From BD2-11 clade cluster bacterium bin43 (GTDB taxonomy: Bacteria > Gemmatimonadota > Gemmatimonadetes > Longimicrobiales > Gaopeijiaceae): a stretch of DNA of 64,000 bases. Position 1 is the stretch's first letter. Every line of letters begins with the position of its first letter. The notes under the pieces are model-generated. The model did not search any database. It was given only the letters and a program-made list of their open reading frames with translations, and was not told the DNA's origin. Made by a program: the position numbers and the translations under genes. Positions 1 through 64,000 of this stretch are shown in pieces. Where the stretch lies: positions 1-64,000 of the forward strand of contig MPMR01000017.1 of assembly GCA_002238605.1 (NCBI GenBank). The letters run 5' to 3'.

Positions 1-254
1 CCTCCGCCTCCCGCTTCGCCGCCAACCAGCTCCGGCTCCTCTTCTCCGCCTTCGCCTCGATCCTCTTCGACGCCCTGCGCCGTGCGCTCCACGGCACGCG
101 CCTGGCCCGCGCCACCGCCGGAACCCTCCGGCTCAAGCTCCTCAAGATCGGTGCCCGCGTCATCGTCTCCATCCGGCGGCTCAAGGTCGCGATGGACTCC
201 GCACACCCCTCCGCGACCGCCTTCGCCCGGGTCCACGCACGATTGCCCGCGTAG
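1..254 (+). pseudogene. IS1380-family transposase, C-terminal fragment (cut by window edge)
   Basis: The open frame enters at base 3 and ends at the TAG at 252-254, giving about 83 residues with no start inside the window. The fragment reads RFAANQLRLLFSAFA followed by GTLRLKLLKIGA, which I recognise as the C-terminal end of IS1380-family DDE transposases, where an (F/R)FAANQLRL-like segment and a TLRLKLLKIGA segment are conserved. The rest of the protein lies to the left of the window, so I cannot tell whether the element is intact. It lies on the opposite strand to the next gene and its 3' flank runs up to that gene's stop codon. The assignment rests on motif recall, not on a search. Confidence 0.75.
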
Positions 255-481
255 TTCCCACGCACTCCGGACATCCTCTCGGCAAGACCGCCGGGACCCG
301 TGCGCCCCGCGAGCAGTGAAGACCCCTTCAGCCAGCAGTTCTCCCCGTCTCTCGCCTCTCACACGACGAAACCGGGACCCTTCCCGCCCTGCAACCCGGT
401 TGACCCGCCCAACCACGGCCTCAATCCTTCATTCCACACCCAAATCCGCCACCCTGTGAGAAATCCGGGCTAGTCCCTCGT
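255..481. mobile_element. 3' flank of the IS1380-type element, with a possible right terminal repeat near 451-474
   Basis: These 227 bases hold no supported gene. They run from the transposase stop to the stop codon of the next gene on the minus strand. Near the right side lies tgagaaatccgggctag; read inward on the minus strand it begins ctagcccggatttctcac, which resembles an insertion-sequence terminal inverted repeat. The matching left end is outside the window, so the boundary cannot be proven here. Confidence 0.4.
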
Positions 482-1732
482 TCATCGGATCTGCGGCGGC
501 AATCGCCTGACGGTGATGACCGGTACGTCAAACTCGTCCCTGCCGAGGAAGGCAGCCAGACCGTCGGGACCGAAGGCGTCCGGCATTTCGAGCCGTCCGG
601 CGGGCAAGGTACCAATGTAGCTCCCGTCCGGTGCGAGCACGTCGATCGGACCCGGCTCGCCTGTACCCGGCTCCGTGCTCCGCTCGACCCACAGGTTACC
701 ATCCCAAGTTGCCCGGAGAGCCGCGATCACGGGCACTTCGGGGAAGAACTGCATGTTCTCGATCGCTTCCAAGTGAACAGATCGAAAGCGATCAAGGATC
801 GCTTGGGCCGTTGGAGGCACTGCTTGTCCCGCGCGGACCGTAACTTCCCGATTGCGACGCGCTTCGAGGCGGCGCTCGCGTTCGCCGCGTCTCATCGCCT
901 CCGTCACGGGCAGGGGCCGCAGGGGTCGCCGAAGGATGTGAGTGACTTCACCGAGATTGTCGGCGAGCCTGATGGCCCAGGCGGAGGAATCCGCAAAGGC
1001 GACACCGCCCGACGGCAGTGCATCGAACAGCACTTCGGGTTCGAATCCCCACACCTCGCCTACCACATCCTCGATGTCTCCGAATCGGGGGCCTTGGTCC
1101 TCCCGGCCCAGGGGCGTCCAAGGCTCCAGCAACGTCCGCTCCGCCAGGTCGCCCGAAGACAGGTCGACACCTACGATGGAGCGCCCGCTCCGGCCAATCA
1201 GCGTCCAGGTGTCCGTCCTCTGCGGACGGAGGTCCGGGCGGGTCCTGATTTCAAGGCCCACACTCACTTCGCGCACCATGCGGTCGAAATCGCCGCGGGA
1301 ATCGAACACGTGGTATGCCTGATGCATCACGTCTTCGACCGCAGTGCGGCCGTCCGCCCAAACAATGAGCTGCACGGCCGCCCGGAACTCCCCCGGACCC
1401 TCACCGACACGGCCAAAGTCGTGTACATGCCTCCCGGCCACGTCCACCACTACGACCCGCTCACCGCCCCCGGTGCCCGGCCCGTCAAGCAGGTAGAGGT
1501 TCCCCGCAGCATCGAAGCCCATGCTCCGGATGGAGGAGAACTCCTCCCATCGGTCCAGCGCGTCCGCAGAGCCTATGCGGTACACCAACTCGAAATCCGG
1601 TGAGAGAGGGAGGTCCTCCTCCGGCAGGTCGACAACCTCCTGCGCGAAGAGACCGATGGCTCCGGTGGCCGATATCAGGGCTCCCGCGATCCCCATTCCT
1701 CCGATGGCCAATGCTCGCAGATTCTGATGCAT
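482..1732 (-). CDS. Secreted 6-bladed beta-propeller protein
   Basis: A 416-residue protein read from the ATG at 1732; a TTG three codons upstream is an alternative. The first ~31 residues form a hydrophobic signal sequence ending near GAIGLFAQ. Around residue 110 it has [11 protein letters not shown], the GxGPGEF-type strand motif of the 6-bladed beta-propeller (NHL/TolB-like) proteins that are expanded in Gemmatimonadota. The rest alternates short beta-strand stretches with Asp/Gly turns ([29 protein letters not shown]). Function and ligand are unknown; these proteins are generally secreted or envelope-bound. An inverted repeat about 44 bases upstream (1776-1793) could regulate it. Its 3' end abuts the insertion-sequence remnant. 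Confidence 0.8.
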
Positions 1733-1741
1733 TGCAGACAA

Positions 1742-2427
1742 TGCCCCACTCGACTAAGGGTGGTCTCAGGCCTATCTACGATATCTGTCGTAGTTCCGGC
1801 GCGCAAGGAGCACTGACCGGCCGCCGAGGCGAGGTCCATCAGCCGTATGGCGGCACGTTGGCGGCTGCGGAGCTCTGCTCGGAGGTCGTCATTCCGGTCG
1901 AAGATGCGCACGCGACGATGATGGGACATTGCAAGCGCAGTCAGATCGGCAGTCCGAGTTCTGGCCTGAGCCTCAGGCGGTCCAGACGGGCCGACTACCC
2001 ATGTCGGGAACGGCCAATGGGGACCATCAAGAGGGACTCCCGGCGAATCAGAATCTCCGTCGGCGGCTCGATATTCCCGCGTGGCAAGCGCGCTGGTAAA
2101 AGTACCTCACACCTCCCCGAGTCTCCAACAATTCGGGATGAGAGGCTCGATAAGCCCGGCCAAGCCAAGAGCATGCCCATTTCGTGCCGGAGATGAAATC
2201 TGGTCACAAGCAGGAATCGGAAACCCCCACCGCAACCTCCTCGCCCTTGGAATACGGGAGCCGCAGGGACACCCCGTCTCCATCCTCCCGCGTGATCACC
2301 CTCTGGAGAGCGGCGTGCTCGCTGTACACGGGACAGGGATACAGGTGCGCGTGGAGGGACACGAGCCATGCGCGGAGAACCGGATCGTGAGGAGCGCAGA
2401 CGGTGGTTTCAGGTCCACAAGCAGCGA
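1742..2427. other. 686-base stretch without a supported gene
   Basis: This lies between the two propeller genes, both on the minus strand. It holds the inverted repeat at 1776-1793 near its left side. Short open frames exist on both strands (for example complement 2204-2515, overlapping the end of the upstream propeller gene), but none has a recognisable domain, a convincing start or coding-like composition. It could contain a decayed gene; I see nothing firm. Confidence 0.5.
1776..1793 (-). promoter_or_regulatory. Inverted repeat upstream of the propeller gene, possible BlaI/MecI-type operator
   Basis: The site reads ctacga-tatctg-tcgtag: two perfect 6-base half sites around a 6-base centre, in an AT-richer patch about 44 bases before the ATG at 1732. 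The TACGAC-type half site is reminiscent of operators bound by BlaI/MecI winged-helix repressors, but no such regulator gene is nearby, so that link is inference. Confidence 0.4.
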
Positions 2428-3558
2428 TCACCGTACCAATCGTGGCTGGAACACCAAGACACGCACATCGCCAGACGCGACCTCTTCCGCCGTGTACATC
2501 ATGCCGCTGGCGCAAACCGGGGCGAGCGTGTTTTCGAAGCGAAGCTGTGCCAGAACCCGCCCGCTGGCGGTCTCAATGACTTCCACCATGGTATCCAGCA
2601 CCCGCTCATTCCACGCGGGATTCGGGCGCTCCGGCGGCCCGGGAGCCCAGTCCTCGTCGGGAACCAGCGAATATGTCCAAAGCAGGCCGTCCGAGGATTC
2701 CCAAACGTGGGTGAGCCAAGAAGGCGGCGGCTCGCTCACATACATTTCATCAGAAGGGGCGTTGTTCAATGGGAACCAATCGACCCCATCGCGAACCAGC
2801 ATGTATTCCAAGGAATCAGCGTGTGCCCACCGGTGCAGTTCGTACTTCCAACCGCTGGCGGTCCAAAAACCACCGTGGGCACCACTGCTCACCACCCACT
2901 GATCCAGATCCGCCAGATCGGTGGCCACCCCTCCGAAGGATCGCACTTCTCCGGCATCACGGTCCACTAGGGAAAAGCGATCTTCCGAGTCGCCCGCCAA
3001 GCCCGAAGGTCGCCCGTGAACCAGCAGTTGCCCGCCTTCCAGCAACGCCAGGGACTGGATGCGGCGTGGCAAGCGAACGGTGCCCACGGCTTCACTATCG
3101 AGCAAGGTGGTCAATCGCAGATAAGAGTTGTCAGCAACCAGCACCACGTCGTCCGATTCAACGACGATGTGAAGATCCGTGCCGTACTCCCCTGGACCCT
3201 GTCCAGATCGCCCGATTGTATGGAGCATCGACCCGCCTGAATCGTATACCCCAATCTGACCGCCCCCGACAAGCCCGCTGACCGCCCACGTTCGGTTGGG
3301 AAACTGAGCAACCATGCAAGGCCAGACGCTCACGTCGGGGCGAATCGAAGCTGAATCGTCGTCGGCACCAAGTCTTGCCACTTCAACGAGTTCGATGGAG
3401 CACCCGGGACACTCCTCGGTGTCGAGGACCTGTCGGATGGCGTGTACGGCCTCGGGAGTCTCATCATTGCCACAGCCCACAACTGTCAACAGCACGAGTG
3501 GCAACGCGACTCCAAGTCGCAAACGAGGCGCCAGCCGAATGCAGAGAGGGGCGGTCAC
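2428..3558 (-). CDS. 6-bladed beta-propeller lipoprotein
   Basis: A 376-residue protein. Residues ~10-29 are a lipoprotein signal sequence ending in LLTVVGCGND, where the Cys would be lipidated, so it is probably anchored in the envelope. Around residue 115 it has IGRSGQGPGEYG, the GxGPGEY motif of the 6-bladed beta-propeller family, and it ends in LVFQPRLVR, a plausible C-terminal strand. It also carries a pair of cysteines in TEECPGCSIE just after the signal region, a CxxC that might form a disulfide. It is on the same strand as the next propeller gene but 686 bases away, so co-transcription is doubtful. No substrate can be proposed. Confidence 0.78.
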   Translation of the reverse strand: MTAPLCIRLAPRLRLGVALPLVLLTVVGCGNDETPEAVHAIRQVLDTEECPGCSIELVEVARLGADDDSASIRPDVSVWPCMVAQFPNRTWAVSGLVGGGQIGVYDSGGSMLHTIGRSGQGPGEYGTDLHIVVESDDVVLVADNSYLRLTTLLDSEAVGTVRLPRRIQSLALLEGGQLLVHGRPSGLAGDSEDRFSLVDRDAGEVRSFGGVATDLADLDQWVVSSGAHGGFWTASGWKYELHRWAHADSLEYMLVRDGVDWFPLNNAPSDEMYVSEPPPSWLTHVWESSDGLLWTYSLVPDEDWAPGPPERPNPAWNERVLDTMVEVIETASGRVLAQLRFENTLAPVCASGMMYTAEEVASGDVRVLVFQPRLVR

Positions 3559-3805
3559 CTGGATGTCCTGCGGAGGCCAGCCGCCCGATTACGACGCCAG
3601 CGTGCGTTGCGAACGTACGCTTCCAGGTAGGCGGGACCAGGGCTCCCCTGGAAGAGCAGCAACTTCCACGCGGCGGGTGAGCGGAGCCGTGGGGATAGAG
3701 GCCAACCGCAACGATCGGAGGATCCGTTCGAAACGCTTCGGCGACTCCCGCCATCAGACGGCGATTCGCCCGCGGTTTCGGCAGACTCGCCGGCTGGCCG
3801 GCCCA

Positions 3806-4426
3806 TCAGTCTGCCATTTTGGCAGGTCGGTGACCTGAGGTCTCGGCCTCCCGCCCCCACGGCCGCACAAACGTCTCCGGCTCCACCCCCAGCCCGTCGG
3901 CCACGCGGGTGATGTAGTTGAAATACCCGATCACCTGGGTCGCGTCGTGGATCGCCCGGTCGTCGAAGCCGTGGCCGCGCAACACGTCCAGGTCGTCCGC
4001 CCCCACTTCCGCCTGCCTGAGCGTCAGCTTCTCCGCGTATCCGCACAGCGCCTGGTCCGCCTCGGACAGTCCCGCCTCACGCCAGTCGCGCACGATGGCG
4101 TGCACGAAGGCGTCCCGCTCCTCGTCGCTCTCGAACAGCTCCTCGATCTCTTCCCGGAGATCATGCGCGTGCGCCTGCTCTCAGTAGAAGCAGCCGTTCA
4201 CCTTCGAGGTGACCACCGCGAGCATCTCGCGGCGCCATCGGTTCAGTGGCGAGGACCCGAACATGAGGGTTCGGTAGAACCCCATGGTGGTCTGCATGAC
4301 CCGGGGGTTCAGGCTCATCACCCGCACGATGTTCCAGATCCGGCCGGCCCGGTCCTGCGCTTCGCCGTAGAGCCTGCGCAGGAGGCCGGTGGCTTCGGAT
4401 TCGGAGATCTGTCTGATGTTGGACAT
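3806..4426 (-). CDS. Selenocysteine-containing AhpD-like / carboxymuconolactone decarboxylase-family peroxidase
   Basis: The frame from ATG 4426 to TGA 3806 is 206 codons with one internal TGA at complement 4181-4183 (codon 82). Before it the frame reads MLAVVTSKVNGCFY; after it EQAHAHDLREEIEEL and continues in frame through YAEKLTLRQAEVG and VIGYFNYITRVADGLGVEP. This is one peroxidase-related protein of the AhpD/CMD superfamily. These enzymes use a CxxCxxxH motif to reduce peroxides; here it reads C-F-Y-[UGA]-E-Q-A-H, so the TGA replaces the second catalytic cysteine, with the His four residues on. A perfect hairpin follows (separate entry). I therefore read the TGA as selenocysteine. Split into ORFs of 81 and 99 residues, neither half would be functional. 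It lies 40 bases downstream of the outer-membrane barrel gene. Confidence 0.85.
4145..4162 (-). promoter_or_regulatory. Putative bacterial SECIS hairpin for the AhpD-like selenoprotein
   Basis: On the coding strand, 18 nt after the UGA begins gatctc-cgggaa-gagatc: a perfect 6-bp stem with a 6-nt loop carrying GGG. The stem arms lie at +19 to +24 and +31 to +36 after the UGA and the apical GG at +26. Bacterial SECIS elements are stem-loops just downstream of UGA with a GG in the apical loop, bound by SelB. The hairpin in the second UGA gene (43723-43739) is in the same register. Confidence 0.8.
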
Positions 4427-4465
4427 GGGCAGGACTCGATGTCTGAATGGGGTCCTGGATCTCGC

Positions 4466-6391
4466 CTACCTCGAAACCCCTTCGAAGCTGGTGTTCACGC
4501 CCGAGCGCCGGCTGCGGACCATCTGGGCGTCGGCGAATCCGCGCACCAGGCCGATGAAGTCGCCGGTGCTCGCACGGAACATGGGCCCGCGTCCCGAGTC
4601 CGCGCCAACCGGCCAGGCCAGGTCGATGCGCGTCACCCGGACGCTGCCCGCCGGGAATCCCAGGCGCAGCCCGGCGCCGACCGACGTCTTCCAGCCGGTG
4701 TCCATGCCGAAGGGCACATCGCCTGCCCAGGCCCGTCCGGCATCGGCGAAGAAGGTGAGCCCCAGGTCCATGGAAGACGGGGCGGGCCACCCCAGGTCGA
4801 CGCGGTTCTCGAGCGAAGCGACCACCCGCCGGCCCGCGGGAAAGTCCTCTTCCTTGTATCCCCGGACCACCTCCCGGCCCCCGAGGGTGAGCTGGAAGGG
4901 CGAGATGGTGTTCCAGCCGCCGGCTGCGGAGACCCGCGCGACCAGCGTCCTCGCGACGCCCACGCCGGGTTGCCAGTACGCGAGCAGGTCGGCCTCCGAG
5001 AAGATGTCCCGCCAGCGCCCATCGACCTCGTCCTCGAACCTCACCCGCCGGGCTTCCGTCTCGGCATTCACCAGCAGCACCGCCGATGCCGACGCCACGC
5101 CCCCGAAGAACGAGACGCGGCCCATGAAGTCGCTCGCGAGTTCGGCCGGCGACGCGGGAGATGACTCGTCCTCCGTCGACAGCCACCCCAGCGGCAGCCG
5201 CGGCCCCAGCGTCAGGGACAGATCCAGGCCCTGCGGCACGCTCTGTTCCCCGCTCACCGCGTCCAGCCCGCGCCGGCTTTCGAAGCGCACCTTTCGCCGC
5301 GCAAGGAGCAGATTGAAGCGGGTGAGACCGTGCCCTCGCGTCTGGCCCGCGAGACGGGAGCCGATGCCCGGTTCGTCGTCGAGCAGATTGCCGAAATCCA
5401 GGCCCCGGACGAGCGACACGGAGTCCGGATACTCGTCGAAGCGAAGTGTTTCGCGGGTGATCCCGAAACCGAGCAGGGTCAGATCGCCCGGCTCCCCGAA
5501 GCGGTACGCCTGGGTGGCTTCGACGCGCTCTCCGTACACCGGCAGGAGCGCGTAGCTGTAGTCCAGCGAGGGGTCGAGCACGTACGGAAAGAGCGACTCC
5601 CGACGATGGAAGCGCAGACGCCCCGCGAATCGCCCCACTTCTCCCACGAAGGGGTACACCAGCATCGCGTCCGTGAAGCCGCCCGAGCGCGTGCGGCCCG
5701 CGTTGAGGCGCCCGTCCAGCCGCGTGCCGCCGAGGCGCGTGGAGTGCAGGGTGATCCCGTAGTCGCGGCGCTGCTTGCGCTCCTGATAGAAGGCGCCGAT
5801 CAGGTTGCCCGAGCCGAGGAAGTTCTCCTCCACCATGCTCGCGCCCTCGAACTGCGGCCCGTCGTCGACGGTCACGTCGATCTGGATCTTGGTGGTCCAC
5901 TCGTCGCGGGTCGTCACCCGCACGTGGCGGGTGCCGTCCGGCTGGGGCTCGGCGACGATGTCCGCGGTAGCGATGAAGCCGAGTTCGCGCAGGATGCGTT
6001 CGGACTCCTCGAAGAGAAACTGGTCCGGGCAGTCCCCCTCGCCGAACAGCAGCTCGCCGGCGATGAATCCCTCGCGCGTGTCGACGTGCATGAAGTTGGC
6101 GAGCCCGCGGGTCCAGCGCAGGATGCGCGGTTGGGACGGAGGTCCCGGATCGAAGATGGGCCGGCTTTCGATGACGATGCGCGAGACCGGTCCGGCCTCG
6201 CAGGCAAGGTCGTCCCCGGGCTCCTGTGCGCGCGCCGGAGCCACGGCCGCGAGCCCGAACAGCAGGCAGCCGAGCAGGCCGCGGCAGCGGGCCGCCAGCG
6301 GACGAGTGCCGGCAACCCGAAGGAGACCGGACGGGCGGACGAAGACGGAAGCCGCGCCCGCAGGCGGAGCCGGAACTGCGAGATGAGGCAA
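4466..6391 (-). CDS. BamA/TamA-family (Omp85-type) outer-membrane protein
   Basis: About 641 residues if started at the TTG at 6391; an in-frame ATG at 6487 would add 32 residues. I prefer the shorter form because the signal sequence (LLGCLLFGLAAVAPARA, cleavage before QEPGDD) is then nearer the N terminus. A periplasmic POTRA-like part (GELLFGEGDCPDQFLFEESE, ILRELGFIATADI, VRVTTRDEWTT) precedes a long beta-barrel with alternating strands. It ends with the Omp85-like features FQLTLGGREVVRGY (the barrel lumen VRGY motif), FADAGRAWAGD and GAGLRLGFPAGSVRVTRIDLAWP. Members insert or secrete proteins at the outer membrane; the client here is unknown. The open frame runs on antisense to pckA, but that extension is a composition artefact. 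Confidence 0.85.
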   Translation of the reverse strand: MPHLAVPAPPAGAASVFVRPSGLLRVAGTRPLAARCRGLLGCLLFGLAAVAPARAQEPGDDLACEAGPVSRIVIESRPIFDPGPPSQPRILRWTRGLANFMHVDTREGFIAGELLFGEGDCPDQFLFEESERILRELGFIATADIVAEPQPDGTRHVRVTTRDEWTTKIQIDVTVDDGPQFEGASMVEENFLGSGNLIGAFYQERKQRRDYGITLHSTRLGGTRLDGRLNAGRTRSGGFTDAMLVYPFVGEVGRFAGRLRFHRRESLFPYVLDPSLDYSYALLPVYGERVEATQAYRFGEPGDLTLLGFGITRETLRFDEYPDSVSLVRGLDFGNLLDDEPGIGSRLAGQTRGHGLTRFNLLLARRKVRFESRRGLDAVSGEQSVPQGLDLSLTLGPRLPLGWLSTEDESSPASPAELASDFMGRVSFFGGVASASAVLLVNAETEARRVRFEDEVDGRWRDIFSEADLLAYWQPGVGVARTLVARVSAAGGWNTISPFQLTLGGREVVRGYKEEDFPAGRRVVASLENRVDLGWPAPSSMDLGLTFFADAGRAWAGDVPFGMDTGWKTSVGAGLRLGFPAGSVRVTRIDLAWPVGADSGRGPMFRASTGDFIGLVRGFADAQMVRSRRSGVNTSFEGVSR

Positions 6392-6533
6392 AGGAGCCGT
6401 GGAATCTTGCCCGGAGGGAAGTTTGACTCGGAACCGGCGGGAAAACGCCCCCGAAAACCGGTAATCTGCCCGAAGTCGACCTTCCATGCTATGGCGCCCG
6501 CCGGTCCGATGTTCCCGGGCGGCTGCGCCCCCG

Positions 6534-6563
6534 TTGACCCTCGCCCGTTCTCGCGAATAAAAT
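6534..6563 (+). promoter_or_regulatory. Sigma-70-type promoter for pckA
   Basis: TTGACC at 6534-6539 and TAAAAT at 6558-6563 are separated by 18 bases, five of six matches to each housekeeping consensus hexamer, in one of the few AT-rich spots of the region. The start site would be near 6570, leaving about a 100-base leader before the pckA ATG. It also lies upstream of the divergent barrel gene. Confidence 0.6.
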
Positions 6564-6670
6564 TGGAACCGTTGTCTCCTCCGCGCGGCGTCGGGATTCG
6601 AGAGGCCCCGCGGAGGCTCGTGTTTTGGGCCGCTGACCTCGTCCATCCAACCCGGAGTCCCCCGGATCCA

Positions 6671-8287
<1,617 letters not shown>

Positions 8288-8361
8288 CGCCGAATCACCG
8301 GGTCCGAGCGAGCGCCGGGATCCGAAAACCGGGCTGAGACAGCGCCGGGACAGGAGCCGAA

Positions 8362-8826
8362 ATGGCGAAGAAACACTGGCTGATGAAGACCGAGCCGGGC
8401 GTCTACTCGATCGACGACCTGGAGCGGGACGGGTACACCTGGTGGGAAGGCGTCCGCAACTACGGGGCCCGCAACAACATGCAGGCGATGAGCGTGGGCG
8501 ACGAGGTGCTCTTCTACCACAGCATGGCCAAGCCGCCCGGAGTCGCGGGGCTCGCGCGCGTGTGCAAGGAAGCCTATCCGGACCACTTCGCCTTCGATCC
8601 CGACGAGCACTACTACGACCCGAAGTCCGACCCCGCGAAGCCCCGCTGGTACATGGTCGACGTGGAGTTCGTCGAGAAGTTCCCCGAGGTGGTTGCGCTC
8701 AAGGACATCCGCCAGGTGTCGGCCCTGAGCGAGATGGTGCTGGTGAAGAACTCCCGCCTCTCGGTCCAGCCGGTGCGCGAGGGGGAGTTCGAGATCATCA
8801 GGACAATGGGCCGCGGCGAGGGCTGA
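8362..8826 (+). CDS. EVE domain-containing protein
   Basis: A 154-residue protein that is essentially one EVE domain (PUA-like fold; thymocyte nuclear protein 1 relatives). Conserved features are the start HWLMKTEPGVYSIDDL, then WWEGVRNYGARNNMQAMSVGDEVLFYHS, and the central PRWYMVDVEFVEKF. EVE domains are thought to bind modified bases in DNA or RNA; the physiological role in bacteria is not settled. It starts 75 bases after pckA on the same strand and may share its transcript. Complete and typical in length. Confidence 0.92.
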   Translation: MAKKHWLMKTEPGVYSIDDLERDGYTWWEGVRNYGARNNMQAMSVGDEVLFYHSMAKPPGVAGLARVCKEAYPDHFAFDPDEHYYDPKSDPAKPRWYMVDVEFVEKFPEVVALKDIRQVSALSEMVLVKNSRLSVQPVREGEFEIIRTMGRGEG

Positions 8827-8895
8827 GTCCCGTCCTGAGCCGGCGTCCCATCGCGCCATTGCTCCGCCCGCGCACGCGCCGGTAGACTTCCCTCC

Positions 8896-10257
8896 ATGTC
8901 CTTCCGGAACGCGCCCGCCCTGATCCGCGACCCGATATGGGGCTCCATCCGGCTGGACGCGACCGCGGTCCGCATCACGGACGCCCCCGCCTTCCAGCGG
9001 CTGCGCTACATCCGCCAGCTCGGGCTGGCCCACCTGGTCTACCCGGGCGCCACCCACACCCGCTTCGCCCACGTGCTCGGCGTGTACCACCTGGTGAGCA
9101 CCGCCCTGCGCGCGCTGCGGGAGCGGGAGCCCCTCCCCGACCACGTGTGGCGCGGCGCCGACCTGGTCCCGTACGCGGCACTCCTGCACGACATCGGCCA
9201 CTACCCCTTCTCGCACGCGCTAGACGACCTGCGCGGCGACGATCATCCGGGCGACCACGAGGCGGTCGCGGCGCACTTTCTCAAGTCACCCGGCGTGCGC
9301 GAGGCCCTGACCGGCCTGGGACCCGGGGCCGCCGAGGAGATCGGCGCGCTCATCCGCGGCGAGAGCACCGCCCCGCTGCGGGGTCTGGTGCACGGAAGCC
9401 TCGACATGGACAAGATGGACTACCTCAGGCGGGACGCCCGCTCCTGCGGGGTGCCCTACGGAGAGGTCGACGTCGAGCGCCTTCTGCAGGGCCTCGTCAT
9501 GCTCGAGGACCCGGAGACCGGCGCATTCGAGCTGGGGGTGGGAGAAAAGGCGGTCAGCGCGCTGGAATCCCTCCTGTTCGCCAAGTATCAGATGTTCCGG
9601 AACGTGTATTGGCACCACGGGGTGCGCGCGGCCACGGTGCTCTGCGCGCGCATCGTCAACGACGCGGTGGCCGCCGGGCTGGTCGGGGGGCGTGAGCTGG
9701 CGGGCCCGACGGATGACGAGCTCCTGCATCTGATCGGTCGCCGCGCCGAGGCCCGCGGGGGACCCGTCGCCGACCGCATCCGCCGCCGCTGGCTCCCCGC
9801 CCTGCGGGCGCGGCGTCTTCCCAAGCGCGCCGCCGAACTCACCGCCGCCGACCTGGGCGACCGGAGTCTCCCTTCCTGGATCGAGGCCCCGGATCCGGAA
9901 CGCCGGCGGCGGGAGGACCAGCTTGCCGAAGCGCTCTCCCTGGAGCCCGGCGAGGTAGCGATCGACTTCCCCTGCAAGCCGGCCATGTTCCAGCTGGACC
10001 TACTGGTGCGCCGCCGCAACGGGCGTGCCGAGAGGCTCGGCAAGACCGGAATCCCCGGCGTCATCGATCTTCCCAGGGTCGCCCGCGAGCTCTACCGCAC
10101 CTCCCGCGTGCTGCGCGTCTTCACCTTCAGGAAGAGGTCTCTCACGCCCGACGAGGTCATCGGTCTGATTACGGAAACGAATCGAACCGATGCGTGGCCG
10201 GACCAGCGGTCGGTCTCATCTGTCGCCCGGTCGTCCGAGCGCAAGGAACCCCGCTGA
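8896..10257 (+). CDS. HD-domain phosphohydrolase (dNTPase-like)
   Basis: A 453-residue protein of the HD superfamily branch that includes SAMHD1 and bacterial dGTPase-like proteins. The metal site is visible as THTRFAHVLGVYHL (first His) and LLHDIGHYPFSH (the HD pair, residues ~96-107), and SLDMDKMDYLRRDA gives the later conserved Asp segment. Such enzymes remove triphosphate from dNTPs or hydrolyse phosphate esters; the exact substrate cannot be told from sequence. Residues ~330-430 form a variable C-terminal region, and the last 25 residues are low-complexity. It lies 69 bases after the EVE gene, same strand. Confidence 0.88.
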   Translation: MSFRNAPALIRDPIWGSIRLDATAVRITDAPAFQRLRYIRQLGLAHLVYPGATHTRFAHVLGVYHLVSTALRALREREPLPDHVWRGADLVPYAALLHDIGHYPFSHALDDLRGDDHPGDHEAVAAHFLKSPGVREALTGLGPGAAEEIGALIRGESTAPLRGLVHGSLDMDKMDYLRRDARSCGVPYGEVDVERLLQGLVMLEDPETGAFELGVGEKAVSALESLLFAKYQMFRNVYWHHGVRAATVLCARIVNDAVAAGLVGGRELAGPTDDELLHLIGRRAEARGGPVADRIRRRWLPALRARRLPKRAAELTAADLGDRSLPSWIEAPDPERRRREDQLAEALSLEPGEVAIDFPCKPAMFQLDLLVRRRNGRAERLGKTGIPGVIDLPRVARELYRTSRVLRVFTFRKRSLTPDEVIGLITETNRTDAWPDQRSVSSVARSSERKEPR

Positions 10258-10340
10258 CGGTGGGGTTTAGGATGCGTGGCACCTTTCCGCTGTGGCGGTG
10301 ACATCCCGGCTCATGCTGGCGAGCTGGATCGACACCGTTC

Positions 10341-10368
10341 TGGACAATCCTGGGAATCCTGTTACTTT
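10341..10368 (+). promoter_or_regulatory. Possible promoter before the sigma factor gene
   Basis: TGGACA (10341-10346) and TACTTT (10363-10368) with a 16-base spacer lie about 100 bases before the sigma factor ATG in a 212-base gap. The -35 is good and the -10 mediocre, so this is tentative. Confidence 0.35.
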
Positions 10369-10469
10369 TCAGGGCTGCGGACCTTACGTCTCGCGCGTGG
10401 GTACGCGGGGCCGACACGAATGCGATGCCAGCGCGCCGTCGCCGGAGCTGACAAGGAGACCGTTTTCAG

Positions 10470-11402
10470 ATGCCCGCTACGCTGCGAAAGAAGGTCGTTC
10501 GTCGAAAGAAGAAGGTTGTTCGTCGACGCAAGAAGCGCTCGACCAGCCTGCTCGTCGGTTTTGACACCGGAGTTGAGGAACAGAGTGCGCTCGACCAGTA
10601 CCTGCGCGATGTCAGCCGGCATGAGCTGATCACCCCGGAGCAGGAGAAGGTGCTCGGAGCCCGGGCTCAGCTCGGCGACGAGGACGCGGTGCAGGAACTG
10701 GCGCGCGCCAACCTGCGGTTCGTCATCAGCGTGGCCAAGAAGTACCAGAATCGGGGGGTATCGCTCACGGACCTGATCCAGGAGGGCAACGTCGGCCTGG
10801 TTACGGCGGCGCGGAAGTTCGATCCCGAGCAGGGGGTCAAGTTCATCAGCTACGCCGTGTGGTGGATCCGCCAGGCCATCCTGGCCTCCCTGGCCAATCA
10901 GGGCCGCTCGGTGCGGGTTCCCCTGAATCGCGCCTCCGACCTCGCGCGCATCTTCCGCGAGAAGGAGCGGCTGCGGCAGGAGCGCGGCCGCGAGCCCTCC
11001 CCCGAGGAGCTGTCCAAGGCCACCCGGCTCACGCCCGAACTGATCGAGTCGCTCCAGACCCTGAACGCCGCCGAAATCCGTCTCGACGCGCCCATCGGCG
11101 ACAGCGAGGACTCCCAGCTGGTGGAGCGGTTCCTGACGGAGGAGGCGACCGAGCCCGAGCTGGGGGTGGAAGCCCGTCTGCTGGCCGAGTCGGTCAACGT
11201 CGCGCTCACCACGCTCGAGGCCCGCGACGCCAAGGTCCTGCGCCTCTATTTCGGGCTGCAGGGCGAGCGGGAGCACACGCTGGAGGAGATCGGCAACATG
11301 CTGGGGGTCACGCGCGAGCGGATCCGCCAGCTGCGCGACCGCGCGCTGCGCCGCCTGCGGGACGGCGAGAAGGGATCCGCGCTGGAATCCTTCGCCGCGT
11401 GA
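10470..11402 (+). CDS. RNA polymerase sigma-70 family (RpoD/SigA-type) factor with a basic N-terminal tail
   Basis: A 310-residue primary-like sigma factor lacking region 1.1. From residue ~43 it has region 1.2 (LDQYLRDVSRHELITPEQE), region 2 (NLRFVISVAKKYQNRG, DLIQEGNVGLVTAARKFD, FISYAVWWIRQAI), region 3 (RVPLNRASDLARI) and region 4 with the -35 helix-turn-helix TLEEIGNMLGVTRERIRQL (~residues 270-288). It directs RNA polymerase to promoters. The unusual part is residues 5-23, almost only Lys, Arg and Val, encoded by two near-identical direct repeats (KKVVRRK). The ATG at 10470 is followed immediately by this tail; the next start codon inside would remove it. It may be a second, group-2 factor or the organism's major factor. 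Confidence 0.93.
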   Translation: MPATLRKKVVRRKKKVVRRRKKRSTSLLVGFDTGVEEQSALDQYLRDVSRHELITPEQEKVLGARAQLGDEDAVQELARANLRFVISVAKKYQNRGVSLTDLIQEGNVGLVTAARKFDPEQGVKFISYAVWWIRQAILASLANQGRSVRVPLNRASDLARIFREKERLRQERGREPSPEELSKATRLTPELIESLQTLNAAEIRLDAPIGDSEDSQLVERFLTEEATEPELGVEARLLAESVNVALTTLEARDAKVLRLYFGLQGEREHTLEEIGNMLGVTRERIRQLRDRALRRLRDGEKGSALESFAA

Positions 11403-11405
11403 CGT

Positions 11406-11432
11406 AGGGGTGCGGCGCCGTCTCGCACCCTT
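11406..11432 (+). terminator. Likely terminator after the sigma factor gene
   Basis: GGGTGCG (11408-11414) pairs with CGCACCC (11424-11430) around a 9-base loop, with A-U and G-U pairs possible below, followed by ttcttc. It begins 4 bases after the sigma factor stop and before rsgA. The U-run is short, so efficiency is uncertain. Confidence 0.5.
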
Positions 11433-11522
11433 CTTCCCCCACCGGGGGTCCGGAACTCCGTGGAGTCCAGGGGCTGCCAGGTTCTGCGCGTCGCCCGTCG
11501 GGACTCACCGTATCGCCGGCTT

Positions 11523-12422
11523 GTGACCTCCGTCGGGCAGGTTCATGAAGTCGTCGGCGGCGTCTACCGCGTCCAGCTCGACAACGGCGGGTCGGTCAAC
11601 TCCACGCTCCGCGGACGCCTCAAGGCCAGGCCCTGGAAGGGAGGCCGCGTGGTCATCGGCGATCGCGTCGGGGTGGCGCTGGACGGCGGCGACGCCACGG
11701 TCGAGGAGGTGCTCCCGCGCCGGACCACCTTCCTGCGCCGGGGAGCCCACGGGCGGACGGCGAAGGTGATGGCCGCCAATCTCGACCGGGTCGTCGTGGT
11801 GATGTCCGCGCGCGATCCGGCTCTCAGCCTGGGCTACCTGGACCGCATCCTCGCCGTGTGCGAGGCCAGCGCGCTTCCATCGACGCTGGTGATCAACAAG
11901 CAGGATCTGCCGGGGGCTCGGACGTCCTCGGATCCGGTGCGCGACCTCTATCGCGGGATCGGCTACGAGGTGGTCCTCACCAGCGCGGAGTCGGGCCTCG
12001 GCCTCGAGCAGCTGCGCTCGGTGGCCGTGCGCGGCATCTGCGCGCTGGTCGGCCCCTCCGGGGCGGGCAAGTCCAGCCTCCTGAACCGGCTGGACCCGTC
12101 CCTGGGGCTGCGCATCGGCGACCTCAGCCGCAAGACCGGCACGGGCCGGCACACCACGGTGACCAGCCGCCTGGTTCGGCTCTCCGACGGCACCCTGGTG
12201 GCGGACACGCCGGGTTTCGGGGATGTCGGGCTGTGGGGTGTTCCGGCGAAGCGACTTGACCGATGTTTCCCCGAGATCGAAACGCTGGCGGACGGATGCC
12301 GGTTCCGGGGATGCAGCCATGTGCATGAACCCGACTGCGCCGTTCGCGAAAGCCTTCGTTCGGGCCGGATCGCACAGAGCCGCTACGCGCACTACCAGGC
12401 ATTGCTGGGGGAAGTCGATTGA
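11523..12422 (+). CDS. rsgA: Small ribosomal subunit biogenesis GTPase RsgA
   Basis: 299 residues from the GTG at 11523, which matches the family N terminus (TSVGQVHEVVGGVYRV); a GTG at 11460 would add a 21-residue tail. Order: N-terminal OB fold (to ~residue 70), circularly permuted GTPase with NKQD (G4) first, then the P-loop GPSGAGKSS (~177-185), GTGRHTTV, and ADTPGFG (G3), then the zinc finger CRFRGCSHVHEPDC near the C terminus. It is a GTPase that matures the 30S subunit and is stimulated by it. Complete. Its stop overlaps the region of possible starts of the next gene, suggesting coupling. Confidence 0.93.
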   Translation: MTSVGQVHEVVGGVYRVQLDNGGSVNSTLRGRLKARPWKGGRVVIGDRVGVALDGGDATVEEVLPRRTTFLRRGAHGRTAKVMAANLDRVVVVMSARDPALSLGYLDRILAVCEASALPSTLVINKQDLPGARTSSDPVRDLYRGIGYEVVLTSAESGLGLEQLRSVAVRGICALVGPSGAGKSSLLNRLDPSLGLRIGDLSRKTGTGRHTTVTSRLVRLSDGTLVADTPGFGDVGLWGVPAKRLDRCFPEIETLADGCRFRGCSHVHEPDCAVRESLRSGRIAQSRYAHYQALLGEVD

Positions 12423-12448
12423 GTGCGCCCGGGCGGGGAGGATCGGCA

Positions 12449-12967
12449 ATGGAAGCCGGGTGCGGGACGCCGCGGACGGTGGGGATCGCCTCCGGATTGG
12501 ACGGAATGGTAGACGAGAATCGGTTTCGGGACGCGATGAGCCGCCTTGTGACCGGAGTTGCGGTGGTCGCCAGCCGGCTCGACGGCTCGGTACACGGGCT
12601 GACGGTCAACGCCGTCAGCTCGGTGTCGCTCGACCCGCCCCTGGTCCTGGTGTGCCTCGACCGGAGCGGAAACTCGCACGATCCCGTCATCGCCTCGGGG
12701 GCGTTCGCGGTCAGCGTGCTGGCGAGCGACCAGGAAGAGCTGGCCCATCGATTCGCGCGCGGAAGCCACCGCGAGCGATTCTCCGGGGTGGAGTTTCGCG
12801 ATGGCGCGTCCGGGAGCCCCGTCCTGCCGGACGCACTCGCCTGGCTTGACTGCGCGATCCGGGCCGTGCATCGCGCGGGCGACCATTCCATCGTGGTGGG
12901 TGAGGTGCTGGGGTGCGGGGCCGGGGAAGGCGACCCGCTGGTGTTCTTCCGAAGCGAGTACGGGTGA
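12449..12967 (+). CDS. Flavin reductase-like FMN-binding protein
   Basis: 172 residues from the ATG at 12449, chosen because GGAGG lies 7 bases before it; a TTG at 12419 overlapping rsgA and an ATG at 12509 (MVDENRFRDAM) are alternatives, the latter fitting the family N terminus best. The domain is a flavin-reductase split barrel: FRDAMSRLVTGVAVVASR, HGLTVNAVSSVSLDPPLVLVCLD (FMN-binding), FAVSVLASDQEELAHRFA and HSIVVGEVL. Members reduce free FMN/FAD with NAD(P)H, often for a partner monooxygenase; no partner oxygenase lies nearby. It overlaps the next gene by one base. Confidence 0.87.
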   Translation: MEAGCGTPRTVGIASGLDGMVDENRFRDAMSRLVTGVAVVASRLDGSVHGLTVNAVSSVSLDPPLVLVCLDRSGNSHDPVIASGAFAVSVLASDQEELAHRFARGSHRERFSGVEFRDGASGSPVLPDALAWLDCAIRAVHRAGDHSIVVGEVLGCGAGEGDPLVFFRSEYG

Positions 12968-13854
12968 TGACGGGCATGGGCACGACGATCCGCCGGACGC
13001 ATCTGGCGGCGTTTCTGATCGGCGGGGTGATGGGCGTCATGGCCGAGATGGCCGCCGGGCTGATTCTCTACGAGGGCCCCGGGCTCCTGCGTGCGACCAC
13101 CGCCGTCCTCACCACCGAGGCCGCCGCCGCGGGGGCGGGGCTGCTCTTCGCCACCCGCGTCGCCGCGGACGAGATATCCGCGCATCTGCGACGACACCTG
13201 CACCTCACGCTGGTGTCGCTGGGGCTCGCCGGCATCCTCACCTCGCTGTGGGGCTACCTGGGCGGCCTGTCGGAGGTGCCGGGCGGACAGGCGGCGGCGC
13301 TCGCCCTGCTGGCGGCGCTTCCGCTGTACATGGGGGGATCCGTGCTCGGGCTGGTTTGCCGGGCGGGCAGCCGCGATGCGGAGGGAGGAACGGTGGCCGG
13401 GGGCGGGCCCGCCCTGCTGGGCGCCGCGGCCGGATTCCTGATCTACGGGCTCTTCCTGATACCCCGTCTCGCACCCCCGGTGCTGGTGCTGCTGTGCATG
13501 GCCGCGGTGTCGGGCGCTGCGCTTCTGGTTGGATCCGGCCTGACACGCGCGGCGGATTCGGCCCACCGGGAGAAGGACGGAACGGATCCTGACGCGCCGG
13601 CCGGGGAAGAAGATGCGGCGGGCGCGGGCGGGGAGCTTCAGATGACCCTGGAGGACGAGGGGCTTGACCTGCCGGCCGGGCCGTCGACGCTTCAGGCATC
13701 GGAGGAGCCGGAGGCGTTTCGGCCGCCGGAGGGACCGGAAGCAGCTCCGGAGCCGTCGGGGCGCTCCATGTTGAAGGAACCGGAGGCATCCGGTCAGTCG
13801 GATACGCAGGATCGACCACAACCACTCGAACCAGCAGGAAACCCGGAGTCATGA
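12967..13854 (+). CDS. Polytopic membrane protein of unknown function
   Basis: 295 residues from the ATG at 12967, which overlaps the previous stop (TGATG). I count about six hydrophobic segments in residues ~12-195 (HLAAFLIGGVMGVMAEMAAG, TEAAAAGAGLLFATR, LTLVSLGLAGILTSLWGYL, AALALLAALPLYMGGSVLGL, ALLGAAAGFLIYGLFL, LVLLCMAAVSGAALLV). Residues ~200-295 are an acidic Pro/Glu/Ala-rich tail with no fold signal. No catalytic motif is visible. I do not recognise the family. Its position between a flavin reductase and a lipoprotein, with overlapping ends on both sides, points to one transcript. Confidence 0.7.
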   Translation: MTGMGTTIRRTHLAAFLIGGVMGVMAEMAAGLILYEGPGLLRATTAVLTTEAAAAGAGLLFATRVAADEISAHLRRHLHLTLVSLGLAGILTSLWGYLGGLSEVPGGQAAALALLAALPLYMGGSVLGLVCRAGSRDAEGGTVAGGGPALLGAAAGFLIYGLFLIPRLAPPVLVLLCMAAVSGAALLVGSGLTRAADSAHREKDGTDPDAPAGEEDAAGAGGELQMTLEDEGLDLPAGPSTLQASEEPEAFRPPEGPEAAPEPSGRSMLKEPEASGQSDTQDRPQPLEPAGNPES

Positions 13855-14591
13855 CAGAGATGAGGGACAGCAGACACGGCAGATGTACGGACAACATGCG
13901 CGCGGCAGCTTTCGCTCTTGTCGCGACGACCGCGCTGGCGGCTTGCGCTCCCCAGGGCGGCGGCGGGCGGCTGGAGGTGCGCACGCTCGAAGTCCGGGCC
14001 ACCAGCGCGGACAGCATGGTCTTCGAGGGCGCCGCCGTCGATTCCACCTGGACCATTCCCGGGGATGACGCCCGGCAGCTGACCCGCTCGCTGGTGCTGG
14101 AGCCCGGCGACCAGTCCGAGACCCCGAACCGCCTGGTGGACATCGCGCTGGGCGCACTGGTCACGGGCTTCGCGTTCCTCCCGCCGGGCGAACTCGCCGA
14201 CGACGCCCAGGTCACCGAGGACGTGGCCAACGGGCTGCTTGAGATCTCCCTGCAGGCGGGAATCGCCTTCCGCACGTCCGTGGTCGCCAACTACAGCCGG
14301 GGCGAGGACCTGGCGTGGCGGGGCACGGCCAACTTCACGGACCGCATGGTGTGGATCGACAGCCGGGTGACCCCCGCGGATACCCTCAGGCTCGCCCTGG
14401 ACGGGGACTTCGAGGACGTCCGCGGCGGCGCGGGCGGGCAGCAGGCCGTCCTGCGCGCCCAGGGCACCCTCTACGTGGCGACCGGCGGTGAATACACGCT
14501 CGAGCTGACGGAGCGCGTCGAGGCCATGGAAGTGTCGGCAGAGGGCGTGGCGCGGATGATGGGCGGCGTGCAGGTGGGCCTGGACCCGTAG
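13851..14591 (+). CDS. Putative lipoprotein of unknown function
   Basis: Up to 246 residues from the ATG at 13851, which overlaps the previous stop (ATGA). An internal ATG at 13896 begins an ideal lipoprotein signal, MRAAAFALVATTALAACAPQ, with lipobox LAAC, so the real start may be 13896 (231 residues). The mature part is rich in beta-prone stretches (LEVRTLEVRATSADSMVFEG, TLYVATGGEYTLELTERVEA) and looks like a soluble envelope domain; no known motif is seen. The product is likely anchored to a membrane from outside the cytoplasm. Confidence 0.7.
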   Translation: MTEMRDSRHGRCTDNMRAAAFALVATTALAACAPQGGGGRLEVRTLEVRATSADSMVFEGAAVDSTWTIPGDDARQLTRSLVLEPGDQSETPNRLVDIALGALVTGFAFLPPGELADDAQVTEDVANGLLEISLQAGIAFRTSVVANYSRGEDLAWRGTANFTDRMVWIDSRVTPADTLRLALDGDFEDVRGGAGGQQAVLRAQGTLYVATGGEYTLELTERVEAMEVSAEGVARMMGGVQVGLDP

Positions 14592-14696
14592 GCGATCCGC
14601 GGGGTGCCCCCCCCCGCGTAGCATGGCTCGTTGATGACGGGCGCCGCGTTCCCATCGTGGCATCGGCGCGCCTTGGCCGGGCCCAGGTCGGTGATG

Positions 14697-14721
14697 GACT
14701 AAGTCCAATTAGTTGGACTAA
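14697..14721. promoter_or_regulatory. AT-rich inverted repeat between convergent genes (possible bidirectional terminator or operator)
   Basis: AGTCCAA-TTAG-TTGGACT forms a perfect 7-bp stem at 14702-14719, flanked by a direct repeat GGACTAA (14697-14703 and 14715-14721). It is very AT-rich for this genome and overlaps the stop codon of the hydantoinase-like gene. With convergent genes on both sides a shared terminator is plausible, though no U-run follows the stem. Confidence 0.45.
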
Positions 14722-16763
14722 TTCGTCCGTCGCAGCAGCAGATTCCCCGATTCGTCGACCTCGGCGCGCCACCCGGAGGGAATCCAGGTGGTCGAGCTGT
14801 ACTCCAGGACGAGGCCCGGGCCCGGTAGCGCGTGCCCGGCGCGCAGATCGCGACGCCACCAGCAGGCGGCGTCGCGGAGGCGGCCGCCGGTGTGCACCCG
14901 GGCCGTGCGGGCGGGCGGAGTCGCCCCGGTGGCGGGCTCGAGCGCGGGCGGGTCGAGGGGCAGGCCGGGGGCGCGGGTCACGACCCGCAGCGTCACCGCC
15001 TCGACCCGGGCGTCGTCCTGGCGGTAGCCGTACCGCTGCCCGTGGGCCTCGTGGAATCGCTCCACCCAGCCGTCCGCGCGCACCGCGAGCTCGTAGCTCT
15101 GGCCGAGGTAGCGGGCGTCCACCCAGCGCTCCACGGCCAGCGACGCGCCGCCATGGCCTTCTTCGGCCATGCGGGTGGTCGCGGTCTCTTCCAGCTCGGC
15201 GAACACCTCGCCGAGCTGGCCGTCGCAGGCGGCGTCATCGTGGGCGACGAGCACCGTGCGCGAGACCTCCTTGGTGACCGGCGCGGCCAGCATGCCGTAG
15301 GCGGACAGGAGTCCCGGGTCGGGCGGGATCATCGCGCCGGCCGCGCCCAGGCGCTCGCTCAGCTCCGCCACGTGGAGGCCCCCCGCCCCGCCGAACGCGA
15401 CCACCACGAAGGCGGCCGGATCGTGGCCGCGCTCCACCGAGATGACGCGCAACGCCCGCTCCATCGAGCTGTTCACCACGGCCAGGATGCCGGCCGCCGC
15501 GTCCTCCATGGTGGAGCCCAGACGGCCGGCCAGTTCCGCCAGGGGCTTCTCGACCGCGGCCCGGTCGAGCGCCGCGCTACCGCCCAGGAAGCCGTCCGCG
15601 GGCAGGCGGCCCAACCACACATGGGCGTCGGTGACGGTCAGCCCCCCACCCCCGCGACCGTAGCAGATCGGCCCCGGCACCGCGCCCGCGCTCTCGGGAC
15701 CCACCCGGAGGGCGCCGCCGGGGTCCACCCGGGCGAGGGAGCCGCCGCCGGCCCCCACCGTGTGGATGTCGATCACCGGGATGGCGGCCGGCTGTCCCCC
15801 GATGGTGAATTCCCGGGTGCGCAGCGGTCGTCCCGGACAGAGCGACACATCGGTGGAGGTGCCGCCCATGTCGAAGGTGACGATGTCCCGGAATCCGGCC
15901 CGGCGCGCCCAGGCCAGCGCCCCGACCACCCCGCCCGCCGGGCCCGACAGGACGGTGTGCACCGGCTCTTCGCGCGCCCGCGCGACCGGCAGCGCCCCCC
16001 CGTTCGACCCCATGATGCGGACCGCCCGCGCCCCCGACCGCTCCTCCAGCCGTCCCAGGTAGCCGGAAACCACCGGCGCGATGTAGGCGTTCACGACCGT
16101 GGTCGAGGTCCGTTCGTACTCGCGGTACTCCGGGAGGATCTCCGAGGAAACCGAGACCAGATGGCCCGCCGCCCGCAGCCGTTTCGCCACCGCGGCCTCG
16201 TGCGCGGGGTCGGCGTAGGCGTGCAGCAGCGCCACCGCCCACACCTCCGGCTCGCGGCCCCGCAGAGCCTCGACCTCCGCCGGGTCGAGCGGCTCGATCT
16301 CCTCTCCCTGCGGACCCAGCCGGCCGCGGATGCCCACCCGGTCGGCGCGCGCCACCAGCGGAGGCGGCCGGTGTCCGGCCAGGGCGTAGAGCTGCGGGCG
16401 GTTCTGGCGCCCGATCTCGATCACGTCCTCGAAGCCCCGGTTGGTCACCAGCACGACGCGCGCGCCCTTCCGTTCGAGCAGCGCGTTGGTCCCGACCGTC
16501 GATCCGTGCACCATCAGGAAGGGCCCGACCTCGTCCATCAGCTGCCGCACCCCCTCCAGCACCGCCTCCGACGGGTCCGCCGGAGTGGAGGGCAGCTTCA
16601 GGGTGGAAACCTGCCCGCCGCGGTAGAGCACGAAGTCGGTGAAGGTCCCGCCCGTGTCTACCGCCAGCACCGGGAGACCGGACAGCCGGTCCAGCCGATC
16701 CGGCGCCACCTGCCCGCCCAGGGTGTTGCTAGGCACCGGCGCGCGCGTCAGGTTCGGTCGCAT
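14718..16763 (-). CDS. Hydantoinase A / 5-oxoprolinase N-terminal family protein
   Basis: 681 residues from the ATG at complement 16761-16763; a GTG at 16709 would shorten it by 18. Features in order: the ATPase-like phosphate motif LAVDTGGTFTDFV (~residue 32), MVHGSTVGTNALLER, YERTSTTVVNAYIAP, SGPAGGVVGALAWA, the second phosphate motif TFDMGGTSTDVSL and VVVAFGGAGGLHVAEL. This is the ATP-dependent amidohydrolase large-subunit family (HyuA, acetone carboxylase beta, oxoprolinase A). The usual partner HyuB is not adjacent, so the substrate is open. Its start codon overlaps that of trpE on the other strand (CATG, 16761-16764). Confidence 0.88.
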   Translation of the reverse strand: MRPNLTRAPVPSNTLGGQVAPDRLDRLSGLPVLAVDTGGTFTDFVLYRGGQVSTLKLPSTPADPSEAVLEGVRQLMDEVGPFLMVHGSTVGTNALLERKGARVVLVTNRGFEDVIEIGRQNRPQLYALAGHRPPPLVARADRVGIRGRLGPQGEEIEPLDPAEVEALRGREPEVWAVALLHAYADPAHEAAVAKRLRAAGHLVSVSSEILPEYREYERTSTTVVNAYIAPVVSGYLGRLEERSGARAVRIMGSNGGALPVARAREEPVHTVLSGPAGGVVGALAWARRAGFRDIVTFDMGGTSTDVSLCPGRPLRTREFTIGGQPAAIPVIDIHTVGAGGGSLARVDPGGALRVGPESAGAVPGPICYGRGGGGLTVTDAHVWLGRLPADGFLGGSAALDRAAVEKPLAELAGRLGSTMEDAAAGILAVVNSSMERALRVISVERGHDPAAFVVVAFGGAGGLHVAELSERLGAAGAMIPPDPGLLSAYGMLAAPVTKEVSRTVLVAHDDAACDGQLGEVFAELEETATTRMAEEGHGGASLAVERWVDARYLGQSYELAVRADGWVERFHEAHGQRYGYRQDDARVEAVTLRVVTRAPGLPLDPPALEPATGATPPARTARVHTGGRLRDAACWWRRDLRAGHALPGPGLVLEYSSTTWIPSGWRAEVDESGNLLLRRTN

Positions 16764-18270
16764 GAATCCTGGCCTCTCCTTCGAGCGCTTCCGCGACCTC
16801 GCCGTGGACAGCCGTCTGGTGCCGGTGTGGACGGAGCTGCTCTTCGATGTGGATACGGCGGTCACCGCCTACGCGCGGCTTGTGCGCCCGCCATGGGGCT
16901 TCCTGCTGGAGTCGGTGGTGGGAGGCGAGCGGTGGGCGCGCTACAGTTTCCTGGGGACGGATCCGGCGGCCGTCTGGCGCCTCCACGGCGGCAGCGCCAC
17001 CTGGTGGACGCGCGACGGCGGCTGGCAGCCGGTCGACGCCGACGACCCCCTCGCCGACCTTTCCCGGCGGCTGGAGGAGTACAGTCCGGCCTCCGTCCCC
17101 GAACTCCCCCGCTTCTGGGGAGGCGCCGTCGGGTATCTGGGATACGACGTGGTGCGCCAGCTGGAGCGGCTGCCCGACGCCCCTCCGGACGATCTCGACA
17201 TCCCCGACGCGGTGTTCATGTTCACCGACGTCGTGCTCGCCATCGACAACCTGCTGGGGCGGGCGAACGTCATCGCCGCGGTCCCGGTCGAGGCCGGGCT
17301 CGGGGAGGCTGAGCTGCGCGTGCGTTACGAGCGCGGCCTCCGGAAGGTCGCCGCCGTCATCCACTCCCTGCGCACGGTTCCCGCGCCTCCCCCCATGGAG
17401 CTGCTCCCCGAACCCGCCTCCGACCCCGATTTCGAGAGCAGCATGAGCCGGGAGGAGTTCGAGAGCGCCGTGCAAGCCGTCCGCGACTACATCTTCGCCG
17501 GCGACGCCTTCCAGGTGGTGCTCAGCCAGCGGCTCGAGATGTCGCTCGCGGGATCGCCCTTCGAGCTCTACCGGGTGCTCCGCACCCTCAACCCCTCTCC
17601 CTACCTGTACTTCGTCGAGCTGGACGGCGTGACCCTGGTGGGCAGCTCCCCGGAGCTGCTGGTGCGGGTGGAGGACGGTGTCGTGACCGTGCGCCCCATC
17701 GCCGGGACGCGCCCGCGGGGCGCAACACCCGAGGAAGACGCCCGCCTGGCCGCCGAGCTGGCCGCGGACGAGAAGGAGCTGGCGGAGCACCGCATGCTCG
17801 TCGACCTCGGGCGCAACGACGTGGGCCGGGTGGCGCGCTCCGGCACCGTGCGGGTCTCGGAGCTGATGGCGATCGAGCGCTACTCGCACGTCATGCACAT
17901 CGTGAGCCGGGTGGAGGGAGACCTCAGGAAGGGGCTCACGGCCCTGGACGCGCTCCTGGCCGGCTTCCCCGCGGGGACGCTCTCGGGAGCGCCCAAGGTG
18001 CGCGCCATGGAGATCATCGACGAACTGGAACCCGCGCGCCGGGGTCCCTACGCCGGCGCCGTCGGCTATCTGGCCTACGGGGGCAGGACGATGGACACCG
18101 CCATCGCCATCCGCACGCTGCTGGCGACGCGGGGGAAGGCCTACGTGCAGGCGGGGGCCGGGGTCGTGGCGGACTCCGATCCCGGCGCCGAATACGAGGA
18201 GACCCTCAACAAGGCGCGGGCGCTGCTCAGGGCGGGCACCATGATTTCCGGAGCCGATTCGGCGGGCTGA
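16762..18270 (+). CDS. trpE: Anthranilate synthase component I
   Basis: 502 residues from the ATG at 16762. It makes anthranilate from chorismate, with ammonia from TrpG, the first step of tryptophan synthesis. N-terminal TrpE domain (SVVGGERWARYSFLG, with the LLES tryptophan-site-like segment before it), then the chorismate-binding core from ~residue 230: AGDAFQVVLSQR, LNPSPYLYFVELDGVTLVGS, PIAGTRPRGAT, DLGRNDVGRVA, FPAGTLSGAPKVRAMEII and YAGAVGYLAYGG, QAGAGVVADSDP. The SxxELL and TRPRG-type signatures favour TrpE over the PabB relative, but PabB activity cannot be excluded. TrpG and other trp genes are not adjacent. It is divergent from the hydantoinase-like gene, start codons overlapping. 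Confidence 0.92.
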   Translation: MNPGLSFERFRDLAVDSRLVPVWTELLFDVDTAVTAYARLVRPPWGFLLESVVGGERWARYSFLGTDPAAVWRLHGGSATWWTRDGGWQPVDADDPLADLSRRLEEYSPASVPELPRFWGGAVGYLGYDVVRQLERLPDAPPDDLDIPDAVFMFTDVVLAIDNLLGRANVIAAVPVEAGLGEAELRVRYERGLRKVAAVIHSLRTVPAPPPMELLPEPASDPDFESSMSREEFESAVQAVRDYIFAGDAFQVVLSQRLEMSLAGSPFELYRVLRTLNPSPYLYFVELDGVTLVGSSPELLVRVEDGVVTVRPIAGTRPRGATPEEDARLAAELAADEKELAEHRMLVDLGRNDVGRVARSGTVRVSELMAIERYSHVMHIVSRVEGDLRKGLTALDALLAGFPAGTLSGAPKVRAMEIIDELEPARRGPYAGAVGYLAYGGRTMDTAIAIRTLLATRGKAYVQAGAGVVADSDPGAEYEETLNKARALLRAGTMISGADSAG

Positions 18271-18347
18271 GCCGTTCCCCGCGCCTGTCCGGCGCGCGCC
18301 CGTCGCCACGCTGCAGCTTCGAATTCGAGCCCCCACGAAGCGCCCGC

Positions 18348-19727
18348 TCAGGACGCGAAGGCGCCGCTCCCGAGCTCCTCCAGCAGCGCGGCGAGGGCGA
18401 CGATGCCCTTGTCGAAGTTCTCCAGCGGGAACCACTCGTCCGGAGCGTGCATGTTGGCCCCGGGGAGCGCGAACCCCAGAAGGAGCACGGGAGCCTCGAG
18501 GATGCGCTCGAACTCGCCCACGATGGGGATCGAACCCCCCTCGCCGGTGAGCACCGGAGGGCGGCCGAACGAGCGCGCCAGCGCCCGGCTGGCCGCGTCG
18601 ATCAGTCCTCCCGACACCTGCCCCCGCCAGGGCATCCCGCCGTGCAGCTCCTCGATCTCGACCCGGACTTCCGGCGGCCCCACCCGCGCGATGTGGGCCC
18701 GCAGCAGCTCCGCCACCCGCGCCGGATCCTGGTCGGGGACCAGCCGGAAGCTGACCTTGGCCATGGAGTGCGCCGGGAGCACCGTCTTGGCGCCTTCGCC
18801 GGTGTAGCCGGAAAGGAGGCCGTTCACCTCGCAGGTGGGACGGATCCAGAGGCGCTCCAGGGTCGAGTACCCCGCCTCGCCGGAAAGCGCGGCCACGCCC
18901 ACGCCCTCGCGGAACTCCTCGTCGTCGAACGGCAGCGCGCGAATCTCGGCGCGGGTCTCCTCGCCCCAGTCCACGACGTCGTCGTAGAAGCCCGGGATGG
19001 CGATGTGCCCGCGGTCGTCGTGCAGCGTTCCGAGGATGCGCGCGAGCGCCATCGCCGGGTTGACCACCCCGCCCCCGTAGCTGCCGGAGTGCAGATCGCC
19101 GGCGGGTCCGTGCACGGTGATCTCGAAGTAGGCCAGGCCCCGCAGCGAGAAGAGCACCGAGGGCAGGCCGGGCGCGAACATCGCCGAATCGGAGATCACC
19201 ACCACGTCGCACGCCAGCCGCTCGGCGTGCGCCTCCACGAACGGGATGAGGTTGGGCGAACCGATTTCCTCCTCTCCCTCGGCCAGCACGATCAGGTTGA
19301 CCGGCAGCCGGCCATCGGCGGCCAACAGCGACTCCGCGGCCTTCACGTGCAGGAAGAGCTGTCCCTTGTCGTCGGCGGATCCCCGCGCGTAGATGCGCCC
19401 GTCGCGCACGTCCGGCTCGAAGGCGGGAGCCGTCCACAATTCCAGGGGCTCGGCGGGCTGGACATCGTAGTGGCCGTACACCAGCACGGTGGGGGCGTCC
19501 TCCCCCGCCCCGCGCCACTCGCCGAGCACCACCGGGTGGCGCGGCGTCTCCAGGATCTCCGCCTCCAAGCCGATATCCCGCATGCGGTCGCGCAGCCAGC
19601 CCGCGGCATCGCGCGTGTCCCCGTTGTGTTCGGACTTCGCGCTGATGGAGGGAATGCGCAGGAAGTCGAAGAGCTCCGCCAGAAACCGGTCCAGGTTGGC
19701 GGCGGTGAATTGCTCCGCAGCCGTCAC
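18348..19727 (-). CDS. M20-family dipeptidase
   Basis: 459 residues from the GTG at 19727, which overlaps the stop of the upstream gene by 4 bases (GTGA), suggesting coupling. It is a two-metal M20/M25/M40 peptidase: VYGHYDVQP (first His/Asp), YARGSADDKGQ (bridging Asp), LAEGEEEIGS (catalytic and metal Glu), VVISDSAM (metal Asp) and NMHAPDEWFPLEN (last His). The lid/dimerisation domain lies between, beginning LAYFEITVHGPAGDLHSG. This fits the cytosolic non-specific dipeptidase/CNDP-like branch. Complete. Confidence 0.93.
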   Translation of the reverse strand: MTAAEQFTAANLDRFLAELFDFLRIPSISAKSEHNGDTRDAAGWLRDRMRDIGLEAEILETPRHPVVLGEWRGAGEDAPTVLVYGHYDVQPAEPLELWTAPAFEPDVRDGRIYARGSADDKGQLFLHVKAAESLLAADGRLPVNLIVLAEGEEEIGSPNLIPFVEAHAERLACDVVVISDSAMFAPGLPSVLFSLRGLAYFEITVHGPAGDLHSGSYGGGVVNPAMALARILGTLHDDRGHIAIPGFYDDVVDWGEETRAEIRALPFDDEEFREGVGVAALSGEAGYSTLERLWIRPTCEVNGLLSGYTGEGAKTVLPAHSMAKVSFRLVPDQDPARVAELLRAHIARVGPPEVRVEIEELHGGMPWRGQVSGGLIDAASRALARSFGRPPVLTGEGGSIPIVGEFERILEAPVLLLGFALPGANMHAPDEWFPLENFDKGIVALAALLEELGSGAFAS

Positions 19728-20002
19728 ATCCACCCCCGGATGCCCCAGCGGTAGGTCCAGGACATGAGCGCGGCCAGCACGACCGCGCCGATCATCCCTC
19801 CCGCGCTGAGCGCCACGGGATCGTCGAATTCGAGGATGCCCACGCCCAGCATGCCCCCGATGACCGCGCCGAAGGCCCCGAACACCACCAGCAGCCAGGT
19901 GTGGCCGGCGGTTTCCTCGGGCCGCTTCACCATCACCTTCATCATCAGCCCGATGAAGGCGCCGACAACGATCCAAACACCGACGCCGATCCAGTTTTCC
20001 AT
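19724..20002 (-). CDS. GlsB/YeaQ/YmgE family membrane protein
   Basis: A 92-residue protein of three membrane helices: IGVGVWIVVGAFIGLMMKVM, HTWLLVVFGAFGAVIGGMLG and ALSAGGMIGAVVLAALMSW. The Gly-rich pattern and length match the transglycosylase-associated/GlsB-YeaQ family, small inner-membrane proteins linked to stress responses with no known biochemical activity. The stop overlaps the start of the dipeptidase gene by 4 bases. Confidence 0.85.
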   Translation of the reverse strand: MENWIGVGVWIVVGAFIGLMMKVMVKRPEETAGHTWLLVVFGAFGAVIGGMLGVGILEFDDPVALSAGGMIGAVVLAALMSWTYRWGIRGWM

Positions 20003-20144
20003 GGCGTTATCCGAATCTCGTTGGAGGAGTTGGTCGAGCGGCGAAAATCTACCCGCGCGCGTAGCGGGAAGCCACCCCGGGGACCGGCCCCCGCCGGGCG
20101 CTGAAGACCCTCGTGGCCGGGCGGCTCGAGCGCGCCGGGACGTT

Positions 20145-20777
20145 CTATCCCTTCCGCATCCGGCGCTTCAGCTCCGCGAGGCGCTCCTCCAGGTTCTCCT
20201 CCCTGGAGGGCCCGGTTTCGAATTCCCGGTCGAATGCGGCGGCGGCTTCCGCCTCGGACTCGGTGCCGGAGACCTTCTCCCCCATGCGGTCGAAATCGCG
20301 GAAGAGGTCGTCGGCCCTGCCGAGTGTATCGCGCGCGTCCGTCCGCCCCGCGGTGGCGCCGAGAGCCTCGCTCTTCTGACGGGCGACCTTGATCTGCTCC
20401 AGCATCTCGTCCACGTCGTTCCGGCATACCGTGAGCTCGCGCAGAATCGCCTCCGCCTTGCCCTCGAACACCTGGGCCCGCTCCTCGTGCTTCCGGGCGA
20501 ATTCCTCCGCGACGCGCACCGTCTCCTCATCGCCGATGTGCTCGGCCTGCTGCTGGCGGCGGCGACAGACCTCGGCCTGCTCCGATTCCCGCTGCGCCCG
20601 GGCCCGCGCCGCGGCCAGGTCCTTTTCCAGCTTGCTGACGTAGGCCCTGGCATCGGTGGCTTCGCGGTACATGCCCGCGAGCAGGCCATCCACCGTCTCG
20701 GGGATCTGGTCGCGGTTGAGCTCGGTCTTGAAGTTCTCGACGGCTTCCCGGAACGCGGCTCGGAGCTTGGCGAACAT
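20145..20777 (-). CDS. PspA/IM30-like coiled-coil protein
   Basis: A 210-residue protein, almost all alpha-helical heptads: MFAKLRAAFREAVENFKTEL, then YVSKLEKDLAAARARAQRES, VRVAEEFARKHEERAQVFEG, VDEMLEQIKVARQKSEAL and a C-terminal LEERLAELKRRMRKG. The length and helical layout resemble PspA/IM30 (ESCRT-III-like) membrane-remodelling proteins, but the start lacks the classic amphipathic helix sequence, so this is a distant match. It begins 55 bases after the ECF sigma factor gene on the same strand, which suggests control by that sigma factor. Confidence 0.65.
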   Translation of the reverse strand: MFAKLRAAFREAVENFKTELNRDQIPETVDGLLAGMYREATDARAYVSKLEKDLAAARARAQRESEQAEVCRRRQQQAEHIGDEETVRVAEEFARKHEERAQVFEGKAEAILRELTVCRNDVDEMLEQIKVARQKSEALGATAGRTDARDTLGRADDLFRDFDRMGEKVSGTESEAEAAAAFDREFETGPSREENLEERLAELKRRMRKG

Positions 20778-20831
20778 GTGACGTGGACGTCCTTCCCGGG
20801 ATGGCCCACCCTCGGCCGCGGCTGGCGCCGC

Positions 20832-21458
20832 TCAGTTCAGATAGGGTTCGATGCGCTGGGCGAAGGAGTTCCGGGCCCGGTGCAGGCGGCTCTTCACGGT
20901 GCCCAGGTTCACGCCGGTGATCTCGGCGATCTCGTCGTAGCTCTTGCCGTCGAGCTCCCGCAGGCGGAAGACCATCCGGTGATGCTCGGGCAGCTGGGCG
21001 ACCGTGTCCTCGACCAGCTTCTTCAGATAGCGCTTGCGATAGAGCCCGTCCGGGGACATGGAGGAGTCCTCGAACTGGAGGGGCCGGGGATCGTCTTCCC
21101 AGCGGCTGCGCAGCACCTGGAAGAGTACCACCGGGCTGCGGGACCGGTTGCGCAGCTCGTTCTTGGAGAGATTGCTCGCGATCGTGTAGATCCAGGTGGA
21201 GAACTTCTTGGTCGTGTCGAAGCGCCGGAGGTGCCGGGCGACCCGGATGAAGGCCTCCTGGGTCAGATCCTGCGCGCGGTCGGCGTCCCCCGTCTTGCGG
21301 ACGATGAAGTGGACGAGGCGCTCGCGGTACCGGTTGAAGAGCTTGGTGAAGGCCCCGCGGCGGTCGTTCAGATGCGACACCACCAGCTCCTCGTCGCTCA
21401 TGCAGTCGAGCGGCAGTCTGAAGAGCAGGTCCGGTTCGCGCACGTTCGACTCCGCCAT
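20832..21458 (-). CDS. ECF-type RNA polymerase sigma factor
   Basis: 208 residues from the ATG at 21458, preceded by a GGAG ribosome site; a longer frame to 21575 is not supported. Region 2 appears as FTKLFNRYRERLVHFIVRK, DADRAQDLTQEAFIRVARHL and FSTWIYTIASNLSKNELRN; region 4 as LPEHHRMVFRLRELDGKSYD, EIAEITGVNLGTVKSRLHRA. It lacks region 3, as extracytoplasmic-function factors do. No anti-sigma gene follows; the next gene is the PspA-like protein, so an envelope-stress module is a reasonable inference. Confidence 0.92.
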   Translation of the reverse strand: MAESNVREPDLLFRLPLDCMSDEELVVSHLNDRRGAFTKLFNRYRERLVHFIVRKTGDADRAQDLTQEAFIRVARHLRRFDTTKKFSTWIYTIASNLSKNELRNRSRSPVVLFQVLRSRWEDDPRPLQFEDSSMSPDGLYRKRYLKKLVEDTVAQLPEHHRMVFRLRELDGKSYDEIAEITGVNLGTVKSRLHRARNSFAQRIEPYLN

Positions 21459-21690
21459 CGGCTTCTCCTTCACACCTCCACCGTACACCCCGCACTCCCG
21501 GACACCCCGGCGAACTGCGCCGACGGAATGCGCGTCGGACGGATGCGCCGGCCTGCGAGCGCGGGAGTTTCCCAACCCGGAATATGCCCGCTCACCAGGC
21601 GTTACTCAAGTGTGACAGGGCATCCGAAGCAATTGTTCGCGGGACGCGGATCGCGCCCGCGGGGCAGGGTCCGGCGCCGGGTCCCGGGAC

Positions 21691-22806
21691 TCAGACCGGA
21701 CGCTGTTCCAGCGAAAGCAGCGTGCCGCCCTGGGAGATGCCCTCGTAGAGCGCCTGCTCCGGCGCAGGCTGCCGGTCGCGGGAGGCGAGCGCTTCCTCCG
21801 CCGCCGCCGCGACTTCGTCCGTTACCAGCTCCTCGATCTCCCTCAGCTGGTCCGGGTCGATGCCCCGCGCCTCGAGGTACGCTTCGTAGAGGCCCACCGG
21901 ATCCCTTCGTCCCCAGCGCTCGAACAGCTCCGGGGGGAAGGTCTCGCGGGCCTCGCGCTCGTCATGGGTGGCGTGTCCGCCCATGCGGAACGTGGAGGCG
22001 ACGATGATGGCGGGACCATCGCCGGCGCGGCAGGCGTCCGCGGCCATGCGGGTCACCGCGTACACGTCCAGGATGTTGTTGCCGTCGCAACTCCAGCCCT
22101 GAACGCCGTACATGGCGGGCCAGGCCTCCAGGCTTCCGGCGCCGTGCTGCTCGAGCGGAGTGCCGAGCGCCACCTGGTTGTTCTGGATGATGAAGATGGC
22201 CGGAAGGCGCTGGACGGCGGCGAGGTTCAGCCCCTCGTGGCACTCGCCGGTCCTTGTGGCGCCGTCGCCGATCCAGGTGAGGGCGACGCGCTTCTGTCCC
22301 AGGTTGCGGAAGGCGAGCGCTACGCCCGCCATCACGGGCACGTTGGTGCCCATGTGGCTGATGGGCTGGATGACGCCCTTGGCCAGCGCGCCGATGTGCA
22401 GGTCGCGCCCCCCGTTGGGCCCGTCCTCGGTCGCGAGGTAGCCGCGGAAGATGTCCGCCACCGGCATCCCCATCATGTGACACGCCCCCGCGTTGCGGAT
22501 CATCGGGCTGACGATGTCGCGGGTGGGGTCGAGCGCGCGCACGCTGCCGACCGTGACCGCCTCCTCGCCGGTGGCGAGCCACGCCTTGGAGATCACGCCC
22601 TGGCGCACCCAGCGCTTGAGCCCGATGTCGTGGAGGCGGGTGGTGAGCAGGTCTCGGTAGAAGGCGAGCAGGTCGTCCTCGGAGAGCTCGGCGACGAGGG
22701 CGGCGCGGGAGGGTTGGGCCAGCGTTCGCTCGAACGCGCGCACCAGCTCCGGGTCGGCCTCCCAGTTGTTGTACTCGGGCGGGTCGAAGGCGGGATAGCG
22801 CTTCAC
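21691..22806 (-). CDS. Thiamine-diphosphate-dependent dehydrogenase E1 alpha subunit (branched-chain 2-oxoacid type)
   Basis: 371 residues. The protein binds thiamine diphosphate: the motif starts GDGATRTGECHEGLNLAA and ends IIQNN about 30 residues on (~180-212). Also visible are MGTNVPVMAGVALAFRNLGQ and the later THDEREARE phosphorylation-loop region. This matches the alpha subunit of 2-oxoisovalerate (branched-chain) or acetoin/pyruvate dehydrogenase complexes, which decarboxylate 2-oxo acids and pass the acyl group to E2. The beta subunit, E2 and E3 are not adjacent, so it is an orphan here; the branched-chain assignment is by resemblance. Complete. Confidence 0.88.
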   Translation of the reverse strand: MKRYPAFDPPEYNNWEADPELVRAFERTLAQPSRAALVAELSEDDLLAFYRDLLTTRLHDIGLKRWVRQGVISKAWLATGEEAVTVGSVRALDPTRDIVSPMIRNAGACHMMGMPVADIFRGYLATEDGPNGGRDLHIGALAKGVIQPISHMGTNVPVMAGVALAFRNLGQKRVALTWIGDGATRTGECHEGLNLAAVQRLPAIFIIQNNQVALGTPLEQHGAGSLEAWPAMYGVQGWSCDGNNILDVYAVTRMAADACRAGDGPAIIVASTFRMGGHATHDEREARETFPPELFERWGRRDPVGLYEAYLEARGIDPDQLREIEELVTDEVAAAAEEALASRDRQPAPEQALYEGISQGGTLLSLEQRPV

Positions 22807-22873
22807 GGGATGCCGGCCCCGGCCGGAGCGGCCCCCTGGCTGGGGCGCCTCGATGCGAGTGCGGGATGCCCGA

Positions 22874-23341
22874 TCATCGATCTGCCGTGGCGGCGCGATG
22901 AGCTCGATACGCGCACAGGTCCTGCACGACCCGGATCCCGCGGGCGCGCGCCTCGGCCGCTTCCTCGTCGGCCCGGATGTCCTGTTGCAGCCACACCACC
23001 GGGCGCTCCGGGCGGGCGGCGGCCTCCGCCAAGTGGGTTCCCGCCTCCTCGGACGGCCGGAAGACGACGACCATGTCCACGGGCTCCGTGACCTCCGCGA
23101 GCGACTTCCTTGCGGGCCTTCCCAGGATGCGGGTCGCGAACGGGTTGACGGGCAGGATGTCGTATCCCTTGGTCGCCAGATAGGACGGCACCCGCCGCGC
23201 CGCCTTGGTGGGATCCCGGGAAATGCCCACGACCGCGATCGTCCTCACGGAGCGCACGATGTCCAGCAGCTCGGCGGCATCCGGATTGGCCGGATCCGAC
23301 GATTCCTGCAGCAGGGCATCGAGCGCGGTCAGGTCGGTCAT
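22874..23341 (-). CDS. CoA-binding domain protein
   Basis: A 155-residue protein with a single Rossmann CoA-binding domain: IAVVGISRDPTKAARRVPSY, then YDILPVNPFATRILGRPARK, VDMVVVFRPSEEAG and PVVWLQQDIRADEEAAEARA, ending in a RGIRVVQDLCAY strand. Proteins of this type (YccU-like) bind CoA or related ligands; the function is unknown. It lies 67 bases upstream of the E1 alpha gene on the same strand and may be in its transcript, which fits a CoA theme. Confidence 0.9.
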   Translation of the reverse strand: MTDLTALDALLQESSDPANPDAAELLDIVRSVRTIAVVGISRDPTKAARRVPSYLATKGYDILPVNPFATRILGRPARKSLAEVTEPVDMVVVFRPSEEAGTHLAEAAARPERPVVWLQQDIRADEEAAEARARGIRVVQDLCAYRAHRAATADR

Positions 23342-23661
23342 GGATCGGGCAGCCGGTAGTGCGGCGCGCGCCCGGTGGGCATCGGTCGGCGAGCGAGCAG
23401 TGGACGGTCGGGAGCGTCAGGATACGGGATGGGGGCCGGGGGAGCAACGGTGCGGCGGGCCGGGCTGGCGGGCCGGGTTCGCCATCGTCCCGTGCACCGG
23501 GTGAGTCGGGCGGCGCGGGGCGTTTCCGGACCTCCCGCTCGGGACGCGCGCACAGCGCGATGAACCCGGTAGCGGTTGCTCGTAGTTCGCCGGGTCGCCA
23601 TCATCCCCGGCGTCTGCGTTCCGAACGTCATCGGAATGCGGGGTTTCGCAGGGAGGCCGCC
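23342..23661. other. 320-base divergent intergenic region
   Basis: It separates the minus-strand CoA-binding gene from the plus-strand HATPase gene and should hold both promoters. I see no good -35/-10 pair, hairpin or gene; the frames that cross it are extensions without a domain. Confidence 0.5.
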
Positions 23662-23667
23662 TTGGAT

Positions 23668-24477
23668 ATGCTCGGATTCGTTCTGTTCTTCGTCGCAGTC
23701 GCAGCCTTGCCCGTGGTTTGGCGCGTGTCGGGCCAGAGGGCGGCGGCGCGGTATCGACGCGCGCTCGAGCGCCTCGACGCGGAGGCGCGCTCCGGGAAGA
23801 TCGGCGCGGATGACCCTTCGTTGCCGGCCGGGATCAGAACGGTCCGCCAACGCCTCGCGAGCGGGTGGATGCCTGTGCGGGGCGCTTCCCCGGAGATTCT
23901 CTCCCGCCTCGCGCAGTTCCTCCAGACAGCCGTAGTGAAGCCGCTCGTGCAGGCCCTGCACGCCCGCGGCCGGGGCGTGCGCCCGCGCATTCAACAGGCT
24001 CTCGACGCCATCGAGGACATCGAGTTCTACGCGGAAACCCCGGAACTGAAGCGCACTTCCGCCGACCTGGTCGAGGCGGTGCAGGGCGTCGCCGGGGAGT
24101 ACCGGAAGGCGTTCAAGGTCGAGGTGGAGCTGGATGTGCCCGCGGAGCCGGTGCCGTGTCGCGCGGACCTCGCCGCGCTGCAGGATGCGGTCTACATGAT
24201 TCTGGCCAACGGTGGGCGCCACGGGGGCGGAGAACCGATGGAGGTCTCGCTCCGCAACGCCGGCGGCCAGGCGCGGCTGGTGGTGCGCGATTCGGGCGAG
24301 GGGTTCTCGGACGAGGCGCTGGGGCGCGCGGCGGAACCCTTCTTCAGCACGGTGCCGGGCGCGCTGGGACTGGGGCTCACCCACGCCCGCTACGTCGTCC
24401 AGGCCCACGGGGGGACGCTGGAGGTCCGGAATCGCGAGGGAGGCGGGGAGGTGGTGGTGGAGCTGCCGGTGGGGTAG
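23668..24477 (+). CDS. Membrane-anchored HATPase (histidine-kinase-like) protein
   Basis: 269 residues from the ATG at 23668; a TTG at 23662 with GGGAGG five bases before it is an equally good start. One hydrophobic N-terminal segment (MLGFVLFFVAVAALPVVW) anchors it. A helical middle part without a clear phosphoacceptor His box leads to a GHKL ATPase domain: LVVRDSGEGFSDEALGRAAE (G1-type), PFFSTVPGALGLGLTHARYV (G2-type) and HGGTLEVRNREGG. The N box is weak (MILANGGRHGG in place of NLLxNAxxA). It may be a sensor kinase that lacks or has altered its dimerisation His, or an ATPase of other use. No response regulator is adjacent. Confidence 0.7.
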   Translation: MLGFVLFFVAVAALPVVWRVSGQRAAARYRRALERLDAEARSGKIGADDPSLPAGIRTVRQRLASGWMPVRGASPEILSRLAQFLQTAVVKPLVQALHARGRGVRPRIQQALDAIEDIEFYAETPELKRTSADLVEAVQGVAGEYRKAFKVEVELDVPAEPVPCRADLAALQDAVYMILANGGRHGGGEPMEVSLRNAGGQARLVVRDSGEGFSDEALGRAAEPFFSTVPGALGLGLTHARYVVQAHGGTLEVRNREGGGEVVVELPVG

Positions 24478-24505
24478 ATCGCCGCAGCTCCTGATCACCG
24501 CAGCT

Positions 24506-26650
24506 TCAGCGGACAATCTCCCTCGCCTTCATGGCGCGACTCCTTCCTCGCCACCAGCGCGGGACGGTCGTGGCGTGCACGTCGTAGCGGTGCCGCAGGT
24601 CGATGATGTCGCGAGGGGAGCCGAGGATGGTCAGGCGGTCGCCCTGCTCGATGACGGTGTCGTCGTGGGGGACGACGAGTTGCCCGCGCCGCCGGATCAT
24701 GGCCGCCAGGGTGCTCTCGGGAAGCGCCATGTCCCTGATGGTCATTCCCGCCAGCAAGCTGCTCGCCCCCTCACGCAGGACCTCGACCACGAGCATGCGC
24801 TCATCCCGCAGCATGACCTCGCGCAGCTCCAGGTTGTCCTCGGCCTCGAGCCACTCCGTCAGGAAGCTGGTGTCGTCCACCCGTCCCGCAATCTGGGCCA
24901 GGGTGCGCAGATGCCGGCCGGAATCCGCCTCCGGGCTCGCGAGGAAGAACGCCGCCTGGATGAGCTCGTCATCCGCGGGCGGGACGTCGGGTTCGCCGAC
25001 GTCGATCTCGATTCCCCCGTGGACGCGGGCGAGGACCATGCGGGGGCCGGTTATGGAGGCGAGGCGCAGATGCTCCAGGACGACGCCCTGCGACACGGGG
25101 GTGAGGCCGCTGCCGCTGTCATCCAGGAACCCCTGCGCGAGACGGTGCGCATCCACGCCGAGCTGTTGCGACAGTGCGTGCGACGCACGATCCACCAGCC
25201 GGGAGAAGGCAACGGTGCCCTGGAACTCCAGGACCGCGGAGGACGCGATGAGTTCCTCGAAGGGATCCGCGTCGCGCACCCCCTTTTCCTTGAGAATCTG
25301 GAGCAGCTCCCGCTCCAGTCCCTCGTTTCGCTGCTGGCCCAGCCGCTCGAAGACGTGATAGATCGCGCCCTCCCGGCGCACGTGGTCGCGGGCGTAGACC
25401 CGGTACCAGACAAGGCCGAAGACGATGAAGGCAACGCTGAGAAGGGTGGCCATCCAGCCCATCTCGACGATGAGCGGAAACGGGACGACGATGCCGACGA
25501 TCTGGACCCATGGGTAGAGGGGGGCGCGGAAGCCCGGGTCGTAGGGGGCGAGGCCGCTCTCGCGCATGACGATCACCGCGAGGCACGCGAGGCCGAACAT
25601 GATGAGCTGGAAGGCTCCGGCGAGCTTTGCGATGCTGGATGGATCGAACAGCGAGAGCCACAACAGGATCAGCCCCACGGTGGCCAGCACCGCGACCCAG
25701 GGAGTGCCCCAGCGGCTGATGCGCCGAAGCGCGGCGGGCAGCACGTGGTCGCGGCTCATGGCCAGCGGGTAGCGGCTCGCGGAGAGCACCCCGGCGTTCC
25801 CCACGGAGATGAAGGCGACGATCGCGGCCACGGTCATGACCGCTTCGCCGGCGTTTCCGGCGACGGCCCGGGCCATCGATGCGGCGGGCGCGAGATTGCC
25901 GCCATCCGCGGACAGCACTTCGACCCCTACCGCCCCCACCATCGCCCAGGTCCCCAGCACGTAGACGAGCAGCACGGTGAAGAAGGCCAGCAGCATTCCC
26001 AGCGCCAGGTTGCGGTCCGGGTTCCTCACCTCTTCCGAGACCGACGCCACATGGGTGATCCCCATGTACGACACGACCACCAGCCCGACGGTCGAGAAGA
26101 ACGGGGAAGCCCCCAGGTCGAACGCGCCCTCGAAGACGCCGGGGTCGAGAACGGTGACGGCGGCCCCGATCACCCAGCCCAGGATCCCCAGCAGGACCGT
26201 GGTCAGGATGAGCTGGATGACGCCGATCTTCTTGGCGCCGAAGAGGTTGACCGCGGCGAAGCTCATCGCGAAGGCGAAGGAGACCGGGCCGGCGGGCATC
26301 CCGGGAAAGTAGACCTGCAGATAGGCGCCCAGCCCAACCAGTGCGAAGGCCGACTTCAGGGTCAGGGTGGTCCAGGTGCCGAAACCGCCGATGGTGCCCA
26401 CCCTCTGGCCCATGCTGCGGTCCAGGAAGTAGTAGATGCCGCCGGCACGCGGCATGGCGGTCGAAAGCTCCGCCATGCTGAGGATGCCCGGCAGGAGGAG
26501 TAGTCCCGCCAGCAGGTAGGCGAACGGGATCGCGCCGCCGGCCTGCGCCGCCGCCAAACCGGGCAGCAGGAAGAAGCCGGAGCTGAGGGTTGCGCCGGTC
26601 GCGATCGCATAGACGTCGAAAAGCCCGAGCTCCCGCTTGAGTGTCGCCAT
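24506..26650 (-). CDS. APC-family permease with cytosolic EIIA-like and RCK/TrkA-C regulatory domains
   Basis: 714 residues. The first ~430 form an APC-superfamily transporter with about 12 membrane helices; the first is GLFDVYAIATGATLSSGFFL, with the TGATLSSGFF unwinding of APC transporters, and VSYMGITHVASVSEEVRNPD is the conserved loop with its EE. Residues ~480-625 resemble a PTS EIIA type-2-like domain (ASSAVLEFQG, SQGVVLEHLR, VHGGIEI, FFLASPE). The C terminus (~630-700; EVLREGASSLLAGMTIRDMA, QGDRLTILGSPRDI) is a TrkA-C/RCK-C-like ligand domain. Such fused transporters probably sense a ligand to gate uptake; the substrate (amino acid or amine) is unknown. Confidence 0.8.
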   Translation of the reverse strand: MATLKRELGLFDVYAIATGATLSSGFFLLPGLAAAQAGGAIPFAYLLAGLLLLPGILSMAELSTAMPRAGGIYYFLDRSMGQRVGTIGGFGTWTTLTLKSAFALVGLGAYLQVYFPGMPAGPVSFAFAMSFAAVNLFGAKKIGVIQLILTTVLLGILGWVIGAAVTVLDPGVFEGAFDLGASPFFSTVGLVVVSYMGITHVASVSEEVRNPDRNLALGMLLAFFTVLLVYVLGTWAMVGAVGVEVLSADGGNLAPAASMARAVAGNAGEAVMTVAAIVAFISVGNAGVLSASRYPLAMSRDHVLPAALRRISRWGTPWVAVLATVGLILLWLSLFDPSSIAKLAGAFQLIMFGLACLAVIVMRESGLAPYDPGFRAPLYPWVQIVGIVVPFPLIVEMGWMATLLSVAFIVFGLVWYRVYARDHVRREGAIYHVFERLGQQRNEGLERELLQILKEKGVRDADPFEELIASSAVLEFQGTVAFSRLVDRASHALSQQLGVDAHRLAQGFLDDSGSGLTPVSQGVVLEHLRLASITGPRMVLARVHGGIEIDVGEPDVPPADDELIQAAFFLASPEADSGRHLRTLAQIAGRVDDTSFLTEWLEAEDNLELREVMLRDERMLVVEVLREGASSLLAGMTIRDMALPESTLAAMIRRRGQLVVPHDDTVIEQGDRLTILGSPRDIIDLRHRYDVHATTVPRWWRGRSRAMKAREIVR

Positions 26651-26726
26651 TGCGGTCTCGTCCGGTTGTGGTTCGGTGGGGACGGGGTGCCCCCGGGACG
26701 CGGATGTCGGACTGCCGCGTCCGCTG

Positions 26727-27167
26727 CTACTCCACGTACCCGTACACGTGGTAGAGCAAGGCGTAGACCACCAGCCCGGTCACCGACACGTACAGCCAGA
26801 TGGGAAAGGTCCAGCGCGCGAGGCGGGCGTGCTCGGCGAAGCGCTCGCGGCCCGCCAGGAAGAGCAGGCGGATGACCAGGGGGGCCGCCACCACCGCCAA
26901 CACCATGTGTGAGAACAGGATGGCCAGGTAGACCACCCGGGCGGTCCCCTCTCCGGCGAAGGTGTGGGTGCCGGTGAGGGAGAAGCGGATGACGTAGAAG
27001 ACGAGGAAGAGGCCGGACGCGCTCGCCGCCGAGATCATGCACAGGCGGTGGCGGGGGATGTTGCGCGCCCGGATGAAGGCGAACCCGGCCACCAGGAAGC
27101 TGGTGCTGAGCAGGTTCAGCGAGGCGTTGACCGGTGCCAGGAAGTTGCCGAGCGCCTCAGCGTCCAT
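26727..27167 (-). CDS. DUF420 membrane protein (CtaM-like)
   Basis: A 146-residue protein with about four membrane helices, starting FLAPVNASLNLLSTSFLVAG and with the family pattern of histidines: ARNIPRHRLCM, GTHTFAGEG, FSHMVLAVVAAP and ARWTFPIWLYVSVTG. DUF420 proteins of the CtaM/YozB group assist cytochrome oxidase assembly in some bacteria, handling heme or copper sites. It stands 24 bases after the heme A synthase gene on the same strand, which supports that role. Confidence 0.88.
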   Translation of the reverse strand: MDAEALGNFLAPVNASLNLLSTSFLVAGFAFIRARNIPRHRLCMISAASASGLFLVFYVIRFSLTGTHTFAGEGTARVVYLAILFSHMVLAVVAAPLVIRLLFLAGRERFAEHARLARWTFPIWLYVSVTGLVVYALLYHVYGYVE

Positions 27168-27190
27168 GGAATTCGGCGGCGGCGGTCAGG

Positions 27191-28183
27191 CTACAGCGCG
27201 GGATGCGGATCGGGTTCCCGCCCGGCGCGCGCACTTGCCGGGCCGCGCACATCCGTCGCGCCTCCCGCGGCGCCGGCCGCGAGCCGCAGCTCGGGCTCAT
27301 GCCCGTAGGTCGCGAGTGCCGCGGTCAGCGAGAAGAGCAGCGCCGCCAGCAGCGTGTGCAGCGAAACCGGCGCAACCGCGAGCCCGCTGCTCACCGAGAG
27401 GAAGCCCACCGTCACCTGGGCCAGCACCGTGACCAGTGCGCCGCCCGCGAGGGCCGGAAGCGGGGCGGCGGCCTTCCGGCGCAGCACGTAGACGGCCAGC
27501 GCGAGGGTCGCCAGCGCCACCAGGATGCCCAGCACGCGGTGGCCGAAGTGAAGGATCACCAGCGGATGCTCGAGAGGAGGCACCACCCGGCCGAGGCAGA
27601 GCGGCACGTCCGGGCAGGCCATGCCCGCGTCGGTGTGGCGCACCACCGCGCCCAGCACCGACTGCGCCAGCACCAGCGCCGCCACCCCTCCCGCCATCCT
27701 CCCCAGCGTCGTTCGCGCGGCACTCGCCAGGCGCGCCCCCCCGCCCCATCCGCGCGCCGTGACCACCGTCAGGACCGTGGCCAGCCCGAGGAAGAGGAAC
27801 GCGAGCGCCAAGTGGGAGGACGAGATGGCGTCCGGCAGGCGCATCAGCACGGTGAGGCCGCCCAGCACCGACTGGACGATCAGCAGCGCGATCCCGGCCA
27901 GCCCCGCCCGGTGGAGCCAACGGCGTTCCGGCTGCCGGCGCCAGGTCAGCCAGGCCGCCGCGGCGAACAGCAGCACGAGCACGCCCGCGACGAGCCGGTG
28001 CAGGTGCTCCCAGAAGACGCCGCCGGTCATCTCGGGCATCATGGTGCCGAAGCAGGTCGGCCAGTCCGGGCAGGCGAGGCTCGACTCGGTCGCGTGCACG
28101 ATGCTGCCCAGAAGGAGGAGCCCCAGGGTCCATCCCAGGACGACGGCCAGGGCGATGTGGTGAAGACGCGAAGTCATCGGCAT
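27191..28183 (-). CDS. ctaA: Heme A synthase (COX15/CtaA family)
   Basis: 330 residues from the ATG at 28183; an ATG two codons later is equally possible. Eight membrane helices are visible. Heme-binding histidines occur in WEHLHRLVAGVL, SSSHLALAF, ILHFGHRVLG and SLHTLLAALL. Cysteine pairs CPDWPTC and CPDVPLC lie in two extracytoplasmic loops, as in Bacillus-type CtaA. It oxidises heme O to heme A for cytochrome c oxidase. It starts 5 bases after the acyl-CoA dehydrogenase stop and precedes the DUF420 gene, making a heme-copper oxidase maturation pair; the oxidase itself is not in the window. Confidence 0.93.
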   Translation of the reverse strand: MPMTSRLHHIALAVVLGWTLGLLLLGSIVHATESSLACPDWPTCFGTMMPEMTGGVFWEHLHRLVAGVLVLLFAAAAWLTWRRQPERRWLHRAGLAGIALLIVQSVLGGLTVLMRLPDAISSSHLALAFLFLGLATVLTVVTARGWGGGARLASAARTTLGRMAGGVAALVLAQSVLGAVVRHTDAGMACPDVPLCLGRVVPPLEHPLVILHFGHRVLGILVALATLALAVYVLRRKAAAPLPALAGGALVTVLAQVTVGFLSVSSGLAVAPVSLHTLLAALLFSLTAALATYGHEPELRLAAGAAGGATDVRGPASARAGREPDPHPAL

Positions 28184-28188
28184 CCCGG

Positions 28189-30138
28189 CTAACGCGCCGC
28201 CAGGGCGGCCTCCCATGCCTGCTTCGCCGTCGAACCGGGGGAGGCGGCGGCCTCGGCCTCCTCCATCGCCTCCACGTCGGCCATCGTGACCACGCCCTCC
28301 TCCAACCACCCGTAGGCTCCCTCCATGGTCCTGGCGGCAACCTTGTAGGTAGCGACGTCGTCGTTGGAGAACAGGGCGGCGAAGTGCGCCCGGATGCGCC
28401 GCCGCGCGTGCCTGCAGAAGAGGTCCGCGAGGTCCTCGGGGGAGGAATCTCCGGGCGTCTTGGCGGCCAGCAGATCGACCCGCACGATGACCGCAGTCAT
28501 CGCGAAGAGTTCGGATCCGATGTCGACGATCCGGCCCAGCACGGCCTGCCGCTTCTCGAGCCCGGCCCCGAACCGGAGCATGCAGTAGAACAGGGCCCGC
28601 GCGAGCTTGCGCGAACTTCGCTCGATGAATCCCACGTGTCCCGCCATACGCCCGAATTCCGCGAATCTGGGCCAGCGGCTCCAGCCCACCCAGCGCGTGG
28701 GATACCACCAGGCGTAGTGCAGCCCGGCGCGCGCCGCCGCGGCCATCCGCTCCCGGAACGGCGCCCGCGGATCCACCAGGGCCCCGGCCAGCTTCAGGTG
28801 CTGATCCACCGCCTCGCGCGCAATGAAGAGGCGCATGATTTCGCTGGAGCCCTCGAAGATCCGGTTGATGCGCAGATCGCGGAGGAGACGTTCCACGGGA
28901 GCAGGCATCTCCTCGCCCCGGGCACGCAGGGAATCGGCGGTTTCGTATCCTCGGCCACTCCGCATCTGGACCGCGTCGTCCGCCAGGGCCCAGGCGGTCT
29001 CGCTGTTCCAGAGCTTGGCCATGGCGGCTTCGATGCGGATGTCGAAGGTCTTCGCGTCGGCCATCACCGAGGACAGCTCCATGACCGCTTCCATGGCGAA
29101 GGCGTTCGCGGCCATCCGGCCCAGCATCTGGGCGACGGCGTCGTGCCTGCCCACCGGCGCGCCCCACTGAACCCGGTCGCGGCACCAGCGGCGGCACATG
29201 TGCAGGGCCGACTTGCCGGCCGCCGCGCACAGGGCCGGAAGCGAGAGCCTCCCGGTGTTCAGCGTGATGAGCGCGAGCTTGAGACCGAGCCCCTCGCCCC
29301 AGAGCAGGTTCTCGCGCGGCACCCGCACGTTGGTGAAGCGCAGGACGCCGTTGGAAAGTCCCCTCAGTCCCATGAAGCGGCTGGTGTGCACCACCTCCAC
29401 CCCGGGCCAGGCCCTGTCCACGATGAAGGCGGAGATGGGCCGCTTCCCCTTGACGCCGGCGCGCGCGGGCGTGCGCGCCATGACCACCAGGAGCTCCGCG
29501 CGTGGTCCGTTCGTGCACCAGAGCTTCTCTCCGTTCAGGAGATAGGCGCTGCCGTCCGCCGTGGGCGTGGCGGTGGTCGACATGTTGGCCGGATCCGAGC
29601 CGGCTTCCGGTTCCGTCAACGCGAAAGCGGAGAGCGCTCCCGCGGCAAGGCGGGGCAGATAGGCGCGCTTCTGCGCCTTGGTGCCGAAGTAGGAGAGAGG
29701 CTGGGGCACGCCGATGGACTGATGCGCCGAAAGGAACGCGGCGGTGGAGATGCAGCGGCTTGCCACGATCTCCAGCGCGCGGTTGTAGGTGATCTGCGAG
29801 AGTCCGAGGCCGCCGTATTCCCTCGGGATCTTGATCCCGAACGCGCCCAGGGCGCGCAGTCCGTCGAGCACTTCCTCGGGGACCCAGGCTTCGCGGTCGA
29901 CGGCGTCCCCGTCGATGTTCGCGCGCGCGAACTCCTCCAGGTCTCTCAGGAAGTGGCTCGCCCGAAACTGCTCGCCGGGCTCGGGCAGCGGATGGGGATG
30001 GATCCAGTCCAGATGGAACCGGCCCGACAACAGCGACTTGACGAAGCTCCGCTGCTTCCAGCGCTTCTCCCGCGCGCTCTCCGCCACCTCGCGCGCTTCG
30101 CGCTCACTCGCGTGGCCCCGGGCCGGGTCCGGCGTCAT
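28189..30138 (-). CDS. Acyl-CoA dehydrogenase family protein (long form)
   Basis: A 649-residue flavoprotein, about 250 longer than the standard 380-400. The ACAD core is in the first ~430: FGIKIPREYGGLGLSQITYN, LTEPEAGSDPANM and WCTNGP (FAD and acyl-binding), then YETADSLRARGEEMP and INRIFEGSSEIMRLFIAREA, the C-terminal signature. The rest is a helical extension with basic Arg-rich parts, like the C-terminal domain of the VLCAD/ACAD9 type. It oxidises acyl-CoA to enoyl-CoA in beta-oxidation; chain length is not determinable. The stop is 5 bases from the ctaA start. Confidence 0.92.
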   Translation of the reverse strand: MTPDPARGHASEREAREVAESAREKRWKQRSFVKSLLSGRFHLDWIHPHPLPEPGEQFRASHFLRDLEEFARANIDGDAVDREAWVPEEVLDGLRALGAFGIKIPREYGGLGLSQITYNRALEIVASRCISTAAFLSAHQSIGVPQPLSYFGTKAQKRAYLPRLAAGALSAFALTEPEAGSDPANMSTTATPTADGSAYLLNGEKLWCTNGPRAELLVVMARTPARAGVKGKRPISAFIVDRAWPGVEVVHTSRFMGLRGLSNGVLRFTNVRVPRENLLWGEGLGLKLALITLNTGRLSLPALCAAAGKSALHMCRRWCRDRVQWGAPVGRHDAVAQMLGRMAANAFAMEAVMELSSVMADAKTFDIRIEAAMAKLWNSETAWALADDAVQMRSGRGYETADSLRARGEEMPAPVERLLRDLRINRIFEGSSEIMRLFIAREAVDQHLKLAGALVDPRAPFRERMAAAARAGLHYAWWYPTRWVGWSRWPRFAEFGRMAGHVGFIERSSRKLARALFYCMLRFGAGLEKRQAVLGRIVDIGSELFAMTAVIVRVDLLAAKTPGDSSPEDLADLFCRHARRRIRAHFAALFSNDDVATYKVAARTMEGAYGWLEEGVVTMADVEAMEEAEAAASPGSTAKQAWEAALAAR

Positions 30139-30205
30139 GTGCGGCTCCGGTGAATCGGGGCCTTCGATACGGTGGTCCGCCTGCGCGATGCTCGTAGCAC
30201 GGCGG

Positions 30206-30601
30206 CTATCCCGTGCTCTCGAGCAGCGAGCGGCCGATCGCGGCGACGCCCGCCCAAATCAGCGCCAGCGCGATCAGCGAGGACACCGCGTGGGGCGCGT
30301 AGGTGCGCTGATCCTCGGGGCGGCGGCGCATCACCGAGACCGGGAGCTGCACGACGACGGCCGCGATCACCAAGGGCAGAATGTGGCCCATCAGCGCCGC
30401 ACTGAAACTGCCCGGGATGGTGAGGATGACCGCAAATCCGAGCAGGATCTGCAGATGAAGCGTTCCCGCGAAGGTGGACGCGATAACCCGCATGGTGCGG
30501 TCGTACGGGCGACCCGTCGCCCACCCCACGAGGGCGTAGAGCGCGCACGCCGCTCCAAACAGCAGAACCAGGTAGCGAACTCCCGAATGGGCCATGAACA
30601 T
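30206..30601 (-). CDS. Small integral membrane protein of unknown function
   Basis: 131 residues with about four membrane helices: GVRYLVLLFGAACALYALVG, STFAGTLHLQILLGFAVILT, ALMGHILPLVIAAVVVQLPV and AVSSLIALALIWAGVAAIGR. The basic loops MRRRPEDQRTYA and GRPYDRTMRV are probably cytosolic. Histidines recur in or next to helices (HSGVRY, LHLQI, GHILP), which could bind heme, but I do not recognise the family. It sits between the BNR protein and the acyl-CoA dehydrogenase gene on the same strand. Confidence 0.65.
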   Translation of the reverse strand: MFMAHSGVRYLVLLFGAACALYALVGWATGRPYDRTMRVIASTFAGTLHLQILLGFAVILTIPGSFSAALMGHILPLVIAAVVVQLPVSVMRRRPEDQRTYAPHAVSSLIALALIWAGVAAIGRSLLESTG

Positions 30602-30645
30602 GTGGGCAACGCTCCTTGTCGGTTGTCGGAATCGAGGGTGCGTCC

Positions 30646-33630
30646 TCAGCGAAGACCGTCGATTTCCTCCAGTTCCTCGCGGGCGCCGGCGAGCAGGGCT
30701 TCGACGCGCTCCTTCTGCTCACGGTGGGTCGCCGTCGGGGGATAGAGCGAACCCTGGCGGACGCCCCCGCCATTCATGGACTGGTAGATGCCGGCCAGCG
30801 CCGCCCGGCCCTGGTTGAGGGCCTGGTCGAGTTCCTCGATCCGGTCGCCCCCTGCGCCGCCCCCGCCCATGCCGCCCAGCTGGTCCCTCACCCGCTCCAC
30901 CTCCTGCCTCAGCGCCAGTACCTCCGACAGGAACTGCTCCCGCTCCCGGTACTGGGCCAGGGTCACCGGCAACGCCGGATCACCCGCGACCACCAGGCTC
31001 TGCTCCGAGGTGGCGCCGCGCGCTTCCAGCATCACCCGGAACGTGCCCGGCGACACGAAATGGCCCCGGTCCTCGATGGTGCGCGCCAGGCCCTCCACAT
31101 CGTGGGCCCGCCACCGCGTCGAGCTGCCGGGAAGCGGATGCCGGAGATCCCAGTTGACCCTGTGCACGCCCGGAGAACCGGGTACCGAGAGCTCGCGCAC
31201 GAAGTTCCCGCCCCCGTCCTCGATGACGATGCGCGCCGGGCCGTCTCCCTCGCCGAGGCTGTAGGTGATGATGGCGCCGTCCACGGGATTCTCGCCCGCA
31301 TACGCCTCCTGCGCCCGGTACGAGGTGTCCTTCCAGTACTGGAAGATGGTCGCCGACCGGATGGGGAAGAGGTGCGCGGGCGCCGAGGCCACCCGGGCGT
31401 TCCACGAGGCGAGGGCCCCGAGGTCGTCGAGAATCAGGATGCCCCGCCCGTGGGTGCCCATCACCAGGTCCTTGTCGCGCGGATGGATGACGAGGTCGTC
31501 GTAGGCGGTGGCGGGCGCGGGCATCCTCGCCCAGGTGGCGCCCGCGTCGGTGGAGGCGAACAGGCCGTGCTCGCTTCCCGCGAAGATCAGGTCGGGGTTG
31601 TCGGGATGCTCGGCGAGCGAGTTGACCGAACCGCCCGCCTCGAGCCCGACGCTCAGGTTGAGCCAGGTGGCGCCCGCGTTCTCGGTTCGGAACACGTAGG
31701 GGGCGAAGTCGCCGCTGCGGTGGGCGTCGAAGGCGACATAGGCGACATCCTCGCCTCGCACCGAGGGAACGATGCGGCTCACGTAGGTGCCGTCCGCCAC
31801 CCCGTCGATGTTTCCGGAAAGCTCCGTCCAGGTGGACCCCCGGTCGCGCGACAACTGCACGTTGCCGTCGTCCGTGCCCACCCAGAGCACATCCCCGTTC
31901 AGGGGCGATTCCGTGATGATGGTGATCTCGCTGAAGCTGCTCGTGCCGTCGTTGCGCGAAAGGCGGATGTCGGATCCGCGCACGCCCATGATCTCCAGGG
32001 CGTCGCGATCGACCTGGCGCGTGAGATCCTCCGTTCGGGTCCAGCTGTTGCCGTAGTCGCTGCTGATGAAGAGCCGGTTGCCGCCGGTGTAGACGAGCCC
32101 TTCGGTGTGCCTGGACACCAGCGAGGGCGATGCCCAGTCGAAGCGGTAGCGCTCCTCTCCCTCGGGAGGCTGCGGGCGGATGTCGAGCTGGTCGCCGGTT
32201 TCGGAATCGACCCGCACGTAGCCGCCGCCGTTGGAGTTCACGTAGACGTAGCGGGGGTTGTGCGGATCCGGCTGCTGGTACATGCCGTCGCCGAAGCCGG
32301 TCTGGCGCCAGTCGTCGTTGAGGATGCCGGCCCAGCGCCGCGTGCGCGACGGGCCCGCGAAGGAGTGGTTGTCCTGGAGTCCCCCGTGCACCCAGTACGG
32401 GTCGCGCAGGTCCACCCCGATGGCGTAGAACTGCGCGATGGGGATGTTGTTGATGCGCCGGTAGTTGACGCCGCCGTCATAGGTTTCGTGCAGCCCGGCG
32501 TCGCCGGCCAGGTAGAAATGCTCTGGATCCGACGGGTCGATCCACATGGTGTGCATGTCGGCGTGCACGCCGACGTCGTAAGTGGGACGCGCGGAAATGT
32601 CCTCCCAGGTGCGCCCGCCGTCCCGGCTCCGGTAGGAGGAGGTCGCCAGGGTGTAGACCACGTCCTCGTCGTTCGGGTCGATGTAGACGTGGGAATAGTA
32701 CATGGGGCGGCCGTTCAGGTCGCTCATCTTCTCCCAGGTGTCGCCGCCGTCCGTGGAACGAAACGTCCCCGTGTCCTCGGTGTGTTCGATCAGCGCGTTG
32801 AGCACCATGGGATTGGAGCGCGAGATCGCCAGGCCGATGCGCCCCTTGTCTCCCGCGGGGATGCCTTCGGTCAGCTCCTCCCAGGTGTCGCCGCCGTCCG
32901 TGGAACGGTAGATGCCGCTGCCGGGACCGCCGCCGTTGAAGCCCCAGGCGGTGCGGCGGCGCTGGTACATCGCCGCGTAGACGATGTCCGGGTTGTCCTG
33001 GTTGAGGACGAGGTCGATGGCGCCGGTGTCCTCATCCACGTGCAGGACCTTCCGCCAGTTGCGGCCGCCGTCGAAGCTGCGGTAGACGCCCCGCTCCTCG
33101 CTGGCGTTCCACAGGTCGCCGCTGGCCGCCACGTAGACGACGTCGGGGTTGCGTGGATGGACCTGCACCTCGGCGATGTGACGGGTGCCCTCGAGCCCCA
33201 GGTGCTCCCAGCTCTCCCCGCCATCATCGCTGCGATAGACGCCATTTCCCCACGAGGTGCTCTGCCGGTTGTTCTGCTCCCCGGTGCCCGCGTAGACGAC
33301 CATCGGATCGGAGGGCGCGAGCGCCACGTCGCCGAAGGTGTTGACCTCCATGCCCTCGAAGACGTTCACCCAGTTGTGCCCGCGGTTCAGGCTGCGCCAG
33401 AGGCCCCCGGAAGCGGTGGCGACCCAGAGCACGGAGGGGTCGTCCGCGAGCGCCTCCACGTCGTGGATCCGCCCGCCCGTGACCGCCGGGCCTATGGCAC
33501 GGGGACGGAAGGCTTCCAGATGGGCTTCGGAGATGGGCGCCGACTGCGCGGCAACCGATAACGGGAGCGAGAACGCCAGGAGCAGGCCCCCCAGAGCGCC
33601 TGCGCCGACTCTCCGCAAATGGACGGACAT
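30646..33630 (-). CDS. Secreted BNR/sortilin-like (VPS10-type) beta-propeller protein
   Basis: 994 residues from the ATG at 33630, chosen for its AGGAG site eight bases upstream over a GTG at 33648. A signal sequence (GALGGLLLAFSLPLSVAAQS) is followed by two multi-blade propellers. Asp-box (BNR) repeats of the SxDGGxTW type recur: SLNRGHNWVN, SDDGGESWEH, SFDGGRNWRK, STDGGDTWEE, STDGGDTWEK, SRDGGRTWED, SRDRGSTWTE and STDAGATWAR. Glycoside-hydrolase-like (sortilin/xyloglucanase) proteins of this size are common in Gemmatimonadota and are often annotated as glycosyl hydrolases, but no catalytic residues are evident. The C-terminal ~200 residues contain a helical region (VLALRQEVERVRDQL). Confidence 0.88.
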   Translation of the reverse strand: MSVHLRRVGAGALGGLLLAFSLPLSVAAQSAPISEAHLEAFRPRAIGPAVTGGRIHDVEALADDPSVLWVATASGGLWRSLNRGHNWVNVFEGMEVNTFGDVALAPSDPMVVYAGTGEQNNRQSTSWGNGVYRSDDGGESWEHLGLEGTRHIAEVQVHPRNPDVVYVAASGDLWNASEERGVYRSFDGGRNWRKVLHVDEDTGAIDLVLNQDNPDIVYAAMYQRRRTAWGFNGGGPGSGIYRSTDGGDTWEELTEGIPAGDKGRIGLAISRSNPMVLNALIEHTEDTGTFRSTDGGDTWEKMSDLNGRPMYYSHVYIDPNDEDVVYTLATSSYRSRDGGRTWEDISARPTYDVGVHADMHTMWIDPSDPEHFYLAGDAGLHETYDGGVNYRRINNIPIAQFYAIGVDLRDPYWVHGGLQDNHSFAGPSRTRRWAGILNDDWRQTGFGDGMYQQPDPHNPRYVYVNSNGGGYVRVDSETGDQLDIRPQPPEGEERYRFDWASPSLVSRHTEGLVYTGGNRLFISSDYGNSWTRTEDLTRQVDRDALEIMGVRGSDIRLSRNDGTSSFSEITIITESPLNGDVLWVGTDDGNVQLSRDRGSTWTELSGNIDGVADGTYVSRIVPSVRGEDVAYVAFDAHRSGDFAPYVFRTENAGATWLNLSVGLEAGGSVNSLAEHPDNPDLIFAGSEHGLFASTDAGATWARMPAPATAYDDLVIHPRDKDLVMGTHGRGILILDDLGALASWNARVASAPAHLFPIRSATIFQYWKDTSYRAQEAYAGENPVDGAIITYSLGEGDGPARIVIEDGGGNFVRELSVPGSPGVHRVNWDLRHPLPGSSTRWRAHDVEGLARTIEDRGHFVSPGTFRVMLEARGATSEQSLVVAGDPALPVTLAQYREREQFLSEVLALRQEVERVRDQLGGMGGGGAGGDRIEELDQALNQGRAALAGIYQSMNGGGVRQGSLYPPTATHREQKERVEALLAGAREELEEIDGLR

Positions 33631-33759
33631 GCTGATTTCTCCTGACACGAAAAGACCCGGCCGGACGGCGAGGCTTGAGACGGGTAACGCCTTTCCGGCA
33701 CTTGTGGACGGCCCGAAAAAGAATCGTATCCGCGCCGGTTCGGTGCAAGCTGACCGGAG

Positions 33760-34590
33760 TCAGAAACCCCGTCCCGGGGGTTCGCCGCCGGCTCCGGGCG
33801 GTTCGCGGCCGCCGAAGCGCTCGAGCGCCTGGCGCACCGCTTCGAGCACATCGTCCGCCATGTCGCTCGCCGTCAGCATCCAGTCCAGGTAGTCGGGCGA
33901 GGTCGCCGCCACTTCCGCCAGCCGCGTCCCCCGATGCTTTCCGCGGGCGAAGACGTAGCTCTCCAGGCCGCTCCCCGAGAACCACCTCCGGAACTCCGTC
34001 AGAAAGGGCCTCACCTCGTCGCAGTAGGCGTGGAGCCCGGCGATGTCGCCCGGAAGCTCCGGGTAGTGGGCGAGCTGCGCGGCGAGCACGCGGGCGGTCA
34101 TGCGCACGTCCGCGCGAGCGCTGTGCGCGCCGTCGTGCTCGTCCTGGACGTACAGGCGGGCGGCGGCGGCCAGATCGCGCGGCTCCTCCCGGTGGAAGAT
34201 CACCTGGGCGTCGATGAGCCGGCGGTCCTGCAGGTCGAAGGGGACCTCCGCGCGCCGGAACTCCTCGAGCAGGATGTGCAGGTCGAAGCCGCGGATGTTG
34301 AACCCGGCCAGATCGCACCCGTCCAGCAGGCCGGCCAGGCTGCGTGCCCGGCTCCGGAAGGGGGCTTCGTCCGCAACGTCGGCGTCGCTGATGCCGTGGA
34401 CCGCGGAGGCCTCGGGGGGGATGGGCTTGCCCGGGTTGAAGCGGCGGACCCTGTCCACGACCCGGCCGTCGGGATACAGGATGAGCAGCGCCAGCTCGAC
34501 GACGCGGTCCTCGCTTCGGTTCAGACCGGTGGTTTCGAGGTCGAGGAAGGCCAGGGGACGGGCCAGGCTGACGGGAAGGGCAAGGTCCAT
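33760..34590 (-). CDS. DEDDh 3'-5' exonuclease family protein
   Basis: 276 residues from the ATG at 34590; an upstream start at 34629 would add a 13-residue tail. The exonuclease core is DnaQ-like: FLDLETTGLNRSEDRVVELA (first Asp and Glu), GFNIRGFDLHILLEEFRR (second Asp), and HSARADVRMTARVLAAQLA (His and last Asp), that is, a DEDDh active site. The C-terminal ~70 residues (FARGKHRGTRLAEVAATSPD, YLDWMLTASDMADDVL) form a small domain seen fused to such exonucleases. The role may be DNA proofreading or repair, or RNA trimming. Gene neighbours do not say. Confidence 0.9.
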   Translation of the reverse strand: MDLALPVSLARPLAFLDLETTGLNRSEDRVVELALLILYPDGRVVDRVRRFNPGKPIPPEASAVHGISDADVADEAPFRSRARSLAGLLDGCDLAGFNIRGFDLHILLEEFRRAEVPFDLQDRRLIDAQVIFHREEPRDLAAAARLYVQDEHDGAHSARADVRMTARVLAAQLAHYPELPGDIAGLHAYCDEVRPFLTEFRRWFSGSGLESYVFARGKHRGTRLAEVAATSPDYLDWMLTASDMADDVLEAVRQALERFGGREPPGAGGEPPGRGF

Positions 34591-34801
34591 GGGCGCCGGG
34601 TCAGGGGCTTCGGCCGCGCGGGCCCGCACGTCCGGCGGTCGCTCCGCTCGCGTCCGATTGCAGGAGCGTTGAGTCTGGCAGCCGGAGGGCCGGAATGCCA
34701 GATTGGCGGCGGATCAACTCGCCCGTCGGGCGGGAGCCGACGGCGGAACATGGGACTTCCGCGATCAGCAGATCGTCATTCCTACGAACCGGGAGGACAT
34801 C

Positions 34802-36178
34802 GTGCACTCGGGAATCATCACGACCGCGCTCTTTCTGGGTCTGGCCACGGTCGGGCCGGGGGCCGTACGGGCGCAGACCGCGCCGGCCCAGTCCGACGCC
34901 CGCATCTACGAGATCATCGACGCGGTGTCGGCGGAGCGGCTGGAGGAGGATATCCGCATCCTCGCCGGGTTCGGAACGCGCAGCACGCTGTCCGACACCC
35001 TCTCCGCCACCCGCGGGATCGGGGCAGCGCGGCGCTGGATCAAGAGCGAGATGGATGCGATTTCGGCGGCGTGCGGCGGATGTCTCGAAGTGAGCTTCGA
35101 AGGCGCGCTGGTGCCCGGCAGCGAGCGCGGCCGCATCCGCGAGGACACCTGGGTGGTCAACGTGATGGCGATTCAGCGCGGCACGGTGCACCCGAATCGC
35201 TACATCATCATGTCGGGCGACATCGACTCGCGTCCCTCCGACGCCTCCGACGGGGTGACCGACGCCCCCGGCGCCAACGACAACGCCTCGGGGATGGCCG
35301 GAGTGATCGAGGCGGCCCGTGTGCTGACCCGCTACACCTTCCCGTCGAGCGTCGTCTATCTCGGGCTCTCGGGAGAGGAGCAGGGGCTCTTCGGAGGGCA
35401 GCACATCGCGGGGCTCGCGGTGGACCGGGGCTGGGACGTCGTCGGCGTGCTCAACAACGACATGATCGGCAACATCGAAGGCGTCGACGGCGTGATCGAG
35501 AACAACACCTTCCGCGTCTTCTCGGAGCCCACACCGTTCACGGACGACCTCGACGCCCTTCGGCGGCGGCGCACCACGGGGGGCGAGGTGGACGGCCCCT
35601 CGCGCCAGATCGCCCGCTACGTGGCGCGCATCACGGACCAGTACATCCCCAACCTCGACGCGATCATGATCTATCGGCTGGACCGCTTCGGGCGGGGCGG
35701 CCACCACCGCCCCTTCAACGACCGCGGCTTCCCGGGCGTGCGCATCATGGAGACCCACGAGTACTACCCGCGCCAGCACCAGGACGTCCGGGTGGAGGAC
35801 GGGGTCGAGTACGGAGACGTGATCGAGGGAGTGAACTTCGACTACGCGGCCAGGCTCACCGCCGTCAACGCGGCCACCATGGCGTCGATCGCGTGGGGTC
35901 CGCCGGCGCCCGCCAACGTGGCCATCGGCGGTGCGGTGCGGGCGTCCGCCTTCCTGGTGTGGGATCGGGTCGAGCACCCGGATCTGGCGGGCTACAAGGT
36001 CTACTGGCGCGAGACCACCGCGCCCCGGTGGCAGCACGCGCGCTTCGTCGGCGACGTCGGCGAGTACACCTTCGAGGGGCTCGTGATCGACAACTACCTG
36101 TTCGGGGTGGCGTCGGTGGCGCGGGACGGCAACGAGAGCCCGGTCGTGTTCCCGGGGGGAGTGGCGCCGAGGAGGTAG
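34802..36178 (+). CDS. M28-family secreted metallopeptidase with C-terminal fibronectin-like domain
   Basis: 458 residues from the GTG at 34802, which has GGGAGG five bases before it and starts a signal sequence (TTALFLGLATVGPGAVRAQ). The M28 aminopeptidase domain shows DAPGANDNASGMAGVIEAA (bridging Asp), LGLSGEEQGLFGG (catalytic Glu pair), NNDMIGN (metal Asp) and RIMETHEYY (last His). The first metal ligand, His in GHYDS of most members, is Asp here (SGDIDSRPSD). From ~residue 375 a fibronectin-III-like domain follows (VRASAFLVWDRVEHPDLAGY, KVYWRE). It probably degrades peptides outside the cell. Confidence 0.88.
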   Translation: MHSGIITTALFLGLATVGPGAVRAQTAPAQSDARIYEIIDAVSAERLEEDIRILAGFGTRSTLSDTLSATRGIGAARRWIKSEMDAISAACGGCLEVSFEGALVPGSERGRIREDTWVVNVMAIQRGTVHPNRYIIMSGDIDSRPSDASDGVTDAPGANDNASGMAGVIEAARVLTRYTFPSSVVYLGLSGEEQGLFGGQHIAGLAVDRGWDVVGVLNNDMIGNIEGVDGVIENNTFRVFSEPTPFTDDLDALRRRRTTGGEVDGPSRQIARYVARITDQYIPNLDAIMIYRLDRFGRGGHHRPFNDRGFPGVRIMETHEYYPRQHQDVRVEDGVEYGDVIEGVNFDYAARLTAVNAATMASIAWGPPAPANVAIGGAVRASAFLVWDRVEHPDLAGYKVYWRETTAPRWQHARFVGDVGEYTFEGLVIDNYLFGVASVARDGNESPVVFPGGVAPRR

Positions 36179-36481
36179 CACGGCTGATCCCCCCGCGGTC
36201 TCACGGCTCGCTTGTCCGGATCCGTCGAAACGACGGCCCGCATTCCGGAGTATGAAACGTGTGACTCCAAGCGCCTGCCCGTTGCGGGGTGGACCCGACC
36301 GCCGACCGCCGGCGGACAGCTGGCCGCTCCCCCCGGGCGCGCCGGGCAGTGATCAGAGACGTGCCGATGCTCTTCAACGATGGTTCTGACTGCGACTCCC
36401 CGAAGATGCCGGAGAATGCCACGGGGTTGGCGGGAATCGGCTGACCACGGCTTGTCGTTCGCGGCGCACGTGAGCGCCCGG
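36179..36481 (+). other. 303-base gap after the M28 gene, with a short hairpin
   Basis: No gene is supported. CCGTCG-AAA-CGACGG at 36222-36236 is a perfect 6-bp hairpin, 44 bases after the peptidase stop, that might end its transcript, though no U-run follows. The alpha/beta hydrolase promoter should lie to its right; I see no clear one. Confidence 0.4.
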
Positions 36482-37234
36482 ATGGCGCGGGGGCTGTGGA
36501 CGCGGGTGCCGGCGGCCCTGCTGATCGGTCTCTGTCTCGCGCTCGCGGCGGCCGCCGCCATCGGGGGCGAGGCCGGCTTGCAGGGGGAAGGGGATTCCGT
36601 GGTGCTCCTGCACGGGCTCGGCCGCACTCGGACCTCCATGCTGCTTCTGGCCCAGCGGCTCGAGCGCGCAGGTTACAACGTCACGAACGTCGGGTACGAC
36701 TCGCGGGGCGGATCCCTGGCGGAGCACGTGGAGACGTTGGCCGCGGAGGTATCGGGCTGTTGTGCCACGGCTTCGCGCATTCACTTCGTCGGGCACTCCC
36801 TCGGCGGGCTCGTCATCCGCCAGTACCTGGCCGACTCTCCCCCTGACGCCCTGGGACGCGTCGTCCTGCTTGGGCCTCCCAACCAGGGCAGCGAGATGGC
36901 GGACTGGTTCCGCGAGCAGCCGTTCGGCCACCTCCTGGGACCTGCGGGGGAGGCCCTCGGCACCGGCGCCAGCGACATCCCGGCCAACCTTCCTCCTCCG
37001 GGGTACGAGGTCGGAATCATCGCGGGCAGCCGGAGCCTCAACCCGATCGGGTCGGCTCTGATTCCGGGGCCGGACGACGGCATGGTCGGCATCGAGCACA
37101 CCAGAATCGAGGGCGTGCCGCTGATCGTGGTACCGGCGACCCATACCTTCCTCATGAACAGCCGCTTCAGCGCCGAAGCGGTAATCAGCTTCCTCGGGAC
37201 GGGGAGGTTCCCGGAGGCGCCCGACCGGCGGTAG
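36482..37234 (+). CDS. Secreted or membrane-tethered alpha/beta hydrolase (lipase-like)
   Basis: 250 residues from the ATG at 36482; GTG 36470 and an earlier frame to 36380 are alternatives. The N-terminal helix (VPAALLIGLCLALAAAAAIG) is a signal sequence or anchor. The hydrolase fold follows: VVLLHGLGRTRTSMLL (oxyanion HG), HFVGHSLGGLVIRQYL (nucleophile elbow GHSLGG, Ser), GPDDGMVGIE (Asp) and VVPATHTFLMNS (His), so the catalytic triad is complete. This resembles triacylglycerol lipases and PGAP1-like esterases; the substrate is unknown. It may be released outside or act in the periplasm. Confidence 0.85.
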   Translation: MARGLWTRVPAALLIGLCLALAAAAAIGGEAGLQGEGDSVVLLHGLGRTRTSMLLLAQRLERAGYNVTNVGYDSRGGSLAEHVETLAAEVSGCCATASRIHFVGHSLGGLVIRQYLADSPPDALGRVVLLGPPNQGSEMADWFREQPFGHLLGPAGEALGTGASDIPANLPPPGYEVGIIAGSRSLNPIGSALIPGPDDGMVGIEHTRIEGVPLIVVPATHTFLMNSRFSAEAVISFLGTGRFPEAPDRR

Positions 37235-37389
37235 CACACCGGCGGCGGCTGCCTTGTGGCGGGCCCGACGATCTGTTGCGTACAATGTCGCGACGGAGGC
37301 CCGCAGGTCCCGCTCGCTCATGGCGACGGGGACTCCGGAACGGTCCCGGCGGGCGCTCCCTCGCCAACTTCGTCGAAAGGCAGGATCCG

Positions 37390-39237
37390 ATGGGACGCTT
37401 TTCCATTTCGATGGTGACGCTCTTCGCCGCCGCGCTCCTCGTTCTGCCGCGCGGTGCCGCGGCTCAGGACAGGGGCCTTGAGCGGCACCTCGACCGCGCG
37501 GCGCACCGGCCCGCGGTGCCTGGTCCCAACGGCCTGGTGACGGCAGGGCACCCGCTGGCGTCGATGACCGGCCTCCGCATGCTCATGGCCGGAGGCAACG
37601 CCGCCGATGCCGCCGTCGCGACGCTCGCCACCCTGAACGTGGTGCGGCCCCAGATGTCCGGGATGGCCGGGAACGGGTTCGTGACCCTCTACGACCGCGT
37701 CTCCGACCGCGTGTACTCGCTGGGAGCCACCGGCGCCGCTCCCCTGGCGCTCGATCCGTCGAGTCTCGGCGCCGAAGAACTGAACAAGGGCATCCACGCG
37801 GGCGTCGTCCCGGGCCTGTTCGGAGGATGGATCGCGCTTCTGGACCGCTTCGGCACCATGAGCCTGGCCCAGGTGCTGGCTCCGGCCATCGACTACGCGG
37901 AGAACGGCCATCCCATCGAGGCATCGGTGGTGGCGGCGATCGAGTCCCACAGGGATCTGTTCGAGAGCTTCCCGTCGAGCCGGAGGATGTTCCTTCCGCT
38001 CGGAAGGGTGCCGGAACCCGGCGAGAACTTCCGGATGCCCGATCTGGCGAACACGCTCCGCAAGGTGGTCGAGGCGGAACGGTTGGCGCTGGCGGCCGGC
38101 AAGACGCGCTCGGATGCGCTTCGCGCCGCCTTCGACCGCTTCTACAGCGGCGACATCGCCGATGAGATGGCGCGCTTCTACAGCGAGAACGGCGGCGACT
38201 TCACCATGGAGGACTTCGCGCGTTACGAGCCCATCTGGGCGGAGCCGGTTCACACCACCTACCGGGGCTACGACGTGTACTCCAGTCCGCCCACGTCCCG
38301 CGGCGGGCTCGAAGTGACGATGCAGCTGAATCTCGTCGAGGGCTTCGACCTCCGGGCCCTCGGTCCGGGAAGCCCGGAGACCATCCATCTGCTGTCGGAG
38401 GCGATCAAGGTCGCCAAGGCCGATGTCTACGCGTATGCGGCCGATCCGGCTCTGGTCGACGTGCCCATCGACGAGCTGCTGTCGAAGGACTACGCCTCGG
38501 CGCGTCGATCCCTCATCGACCCCTCGCGGGTGATGGCGTACCCGGGAGCCGGCAACCCGGCGCGGGTCGAGGTTTTGCAGTCGGGCGCGCGCGCGGCGGG
38601 CGCGGAGGCGGCGAAGCGCCCACGGGGCCACTTTGCCGAACAATCCTACGCGGGGAGCACGACCAGCTTCTCCATCGCCGACCGGTTCGGCAACGTCATC
38701 GCGGCGACGCCGACGCACGGCGGAGGCTTCGGCACGGGCGTGGTGGTCGGCAACACCGGCCTGACCTTCAACAACGGCACCCGCATCGGTTCGACGTCGC
38801 CCTACCCCGACAACGTGAACTACGTCAGAGGCGGGCAGATTCCCATCCTCAACAACTCGCCCATCATCGTACTCAGGGATGGGCGGTTCCATGCGGCACT
38901 GGGAACGCCGGGCGGTGAGACGATCGGCCAGACCCAGTTCCAGGTGCTCGTGAACCTGCTGGACTTCGGGATGCCCATCCAGGAAGCCATCGCGGCGCCC
39001 CGCTTCGCGCTGCGCGGGGAGCCCAACTTCTATCAGCCGGGGGCGGAGGTCCGTTTCAGCCTCGAGGATCGGCTGCCCGGTGACGTGGTCCGGGCGCTCG
39101 ATGGGCTGGGATACACCGTGGAGCTTGCGCCCGGCTACGCCTTCGGCAGCATCCAGGGAATCACTCTGGATGCCCGGACGGGGGCGCTGATGGCCGGAGC
39201 GGATCCCCGGCGCGTCGCGTACGCGGTGGGCTGGTGA
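37390..39237 (+). CDS. ggt: Gamma-glutamyltransferase
   Basis: 615 residues from the ATG at 37390, followed by a signal sequence (VTLFAAALLVLPRGAAAQ). Proenzyme features: VTAGHPLASMTGLRML, AGGNAADAAVATLATLNVVRP, SGMAGNGFV, then the autocleavage Thr in YAGSTTSFSIADRFGNV (~residue 424-441), and GGQIPILNNSPIIVLRDGR with LGTPGGETIGQTQFQVL near the end. The conserved GxGGG segment is slightly altered (MSGMAGNG), so the substrate range may differ. The enzyme cleaves gamma-glutamyl bonds, classically glutathione, in the periplasm or outside. TACAAT at 37281-37286 could be its -10 box, with no good -35. Confidence 0.85.
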   Translation: MGRFSISMVTLFAAALLVLPRGAAAQDRGLERHLDRAAHRPAVPGPNGLVTAGHPLASMTGLRMLMAGGNAADAAVATLATLNVVRPQMSGMAGNGFVTLYDRVSDRVYSLGATGAAPLALDPSSLGAEELNKGIHAGVVPGLFGGWIALLDRFGTMSLAQVLAPAIDYAENGHPIEASVVAAIESHRDLFESFPSSRRMFLPLGRVPEPGENFRMPDLANTLRKVVEAERLALAAGKTRSDALRAAFDRFYSGDIADEMARFYSENGGDFTMEDFARYEPIWAEPVHTTYRGYDVYSSPPTSRGGLEVTMQLNLVEGFDLRALGPGSPETIHLLSEAIKVAKADVYAYAADPALVDVPIDELLSKDYASARRSLIDPSRVMAYPGAGNPARVEVLQSGARAAGAEAAKRPRGHFAEQSYAGSTTSFSIADRFGNVIAATPTHGGGFGTGVVVGNTGLTFNNGTRIGSTSPYPDNVNYVRGGQIPILNNSPIIVLRDGRFHAALGTPGGETIGQTQFQVLVNLLDFGMPIQEAIAAPRFALRGEPNFYQPGAEVRFSLEDRLPGDVVRALDGLGYTVELAPGYAFGSIQGITLDARTGALMAGADPRRVAYAVGW

Positions 39238-39248
39238 GGAAGGGCCGG

Positions 39249-42162
39249 CTACTGCGCGAACGCCTCCCGGATGATGCGCCGCTGGCCCTTCATGTGGTCG
39301 GACATCTTGCCCTCGGCCGGGCTGGACCACTCCGGGCGCGAAGCCTGACGTAACGTCAGGGTTGCGGGCAGCAAAGCCCGGAGCAGGGGCTCGACATACG
39401 AGCGCGCCCCCATGTTGCGGGGCTCTTCCTGGGCCCACACGACCGCGCTCAAGGCCGGCAGGCCCGCCAGCAACTCCGTGATCTCGCGGTGCGGGAACGG
39501 ATAGAGTTGCTCGACCCTGGCCAGCACGGCGTCCTTCGCGTGCGCGCGCTCCTCGCTCGCGAGCAGGTCGTAGTAGACCTTGCCGCTGCACAGGATGAGC
39601 CGGGTCGCGGACCTGCGGGCCCTGTCCCCCACGTCCTCCGCCAGCACCGCACGGAAGCCCCCGCTGGTGAGCTGCGAGGCCTCGGAGCGGGCCAGCTTGT
39701 GGCGCAGAAGGCTCTTGGGGGTCATGACCACGAGCGGGCGCTCCGGGGTGTGCGCCTGGTGACGCAGAAGGTGGAAGTACTGGGCGGAGGTGGTGGGATT
39801 GGCGATCCGCATGTTGCCGGCGGCGCACATCTGCAGAAAGCGCTCCAGGCGCGCGCTCGAGTGCTCCGGTCCCCGTCCCTCGTACCCGTGCGGCAGCAGC
39901 AGCACGAGACGGGAGAGCTGTCCCCACTTGGACTGCCCCGACACCACGAACTGGTCGATGATGGGCTGGGCCACGTTTACGAAGTCGCCGAACTGGGCCT
40001 CCCAGATGACCAGATCGCTGTCCGCGCCCACGCTGTAGCCGTACTCGAAGCCCAGCACCGCGGTCTCGGACAGCGGCGAGTTGTGGATCTCGAAGCGGGC
40101 GCCGCCCAGGGCCGCCAGCGGCACGTGCGTGGAGCCGGTGTCGGCGTCGTGGAAGACGAGATGGCGATGGCTGAAGGTGCCGCGCTGCGCATCCTGACCG
40201 CTGAAGCGGATGGGCACCCCATCCCGGAGGAGCGAACCCAGGGCGAGCACTTCGGCGTGGGCCCACTCCAGCGAGGACTCCCTGGTGAAGTCGCTCCGGC
40301 TCCGGTCCAGCTGCCGCCGCAGCTTGCGGTTGACGGCGAATCCCTCCGGGACCGCGGTCGAGGCTGCGTTGATCTCCGCGAGGGCTTCAAACGGGACGGC
40401 CGCGGCGCAGGTATCCCGGCTCCACGATTCCGTCGGGTCCCCGGCTTCGGCCAGCGCGGCACCCGCGGCGGAGCCGGATGCGTCTCCCGGGGACGGCCTG
40501 GGTGAATCGGCCCGGGCCGTCGCGGGCTCGGCGGGGGGGCTTTTCGCCCGCGCCCCCCCCCCCCCCCCCCCCCCGCGCGGGGGGCCGGGCGGGCGTCTTT
40601 GCCGCGCTCGCCGCCACCAGCGCCTCCCGCAGGTGGTCGGTGGCGTCGCGACGGGCCGCGGCGACCTCGTCCGCGGTCACGATCCCGGCCTTCACCAGTC
40701 CCTCGGCATACAGGGTGAACACGGTGGGATGCGCCCGGATGCGCTCGTACAGACGCGGCTGGGTGTAGGCCGGATCGTCCCCCTCGTTGTGCCCGTGCCG
40801 CCGATACCCGATCAGGTCCACCACGATGTCGTCGTGGAATTCCGCCCGGTACGCCATCGCCAGGCGCATCGCGGTGAGGCAGGCGGGAGGATCGTCGGCG
40901 TTCACGCGCAGGACCGGAATGTCGTAGCCCTTGGCGAGATCGGACGCGTAGCGGGTGGAGCGGCCCTCTTCCGGGTCGGTGGTGAAGCCGATCTGGTTGT
41001 TGACGATCAGGTGCACCACGCCGCCCGTCGCGTATCCCGTCAGCCGGGCCAGGTTGAGCGACTCCGCCACCACGCCCTCTGCGGCGAAGGCGGCGTCGCC
41101 GTGGATGAGAAGCGGCACGACCGCGGCCGTGTCCTGTTCGTCATCCTGGCGGGGACCCGCGAACTGGCGTGCCCGCGCCACCCCCGCCACCACCGGATTG
41201 ACGAACTCCAGGTGGCTCGGGTTGGGGGCCAGCGTGACCCGCACCGTGCTTCCGTCGCGCAGGACATGGTCGCGCGTGGCGCCGTGATGGTACTTCACGT
41301 CCCCGATCCCGCTCTCGTCGTCGGGCAGGGTCAGGATGCCGTCCGCGGCCGGGGCCGCGCCCTCGAACTGGCGCAGGATCTCGTCGTAGCCGACGCCCAC
41401 GCTGTGCGCGAGCACGTTGAGCCGGCCCCGGTGGGCCATCCCCATCACGACTTCCCGGCATCCCCGCGCCGCCGCGATCTCGAGCACCAGGTCGACCATG
41501 GGCACGAGCATGTCGTTCCCCTCGAGGGAGAACCGCACCTGCCCCGGATAGACCCTGTGCAGGAACTGTTCGAGGCCTTCCACCCGGGCGAGGCGGATCA
41601 GCAGTTCCACCTGCTCTTCGCGGGGCCGCTGCTGCGCGTGGGCGCCCGACTCCACCTGGTGCCAGAGCCAGCGCACCCGCTCCGGCGACTCCAGGTGCTC
41701 GAACTGGTATCCGATGGATCCGCAGTAGACGCGCTCCAGCCGCTGCAGGTAGTCCGGAACCCGTTCGTCGCCATCGTCGCCGAGGACGGTGGAGGCGGGG
41801 AGTGCCTCCAGCTGCTCCATGCTGGTGCCGAAGAAGGACGGGTCGAGCTGCGGGTGCCCCGGGGGATCGCTGCCGAGCGGATCGATGCGCGCCAGCTGGT
41901 GACCGTGGTCGCGGAAGGCCTGCACGAGCGAGGTGGCGCGTGCGACGAGATGGAGGAGTTCCTGCATCGCGCGCAGGGTGGCGCTGCGCTGAGGTGCGGG
42001 CGCCGGCGGCGGGGCGGTCGGCGATGGAGGCGGTTCCCCGGCCTCTTTGGCGAAAATCGAGTGCCAGTGGGCGGAGACCGACCCCGGATCCGCGAGATAC
42101 CGTTGGAACAACTCCTCCACGTATCCGGCGTTCGGCCCACTGAATAGTTCGGACGACGGCAT
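39249..42162 (-). CDS. sucA: 2-oxoglutarate dehydrogenase E1 component, frame broken at a G22 tract
   Basis: E1 of the TCA-cycle 2-oxoglutarate dehydrogenase: decarboxylates 2-oxoglutarate with thiamine diphosphate. The frame opens at ATG 42162 (ELFSGPNAGYVEELFQRYLA) and runs through the E1 core: MGMAHRGRLNVLAHS, VKYHHGATRDHV, PNPSHLEFVNPVVAGVARAR, IHGDAAFAAEGVVAES, VNNQIGFTTDPEEGRSTRYA, YRRHGHNEGDDP. In the low-complexity stretch TPARPPARGGGGGG it meets G22 (40553-40574) and the frame then stops at 40387 after unrelated sequence. The other frame resumes just after the tract and carries the rest of the enzyme: LAEINAASTAVPEGFAVNRK, LGFEYGYSV, FGDFVNVAQPIIDQFVVS, LPHGYEGRGPEHSSARLE. Deleting one G (21) would restore one frame. 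Whether the break is real is uncertain. Confidence 0.9.
40553..40574 (-). repeat. G22 homopolymer inside sucA (C22 on the plus strand)
   Basis: Twenty-two consecutive C on plus, from 40553 to 40574. Read on minus, the upstream frame enters codon-aligned at 40572 and the downstream frame needs codon alignment at 40553. The 19 bases between should be 18 or 21, so the tract is out by one. Either an assembly or sequencing error or a contingency-type slippage tract would produce this. Confidence 0.95.
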
Positions 42163-42328
42163 GACTCGCGACATCTTCCAGTACGGACAGCAGCGTTGGG
42201 GGGAGTGGAAGATAACCGCAACACCTTCCAAGTTGTACGGACTGCGCGGCCCACCCACCACTGCCCCCGGAGAAAGCTTGCCCAACCCGCACCCAGGCAC
42301 CTCCCCGGGCCGCGAACCGGTCCGCCGG

Positions 42329-43228
42329 GTGACGGAGGAGATTCGGCGCGGGCGGATCCCGCTGCGCGTGCACCCGGAGTGGGCGCGCGCCCTTCCGTGG
42401 GTCGTTCAGGGGACCACGGTCCGCAGCCGCGCCGACGTCGGGCAGACCGGCCACGACCGCGCGGGGCGCAGCCCCGCCCGCTGCAGCCGCGCTGCCGGAC
42501 GCCCAACCGCCCGCGCCGACAACGGGGAAGGCGGAGACATCGACTTCGGGCTGTTCACGGGTGCGCCGGCGGGCGCGGTGATGAAGCGGTGGGAACTGCT
42601 GGTCGAGGACGCCGGATGCGGCAGCCTGGTTCACGCCCGCCAGGTGCACGGGTGCGAGATCGCCCGGCACCAGGCGACCCCGCCGGGTCTTCTCCTCGCT
42701 CCGCCCTGCGACGGGCACGCCACTCGCCGGCCCGGCACGCTGCTCGCCGTCTCGGTGGCCGACTGCGTTCCCGTCTTCGTGGTCGCCCCGGGCGCCCGCG
42801 CCGTGATGCTGCTGCACGCCGGATGGAGGGGGGTGGCGAGCGGAATCCTGGAAGCGGGCCTTGCGATGCTGGAACGGGACTTCGGCACCCATGCCCGTGA
42901 GGCCCGCATGCACATGGGCCCGGCCATCTGCGGGGGGTGCTACGAAGTGGGGCGGGAGGTGCACGAGGCGCTGGGGCTGCCGCGGCCGGCCTCCCCCGCC
43001 CAGCCGGTCGATCTGCGGCGCGCGCTGGTCCACCGGGCCCTCGCTGCCGGCGCCGATCCCGCGCACCTGACGACCTCGACGTTTTGCACCCGCTGCGCGG
43101 ACGCGCCATTCTTCTCGCACAGAGGCGGAGATGCCGGCCGCCAGCTCGCGGTGCTGGGCATCGCCCCGGACGACTCCGTCCCCTCACGAGGGGAATGGTC
43201 CCCCGAACACCGCCGGGAGCGGAACTAG
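42329..43228 (+). CDS. pgeF: Laccase-domain protein / purine nucleoside phosphorylase-like (PgeF/YfiH family)
   Basis: 299 residues from the GTG at 42329. The family begins VHPEWARALPWVVQGTTVR, and the catalytic site is visible as HARQVHG, SVADCVPVFVVAPGARAVML, LHAGWRGVASG, MGPAICGGCYEVG and the C-terminal TSTFCTRCADAPFFSHRGGD. Members act on purine nucleosides and are copper- or zinc-dependent. The odd part is residues ~33-66, an Arg/Ala-rich insertion between the usual QGTTVR and DFGLFTG segments. It is the first gene of a run of four (small Cys protein, OsmC-like, GT2). Confidence 0.85.
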   Translation: MTEEIRRGRIPLRVHPEWARALPWVVQGTTVRSRADVGQTGHDRAGRSPARCSRAAGRPTARADNGEGGDIDFGLFTGAPAGAVMKRWELLVEDAGCGSLVHARQVHGCEIARHQATPPGLLLAPPCDGHATRRPGTLLAVSVADCVPVFVVAPGARAVMLLHAGWRGVASGILEAGLAMLERDFGTHAREARMHMGPAICGGCYEVGREVHEALGLPRPASPAQPVDLRRALVHRALAAGADPAHLTTSTFCTRCADAPFFSHRGGDAGRQLAVLGIAPDDSVPSRGEWSPEHRRERN

Positions 43229-43515
43229 TGGACCGTTCCTTGCAGGACTTGCGCGCCGACCCCTCGGTGGGGCTCTGCTCGGTCTGCGCGCACAGCAGGG
43301 TGACGGGGAACCGGAGAGGCTCCATCTTCTGGCTCTGCCGACGCTCGACCGACGACGCGCGCTTCCGGCGCTACCCGCGCCTTCCGGTGGCGCGCTGCCC
43401 GGGATTCGAACCGGCCGCGGCCGGAAAGGCGGGCGACGACGGGAAGGACCGGGAGCGACAGGCTCCACCTGACGGAAGCACAACAGCGAAACCGAACCGG
43501 GAGAACCGGAAATGA
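43228..43515 (+). CDS. Small cysteine-rich protein of unknown function
   Basis: 95 residues from the GTG at 43228, which overlaps the previous stop by one base (TAGTG). Residues 13-60 carry LCSVCAHSRV, FWLCRRSTD and RLPVARCPGFEP: four cysteines in a C-x2-C...C...C layout, like a zinc ribbon. A basic Lys/Asp tail follows. The PVARCPGFEP end resembles small bacterial zinc-ribbon-like proteins that I know only as hypothetical. The next gene starts in its stop codon (ATGA), so all four genes are probably co-translated. Confidence 0.72.
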   Translation: MDRSLQDLRADPSVGLCSVCAHSRVTGNRRGSIFWLCRRSTDDARFRRYPRLPVARCPGFEPAAAGKAGDDGKDRERQAPPDGSTTAKPNRENRK

Positions 43516-43982
43516 GCGAACCCTTCTACGTGTCCAGAGTGGAATTCGAGAAGGTGGCCGGTGCGCGCAGGCGCGGTCGGCTCCCCGCGGGGACCACGGT
43601 TGAACTCGGCGTTCACGGGCCGGTGAAGAGCCACTACCGGCTCGACGCCGAACCGGATCAGCCCCTCGCCGTGGATTACGTGGTCGCCGCCGCGGGCGGG
43701 TGACTGCTCGGAACCCTCAACGGCGCACTGGAGGTGCGCGGGATCAGCCTCACCCCGGACCAGATCAGCGCCCGGGCGGAAGGAATCAACGAGATGGCCG
43801 GCAGGCTGCCGGTGCTCAAGCGCATTCACGTTCACTACCAGCTCTCGATCCCCGAAGGATCGCGCGCCCCCACCGACCGGGCCCTCGCCAGCCATGTCGA
43901 CAAGTGCCCCACGGCCGCGAGCCTGCGCGACGCCATCGACATCACCTGGAGCGCGGACATCGTAGAGCACTCCCGTGCCTGA
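43512..43982 (+). CDS. Selenocysteine-containing OsmC/Ohr-family protein
   Basis: 156 codons from ATG 43512 to the stop at 43980-43982, interrupted by one in-frame TGA at 43701-43703 (codon 64). Upstream the frame reads DQPLAVDYVVAAAGG; then TGA, then LLGTLNGALEVRGISLTPDQ, IKRIHVHYQ-like core (VLKRIHVHYQLSIPEGS) and HVDKCPTAASLRDAIDITW. OsmC/Ohr proteins detoxify peroxides with two cysteines: a peroxidatic Cys in a GGC segment that opens a long helix, and a second Cys in a CP motif. The TGA takes exactly the first position (GG-[UGA]-LLGTL) and KCP holds the second. A hairpin like that of the AhpD-type gene follows. Read as selenocysteine it is full length; read as stop it is a 63-residue stub. 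Confidence 0.85.
43723..43739 (+). promoter_or_regulatory. Putative bacterial SECIS hairpin for the OsmC-like selenoprotein
   Basis: GCGCAC-TGGAG-GTGCGC: a perfect 6-bp stem with a 5-nt loop containing GG. Stem arms at +20 to +25 and +31 to +36 after the UGA, apical GG at +27. The 3' arm is in exactly the same register as in the AhpD-like gene. Confidence 0.8.
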
Positions 43983-45543
43983 GCTGCTGGCGCAGACGAT
44001 CATCGGCCTCTCGCTGGCCGTTCTGGCCCTGCTGCTGCCCTTCGCCGCCCACCGGACCTACCTGCTGCTGCTCAGCCGGCGGCCGCCCCCGGAGCTTCCG
44101 CGCAGGTGGGCGGGCCCGTTGCCGCCGGTCACCGTCCAGCTACCCCTGTACAATGAGGCCCCCGTCGCCCGGCGGGTGATCGACGCCGCGTGCTCGCTCG
44201 ACTATCCGGCCCGCGCCCTCGAGATCCAGGTGCTGGACGACTCCAGCGACGAAACCGTGGACCTCGTCGCCCGGCGGGTGGCGTGGTGGCGGGCCCGGGG
44301 CGTCAACGTGTGCCACATTCGCCGCCGGCAGCGCTCGGGCTTCAAGGCGGGCGCCCTGGCCGCGGGCGTGCGCCGTGCGCAGGGCGAGTTCCTGCTGGTG
44401 CTGGACTCGGACTTCGTGCCCGAGCCGGATCTGGTCAGGAAGCTGCTGCCGCCCTTCCAGGAGCCCCGCGTCGGGATGGTGCAGGCCCGCTGGGATCATC
44501 TCAACGAAGACGCCAACTGGCTCACCCGCGCCCAGAGCCTCCTCCTCGACGGGCACTTCTTCTTCGAGCACGGAGGACGCTACCGGGGCGGCCTCTTCTT
44601 CAACTTCAACGGCACCGCCGGCATGTGGCGCCGCGAATGCCTCGAGGACGCGGGCGGATGGCAGGCGGACACCCTCACCGAGGACCTCGACGTCAGCTAC
44701 CGGGCACAGATGCACGGATGGCGCTTCGTCTTCCTCGAGGACGTCGGGGTTCCCGCGGAGTTGCCGGACCACACCGGCGCCTTCGAAATCCAGCAGCGGC
44801 GGTGGTCCCAGGGAGGGATTCAGACGGCGCGCAAGCTCCTGCCGGAACTGCTGCGAGGCCCCTGGCGGCTCTCCGTGAAGAAGGAGGCGGTGATCCATCT
44901 TTGCGGGCACGTCGCCTACCCGCTCACGCTGCTCCTCGGGCTCCTGATCTATCCGTCCGCGCTGGCCCGGCGCGCGCTCAGCGGGGAGGAGTTCCTCTTC
45001 ATCGACCTGGTCATCTTCTTCGTGGCAACCATCCCCTTCGTCATCTACTACGCGGCCGCGGGCCGAAAGCGGAACCGCCCCTGGGGTGACCTGCTGCCCG
45101 CGGTGGCCGTGACCCTGGCGACGGGCGTCGGGCTGACAGCGCCGGCGACGCGGGCTGTGCTGCGCGGTCTGGCCGGACGCCGGGACGGTTTCGCCCGAAC
45201 GCCCAAGAAGGGCAGCGGCGGGTCGTTTCGCGAACGTCCGGGAAGCAAGACCCCGGACACCCTGTTCAAGCTGATGATGGCGCTGGTGATGAGCTTCTTC
45301 GTGGGTGCCGCGATCCAGGCTCGACTATACGCTTCCGTCCCGTTCCTGCTGCTCTTCGCCCTGGGCTACTGGAGCCTGGGGGTCGGCGGCCTGAAGCTTT
45401 CGGGAGGGAAGGCGCGCGTCCCACACCAGCAGGGCATAGAAGGGAAGCCAGAGGAGGAGAACCGTCCACAGGGGCCTCGGCCACTCCCCGATCTCCAGGT
45501 ACGGCCCCAAACCCCGGTACGTGACGAATGCGAGGCCGCTTAG
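43975..45543 (+). CDS. Family 2 glycosyltransferase, cellulose-synthase-like membrane enzyme
   Basis: 522 residues from the GTG at 43975, overlapping the OsmC-like stop by 8 bases. A first helix (QTIIGLSLAVLALLLPFAAH) is followed by the GT2 core: VTVQLPLYNEAPVARRVIDA, VLDDSSDETVD, KAGALAAGV, VLDSDFVPEPDLV (DxD), GTAGMWRRECLEDAGGW with TLTEDLDVSYRAQMHGW (ED), and QQRRWSQGG (QxxRW). Four to five more helices follow. These are processive beta-glycan synthases of the glucomannan/cellulose type; the sugar and product cannot be told. The last ~45 residues lie antisense to the next gene and look non-conserved. Confidence 0.88.
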   Translation: MPELLAQTIIGLSLAVLALLLPFAAHRTYLLLLSRRPPPELPRRWAGPLPPVTVQLPLYNEAPVARRVIDAACSLDYPARALEIQVLDDSSDETVDLVARRVAWWRARGVNVCHIRRRQRSGFKAGALAAGVRRAQGEFLLVLDSDFVPEPDLVRKLLPPFQEPRVGMVQARWDHLNEDANWLTRAQSLLLDGHFFFEHGGRYRGGLFFNFNGTAGMWRRECLEDAGGWQADTLTEDLDVSYRAQMHGWRFVFLEDVGVPAELPDHTGAFEIQQRRWSQGGIQTARKLLPELLRGPWRLSVKKEAVIHLCGHVAYPLTLLLGLLIYPSALARRALSGEEFLFIDLVIFFVATIPFVIYYAAAGRKRNRPWGDLLPAVAVTLATGVGLTAPATRAVLRGLAGRRDGFARTPKKGSGGSFRERPGSKTPDTLFKLMMALVMSFFVGAAIQARLYASVPFLLLFALGYWSLGVGGLKLSGGKARVPHQQGIEGKPEEENRPQGPRPLPDLQVRPQTPVRDECEAA

Positions 45544-46764
45544 CAGGATCCAGGCGCGGTTCCGGCGCAGGGCCGCGAAGGGCAGGATCCAGAGCGCGTA
45601 CCATGGATGGAAGGTCGGCGAGAGCAGCAGCCCCGCCCCGAGAATCCAGAAGAGGGCCCGCTCGGCGTCGAAGTTGCGCAGCATCGCCCAGGCCACGACC
45701 GCGAGCACGAGCGCCCCGGACAGGTAGCGCGGCGCCATCGGCCCCGGCAGAACGGCTTCGATGACGGCGAACGCCCCCTCGTACGCGCGCCAGTGTTGCG
45801 CATAGGTGGCGAGGCCGGCCCAGAGCGCGGACCCCGCCTCGGCATAGGGAAGGTGGAAGAGGACCAGCACCGCCACGCACGCCGCGAGCAGGCGGAGCCC
45901 GTGGCGGCGGATGAGCGCCGGCAGCACGGCGATCGGCGCAAACTTGGTCAGGGTCGCGAGGGCCAGCACGGCCCCCATCGCCCAGGGCACCCAGGACCTC
46001 AATGCGAAACCCGCGCCGGAGGAGCCGGGATCGGCGTCGCCGGAAACGCGAACGGTGTCGGGCGCGTCCGGGGCGTCGGCGGCGGACCCGGTCCCGCGGG
46101 CGGGCAGGGCGAGGAAGACCAGGAGCACGAGGAGAAGGATCCCGAGTGACTCGAAGTGTCCGCTCCAGGCCGTCTCGACCACCAGCAGCGGCGACCACGC
46201 AAACAGGACGAGGGTACCGGCTACGGAGCGGCCGGTCCGGCGGGCCACCTTCGCCAGCAGCAGACAGGCCGCCAGGTCGGCGAGCGTCCACAGTGCCTTG
46301 AGTGCGAGCACCGACCCGCCGGCGAGCGCGCCCGCCGCGAAGACCACCTGGGCGAAGGGCGGGTAGATGGTGGAGATGGAGGGATTGTTGATGCGCGCGT
46401 GCCAGGCGGTGCGAATGGATTCCAGCTCGGGCGCATCCGGGGGGTACAGGTAGGGGTTGATGCCCGCCACCTGCACGTGCCCGTCCCAGAGGTAGCGGTA
46501 GATGTCGTCGGACAGAAACGGAACGCAGGGGAGTAGTACCACCCGGAAGAGGATGGCGAAGCCCCAGATGAGGCGGGTTTCGGCGCGCCCGCCGAACGCG
46601 GCGCGAGCTGCCCACCAGTAGACGGCGAACGCACCTGCAAGGAGCGCGAGGCGTGGAAACGGAACCCCGGCTTCGGGCCACCAGCCCGAAGCCGCAAGAA
46701 AAAGAAGTTCCAGGAGGCCGAGGACGATCAGCGGGCGCGCGCGGGCGCCGTGGAACCAGCTCAC
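45325..46764 (-). CDS. GT-C-fold polyprenol-dependent glycosyltransferase (mannosyltransferase/GT87-like)
   Basis: 479 residues with ~10 membrane helices. The conserved catalytic loop after the first helices is FLSDDIYRYLWDGHVQVAGI, then NPYLYPPD, and a later INNPSISTIYPPFAQV; these are typical of bacterial alpha-mannosyltransferases of the PIMT/MptB and DUF2029 types, which use a polyprenyl-phosphate mannose donor. It builds an envelope polysaccharide or lipid-linked glycan. Its start is 30 bases from that of the GT2 gene on the other strand and its last 219 bases overlap the end of the convergent GT2 gene. Confidence 0.82.
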   Translation of the reverse strand: MSWFHGARARPLIVLGLLELLFLAASGWWPEAGVPFPRLALLAGAFAVYWWAARAAFGGRAETRLIWGFAILFRVVLLPCVPFLSDDIYRYLWDGHVQVAGINPYLYPPDAPELESIRTAWHARINNPSISTIYPPFAQVVFAAGALAGGSVLALKALWTLADLAACLLLAKVARRTGRSVAGTLVLFAWSPLLVVETAWSGHFESLGILLLVLLVFLALPARGTGSAADAPDAPDTVRVSGDADPGSSGAGFALRSWVPWAMGAVLALATLTKFAPIAVLPALIRRHGLRLLAACVAVLVLFHLPYAEAGSALWAGLATYAQHWRAYEGAFAVIEAVLPGPMAPRYLSGALVLAVVAWAMLRNFDAERALFWILGAGLLLSPTFHPWYALWILPFAALRRNRAWILLSGLAFVTYRGLGPYLEIGEWPRPLWTVLLLWLPFYALLVWDARLPSRKLQAADPQAPVAQGEEQQERDGSV

Positions 46765-46794
46765 CGTTCCCGCCCTCCTGAGCGCCCGCCGGCC

Positions 46795-47529
46795 ATGACT
46801 CCTTCACCACAACCCCGGGCACCCTCCGTCACCGGCGCCGTGGCGGTGCTCATCCCCGCCCTCGACGAGGCACCGACCATCGGGTCCGTAATCGGCGCGC
46901 TGCCGGCCGGCCTGGTGGACGAAATCGTGGTCGCGGACAATGGCTCGCGGGACGCCACCCCCCGGATCGCGCGCGATCTGGGGGCGGTCGTGGTGGCCGA
47001 GCCGCGCCTGGGATACGGTTCCGCGTGCCTGGCCGGCATGCGGCACCTGGCCCGGCGGCCGCCGGCCATCGTGGTGTTCCTCGACGCGGACGGGAGCGAC
47101 GATCCCACCGGGCTGGCCCGGCTGATCGAACCCATCCGCTCGGGCGCCGCCGACATGGTGCTGGGGGTGCGCACCGGCGACCCGCCCGGCGTGCCGCTGC
47201 ACGCGCGCATGGGCAACCGGGTCGTGCTCACGTGCGCGCGCCTCCTCTTCGGCCTTCGCTTCCGCGACATGCCCCCCTTCCGCGCCATCCGCTACGATCG
47301 CCTGTGCGAGCTGCACATGGATGACCGCGACTGGGGCTGGACCCTGCAGATGCAGATCCGCGCCGGCCGCCTCCGCCAGCGCATCGTCGAGATCGACGTC
47401 CCGTACACTCGCCGGACAGGGGGTGTTTCCAAGATCAGCGGCACGCTGAGCGGTTCCCTCAAGGCCGGCGGCAAGATGTTCTACACTCTCGCCCGCGAGA
47501 GACTGATGTCCGTGAGACGATACAGATGA
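46795..47529 (+). CDS. Family 2 glycosyltransferase (polyprenyl-phosphate sugar synthase-like)
   Basis: 244 residues from the ATG at 46795. GT2 GT-A fold: VAVLIPALDEAPTIGSVIGA, EIVVADNGSRDATPRIARD, VVVAEPRLGYGSACLAGMRH, VVFLDADGSDDPTGLARLIE (DxD), and GWTLQMQIRAGRLRQRIVEI with DVPYTRRTGGVSKIS. It resembles dolichyl/polyprenyl-phosphate glucose or mannose synthases, which would give the activated sugar to the neighbouring GT-C enzyme. No membrane anchor is present. It overlaps the GDH gene by 4 bases (ATGA). Confidence 0.85.
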   Translation: MTPSPQPRAPSVTGAVAVLIPALDEAPTIGSVIGALPAGLVDEIVVADNGSRDATPRIARDLGAVVVAEPRLGYGSACLAGMRHLARRPPAIVVFLDADGSDDPTGLARLIEPIRSGAADMVLGVRTGDPPGVPLHARMGNRVVLTCARLLFGLRFRDMPPFRAIRYDRLCELHMDDRDWGWTLQMQIRAGRLRQRIVEIDVPYTRRTGGVSKISGTLSGSLKAGGKMFYTLARERLMSVRRYR

Positions 47530-50500
47530 ACCACACCGATACCGAAGTCATGTCGCGCGCGCGGAACACATCCGCCGTCATCGACGATGTCCGCAGCCGC
47601 CTGAAGCGCGTCCTCCCCCACGGGGACGCCGACCTCGCGGCGGATTTCGCGGCGCTCTTCCTCGCCCGGGCGCCCGCCCACTATCTCCGCGAGCGGAGCC
47701 CGGTGGAGCTCGCGCGGGCGACCGCGGACGCCTTCGCGTTCCTCCGGGAGAGCCGCCCGGACCGGGTGGACGTGCGCGTCTTCAACCCCGCCACGGAGCC
47801 GGAAGGGCGGCGGGCTCCCGTGACCGTGATCCGCACCAACGTGGGCGAGCGCCCCTTCATCGTGGACTCGATCCGCGAGTATCTGCACTCGCGCGATCTG
47901 ACCATCGAGCACTTCATCTACCCGCTGCTGGGCATCGTGCGTCACGACGACCGCATCCTGCGCATCGTACCGCCCGGCGACGCGGAGGAGCGGGAATCCC
48001 TCATCCACTGCGAAATCTCGCGCGTGACCGATCCCGCCGTCATCGAGTCGCTTCAGGAGGAACTGGAGCACCGCCTCGAGGACGTGGTGCGCGCCACAGA
48101 CGACTTCCGGCCCATGCTGGGTGCGCTGGACGACACGATGCGGCGCCTCGAGACGCGATCCCGCGAGCTGCCCCTGCTCGGGGACCGGCTCGACGAGATC
48201 CGGGCCTTTCTCGCGTGGCTGCGCGACGACGGCTTCGTCTTCCTGGGGCACCGGCGCTACGACATCGCCGACGACCCCGGCACCGGCGAGCCCTTCGTGA
48301 TGGTGGAGCGCGGTTCCGGACTCGGCATCCTGCGCGGGGAAGAGCGTTCGGGCTACGTGAACCCGGTCCCCCTGGCTTCCATGCCCGACACCCTGCGGCA
48401 GCTGCTCGCCGACGGTCCCCTGCTGCTTATCGGCAAGACCAACGCCTGTTCCACCGTGCACCGGCTGGCGCACATGGACTACATCGGCGTCAAGAAGCTG
48501 GATCCCGAGGGGCGGCAGGTGGGAGAGGAGCGCTTTCTGGGGCTCTTCACCTCGAAGGCGTACGGCGACCACGCGGACCGGATCCCAATCCTGCGCCAGA
48601 AGCTGCGTCGCATTCTGGAGGACGCCGGCGCCCAGGAGGGGGCGCACGACTACAAGGAGATCAACACGATCTTCAACTCGATGCCGAAGGAGGAGCTCTT
48701 CCTCGGTTCGGAACGGGAAATCGCCAAGGACATCAGAACGGCGCTGACCTCGTACCACACCACCGGGGTTCAGGTGACCCGCCGGGAGGATCCGCTCCGC
48801 CGGGGAGCCTCGTTCATGGTCATCATCCCGCGCGAGAAGTTCTCCGCCAAGGCGCGCAAGGCGATCGAGTCCGCGTTCGTCGACGTCCTCGACGGCGAGG
48901 TCCTCAACTATCACCTGGCGATGGGCGGCGGAGAGCAGGCCCGGCTCCACTTCTACCTGAGGGTGCGTCCCGAGCTGCTGGACGTCGTCACCGATGTGGA
49001 GCTCAAGCGGCTCGTGCAGGAGCTCACGCGCGACTGGACCGATCGGGTGGCCGACGAGCTGGGGCAGGTCAGGCCGCGCAACGAGGCGCGTCGCCTCGCC
49101 CGCCGCTACGCCACCGGCTTCGGCGCGGACTACCGGGCCGTCGCGGACCCCGACGCAGCCGCCCGCGACATCCTTCAGCTCGAGACGATGGTTGCCGACG
49201 GGCGCAACCTGTCCATCGCCCTTTCCAACCCGGAGCAAAGCGCCGTGGCGCCGGGTGACCGCGTGACCGAGCTGCGACTCTACCGGCTCGGCCCCCGCCT
49301 GGTTCTGTCGCACTTCATGCCCACGCTCGAGAACGCGGGACTGCGGGTGATCGCGGAGAAACCGGCCCAGCTCAGGGGATCCGGCGTGCCCGAAGGAGCG
49401 GTCCACACCTTCGCCGTCCAGACCGCCGGGAAGTCGCCGCTCGACCTCGGGGAGGCCGGCCCTCCCCTGGTGGACGCCATCCTGGCGGTGAGCGCCGGCG
49501 ACGCCACCAACGACCGGCTCAACGCCCTGGTGCCGGCCGCCGGCCTGGCCTGGCGGGAAGTCGAAGTGCTGCGCGCCTACTCCAGCTACGCCTTCCAGCT
49601 CGGCGCGGTGCCGAGCAGGGATTCCATCGTCGACGCCCTGCTCAACTATCCCCGCATCGCCCGGCTGCTCTTCGCCTTCTTCGCGACCCGCTTCCAGCCC
49701 GCGGAACGGGCGCGCGCGCGCCGGGAGGCCGACATGGAAGCGATGCGCGCGAAGCTGCTCGCCGCCCTGGACGACGTATATCTGCTGAGCGACGACCGTG
49801 CCCTGCGCCACCTGTTGACGCTGATCGACGCCACGGTGCGCACCAACTACTACGCGACCGGGGGCAGCACGCCGACGCGGCGGTCGGGCGGTGTCCCGTA
49901 CATGTCGTTCAAGGTGATGGCGCGCGCGATGACGTCGCTGACCCGGACCTCCCTGCTCTGCGAGGCGTGGGTGCGCTCGGCCCGGATGGAGGGGGTGCAT
50001 CTGAGAGGGGCGCGTGTCGCCCGGGGCGGCATCCGCTACAGCGACCGCCCGGACGACTTCCGCACCGAGGTGCTGGGGCTCGCGGAAACGCAGATCGTCA
50101 AGAACTCGGTGATCGTCCCCGCCGGCTCCAAGGGCGGCTTCGTCATCCTCGACCAGCCGTCGCTTTCCGTCGCGATCCACAGCGAGGTGAAACGGCAGTA
50201 CCGCACGCTGATGCGGGGGCTCCTCGACCTGACCGACAACCTCGGCCAGGGCGAACCGGTCCCGCCCGACGGCGTGGTCAGCTACGACGACCCCGACCCA
50301 TACCTGGTGGTGGCCGCCGACAAGGGCACCGCGAGCTTCTCCGATGTCGCGAACGCGGTGGCGGACGACTACGGCTTCTGGCTGGGCGACGCCTTCGCCT
50401 CCGGGGGCTCGAACGGATACGACCACAAGGAGCTGGCGATTACCGCGCGCGGCGCGTGGGAGTGCGTCAAGCGCCACTTCCGCGAGATGGGCAAGGACAT

Positions 50501-52451
50501 TCAGTCGGAGCCGTTCACCGTCGTCGGCATCGGCGACATGAGCGGCGACGTGTTCGGCAACGGCATGCTGCTGTCGCCATCCATCAGGCTGATCGCGGCC
50601 TTCGACCACCGCCACATCTTCATCGATCCCGATCCCGATCCGCGCACATCCTTCGAGGAGAGGGAGAGGCTGTTCCACAAGCCCGGCTCCTCGTGGGCGG
50701 ATTACGACGCCGGCGTGATGAGCCCCGGCGGCATCGTCGTGCGGCGCGGTTCGAAGGAGGTCGAACTCTCTCCGGAGGCGCGCAGGGCCCTGGGCATTTC
50801 GGGAGATCCCGGAAAGGTGAGCGGCGAGGAGCTGGTCCGGCTCGTGCTCCAGGCCGAGGCCGAGCTGTTCTGGAACGGGGGAATCGGCACCTACGTGAAG
50901 GGGTCGGACGAGACGCACGCGGACGTCGCCGACCCCTCCAACATCCCGGTGCGGGTGGACGCGAGCGAGCTTCGCTTCAAGGTCGTGGGCGAGGGCGGCA
51001 ATCTCGGGCTCACGCAGAGGGCGCGCATCGAGTTCGCGCTGGCCGGCGGACGGCTGAACGTGGACGCGCTCGACAATTCGGGGGGCGTTTCGCTGTCCGA
51101 CCGCGAGGTCAACCTCAAGATCCTGCTCAACGCGGTGGTGGAGGAGGGGCGCATGACCGTGGTGGAGCGCAACCGCATGCTGCGCGACCTGGCGGATACC
51201 GTCTCCGAGCTGGTGCTTCTCGACAATGCCTCGCAAAGCCTGGCGGTGTCGCTCGACCTGGAGCGGGCCCGCGAGGGGGTCGACGACTTTCGCCAGCTCA
51301 TCTCGGAGCTGGAGAGGGACGGCTTCTTCGACCGTTCCCGCGAGGATCTGCCCACCTGGGAGCAGCTGCTCGAACGCGACGGGACCGGCTCCCGCCTGAC
51401 CCGGCCGGAGCTGTGCGTCCTGCTCGCCCACGCCAAGCTCCACCTGATGCGCCGCCTGCTCAAGGGGACGCTCATCGACGACCCGGTCGCGAGCGGCTAC
51501 CTGGCGCGCTACTTCCCGCGGGCGGCCCTGAACGCCGCGGGGAAATCCGGGTTGGCTGCCCACCGGCTGGGGCGCGAAATCGTCGCCAGCCAGCTCACCA
51601 ATGATCTGGTGGACCTGATGGGCGCCGGATTCGTGCATCGCATGATGCGGGACTCGGGCGCTTCCGCGGACGAGGTGGCGCGGGCCTGGCTGGTGGCTTC
51701 CCGGCTCTCGGGACACCGGCAGCTCCTCGCGGACCTGCGGGAGCAGGAGCGCGAGGCCGGGACGATGGTCGCGCACCGCTGGTACGTCGGGCTCGGCCGG
51801 GTGCTGGACCGCACGACCCGATGGGTGCTGGGCAATGCCGGGCGCGAGGAAATCGATAGCCTGGTCGGCGGGAACTTCGGTACCCTGCGCGAGCTGCAGC
51901 GCATCTTCCCCGACGTGGTGAGCGGGGAGGACCGGCTGACCTTCGAGCGCCTGGTGTCGGCGATTCAGGAGGTCGGGCCGGGGGCGGACATCGCGCCCGC
52001 GCTGGCCACACTGCGCTTCCTGGACCAGCTCATGGACATCCTGCGCGTGGCCCGCGACACCGGGACCGCGCCGGTGTACGCGGCGCGGGCCTATTACGCG
52101 GTGTCGGAACTGCTGGAGATCCCCTGGCTCCGCCAGGCGATCGACGAGTGCGCGCGGGACGAGCGCTGGGAGCAGCGCGCCGCGCGGGCGCTCAACGACG
52201 ACCTGACGCGCGCGCACCACCGGATCGCCAACTTCTCGGCGGCTGCGGCGGCCGGGCGGGACGCCCAGGCCGGCGGCGTGGCGCATGTCCTGACCGCGTT
52301 GCGCAGCCGGGAGGTGGCCTACTTCGGCGAGCTGCTCACCGAGTTACGCGCCGAGACCACCCTCACCCTGTCCGGCCTGGCCGTGGCGGTGCGCGCCATC
52401 ATGGTGCTCTCGGAGCGCACCGGGGAAGGCGCGGACGAGGGCGAACCCTAG
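47526..52451 (+). CDS. gdhB: NAD-specific glutamate dehydrogenase, large (GDH2/180 kDa) type
   Basis: 1641 residues, matching the ~180 kDa L-GDH class. It oxidises glutamate to 2-oxoglutarate and ammonia with NAD+. N-terminal ACT-like regulatory parts (GERPFIVDSIREYLHSRD, WLRDDGFVFLGHRRYD, YKEINTIFNSMPKEELFLGS) precede the catalytic domain at ~820-1330: EGVHLRGARVARGGIRYSDR, IVPAGSKGGFVI, DPDPYLVVAADKGTASFSD, FASGGSNGYDHKELAITARG and VVGIGDMSGDVFGNGMLLSP. A long C-terminal helical region follows. It feeds 2-oxoglutarate to the TCA cycle and thus sucA. The 1600-residue antisense frame is a composition artefact. Confidence 0.95.
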   Translation: MNHTDTEVMSRARNTSAVIDDVRSRLKRVLPHGDADLAADFAALFLARAPAHYLRERSPVELARATADAFAFLRESRPDRVDVRVFNPATEPEGRRAPVTVIRTNVGERPFIVDSIREYLHSRDLTIEHFIYPLLGIVRHDDRILRIVPPGDAEERESLIHCEISRVTDPAVIESLQEELEHRLEDVVRATDDFRPMLGALDDTMRRLETRSRELPLLGDRLDEIRAFLAWLRDDGFVFLGHRRYDIADDPGTGEPFVMVERGSGLGILRGEERSGYVNPVPLASMPDTLRQLLADGPLLLIGKTNACSTVHRLAHMDYIGVKKLDPEGRQVGEERFLGLFTSKAYGDHADRIPILRQKLRRILEDAGAQEGAHDYKEINTIFNSMPKEELFLGSEREIAKDIRTALTSYHTTGVQVTRREDPLRRGASFMVIIPREKFSAKARKAIESAFVDVLDGEVLNYHLAMGGGEQARLHFYLRVRPELLDVVTDVELKRLVQELTRDWTDRVADELGQVRPRNEARRLARRYATGFGADYRAVADPDAAARDILQLETMVADGRNLSIALSNPEQSAVAPGDRVTELRLYRLGPRLVLSHFMPTLENAGLRVIAEKPAQLRGSGVPEGAVHTFAVQTAGKSPLDLGEAGPPLVDAILAVSAGDATNDRLNALVPAAGLAWREVEVLRAYSSYAFQLGAVPSRDSIVDALLNYPRIARLLFAFFATRFQPAERARARREADMEAMRAKLLAALDDVYLLSDDRALRHLLTLIDATVRTNYYATGGSTPTRRSGGVPYMSFKVMARAMTSLTRTSLLCEAWVRSARMEGVHLRGARVARGGIRYSDRPDDFRTEVLGLAETQIVKNSVIVPAGSKGGFVILDQPSLSVAIHSEVKRQYRTLMRGLLDLTDNLGQGEPVPPDGVVSYDDPDPYLVVAADKGTASFSDVANAVADDYGFWLGDAFASGGSNGYDHKELAITARGAWECVKRHFREMGKDIQSEPFTVVGIGDMSGDVFGNGMLLSPSIRLIAAFDHRHIFIDPDPDPRTSFEERERLFHKPGSSWADYDAGVMSPGGIVVRRGSKEVELSPEARRALGISGDPGKVSGEELVRLVLQAEAELFWNGGIGTYVKGSDETHADVADPSNIPVRVDASELRFKVVGEGGNLGLTQRARIEFALAGGRLNVDALDNSGGVSLSDREVNLKILLNAVVEEGRMTVVERNRMLRDLADTVSELVLLDNASQSLAVSLDLERAREGVDDFRQLISELERDGFFDRSREDLPTWEQLLERDGTGSRLTRPELCVLLAHAKLHLMRRLLKGTLIDDPVASGYLARYFPRAALNAAGKSGLAAHRLGREIVASQLTNDLVDLMGAGFVHRMMRDSGASADEVARAWLVASRLSGHRQLLADLREQEREAGTMVAHRWYVGLGRVLDRTTRWVLGNAGREEIDSLVGGNFGTLRELQRIFPDVVSGEDRLTFERLVSAIQEVGPGADIAPALATLRFLDQLMDILRVARDTGTAPVYAARAYYAVSELLEIPWLRQAIDECARDERWEQRAARALNDDLTRAHHRIANFSAAAAAGRDAQAGGVAHVLTALRSREVAYFGELLTELRAETTLTLSGLAVAVRAIMVLSERTGEGADEGEP

Positions 52452-52527
52452 CCCGGATTCCTCACGCAGTCAGCCCGCGGACGAACTTCTCCCGGCGGTC
52501 GAGCGCGGATTCGCCCGGGGACTGCCC

Positions 52528-53262
52528 CTATGCGATGCGGTCGATGTAGTCGTCCATGGCCGCGAGCACCTTCACGACCGCCGACGTGCCTTCCGCCGCG
52601 GTGATGTCGGCCGCAAAGTCGAACAGCATTTTGCGAACGGCTCCGCGGTCGAGGCCGGCGGGGGGCGCCCCGGCGGCCGGGGGCGGGGGGGGCGGGGGGG
52701 GGGGCGGGGGGGGCGGGGCCTTGATGCCGGCCGCCGCATCCGCCGCCCGACGAGCGGCCCGCTTCACCTGAAGCGGATAGCGCGCGTGGAACTGGCGCTT
52801 GGTCAAGTCGGCGATTCCCGCGTTCAACTTGACCGCGCCGGCGCGCAATTCGTCCACCGAAACGTCGGGATTGTCCTTCAGCTGTCCCTCGACCCAGCTC
52901 ATGACCTCGGCGTCCGTCGTCGTCTTGCTCTTGGCCGGCGCCGGGGCCGGGGCCGGGGCCGGAGCCTCCGCGGGTGCGGCTTCGGCGGCTTCGGCGGCTT
53001 CGGGGGCGGCGTCCGCGGCGGCTTCGGCGGTAGCCTCCGCGGCCTCGGCGGCCGCTTCCGCCGCGGCGGCCGCTGCAGCAGCCCTGCTGGCCCGCCGCTT
53101 CACCTGAAGCGGATATCGCGCATGGAACTGGCGCTTGTTCAGTTCGGCTACATCGGGCTGAAGGATCTTCGCGCCCTCGAACAGCTCATCCACCGTAACT
53201 TCCGGATTGTCCTGCAGTTGCTCCTCAACCCAACCCATAACTTCAGCGTCTGTCGCGACCAT
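52528..53262 (-). CDS. Protein with a duplicated ~50-residue domain, Ala/Pro-rich linkers and homopolymeric Pro tract
   Basis: 244 residues. A domain occurs twice: residues 3-56 start DAEVMGWVEEQLQDNPEV and residues ~116-170 start DAEVMSWVEGQLKDNPDV; both then contain VDEL, a GA segment and KRQFHARYPLQVKR. Between them lies an Ala/Glu/Pro-rich linker (AAAEAAAEAAEATAEAAADA, APAPAPAPAPAK). A tract of 14 prolines, coded by near-continuous C, follows the second copy, then a C-terminal helix (GLDRGAVRKMLFDFAADITA) that ends MDDYIDRIA. I do not recognise the domain. The basic KRQFHARYPLQVKR ends suggest nucleic-acid or phosphate binding. Confidence 0.75.
   Translation of the reverse strand: MVATDAEVMGWVEEQLQDNPEVTVDELFEGAKILQPDVAELNKRQFHARYPLQVKRRASRAAAAAAAAEAAAEAAEATAEAAADAAPEAAEAAEAAPAEAPAPAPAPAPAKSKTTTDAEVMSWVEGQLKDNPDVSVDELRAGAVKLNAGIADLTKRQFHARYPLQVKRAARRAADAAAGIKAPPPPPPPPPPPPPAAGAPPAGLDRGAVRKMLFDFAADITAAEGTSAVVKVLAAMDDYIDRIA
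52670..52722 (+). repeat. G-rich near-homopolymer (Pro-coding on minus)
   Basis: Runs of G broken by single C over about 50 bases; on the minus strand they are CCC codons for the polyproline tract. This is the second long G/C run in the window, after that in sucA. Confidence 0.85.
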
Positions 53263-53411
53263 CGATCAACTCTCCCCATGATGTGACGATTTGAACAGCC
53301 AGGAATCGGTTGCCAGCGCAAACGATAAGGTGTGGCAAAGTGATGCGCAATATCCCTCAGTGCTGACAGGAATATGATTCCGCGACGAACGGCGTCCCAG
53401 TGTCCCCGGAT

Positions 53412-54962
53412 TCAGAAATCAATGACGACGGCGAGTCCGAAGGTCTCCTCGAAAAGGTCTTTCTTCTGTGCCACGGTCCAGCGCTCCAGCAGCACGTCGC
53501 CATCGCATTCGGCGCTCAATCGAAGGCTGCGCCCCTCCGGCGTGGCCGTGACCGAGCGGATCAGCTGGCGACGCTGCCGGTCCAGTCCGTCCACCAGGCG
53601 CAGAATCGCGCCCAGGTGGTCGACCAGCACGCGGTCCCTGGGGGAGAGCGACGTGTAGCGCCGGTGATGCGACCTGGGATGGCTCTTGCGATGGTAGCGC
53701 GCGACGTTGCCCACAATCGCCATCTCGCGCGGTGAAAGACCCGGTATTTCCGAGTTGCCGAGAATATAGAGCGTGTGCTTGTGGTGCTTCTTCATCGCGA
53801 CGAACACGCCGATATCGTGGAGGATCGCCGCGACTTTCAGGAGATGCCGCGCATGGGGCCCCTGACCGTGCAGGGACCGGAGCTGGTCGAAGACGCTGAC
53901 CGCCAGCCTGGCGACATGACGGCCGTGGGCCTCGTCGAACATGTAGCGGCGCCCGAACGACACCGCCGCCTGGGTGAGCTGCTTCTCCTGCCGGGTGTAG
54001 TTGGTGGCCCTGGAATTCAGGTCGGCCATCAGGTCGAGCGTGACGCCTTCCTTGACTCCGATATGGGGCACCAGGATCTCGCGGGTGCCGGTGAGCTCCG
54101 CCAGTCGCCTGAAGACTACGGCGGCCGGCAATATGACGTCGGCGCGGTCGTGCCTCAGCCCCAGTTGTTCGATGCGCTCCGAGTACGACAGTCGCGCGAG
54201 CAGCCCGATGGCGGAATCGAGGCCCGAGACGGGCAGCCTGCTGACGCCGTCCTTGCGCTTGCCGGGGGCGGCCAGCGCGGCCAGGGCTTCGATGTTGCCT
54301 CCGCAGCCGATGAACCCGGTCGGCTGCCAGTATTGCGCCGGCGCCGGAATGTTCAATACCGCCACATACTCGGAGAGGAGTCTCTGAAATGCTCCGGGCT
54401 CGTCCCCGGGCTCCGCCAGCCGTTCCAGCAGACGCACCGAACCCATGGAGTGGGTTTCGCTCCACAGCATGCCCGAGTCGTCCACCAGGGAGAGCTCGAC
54501 GCTGCCGCCGCCCAGATCCACGAGCAGCCAGCGGCCGCCTTCCAGGCCGATGCGCCCCGCCACCGCAAGGTGCACCAGCCTCGCCTCCTCGGATCCGGTA
54601 ATGGCCTTCAGCCGAATCCCGGTCTCGCGCTCGATGCGCTCGACGAGGAGTGGCCCGTTGCGCGCCTCGCGCACGGCACTGGTCGCGACCGCCCGATAGT
54701 GCTCGATGTCGAATTGCTTCAGGTACTTCCGAAAGCGCTGGAAGGCCTCGACGGTCGCATCCATGGTCTCGGGAGCCAGCCGTCCGGTGAGGAAGACCTG
54801 GTGACCAAGCCGAATCGGCACCCGTTCCGAGTGAAGCGCGGTGTATTTTTCCGGCGTGGTGAACTCCACGGCCATGAACCGGATCGCGTTCGATCCCGTG
54901 TCGACGCACGCAAGCCGGATCGGGAATTCGACCTGTGCCTCGGGGCCGTTCTGATTCGTCAT
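53412..54962 (-). CDS. Exopolyphosphatase / Ppx-GppA phosphatase family protein
   Basis: 516 residues. ASKHA ATPase domain 1 has DTGSNAIRFMAVEF (phosphate-1), VATSAVREARN, LLVDLGGGSVELSLVDDSGM (phosphate-2) and FIGCGGNIEALAALA. The C-terminal part from ~300 is an HD-type domain (RYMFDEAHGRHVARLAVSVF, AAILHDIGVFVAMKKHHKHT). The enzyme degrades polyphosphate or pppGpp; which is not determinable. It follows lutC by 13 bases on the same strand. Complete and full length. Confidence 0.9.
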   Translation of the reverse strand: MTNQNGPEAQVEFPIRLACVDTGSNAIRFMAVEFTTPEKYTALHSERVPIRLGHQVFLTGRLAPETMDATVEAFQRFRKYLKQFDIEHYRAVATSAVREARNGPLLVERIERETGIRLKAITGSEEARLVHLAVAGRIGLEGGRWLLVDLGGGSVELSLVDDSGMLWSETHSMGSVRLLERLAEPGDEPGAFQRLLSEYVAVLNIPAPAQYWQPTGFIGCGGNIEALAALAAPGKRKDGVSRLPVSGLDSAIGLLARLSYSERIEQLGLRHDRADVILPAAVVFRRLAELTGTREILVPHIGVKEGVTLDLMADLNSRATNYTRQEKQLTQAAVSFGRRYMFDEAHGRHVARLAVSVFDQLRSLHGQGPHARHLLKVAAILHDIGVFVAMKKHHKHTLYILGNSEIPGLSPREMAIVGNVARYHRKSHPRSHHRRYTSLSPRDRVLVDHLGAILRLVDGLDRQRRQLIRSVTATPEGRSLRLSAECDGDVLLERWTVAQKKDLFEETFGLAVVIDF

Positions 54963-54975
54963 TGCGGACGCCTGG

Positions 54976-55560
54976 TCAAGGTCCGGGCCAGTCGTCGAGG
55001 AGGACGGCGATCACACGGCCGGGCCCGTGGACGCCGGTCACCATGACCTGGCCGATGTCGGCCGACTTGCTGGGACCGGAGTGCAGCGCCAGCGCGGAAC
55101 CGCCGTCGCCGCGGCACGCGTCCAGCGCCTCGCCGAGGGTGGCGGTGACGGTTGCGGCGTCCACCAGCACGACGTGGACCGGCGGGAGCAACTGGGTGCG
55201 CCGCCCGTCCCGGCTGCTCAGCACCAGCGACCCGGACTGGGCGGCCGCCGCGCGCGCCACCGACACGCCGAGTTCGGCCCGCCGGGGCGGGGCTTCGGGC
55301 GCCGGCAACGCGAGGCTCGCGGGAACGCCCGCCCCGTGGCTGACGCTCGCGAACCGCGCGGCGAACCCATGCAGCCACCGGCGCGCCGCGTCCGCGCCGG
55401 CGAAACGGTGCACTTCGCCCCCCGCCGCCCGAAAGCAGTCCGCGAAGTGCTCCACCGGCGCCGGGGCATCCGGGACCCCCGTATCCAGTGTGCCCGGATG
55501 AGGCGCCCGGGGCCGTCCCTGGAGCGCCTGACGCACCCGCCGGAGCACCTGCTCCCTCAT
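54976..55560 (-). CDS. lutC: LutC-type LUD-domain protein (lactate utilisation)
   Basis: 194 residues from the ATG at 55560, which overlaps the lutB stop (ATGA). It is a LUD-domain protein: an N-terminal helix, then the core ARAAAAQSGSLVLSSRDGRR, LLPPVHVVLVDAATVTATLG, and a C-terminal SGPSKSADIGQVMVTGVHGP. LutA-B-C catalyse cytosolic oxidation of L-lactate to pyruvate. The C-terminal motif GPSKSADI is typical. The third gene of the lutABC run. Confidence 0.9.
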   Translation of the reverse strand: MREQVLRRVRQALQGRPRAPHPGTLDTGVPDAPAPVEHFADCFRAAGGEVHRFAGADAARRWLHGFAARFASVSHGAGVPASLALPAPEAPPRRAELGVSVARAAAAQSGSLVLSSRDGRRTQLLPPVHVVLVDAATVTATLGEALDACRGDGGSALALHSGPSKSADIGQVMVTGVHGPGRVIAVLLDDWPGP

Positions 55561-56963
55561 TCGATGCCCTCCCGCCAGAGCGCGCGGAAGGAGGTGCGCG
55601 ACGGCTCCGGATCCGCGCGCACCTCGCGCCAGCCGCCCACCACGGGCAGGGGGACGCGGCGCACCGGGTCGGGTAGGGCGTGCAGCACGCCTCCCGCGGC
55701 CCTGTACGCGCCGGGCCGGGTCGCGACCGCCGTCCACGCCTTCAGCAGGGCCGCCTTGGCGCGGGAATCCATCCCCGCCTCCACCGCCCGCCGGCGCCAG
55801 CTCAGGAGCAGCTCGGGGATGGGGATGCGCACCGGGCACGCCTCCTCGCAGGCGCCGCACAGGCTGGAGGCGAAGGGCAGCGGCATGGCCGCGTGCAGCC
55901 CGGCCAGCCCGGGGTTCAGCACCGACCCGATGGGGCCCGAGTAGACGGCCCCGTACGCGTGCCCGCCCGTCTGGCGGTAGACGGGGCAGGCGTTCAGGCA
56001 CGCGCCGCAGCGCACGCAACGGAGCGCCTCCCACGCCTCGGGGTCGGCGAGCACGTCGGAGCGGCCGTTGTCGACCAGCACCACGTGCACCTCCTCCGGG
56101 CCGTCGGGGTCCTCCGCGGTCCGGGGACCGTGGATCATGGAAACGTAGTTTCCCACCGGCTGCCCTGTGGCCGCCCGGGCCGTGAGCTGCAGGAACACGG
56201 CCAGGTCGCTCCAGCGCGGCAGCAGTTTCTCGATGCCCACCAGCGCAACGTGGACGGGTGGTGCCGAGGTGGTGAGCCGGATGTTGCCCTCGTTCTCGAT
56301 GAGCGCCACGGTCCCGGTCTCCGCCACCAGGAAGTTGCCGCCGGTAATGCCCATGTCGGCCGCGAGAAAAGCCTCGCGCAGGATCACGCGCGAGACCGCG
56401 GCCAGTTCGTCCGGCGTGGCATCCGGCTCCGTCCCGTGGGTTTCGTGGTACAGCCGGCGGATCTCGTCCAGGCTCAGGTGGATGGCGGGGCCCACGATGT
56501 GGCTGGGGGGCTGTTCGAGCAGCTGCAGGATGTACTCCCCGAGATCCGTCTCGAGCACGTCGACGCCCCGCTTCTCCAGCAGCTCGTTCACCTCGAGCTC
56601 CTCGGAGAGCATGCTCTTGCCCTTGACCGCGCGCCGCGCTCCCCGGCGCTCGACGATGCCGGAGAGGATCCGGTGGACATCCTCCTGCGACCCGGCCCAG
56701 TGAACCTGGGCGCCGTTGGCCTCCAGACGCGCCTCGGCCTCCTCCAGGTATCGGTCCAGATGGGTCAGCAGGTGCGTCTTGACCCCTTCGGCCCAGTGTC
56801 GCCATTCCTCCGCGGCCACCCCCGCGTACGCGGCCCGGCGGTGTGCGTCGAAGGTCAGGGTCGCCCCGGTCACGGACGCGCGCACATCCCCGCCCCGGCG
56901 CGAGCGTTCCGGGTACTCCCGGCTACGAATCTCCACCGGCCGCCTCCCAGAGAACGTCGGCAA
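55557..56963 (-). CDS. lutB: LutB-type iron-sulfur protein with LUD domain
   Basis: 468 residues. N-terminal LUD domain: VERRGARRAVKGKSMLSEEL, VNELLEKRGVDVLETDLGEY, HLSLDEIRRLYHETHGTEPD and MGITGGNFLVAETGTVALIE. The C-terminal ferredoxin-like domain has two 4Fe-4S motifs: CVRCGACLNACPVYRQTGGH and LCGACEEACPVRIPIPELLL. Works with LutA and LutC in lactate oxidation. Its start overlaps the lutA end by 41 bases, so a start further in is possible (for example near the VRASVTGATLTFDA segment). Confidence 0.92.
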   Translation of the reverse strand: MPTFSGRRPVEIRSREYPERSRRGGDVRASVTGATLTFDAHRRAAYAGVAAEEWRHWAEGVKTHLLTHLDRYLEEAEARLEANGAQVHWAGSQEDVHRILSGIVERRGARRAVKGKSMLSEELEVNELLEKRGVDVLETDLGEYILQLLEQPPSHIVGPAIHLSLDEIRRLYHETHGTEPDATPDELAAVSRVILREAFLAADMGITGGNFLVAETGTVALIENEGNIRLTTSAPPVHVALVGIEKLLPRWSDLAVFLQLTARAATGQPVGNYVSMIHGPRTAEDPDGPEEVHVVLVDNGRSDVLADPEAWEALRCVRCGACLNACPVYRQTGGHAYGAVYSGPIGSVLNPGLAGLHAAMPLPFASSLCGACEEACPVRIPIPELLLSWRRRAVEAGMDSRAKAALLKAWTAVATRPGAYRAAGGVLHALPDPVRRVPLPVVGGWREVRADPEPSRTSFRALWREGIE

Positions 56964-57744
56964 GATGGCGCACGGCGAGGTTCTGCCCCCGCCTTCGCAT
57001 GCGGCCCGAGAGCTGGAGCAGGCAGCCGCAGTCGGCGGAGGTCAGGAGGTCGACCCGGCCCGCCTCGGCGAGCGTGTCCAGCTTGCGGTCGGCCATCCCC
57101 GCGGAGACCTGGGGGAAGCTCACCGAGAACAGGCCTCCGAACCCGCAGCATTCCTCCGCCGCTTCCCACGGGACCACTTCGGCCCCGGCGTTGGCCATCA
57201 GCGCGAGCGGCTCCTCGCGGATCCCCAGCTCGCGCAGGGCGTGGCATCCGTGATGGTACGCGATCCGGCGTCCCTCCAGGCCCTGCCCCAGCTCCGTGAC
57301 CTCAAGCACCCGCACCAGGAACTCCGCCAGCTCGAAGGTGCGCCCGGCGAGGTCGGCCACCTGCCCGGACAGGCCGGCGTCCTCATCGAAGAGGTGGGCG
57401 TAGAAACGCCGGAGCATGGAGGCGCAGCTCCCCGAGGGAAGCACCACGTACTCGCTTTCGCGAAAGACCTCGAGGGTGTGCCTGGCCATGCGCCGCGCCT
57501 CGGCGTCCCGGCCCGCGTTGAATGCGGGCTGCCCGCAGCAGGTCTGCGCCTCGGGAAAGTCGACCTCGACCCCCAGCTTCCTCAGGAGCCGCACGGCCGA
57601 GGCGGCGGCGTCTGCGTAGAAGTGGTCGCCCAGGCAGGTTACGAAGAGGGACGCGCGCACGGGGGCAGCGGGCCCGGATGCGGAAGCGGGCCGCGCGGGC
57701 GCTGACATCATCGGCTCGCGTGCCGTCTTCGGTGGCTCGGACAT
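56923..57744 (-). CDS. lutA: LutA-type (CCG-domain) iron-sulfur oxidoreductase subunit
   Basis: 273 residues from the ATG at 57744. Two CCG domains: SLFVTCLGDHFYADAAASAV, EAQTCCGQPAFNAGRDAEAR, LPSGSCASMLRRFYAHLF and then YHHGCHALRELGIREEPLAL, AEECCGFGGLFSVSFPQVSA and LTSADCGCLLQLSGRMRRRG. All of the Cys-Cys-Gly ligands are present. It is the LutA/GlpC-like subunit of the lactate oxidation complex. An Ala/Pro-rich N-terminal stretch of ~25 residues precedes the first domain. 14 bases from apbE. Confidence 0.92.
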   Translation of the reverse strand: MSEPPKTAREPMMSAPARPASASGPAAPVRASLFVTCLGDHFYADAAASAVRLLRKLGVEVDFPEAQTCCGQPAFNAGRDAEARRMARHTLEVFRESEYVVLPSGSCASMLRRFYAHLFDEDAGLSGQVADLAGRTFELAEFLVRVLEVTELGQGLEGRRIAYHHGCHALRELGIREEPLALMANAGAEVVPWEAAEECCGFGGLFSVSFPQVSAGMADRKLDTLAEAGRVDLLTSADCGCLLQLSGRMRRRGQNLAVRHLADVLWEAAGGDS

Positions 57745-57758
57745 GGATGTCGAGCGCC

Positions 57759-58781
57759 TCAGGCTCCGAACCCGGAACTGCGCACCAGGTCGAGCTCCCT
57801 GGTGACGATGACCCCTTCGGCGCCATCGACCCGTTCCAGCAGTTCGATGCCGTGAACGGGGCCCAGCACCATCGCCGCGGTGGCGAGGGCGTCGGCGTCC
57901 ATGGCGGACGGGGCCACCACGGTGGCCGCACTGGTGTGGCCCGGCGAGGCGCCCGTGCGCGGGTCGACGATGTGGTGATGCCGGAGGTCGTCGGTGTACG
58001 CCCGCATGTAGTCGCCCGAGGTGGCCACCCCCTGGTGGCGCACCTCGATCGTCCCCAGCATCGTCCCCGGCTCGCGCGGGTGCTCCACCCCGACCGGCCA
58101 TCCCGTCCCGGCCACCTCTCCCTCGCCGGCCGAGACGTCCCCACCCCCGTCGGCCAGCACGCCCGCCGCGCCCGCCGCCGTGACCTGCGCGACGACCCGG
58201 TCGAGGATGTACCCCTTGGCGATGCCGTCGAGCGAGACCGACATGCCCGGACGCGCGAACGCGATGCCCGCCGCATCAAGCCGGACGCGCCGGTACCCGA
58301 CCAGCGACCTGGCATGCATTACGTCATTTTCCGCAGGCGGTGCGTCATTTTCGGCGAAGCTGCTCCGGTAGAGTTCCATCAGCGGGGCCACGGTGGGGTC
58401 GAAGGCGCCGCCGGTCAACTCGGCGAAGTGAAGGGCGCGGCGCACCACCGCCACCAGTTCGGGGGGCGGATCACTCAGAACCCCGTCCCGGTTGAGGCGG
58501 GACACCGCCGTGTCGGGCCGGTAGCCGCTGAAAACCGCCTCCAGGCGATCGATCTCGTCGAAAGCGGCGGCGGCCAGCTCACGCGCGCGGGCGGCCTCCG
58601 GATGCACCACCCTGACCTGCACCAGCGTGCCCATGCGGGTTCGGGTTTCGCTCGCGCCGTGCAGCCCGGCCCGACGAAGGACCGCCGCCGTGAGTCCGCC
58701 GCCCATCGCCAGCAGCAGGCCCGCCGCCCCGCCGATCCGGAGCGCCCGGCGGCGTGAGAGACTCCGTCCCGGTTCAGGCAC
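57759..58781 (-). CDS. apbE: FAD:protein FMN transferase (ApbE)
   Basis: 340 residues with an N-terminal twin-Arg-like signal (SRRRALRIGGAAGLLLAMGG). ApbE attaches FMN through a phosphoester to Ser/Thr of target proteins, here outside the cytoplasm. Motifs: MGTLVQVRVVHPEA, NRDGVLSDPPPELVAVV, GGAFDPTVAPLMELYR, MSVSLDGIAKGYILDRVVAQ, AGVLADGGGDVSAG, HHHIVDPRTGASPGHTSAAT, VVAPSAMDADALATAAMVLG. All look intact. It overlaps the NosR-like gene by 8 bases, so the NosR-like FMN-binding domain is its probable substrate. Confidence 0.93.
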   Translation of the reverse strand: MPEPGRSLSRRRALRIGGAAGLLLAMGGGLTAAVLRRAGLHGASETRTRMGTLVQVRVVHPEAARARELAAAAFDEIDRLEAVFSGYRPDTAVSRLNRDGVLSDPPPELVAVVRRALHFAELTGGAFDPTVAPLMELYRSSFAENDAPPAENDVMHARSLVGYRRVRLDAAGIAFARPGMSVSLDGIAKGYILDRVVAQVTAAGAAGVLADGGGDVSAGEGEVAGTGWPVGVEHPREPGTMLGTIEVRHQGVATSGDYMRAYTDDLRHHHIVDPRTGASPGHTSAATVVAPSAMDADALATAAMVLGPVHGIELLERVDGAEGVIVTRELDLVRSSGFGA

Positions 58782-61281
58782 CGGTCTCGACCCGAGCGCC
58801 GGTCTCGACCCGGGCGTCGGGCGCCACCTTCAGTTGAACCAGCCGGCGGCGCACGTCGTGGATGTCGTGGCGGCAGACGCCCGCCTGCTCGATCAGCTTC
58901 GCCTCGCAGATGTTGCAGCGCACGCACTCGCGGAAGTTGATGCGCGGTCCCTCGATGGCCCCGGTGGGACAGGCCTGCTCGCACACCTTGCAGTGGTCGC
59001 AGTGCTCCACCCGGCGGATGCGGAAGGGCGACACGGTGGAGGCGACCGCGAGCGCCGCGCCCAGCGGGCAGGCGTAGCGGCAGTAGAAGCGGGGCACGAT
59101 CGCCGAGGCCGCCAGGACCGCCCCGGCGATGCCCCAGAGCACGATGGACGAGCTCAGGAAGAAGACGGTCCCGAAGGGCTCGAAGAAGGGAAAGATGCTG
59201 GCCCGGCTGCCCGCCAGCGCCGGGAGCAGGACGGCCGCCAGGACAACGTACTTGACCAGCCACAGGCGCTCGTGCAGGGCGCGTGGCAACTCCCGCTTGA
59301 ACTTCCTGGGAACCACCTTCTCCAGGATGTCCTGCAGGACCCCGAAGGGGCACAGGAAGCCGCAGAAGACGCGCCCCACCAGCAGCGTGGTAACCACGGT
59401 GAACACCACGAACAGCAGCAGCGGGATGTCCTCCAGGAACACCGCCGGCCCCACGGAGATGGCCGCGGTGATGTGCGACACCGAGAGGAAGCCGCCGTCG
59501 AACCACCCCAGGTAAAGGAAGGTCGCGACCAGGGCCACCCAGCGCAGCGGGTCGCGCTTCAGGAAGAACGCCACCGTGACCAGCGCCAGCAGCCCCAGCA
59601 TCCAGGCGACTTCCGCGGGCGAGGTGCGCGCCAGCGTGCGCTCAAGGACGGTCTGCTCCTCGGCGAGGGAAAAATCGAGGTCGGGCGGGACGGACGGCCG
59701 GGTGGTCGCGGATGGATTCTCCCCGGCTGCGACTTCGGACGGGTTCCCGGTTGGCTCGGACGGGTTCGCGGATGCCTCCGACGGATTCGCGGATGGCGCG
59801 GGCTGGTCCGCGGACGCTCCGACTGCCTCCGTCCCGGCCATCTCCGCGGCCTCGGCCGCGGCATCGACGGGGGATGGGGGACGGGCCGCGGCATCCGCTT
59901 CGGTGGGGACGGCGTCGACCGGCATGCCCGGATCGCCCTCCGGAGCAGCCTCGACGGCATCTGCTCCTGCGGAAGTCGCCGCGGCGCCACTGGGCGCGTC
60001 GCCCGCTGCCCCACCGGCCGCAGCCGGATCCGCGGGCGGCCCGGACGCGACGGACGAGGGATCGCCCGAGACGCTTTCGGGCTCGGTTACGACAATATCC
60101 GTCGCGGCTGCGACGGTCTCCGCACCGGCTGCGGCCGCGGCCGCCTCATCCACCGGGTTGGCGGGCTCCGGGTCTTCCACGGGAGGCGCCTCCGCCACCA
60201 CCCTCTCCGGGACCTGCGGAGGCGGGTACTCCGTCGAATAGAGATCCATCCCGGGACGGAGATCGAAGTAGATGTCGAAGTGCCGCTCGACATCGAGGGA
60301 GCCCGGCACCGCCATCACCCCGACGTTGCGGAACTGTCCCGAAACCATCCCGCTGCGCGGCTCCCCCAGCATGAAGACGTCCGGGTCGTCCATGTCGAGA
60401 GTGTCGGCGCCCTGCACCAGCGAGAGCGTGCGCGGATAGAAGAGGAGCGCCAGCGCGCCATCGACCCCCACGAGCATCAGGTGGTCTTCCTGCGTCCGTT
60501 CCCCGAACTGTTCCGCCACTTCCCCGAATCTGCTTCGGCCGACCAGCATCTCGCCGACGGAATCGCTGCGGATGTGCGCGAAGGAGAGCACGATGCGGGT
60601 GACGTCGTTCTCGAGCACATGGATCTGCGGCACCAGCTCGCCCGCGACCATGTCCGACCAGGACAGCTCATCCAGCTCATTGATGCCGATGGTCAGGAGC
60701 GAGCCCCCGGATTCGGCGGACGGCCGGGTGGCCAGATAGTTGGCGTACACCCGGCGCGCGGAGGCGCGGATGCCGCGCGACATGGCCGAGACGGAGATCG
60801 TGGCCCGCGAAACCACCCGGACATCGCGCTTGGCGCGGAAGGGGTCGGAGATGGACTTGCCCGTGAACTGGGCCTCGTAGCCCGGAGTGCGCAGGAAATC
60901 GCCGCGGGTGCGGATGTAGGATTCGACGTAATGGGTGACCCGAACCCCGGTCAGCACGCCCTCCCGGTCCATCCCCACCAGCACCTCGATGGGGCCGTTG
61001 TAGCCGAGTTCCTCCGGAGGGACGTCCGACGTCAGGAAGGCGTATCCGACCACGGCCTCCTCGTCCGGGGCTTCGGCGGCGTAGCCGACGATCACACGCG
61101 GGTCGCCGTCGCGCACATCGAAGGAGATCGCGCCCGGCAGCACTTCCTCCACGAGGCTCTGCGGCACCGGGAAGTCGCCCACGCCTTGCTGGCCGATGGC
61201 CGGAACGGGCGCAAGAGCGCCCAGGATCGCCGCCGTCGCGAGGACGCGGGCGGCCCGCTGCCGCTCTCTCGCGTCAGACAT
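58774..61281 (-). CDS. NosR-like FMN-binding / polyferredoxin membrane protein
   Basis: 835 residues. Signal sequence ([19 protein letters not shown]), then a periplasmic FMN-bind domain ([58 protein letters not shown]), then ~150 residues of Ala/Pro/Glu linker with near-repeats of ANPSE. Membrane helices follow ([20 protein letters not shown] and others), with NapH-like [18 protein letters not shown] and [14 protein letters not shown], and last two ferredoxin clusters: [20 protein letters not shown] and [12 protein letters not shown]. It resembles NosR and related flavinylated electron carriers. The flavinylation site is SRATIS where the consensus is SGATxT, so FMN attachment is uncertain. 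Confidence 0.88.
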
Positions 61282-63526
61282 CCACGCGCGCGAGGCGGAG
61301 CGCGTTGGCGGTCACCAGCAGCGAGACGCCCACGTCACCCACCAGGACCGCGGCGATCAGCGAGACCATCCCGAGCGGCACGCCCACCACCAGGACGAGC
61401 TTCACCAGCAGGGCGGTGGCGATGTTCTGGCGGATGACCGCCCGCGACTTGCGCGACAGCCGGAACAGATAGGGCAGGCGGGTGAGGTCGTCGCCCATGA
61501 GCGCCACGTCCGCGCTGTCGATGGCGGCGTCGCTTCCGGCCGCTCCCATGGCGATGCCGACCGAGGCGGCCGCGAGCGAGGGCGCGTCGTTCACGCCGTC
61601 GCCCACCATCGCCACCCGGCCGTGCTCCCGCTCCAGCTCCCTGAGCGCGTCCACCTTCTCGTGCGGGAGCAGCCGCGCCTTCACTTCGTCCACCCCGGTC
61701 TCCCCTGCGATCCGGCGGCCGGTGGCGGCGTTGTCGCCGGTCAGCATCACGACGGGACGGATGCCCATGGCGTGCAGCCGCCCCACCGCCACCCGCGCCT
61801 GCTTGCGGGCCCGGTCCTCCAGCGAGATCCACCCCAGCGGCCCGTCATCGTCCGCGACGGCCACCACCGTGCGGCCGTCGCCGGCCATGCCCGCGGGTGG
61901 TTCGCCGAGCCCGAGGGTCGCCGGCTTGCCGACGAAGTGGCGCACGCCGTCCAGGCGGGCCGTGACCCCCTCGCCCCGGCGGGTGGAGAAGTCGCGAACG
62001 GCGTAGTGGGAGTAGATCTCGCGCCTCACCGCCTCCTCGTGGATCGCGCGCGCGATCGGGTGCTCCGATCGGGCCTCCACGGCCGACGCGCGCGCCAGCA
62101 CCGTGGTGGGCGGCGCCCCCCGGGTCGAGCGCACGTCGCGCACCTCCAGGTGCCCGACCGTGAGCGTGCCGGTCTTGTCCATCGCCATCGCGCGCACGCC
62201 GCTCATGGCCTCCAGGTAGACCCCACCCTTGATGAGCACCCCCCGGCGCGCGGCGGCCGTGATGCCGCTCACCACCGCGACCGGCGTGGAGATCACCAGC
62301 GCGCACGGACACGCGATCACCAGCAGGGTGAGCCCCCGCACCAGCCAGGTGATGAAGTCCGCGCCCGCGAGCGTCGGCACCGCCACCACCAGCACGGCCG
62401 CGACGGTGATCGCCGGCGTGTACCAGCGCGCGAAGCGGGTCACCACCCGCTCCGTCTTCGCCTTCTCGGCCCCCGCCCGCTCCACCAGCTCCACGATGCG
62501 CGCGAGCGAGCTCGAGTCGGCGGGCTTCTCCGTGCGCACGTGCATGAAGCCGTCGCGGGTGATCGTGCCGGCGAAGACTGGGTCGCCGGGGTCCTTCTCC
62601 ACAGGGAGCGACTCCCCGGTGAGGGGCGACTCGTCCACCGCCGAGCCCCCCTCCACCACGCTGCCGTCGACCGGGATCCGTTCGCCGGGGCGCACCACCA
62701 CCACGTCGCCGACCGCGACCTCGGAGGCCCGCACCGTCTCCTCGACCCCGTCGCGCAGCACCACGGCCGTCTTGGGGGCGAGGTCCATCAGCGACTCCAT
62801 CGACGCCCGCGCGCGGTCGACCGCGTAGCTCTCCAGCAGCTCGGCGGTCGAGAACAGGAAGGCGATGGCGGCCGCCTCCAGGTACTCCCCGATCGCAACC
62901 GCCCCCAGGATCGCCACCGTCATCAGGAAGTTCATGTCCAGCGAGAGCTCGCGCGCGGCGCGCAGCCCGTCGGGCATGAACCTCCATCCGCCCACCAGGG
63001 CCGAGGCGACAAACAGGAGCGACGGAACCCGCACCTCGTTCAGCGGCAGCGTGAACAGCAGCGGCCCCACCCCGGCCAGCTGGAGCGCGAGCCCGACCGC
63101 GAACAGCGCTGCCGACGCGTACGTGATCCGGGCGTCGGGGGTCGCCCAGGTCGCGGTGGCGCGCTCCCGCCGGGCTCCGGTGTCCGGCTCGGCCAGGTGC
63201 CCGAGGCGCCCGATCGCCCGCCGGACCTCGTCGGTCTCGAGCTGGCCGGCGTCGATCTCGACGGTCACGGTGCGGCCCACCAGGTTGGCCCCCACCCCCA
63301 TCACCCCGTCGACCTTGCGCAGCCCGTCCTCGATGCGGGTCACGCAGTGCGAGCAGTCCATGTCCCGCACCCGGAACCGGACCGCCGTCGCCGTGGCTCC
63401 TCCGTTCCCATCCACCATCACGCCGCCCGCGCCGTCCCCATCCACCCCCGCGGCACCGCGGCCGTCCCCATCCATCAGGGCGCCCTGGCCGTCCCCATCC
63501 ACCATCACGCCGCCCCGACCCGCCAT
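61274..63526 (-). CDS. Zn/Cd-type heavy-metal-translocating P1B ATPase
   Basis: 750 residues. After a repetitive Asp/Gly-rich N terminus comes a metal-binding HMA domain ([20 protein letters not shown]), then the P1B core: [16 protein letters not shown] (TGES), the ion-binding helix [20 protein letters not shown] (CPC), [16 protein letters not shown] (phosphorylation DKTGT), [15 protein letters not shown] (HP locus) and [20 protein letters not shown]. It exports zinc, cadmium, lead or similar ions (CPC with the Zn/Cd type C-terminal region); a copper role is less likely. It overlaps the NosR-like gene by 8 bases. Confidence 0.92.
63402..63512 (-). repeat. Tandem ~30-base repeat coding Asp/Gly-rich N terminus of the P-type ATPase
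   Basis: The plus strand has CCGT(T/C)CCCATCCA at 63402, 63432, 63462 and 63489, spacings 30, 30 and 27 bases. On the coding strand they give [21 protein letters not shown] and DGDGQGAL. All spacings are multiples of three, so copy number could vary without breaking the frame. Confidence 0.85.
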
Positions 63527-63539
63527 CCTCGTCGCCCGG

Positions 63540-64000
63540 CTAGACCGCCGCCGCCACCGGCTCGCGGTCCACCCCCGCGCCCGGATAGGGCGACTCCAGC
63601 CGGTACTCCGGCCGCGCGTCGAGGAAGGCGGCCACCCGGCTCTCCCGGGTCACCGCTTGGGCGATGAAGTCCAGCGCCTCCTGCAGGCGCTCGTCGGAAG
63701 CCGCGCAGCTGAAGCGCAGGAACCCGGCGCCGGCGTCGCCGAAGCACTCGCCGCCCAGGCAGGCGACCCCGAAGTCGTCGTCGGCCCCCTCGAGCAGGTA
63801 CATCGCCAGGCCGTGGCTGGTGATGCCGAGCCGGTTGCACACCGAGGCCACCTTCGGGAAGACGTAGAACGTCGCGTGCGGGTCCAGCGACGAGAACCCC
63901 TCGATCCGGTTGAGCCCCTCGGTGAGCAGCTCCACCTTGCGGCGGAAGCGGCGCATGGCCGCATCGCGCTCCCCGTCGTCCCGCTCGAGCGCGGCCACCC
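63540..64000 (-). CDS. Aminotransferase class I/II, C-terminal part (cut by window edge)
   Basis: About 153 residues, open to the right edge. The segment [60 protein letters not shown] and [16 protein letters not shown]-like parts ([20 protein letters not shown]) is the C-terminal domain of a PLP fold-type I aspartate-type aminotransferase; LRFSCAAS holds the Arg that binds the substrate carboxylate. PLP-binding Lys and the first half are outside. 14 bases separate it from the ATPase gene, so it may head the run. Confidence 0.82.

Follow-up and report, generated by a model that had tools for sequence, protein, structure and literature searches.

AhpD-like selenoproteins carrying a CxxU motif have been known since 2005, when 27 sequences with predicted SECIS elements were described from the Sargasso Sea under COG2128 (PMC1088965). 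In the Global Ocean Sampling table of 2008, “AhpD-like 1” was the fourth most numerous family, with 299 sequences (PMC2398784), and a 2026 catalogue lists AhpD-like selenoproteins under TIGR01926 (PMC13188914). For the enzymes with cysteine at the active site, the proton relay of M. tuberculosis AhpD includes Glu118 (PMC3141380), and a D. radiodurans mutant without its AhpD-like protein shows raised sensitivity to H2O2, for which complementation needs the CxxC cysteines (PMC8945050). Judged from its sequence, the gene described here is an added member of this selenoprotein family. It lies in a 64,000-nucleotide stretch of Gemmatimonadota DNA, designated “the window” (the whole stretch that was analyzed). 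An earlier note on the same DNA had already stated that the family is not new, and the three catalogues above agree. A Gemmatimonadota host for AhpD-like selenoproteins was not described in the literature searched, which also held nothing to the point on Gemmatimonadota selenoproteins in general.

The gene occupies a single minus-strand frame of 206 residues, with its sole internal TGA flanked by C-F-Y before and E-Q-A-H-A-H-D-L after, and with a second TGA as terminal codon (3808-3806). The earlier note had claimed a frame of 206 codons interrupted only by the internal TGA, which ordinary annotation would split. Translation bears this out, and the plain ORF list breaks the gene into pieces of 81 and 99 amino acids. 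Translation through the TGA gives a protein whose residues 4-183 score 129 bits against TIGR01926 (peroxidase-related enzyme; cut-off 81.8). Its Pfam CMD score is 31.8 bits (cut-off 23), and it is the only TIGR01926 member in the host genome. The AlphaFold2 model is all-helical with a pLDDT of 93.1. Its best structural match is the D. radiodurans AhpD 6k40 (TM 0.79/0.88, rmsd 2.0, 36% identity). Among solved structures, 6k40 is also the nearest in sequence (E 1.6e-28); further AhpD-like proteins of the peroxidase-related kind are near the model in fold. In an alignment of 30 relatives, E67, C79, Y81, residue 82 and H86 are invariant, and all 30 contain the CxxUxxxH motif (here C79-F-Y-U82-EQA-H86). 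The spacing from E67 to Cys79, Tyr81, Sec82 and His86 is 12-2-1-4, as in the relay of PMC3141380. The earlier note had assigned the gene to AhpD/CMD with the TGA at the second Cys, four residues ahead of the His. This placement agrees with the Cys-form homologues, where the second Cys of CxxC falls in this column: nine of these, from eight Gemmatimonadota genomes, were aligned, and 9/9 show TGC or TGT at the TGA column. Coordinates are collected in Table 1.

Table 1. Positions in the window of the predicted selenoprotein gene and its features.
Feature	Position	Strand	Evidence
AhpD-like (TIGR01926 / CMD) gene, predicted selenoprotein	3806..4426	-	206 residues with predicted Sec82; profile matches, pLDDT 93 model, closest solved fold 6k40
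In-frame UGA, probable selenocysteine; residue 82 = second Cys of CxxCxxxH	4181..4183	-	TGA in 79/79 relatives; TGC/TGT in 9 Cys-form homologues
Cys79 codon, putative resolving partner in C-F-Y-U	4190..4192	-	Invariant in 30 aligned sequences; TGC/TGT in 79/79 relatives
His86 codon of CxxUxxxH	4169..4171	-	Invariant (30 sequences); spacing as M. tuberculosis AhpD His137 (PMC3141380)
Glu67 codon, counterpart (by spacing) of the proton-relay Glu118 in M. tuberculosis AhpD	4226..4228	-	Invariant; PMC3141380
Bacterial SECIS hairpin (supported by conservation)	4144..4163	-	Stem GATCTC (4162-4157) / GAGATC (4150-4145) with flanking U-G (4163/4144); apical loop CGGGAA (4156-4151), starting 24 nt past the UGA

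The in-frame UGA at residue 82 was interpreted as selenocysteine, at a probability of about 0.96, within an AhpD-like thiol/selenol oxidoreductase. Decoding would proceed via SelA, SelB and SelD, tRNA-Sec and the hairpin; this machinery and the hairpin can be read directly from the genome, and their use at this codon is predicted. The earlier note had come to the same reading, which is now supported by column conservation, coding signal, sel genes, hairpin and the selA/Cys-form split. It had named selA, selB, selC and selD as genes that the genome should contain, and all four were found: SelA at 522 bits, SelB at 317 bits with SelB-wing_2 and wing_3, SelD at 300 bits, and tRNA-Sec (selC) at 74.8 bits with anticodon TCA (UCA in RNA). 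Note that the host genome is a MAG, 97% complete and 1% contaminated, in which the sel genes are on other contigs than this gene. All six same-genus genomes tested have selA. Within Gemmatimonadota, selA was present in 19/19 Sec-form genomes versus 0/9 Cys-form genomes, the latter being the eight mentioned above plus G116 (an uninterrupted frame in which the column was not read). Fisher's exact test gave p ~1.4e-7, computed by hand with relatedness ignored. A scan of the window for other TGA-interrupted frames gave eight further candidates, none with CxxU or UxxC at the TGA; the one at 11400 belongs to a sigma-factor-like gene, of which it forms the end.

Readings of the TGA without selenocysteine were weighed against its distribution among relatives. 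Standard ORF calling terminates the frame at this codon, as would be expected if it were a genuine stop, or a lesion in a pseudogene, with no more than a relic downstream. This is extremely unlikely and is refuted by conservation. A set of bacterial and archaeal genomes supplied 80 relatives. The alignment covers the TGA column in 79 of them, and all 79, from several phyla, have TGA there and TGC or TGT as the first Cys codon. Because the search patterns had residue 82 back-translated as Cys, they carried no bias toward TGA. Among 395 Gemmatimonadota genomes, an in-frame TGA was found in all 65 matches at ~50% identity or more, and most TIGR01926 matches above the cut-off in 298 genomes of the phylum contain one. 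Codons past the TGA differ from those of same-genus relatives chiefly at the third position (changes of 5/2/19 at codon positions 1/2/3 against relative L017), as do codons before it. Purifying selection past the TGA is as strong as before, and both His86 and the C-terminal domain required for the fold are encoded there. The existence of Cys homologues might instead point to a sequencing or assembly error that turned TGC or TGT into TGA, and the earlier note would have given up selenocysteine had resequencing shown either codon. Same-genus genomes from independent assemblies carry the same TGA, and it recurs in assemblies produced by several projects, so that the probability of such an error is vanishingly small. 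Read-through alone leaves the residue unnamed: given a suppressor tRNA or an altered code, UGA could also stand for another amino acid, such as Trp or Cys. We consider this very unlikely. The gene and most of its close relatives terminate in TGA; UGA is therefore also an ordinary stop, which favors recoding that depends on context over a change of the genetic code. Moreover, the column is Cys in the Cys forms, whose genomes are without selA, and the tRNA-Sec is present in the host together with the full Sec machinery.

A further alternative accepts the selenoprotein and takes the hairpin 18 nt past the UGA as incidental, with SelB recognizing something else. The earlier note had reported a perfect 6-bp hairpin with a GGG-containing loop at this distance from the TGA. 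It is indeed found there, with six perfect pairs and a flanking U-G. The published bSECIS model (PMC13188914, Fig. 2 legend) asks for 4-16 bp in the stem and 3-9 nt in the loop, a G within the first two positions of the loop, a distance of 16-37 nt from UGA to loop and an MFE <= -7.5 kcal/mol. The hairpin agrees with it on every point, having a stem of 6-7 bp and a loop of 6 nt with G second, 24 nt from the UGA. An RNA fold of the sequence past the UGA, as that note had proposed, put the hairpin by itself at -7.5 kcal/mol and a 53-nt stretch at -16.1. The energy did not set the region apart: z was -0.48 over the 53-nt stretch from the UGA onward, and -1.9 over the hairpin of 20 nt. Folding energy was dropped as SECIS evidence in view of the z value over 53 nt, and a synonymous-recoding null and conservation were used instead. 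Because the energy is unremarkable, the case for a SECIS rests on conservation and not on stability. In the null model, amino acids were kept and codons were redrawn from the gene's own codon usage; for the window gene, 0.25% of the recoded sequences formed a complete 6-bp stem. Across 60 members of the window's clade, all six pairs are intact in 56, versus ~6 expected by synonymous recoding, and the remaining four retain five of the six. The stem Leu codon is CTC in 60/60; in the rest of these genes the figure is 31%. Every member has a loop that starts with CG[G/T]. Note that the stem bases double as codons of the conserved HDLREEI, and conservation is therefore partly coding. The unexceptional energy and the unpaired stem position in four relatives are what an incidental hairpin would lead one to expect. 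Stem conservation far above the synonymous expectation, the constant loop start within published constraints and the lack of either hairpin register in Cys-form homologues of the phylum make that reading very unlikely, and support the hairpin as a conserved bacterial SECIS.

Covariation was also considered and was rejected as stand-alone proof. For the stem pair formed by offsets 20 and 33, 44 sequences have C-G and 14 have T-A, with a synonymous Asp change on one side and a Val/Ile change in the protein on the other. This is a single covarying pair whose switch amounts to ~3-4 changes on the tree, and there are too few independent pairs for significance. An Rfam scan of the window returned nothing at gathering thresholds. 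Three Planctomycetota sequences (L066, L070 and L072) have a GGTC tetraloop with an extra closing C-G pair (CCTCC-GGTC-GGAGG) in the register of the window clade.

The window clade, with hosts in Gemmatimonadota, Chloroflexota and Planctomycetota, forms one side of a branch with 99% SH-aLRT. A sister group (L077-L096, motif CxYU...HHGAGLR), hosted by Gemmatimonadota, Acidobacteriota, Calditrichota, Krumholzibacteriota and others, has the hairpin ACGGAG-CGGGT-CTCCGT at offsets 10-26 after the UGA, with its loop 16-17 nt past the UGA. This hairpin is 7-8 nt nearer the UGA than that of the window clade, and six full pairs are present in 15/19 sequences tested, versus 0.3 expected by recoding. In the window clade, the invariant Leu-Arg codons CTC-CGK supply the loop and the 5′ side of the stem; in the sister group (there CTC-CGT) they supply the 3′ side. 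From these alignments we favor, with modest confidence, a change of SECIS register within one selenoprotein family, in which the hairpin would have slid those 7-8 nt along conserved codons with Sec fixed. The tree requires two changes of Sec/Cys state. The window clade looks Sec-only, there being no Cys form of it in the tree sample, which was drawn using the window's own protein and therefore over-represents this clade. If true, the register shift would serve as nature's own experiment on which UGA-SECIS spacings SelB tolerates.

The gene product is predicted to be a soluble, all-helical TIGR01926 oxidoreductase with the active site E67...C79-F-Y81-U82...H86. SelA and SelD would make Sec-tRNA(UCA), and SelB would bind the hairpin, with its G-rich loop starting 24 nt past the UGA, and bring in the Sec-tRNA. 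By analogy with AhpD, the Glu/Tyr/His relay may activate residue 82, the selenolate at this position may attack peroxide or an oxidized partner, and Cys79 would then resolve Sec82 as a selenenylsulfide. On homology, we infer a thiol/selenol oxidoreductase acting in peroxide defense. An AhpD-type activity would consist in reducing peroxides, or partners of the AhpC/OsmC type, at the expense of a lipoyl or thioredoxin donor; of this the analysis covered the relay residues, which are conserved. A gene for an Omp85-superfamily outer-membrane protein (4466 to ~6239, minus strand) lies 39 nt upstream and is co-oriented. The pair formed by this gene and the selenoprotein gene, together with an adjoining pckA-like gene, is conserved in same-genus loci and absent from the more distant loci compared, and the neighborhood therefore offers no functional clue.

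Several observations concern the surroundings of the gene and the records used for comparison. The C-terminal ~13 residues (194-206) are peculiar to the window gene, relatives stopping at 193-201 residues, and this tail is predicted to be disordered. DNA similarity to same-genus genomes ends near 3852, which suggests a genomic breakpoint just within the 3′ end of the gene (window 3806-3850). Downstream are two minus-strand ORFs of 376 and 419 amino acids (2428-3558 and 482-1741) without a Pfam match, in a region that varies between same-genus genomes. Records L017, L018, L020 and L021 are titled “Gammaproteobacteria bacterium”. These names look wrong, because the records share ~90% identity with the Gemmatimonadota-like genome of the window and cluster with the genus to which it belongs.

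Compared with the AhpD-like CxxU family (COG2128/TIGR01926), the gene shows no difference of kind: the HMM family, the predicted Sec at the second motif position and a bacterial SECIS just past the UGA are shared. Note that this likeness is by profile and motif. NF041238 (AhpD_rel_CFYUT, alkylhydroperoxidase-related (seleno)protein) is homologous in its AhpD domain and has C-F-Y-U letter for letter, but the match scores 58 bits, below the cut-off of 175, and covers only positions 175-338 of the 357-residue model; it was set aside as a related, distinct family. The Deinococcus radiodurans AhpD-like protein (PDB 6k40) has the same helical fold and a CxxCxxxH site, with Cys where Sec is predicted here. 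M. tuberculosis AhpD, which has AhpC and the lipoyl SucB/Lpd as partner proteins, is distant in sequence, and the spacing of its Glu118, Cys130, His132, Cys133 and His137 equals that of E67, C79, Y81, U82 and H86 (PMC3141380), so that its Cys133 corresponds to the putative Sec. Tyr81 stands in place of His132, and Tyr is also found in P. aeruginosa PA0269 (PMC3141380). To this known family the locus adds a well-documented selenoprotein in Gemmatimonadota, where the family is very largely Sec-encoded and would be truncated by ordinary gene calling. Because Sec and Cys forms are split cleanly by selA and two hairpin registers occur in one family, these sequences should be of use for testing models of the bacterial SECIS.
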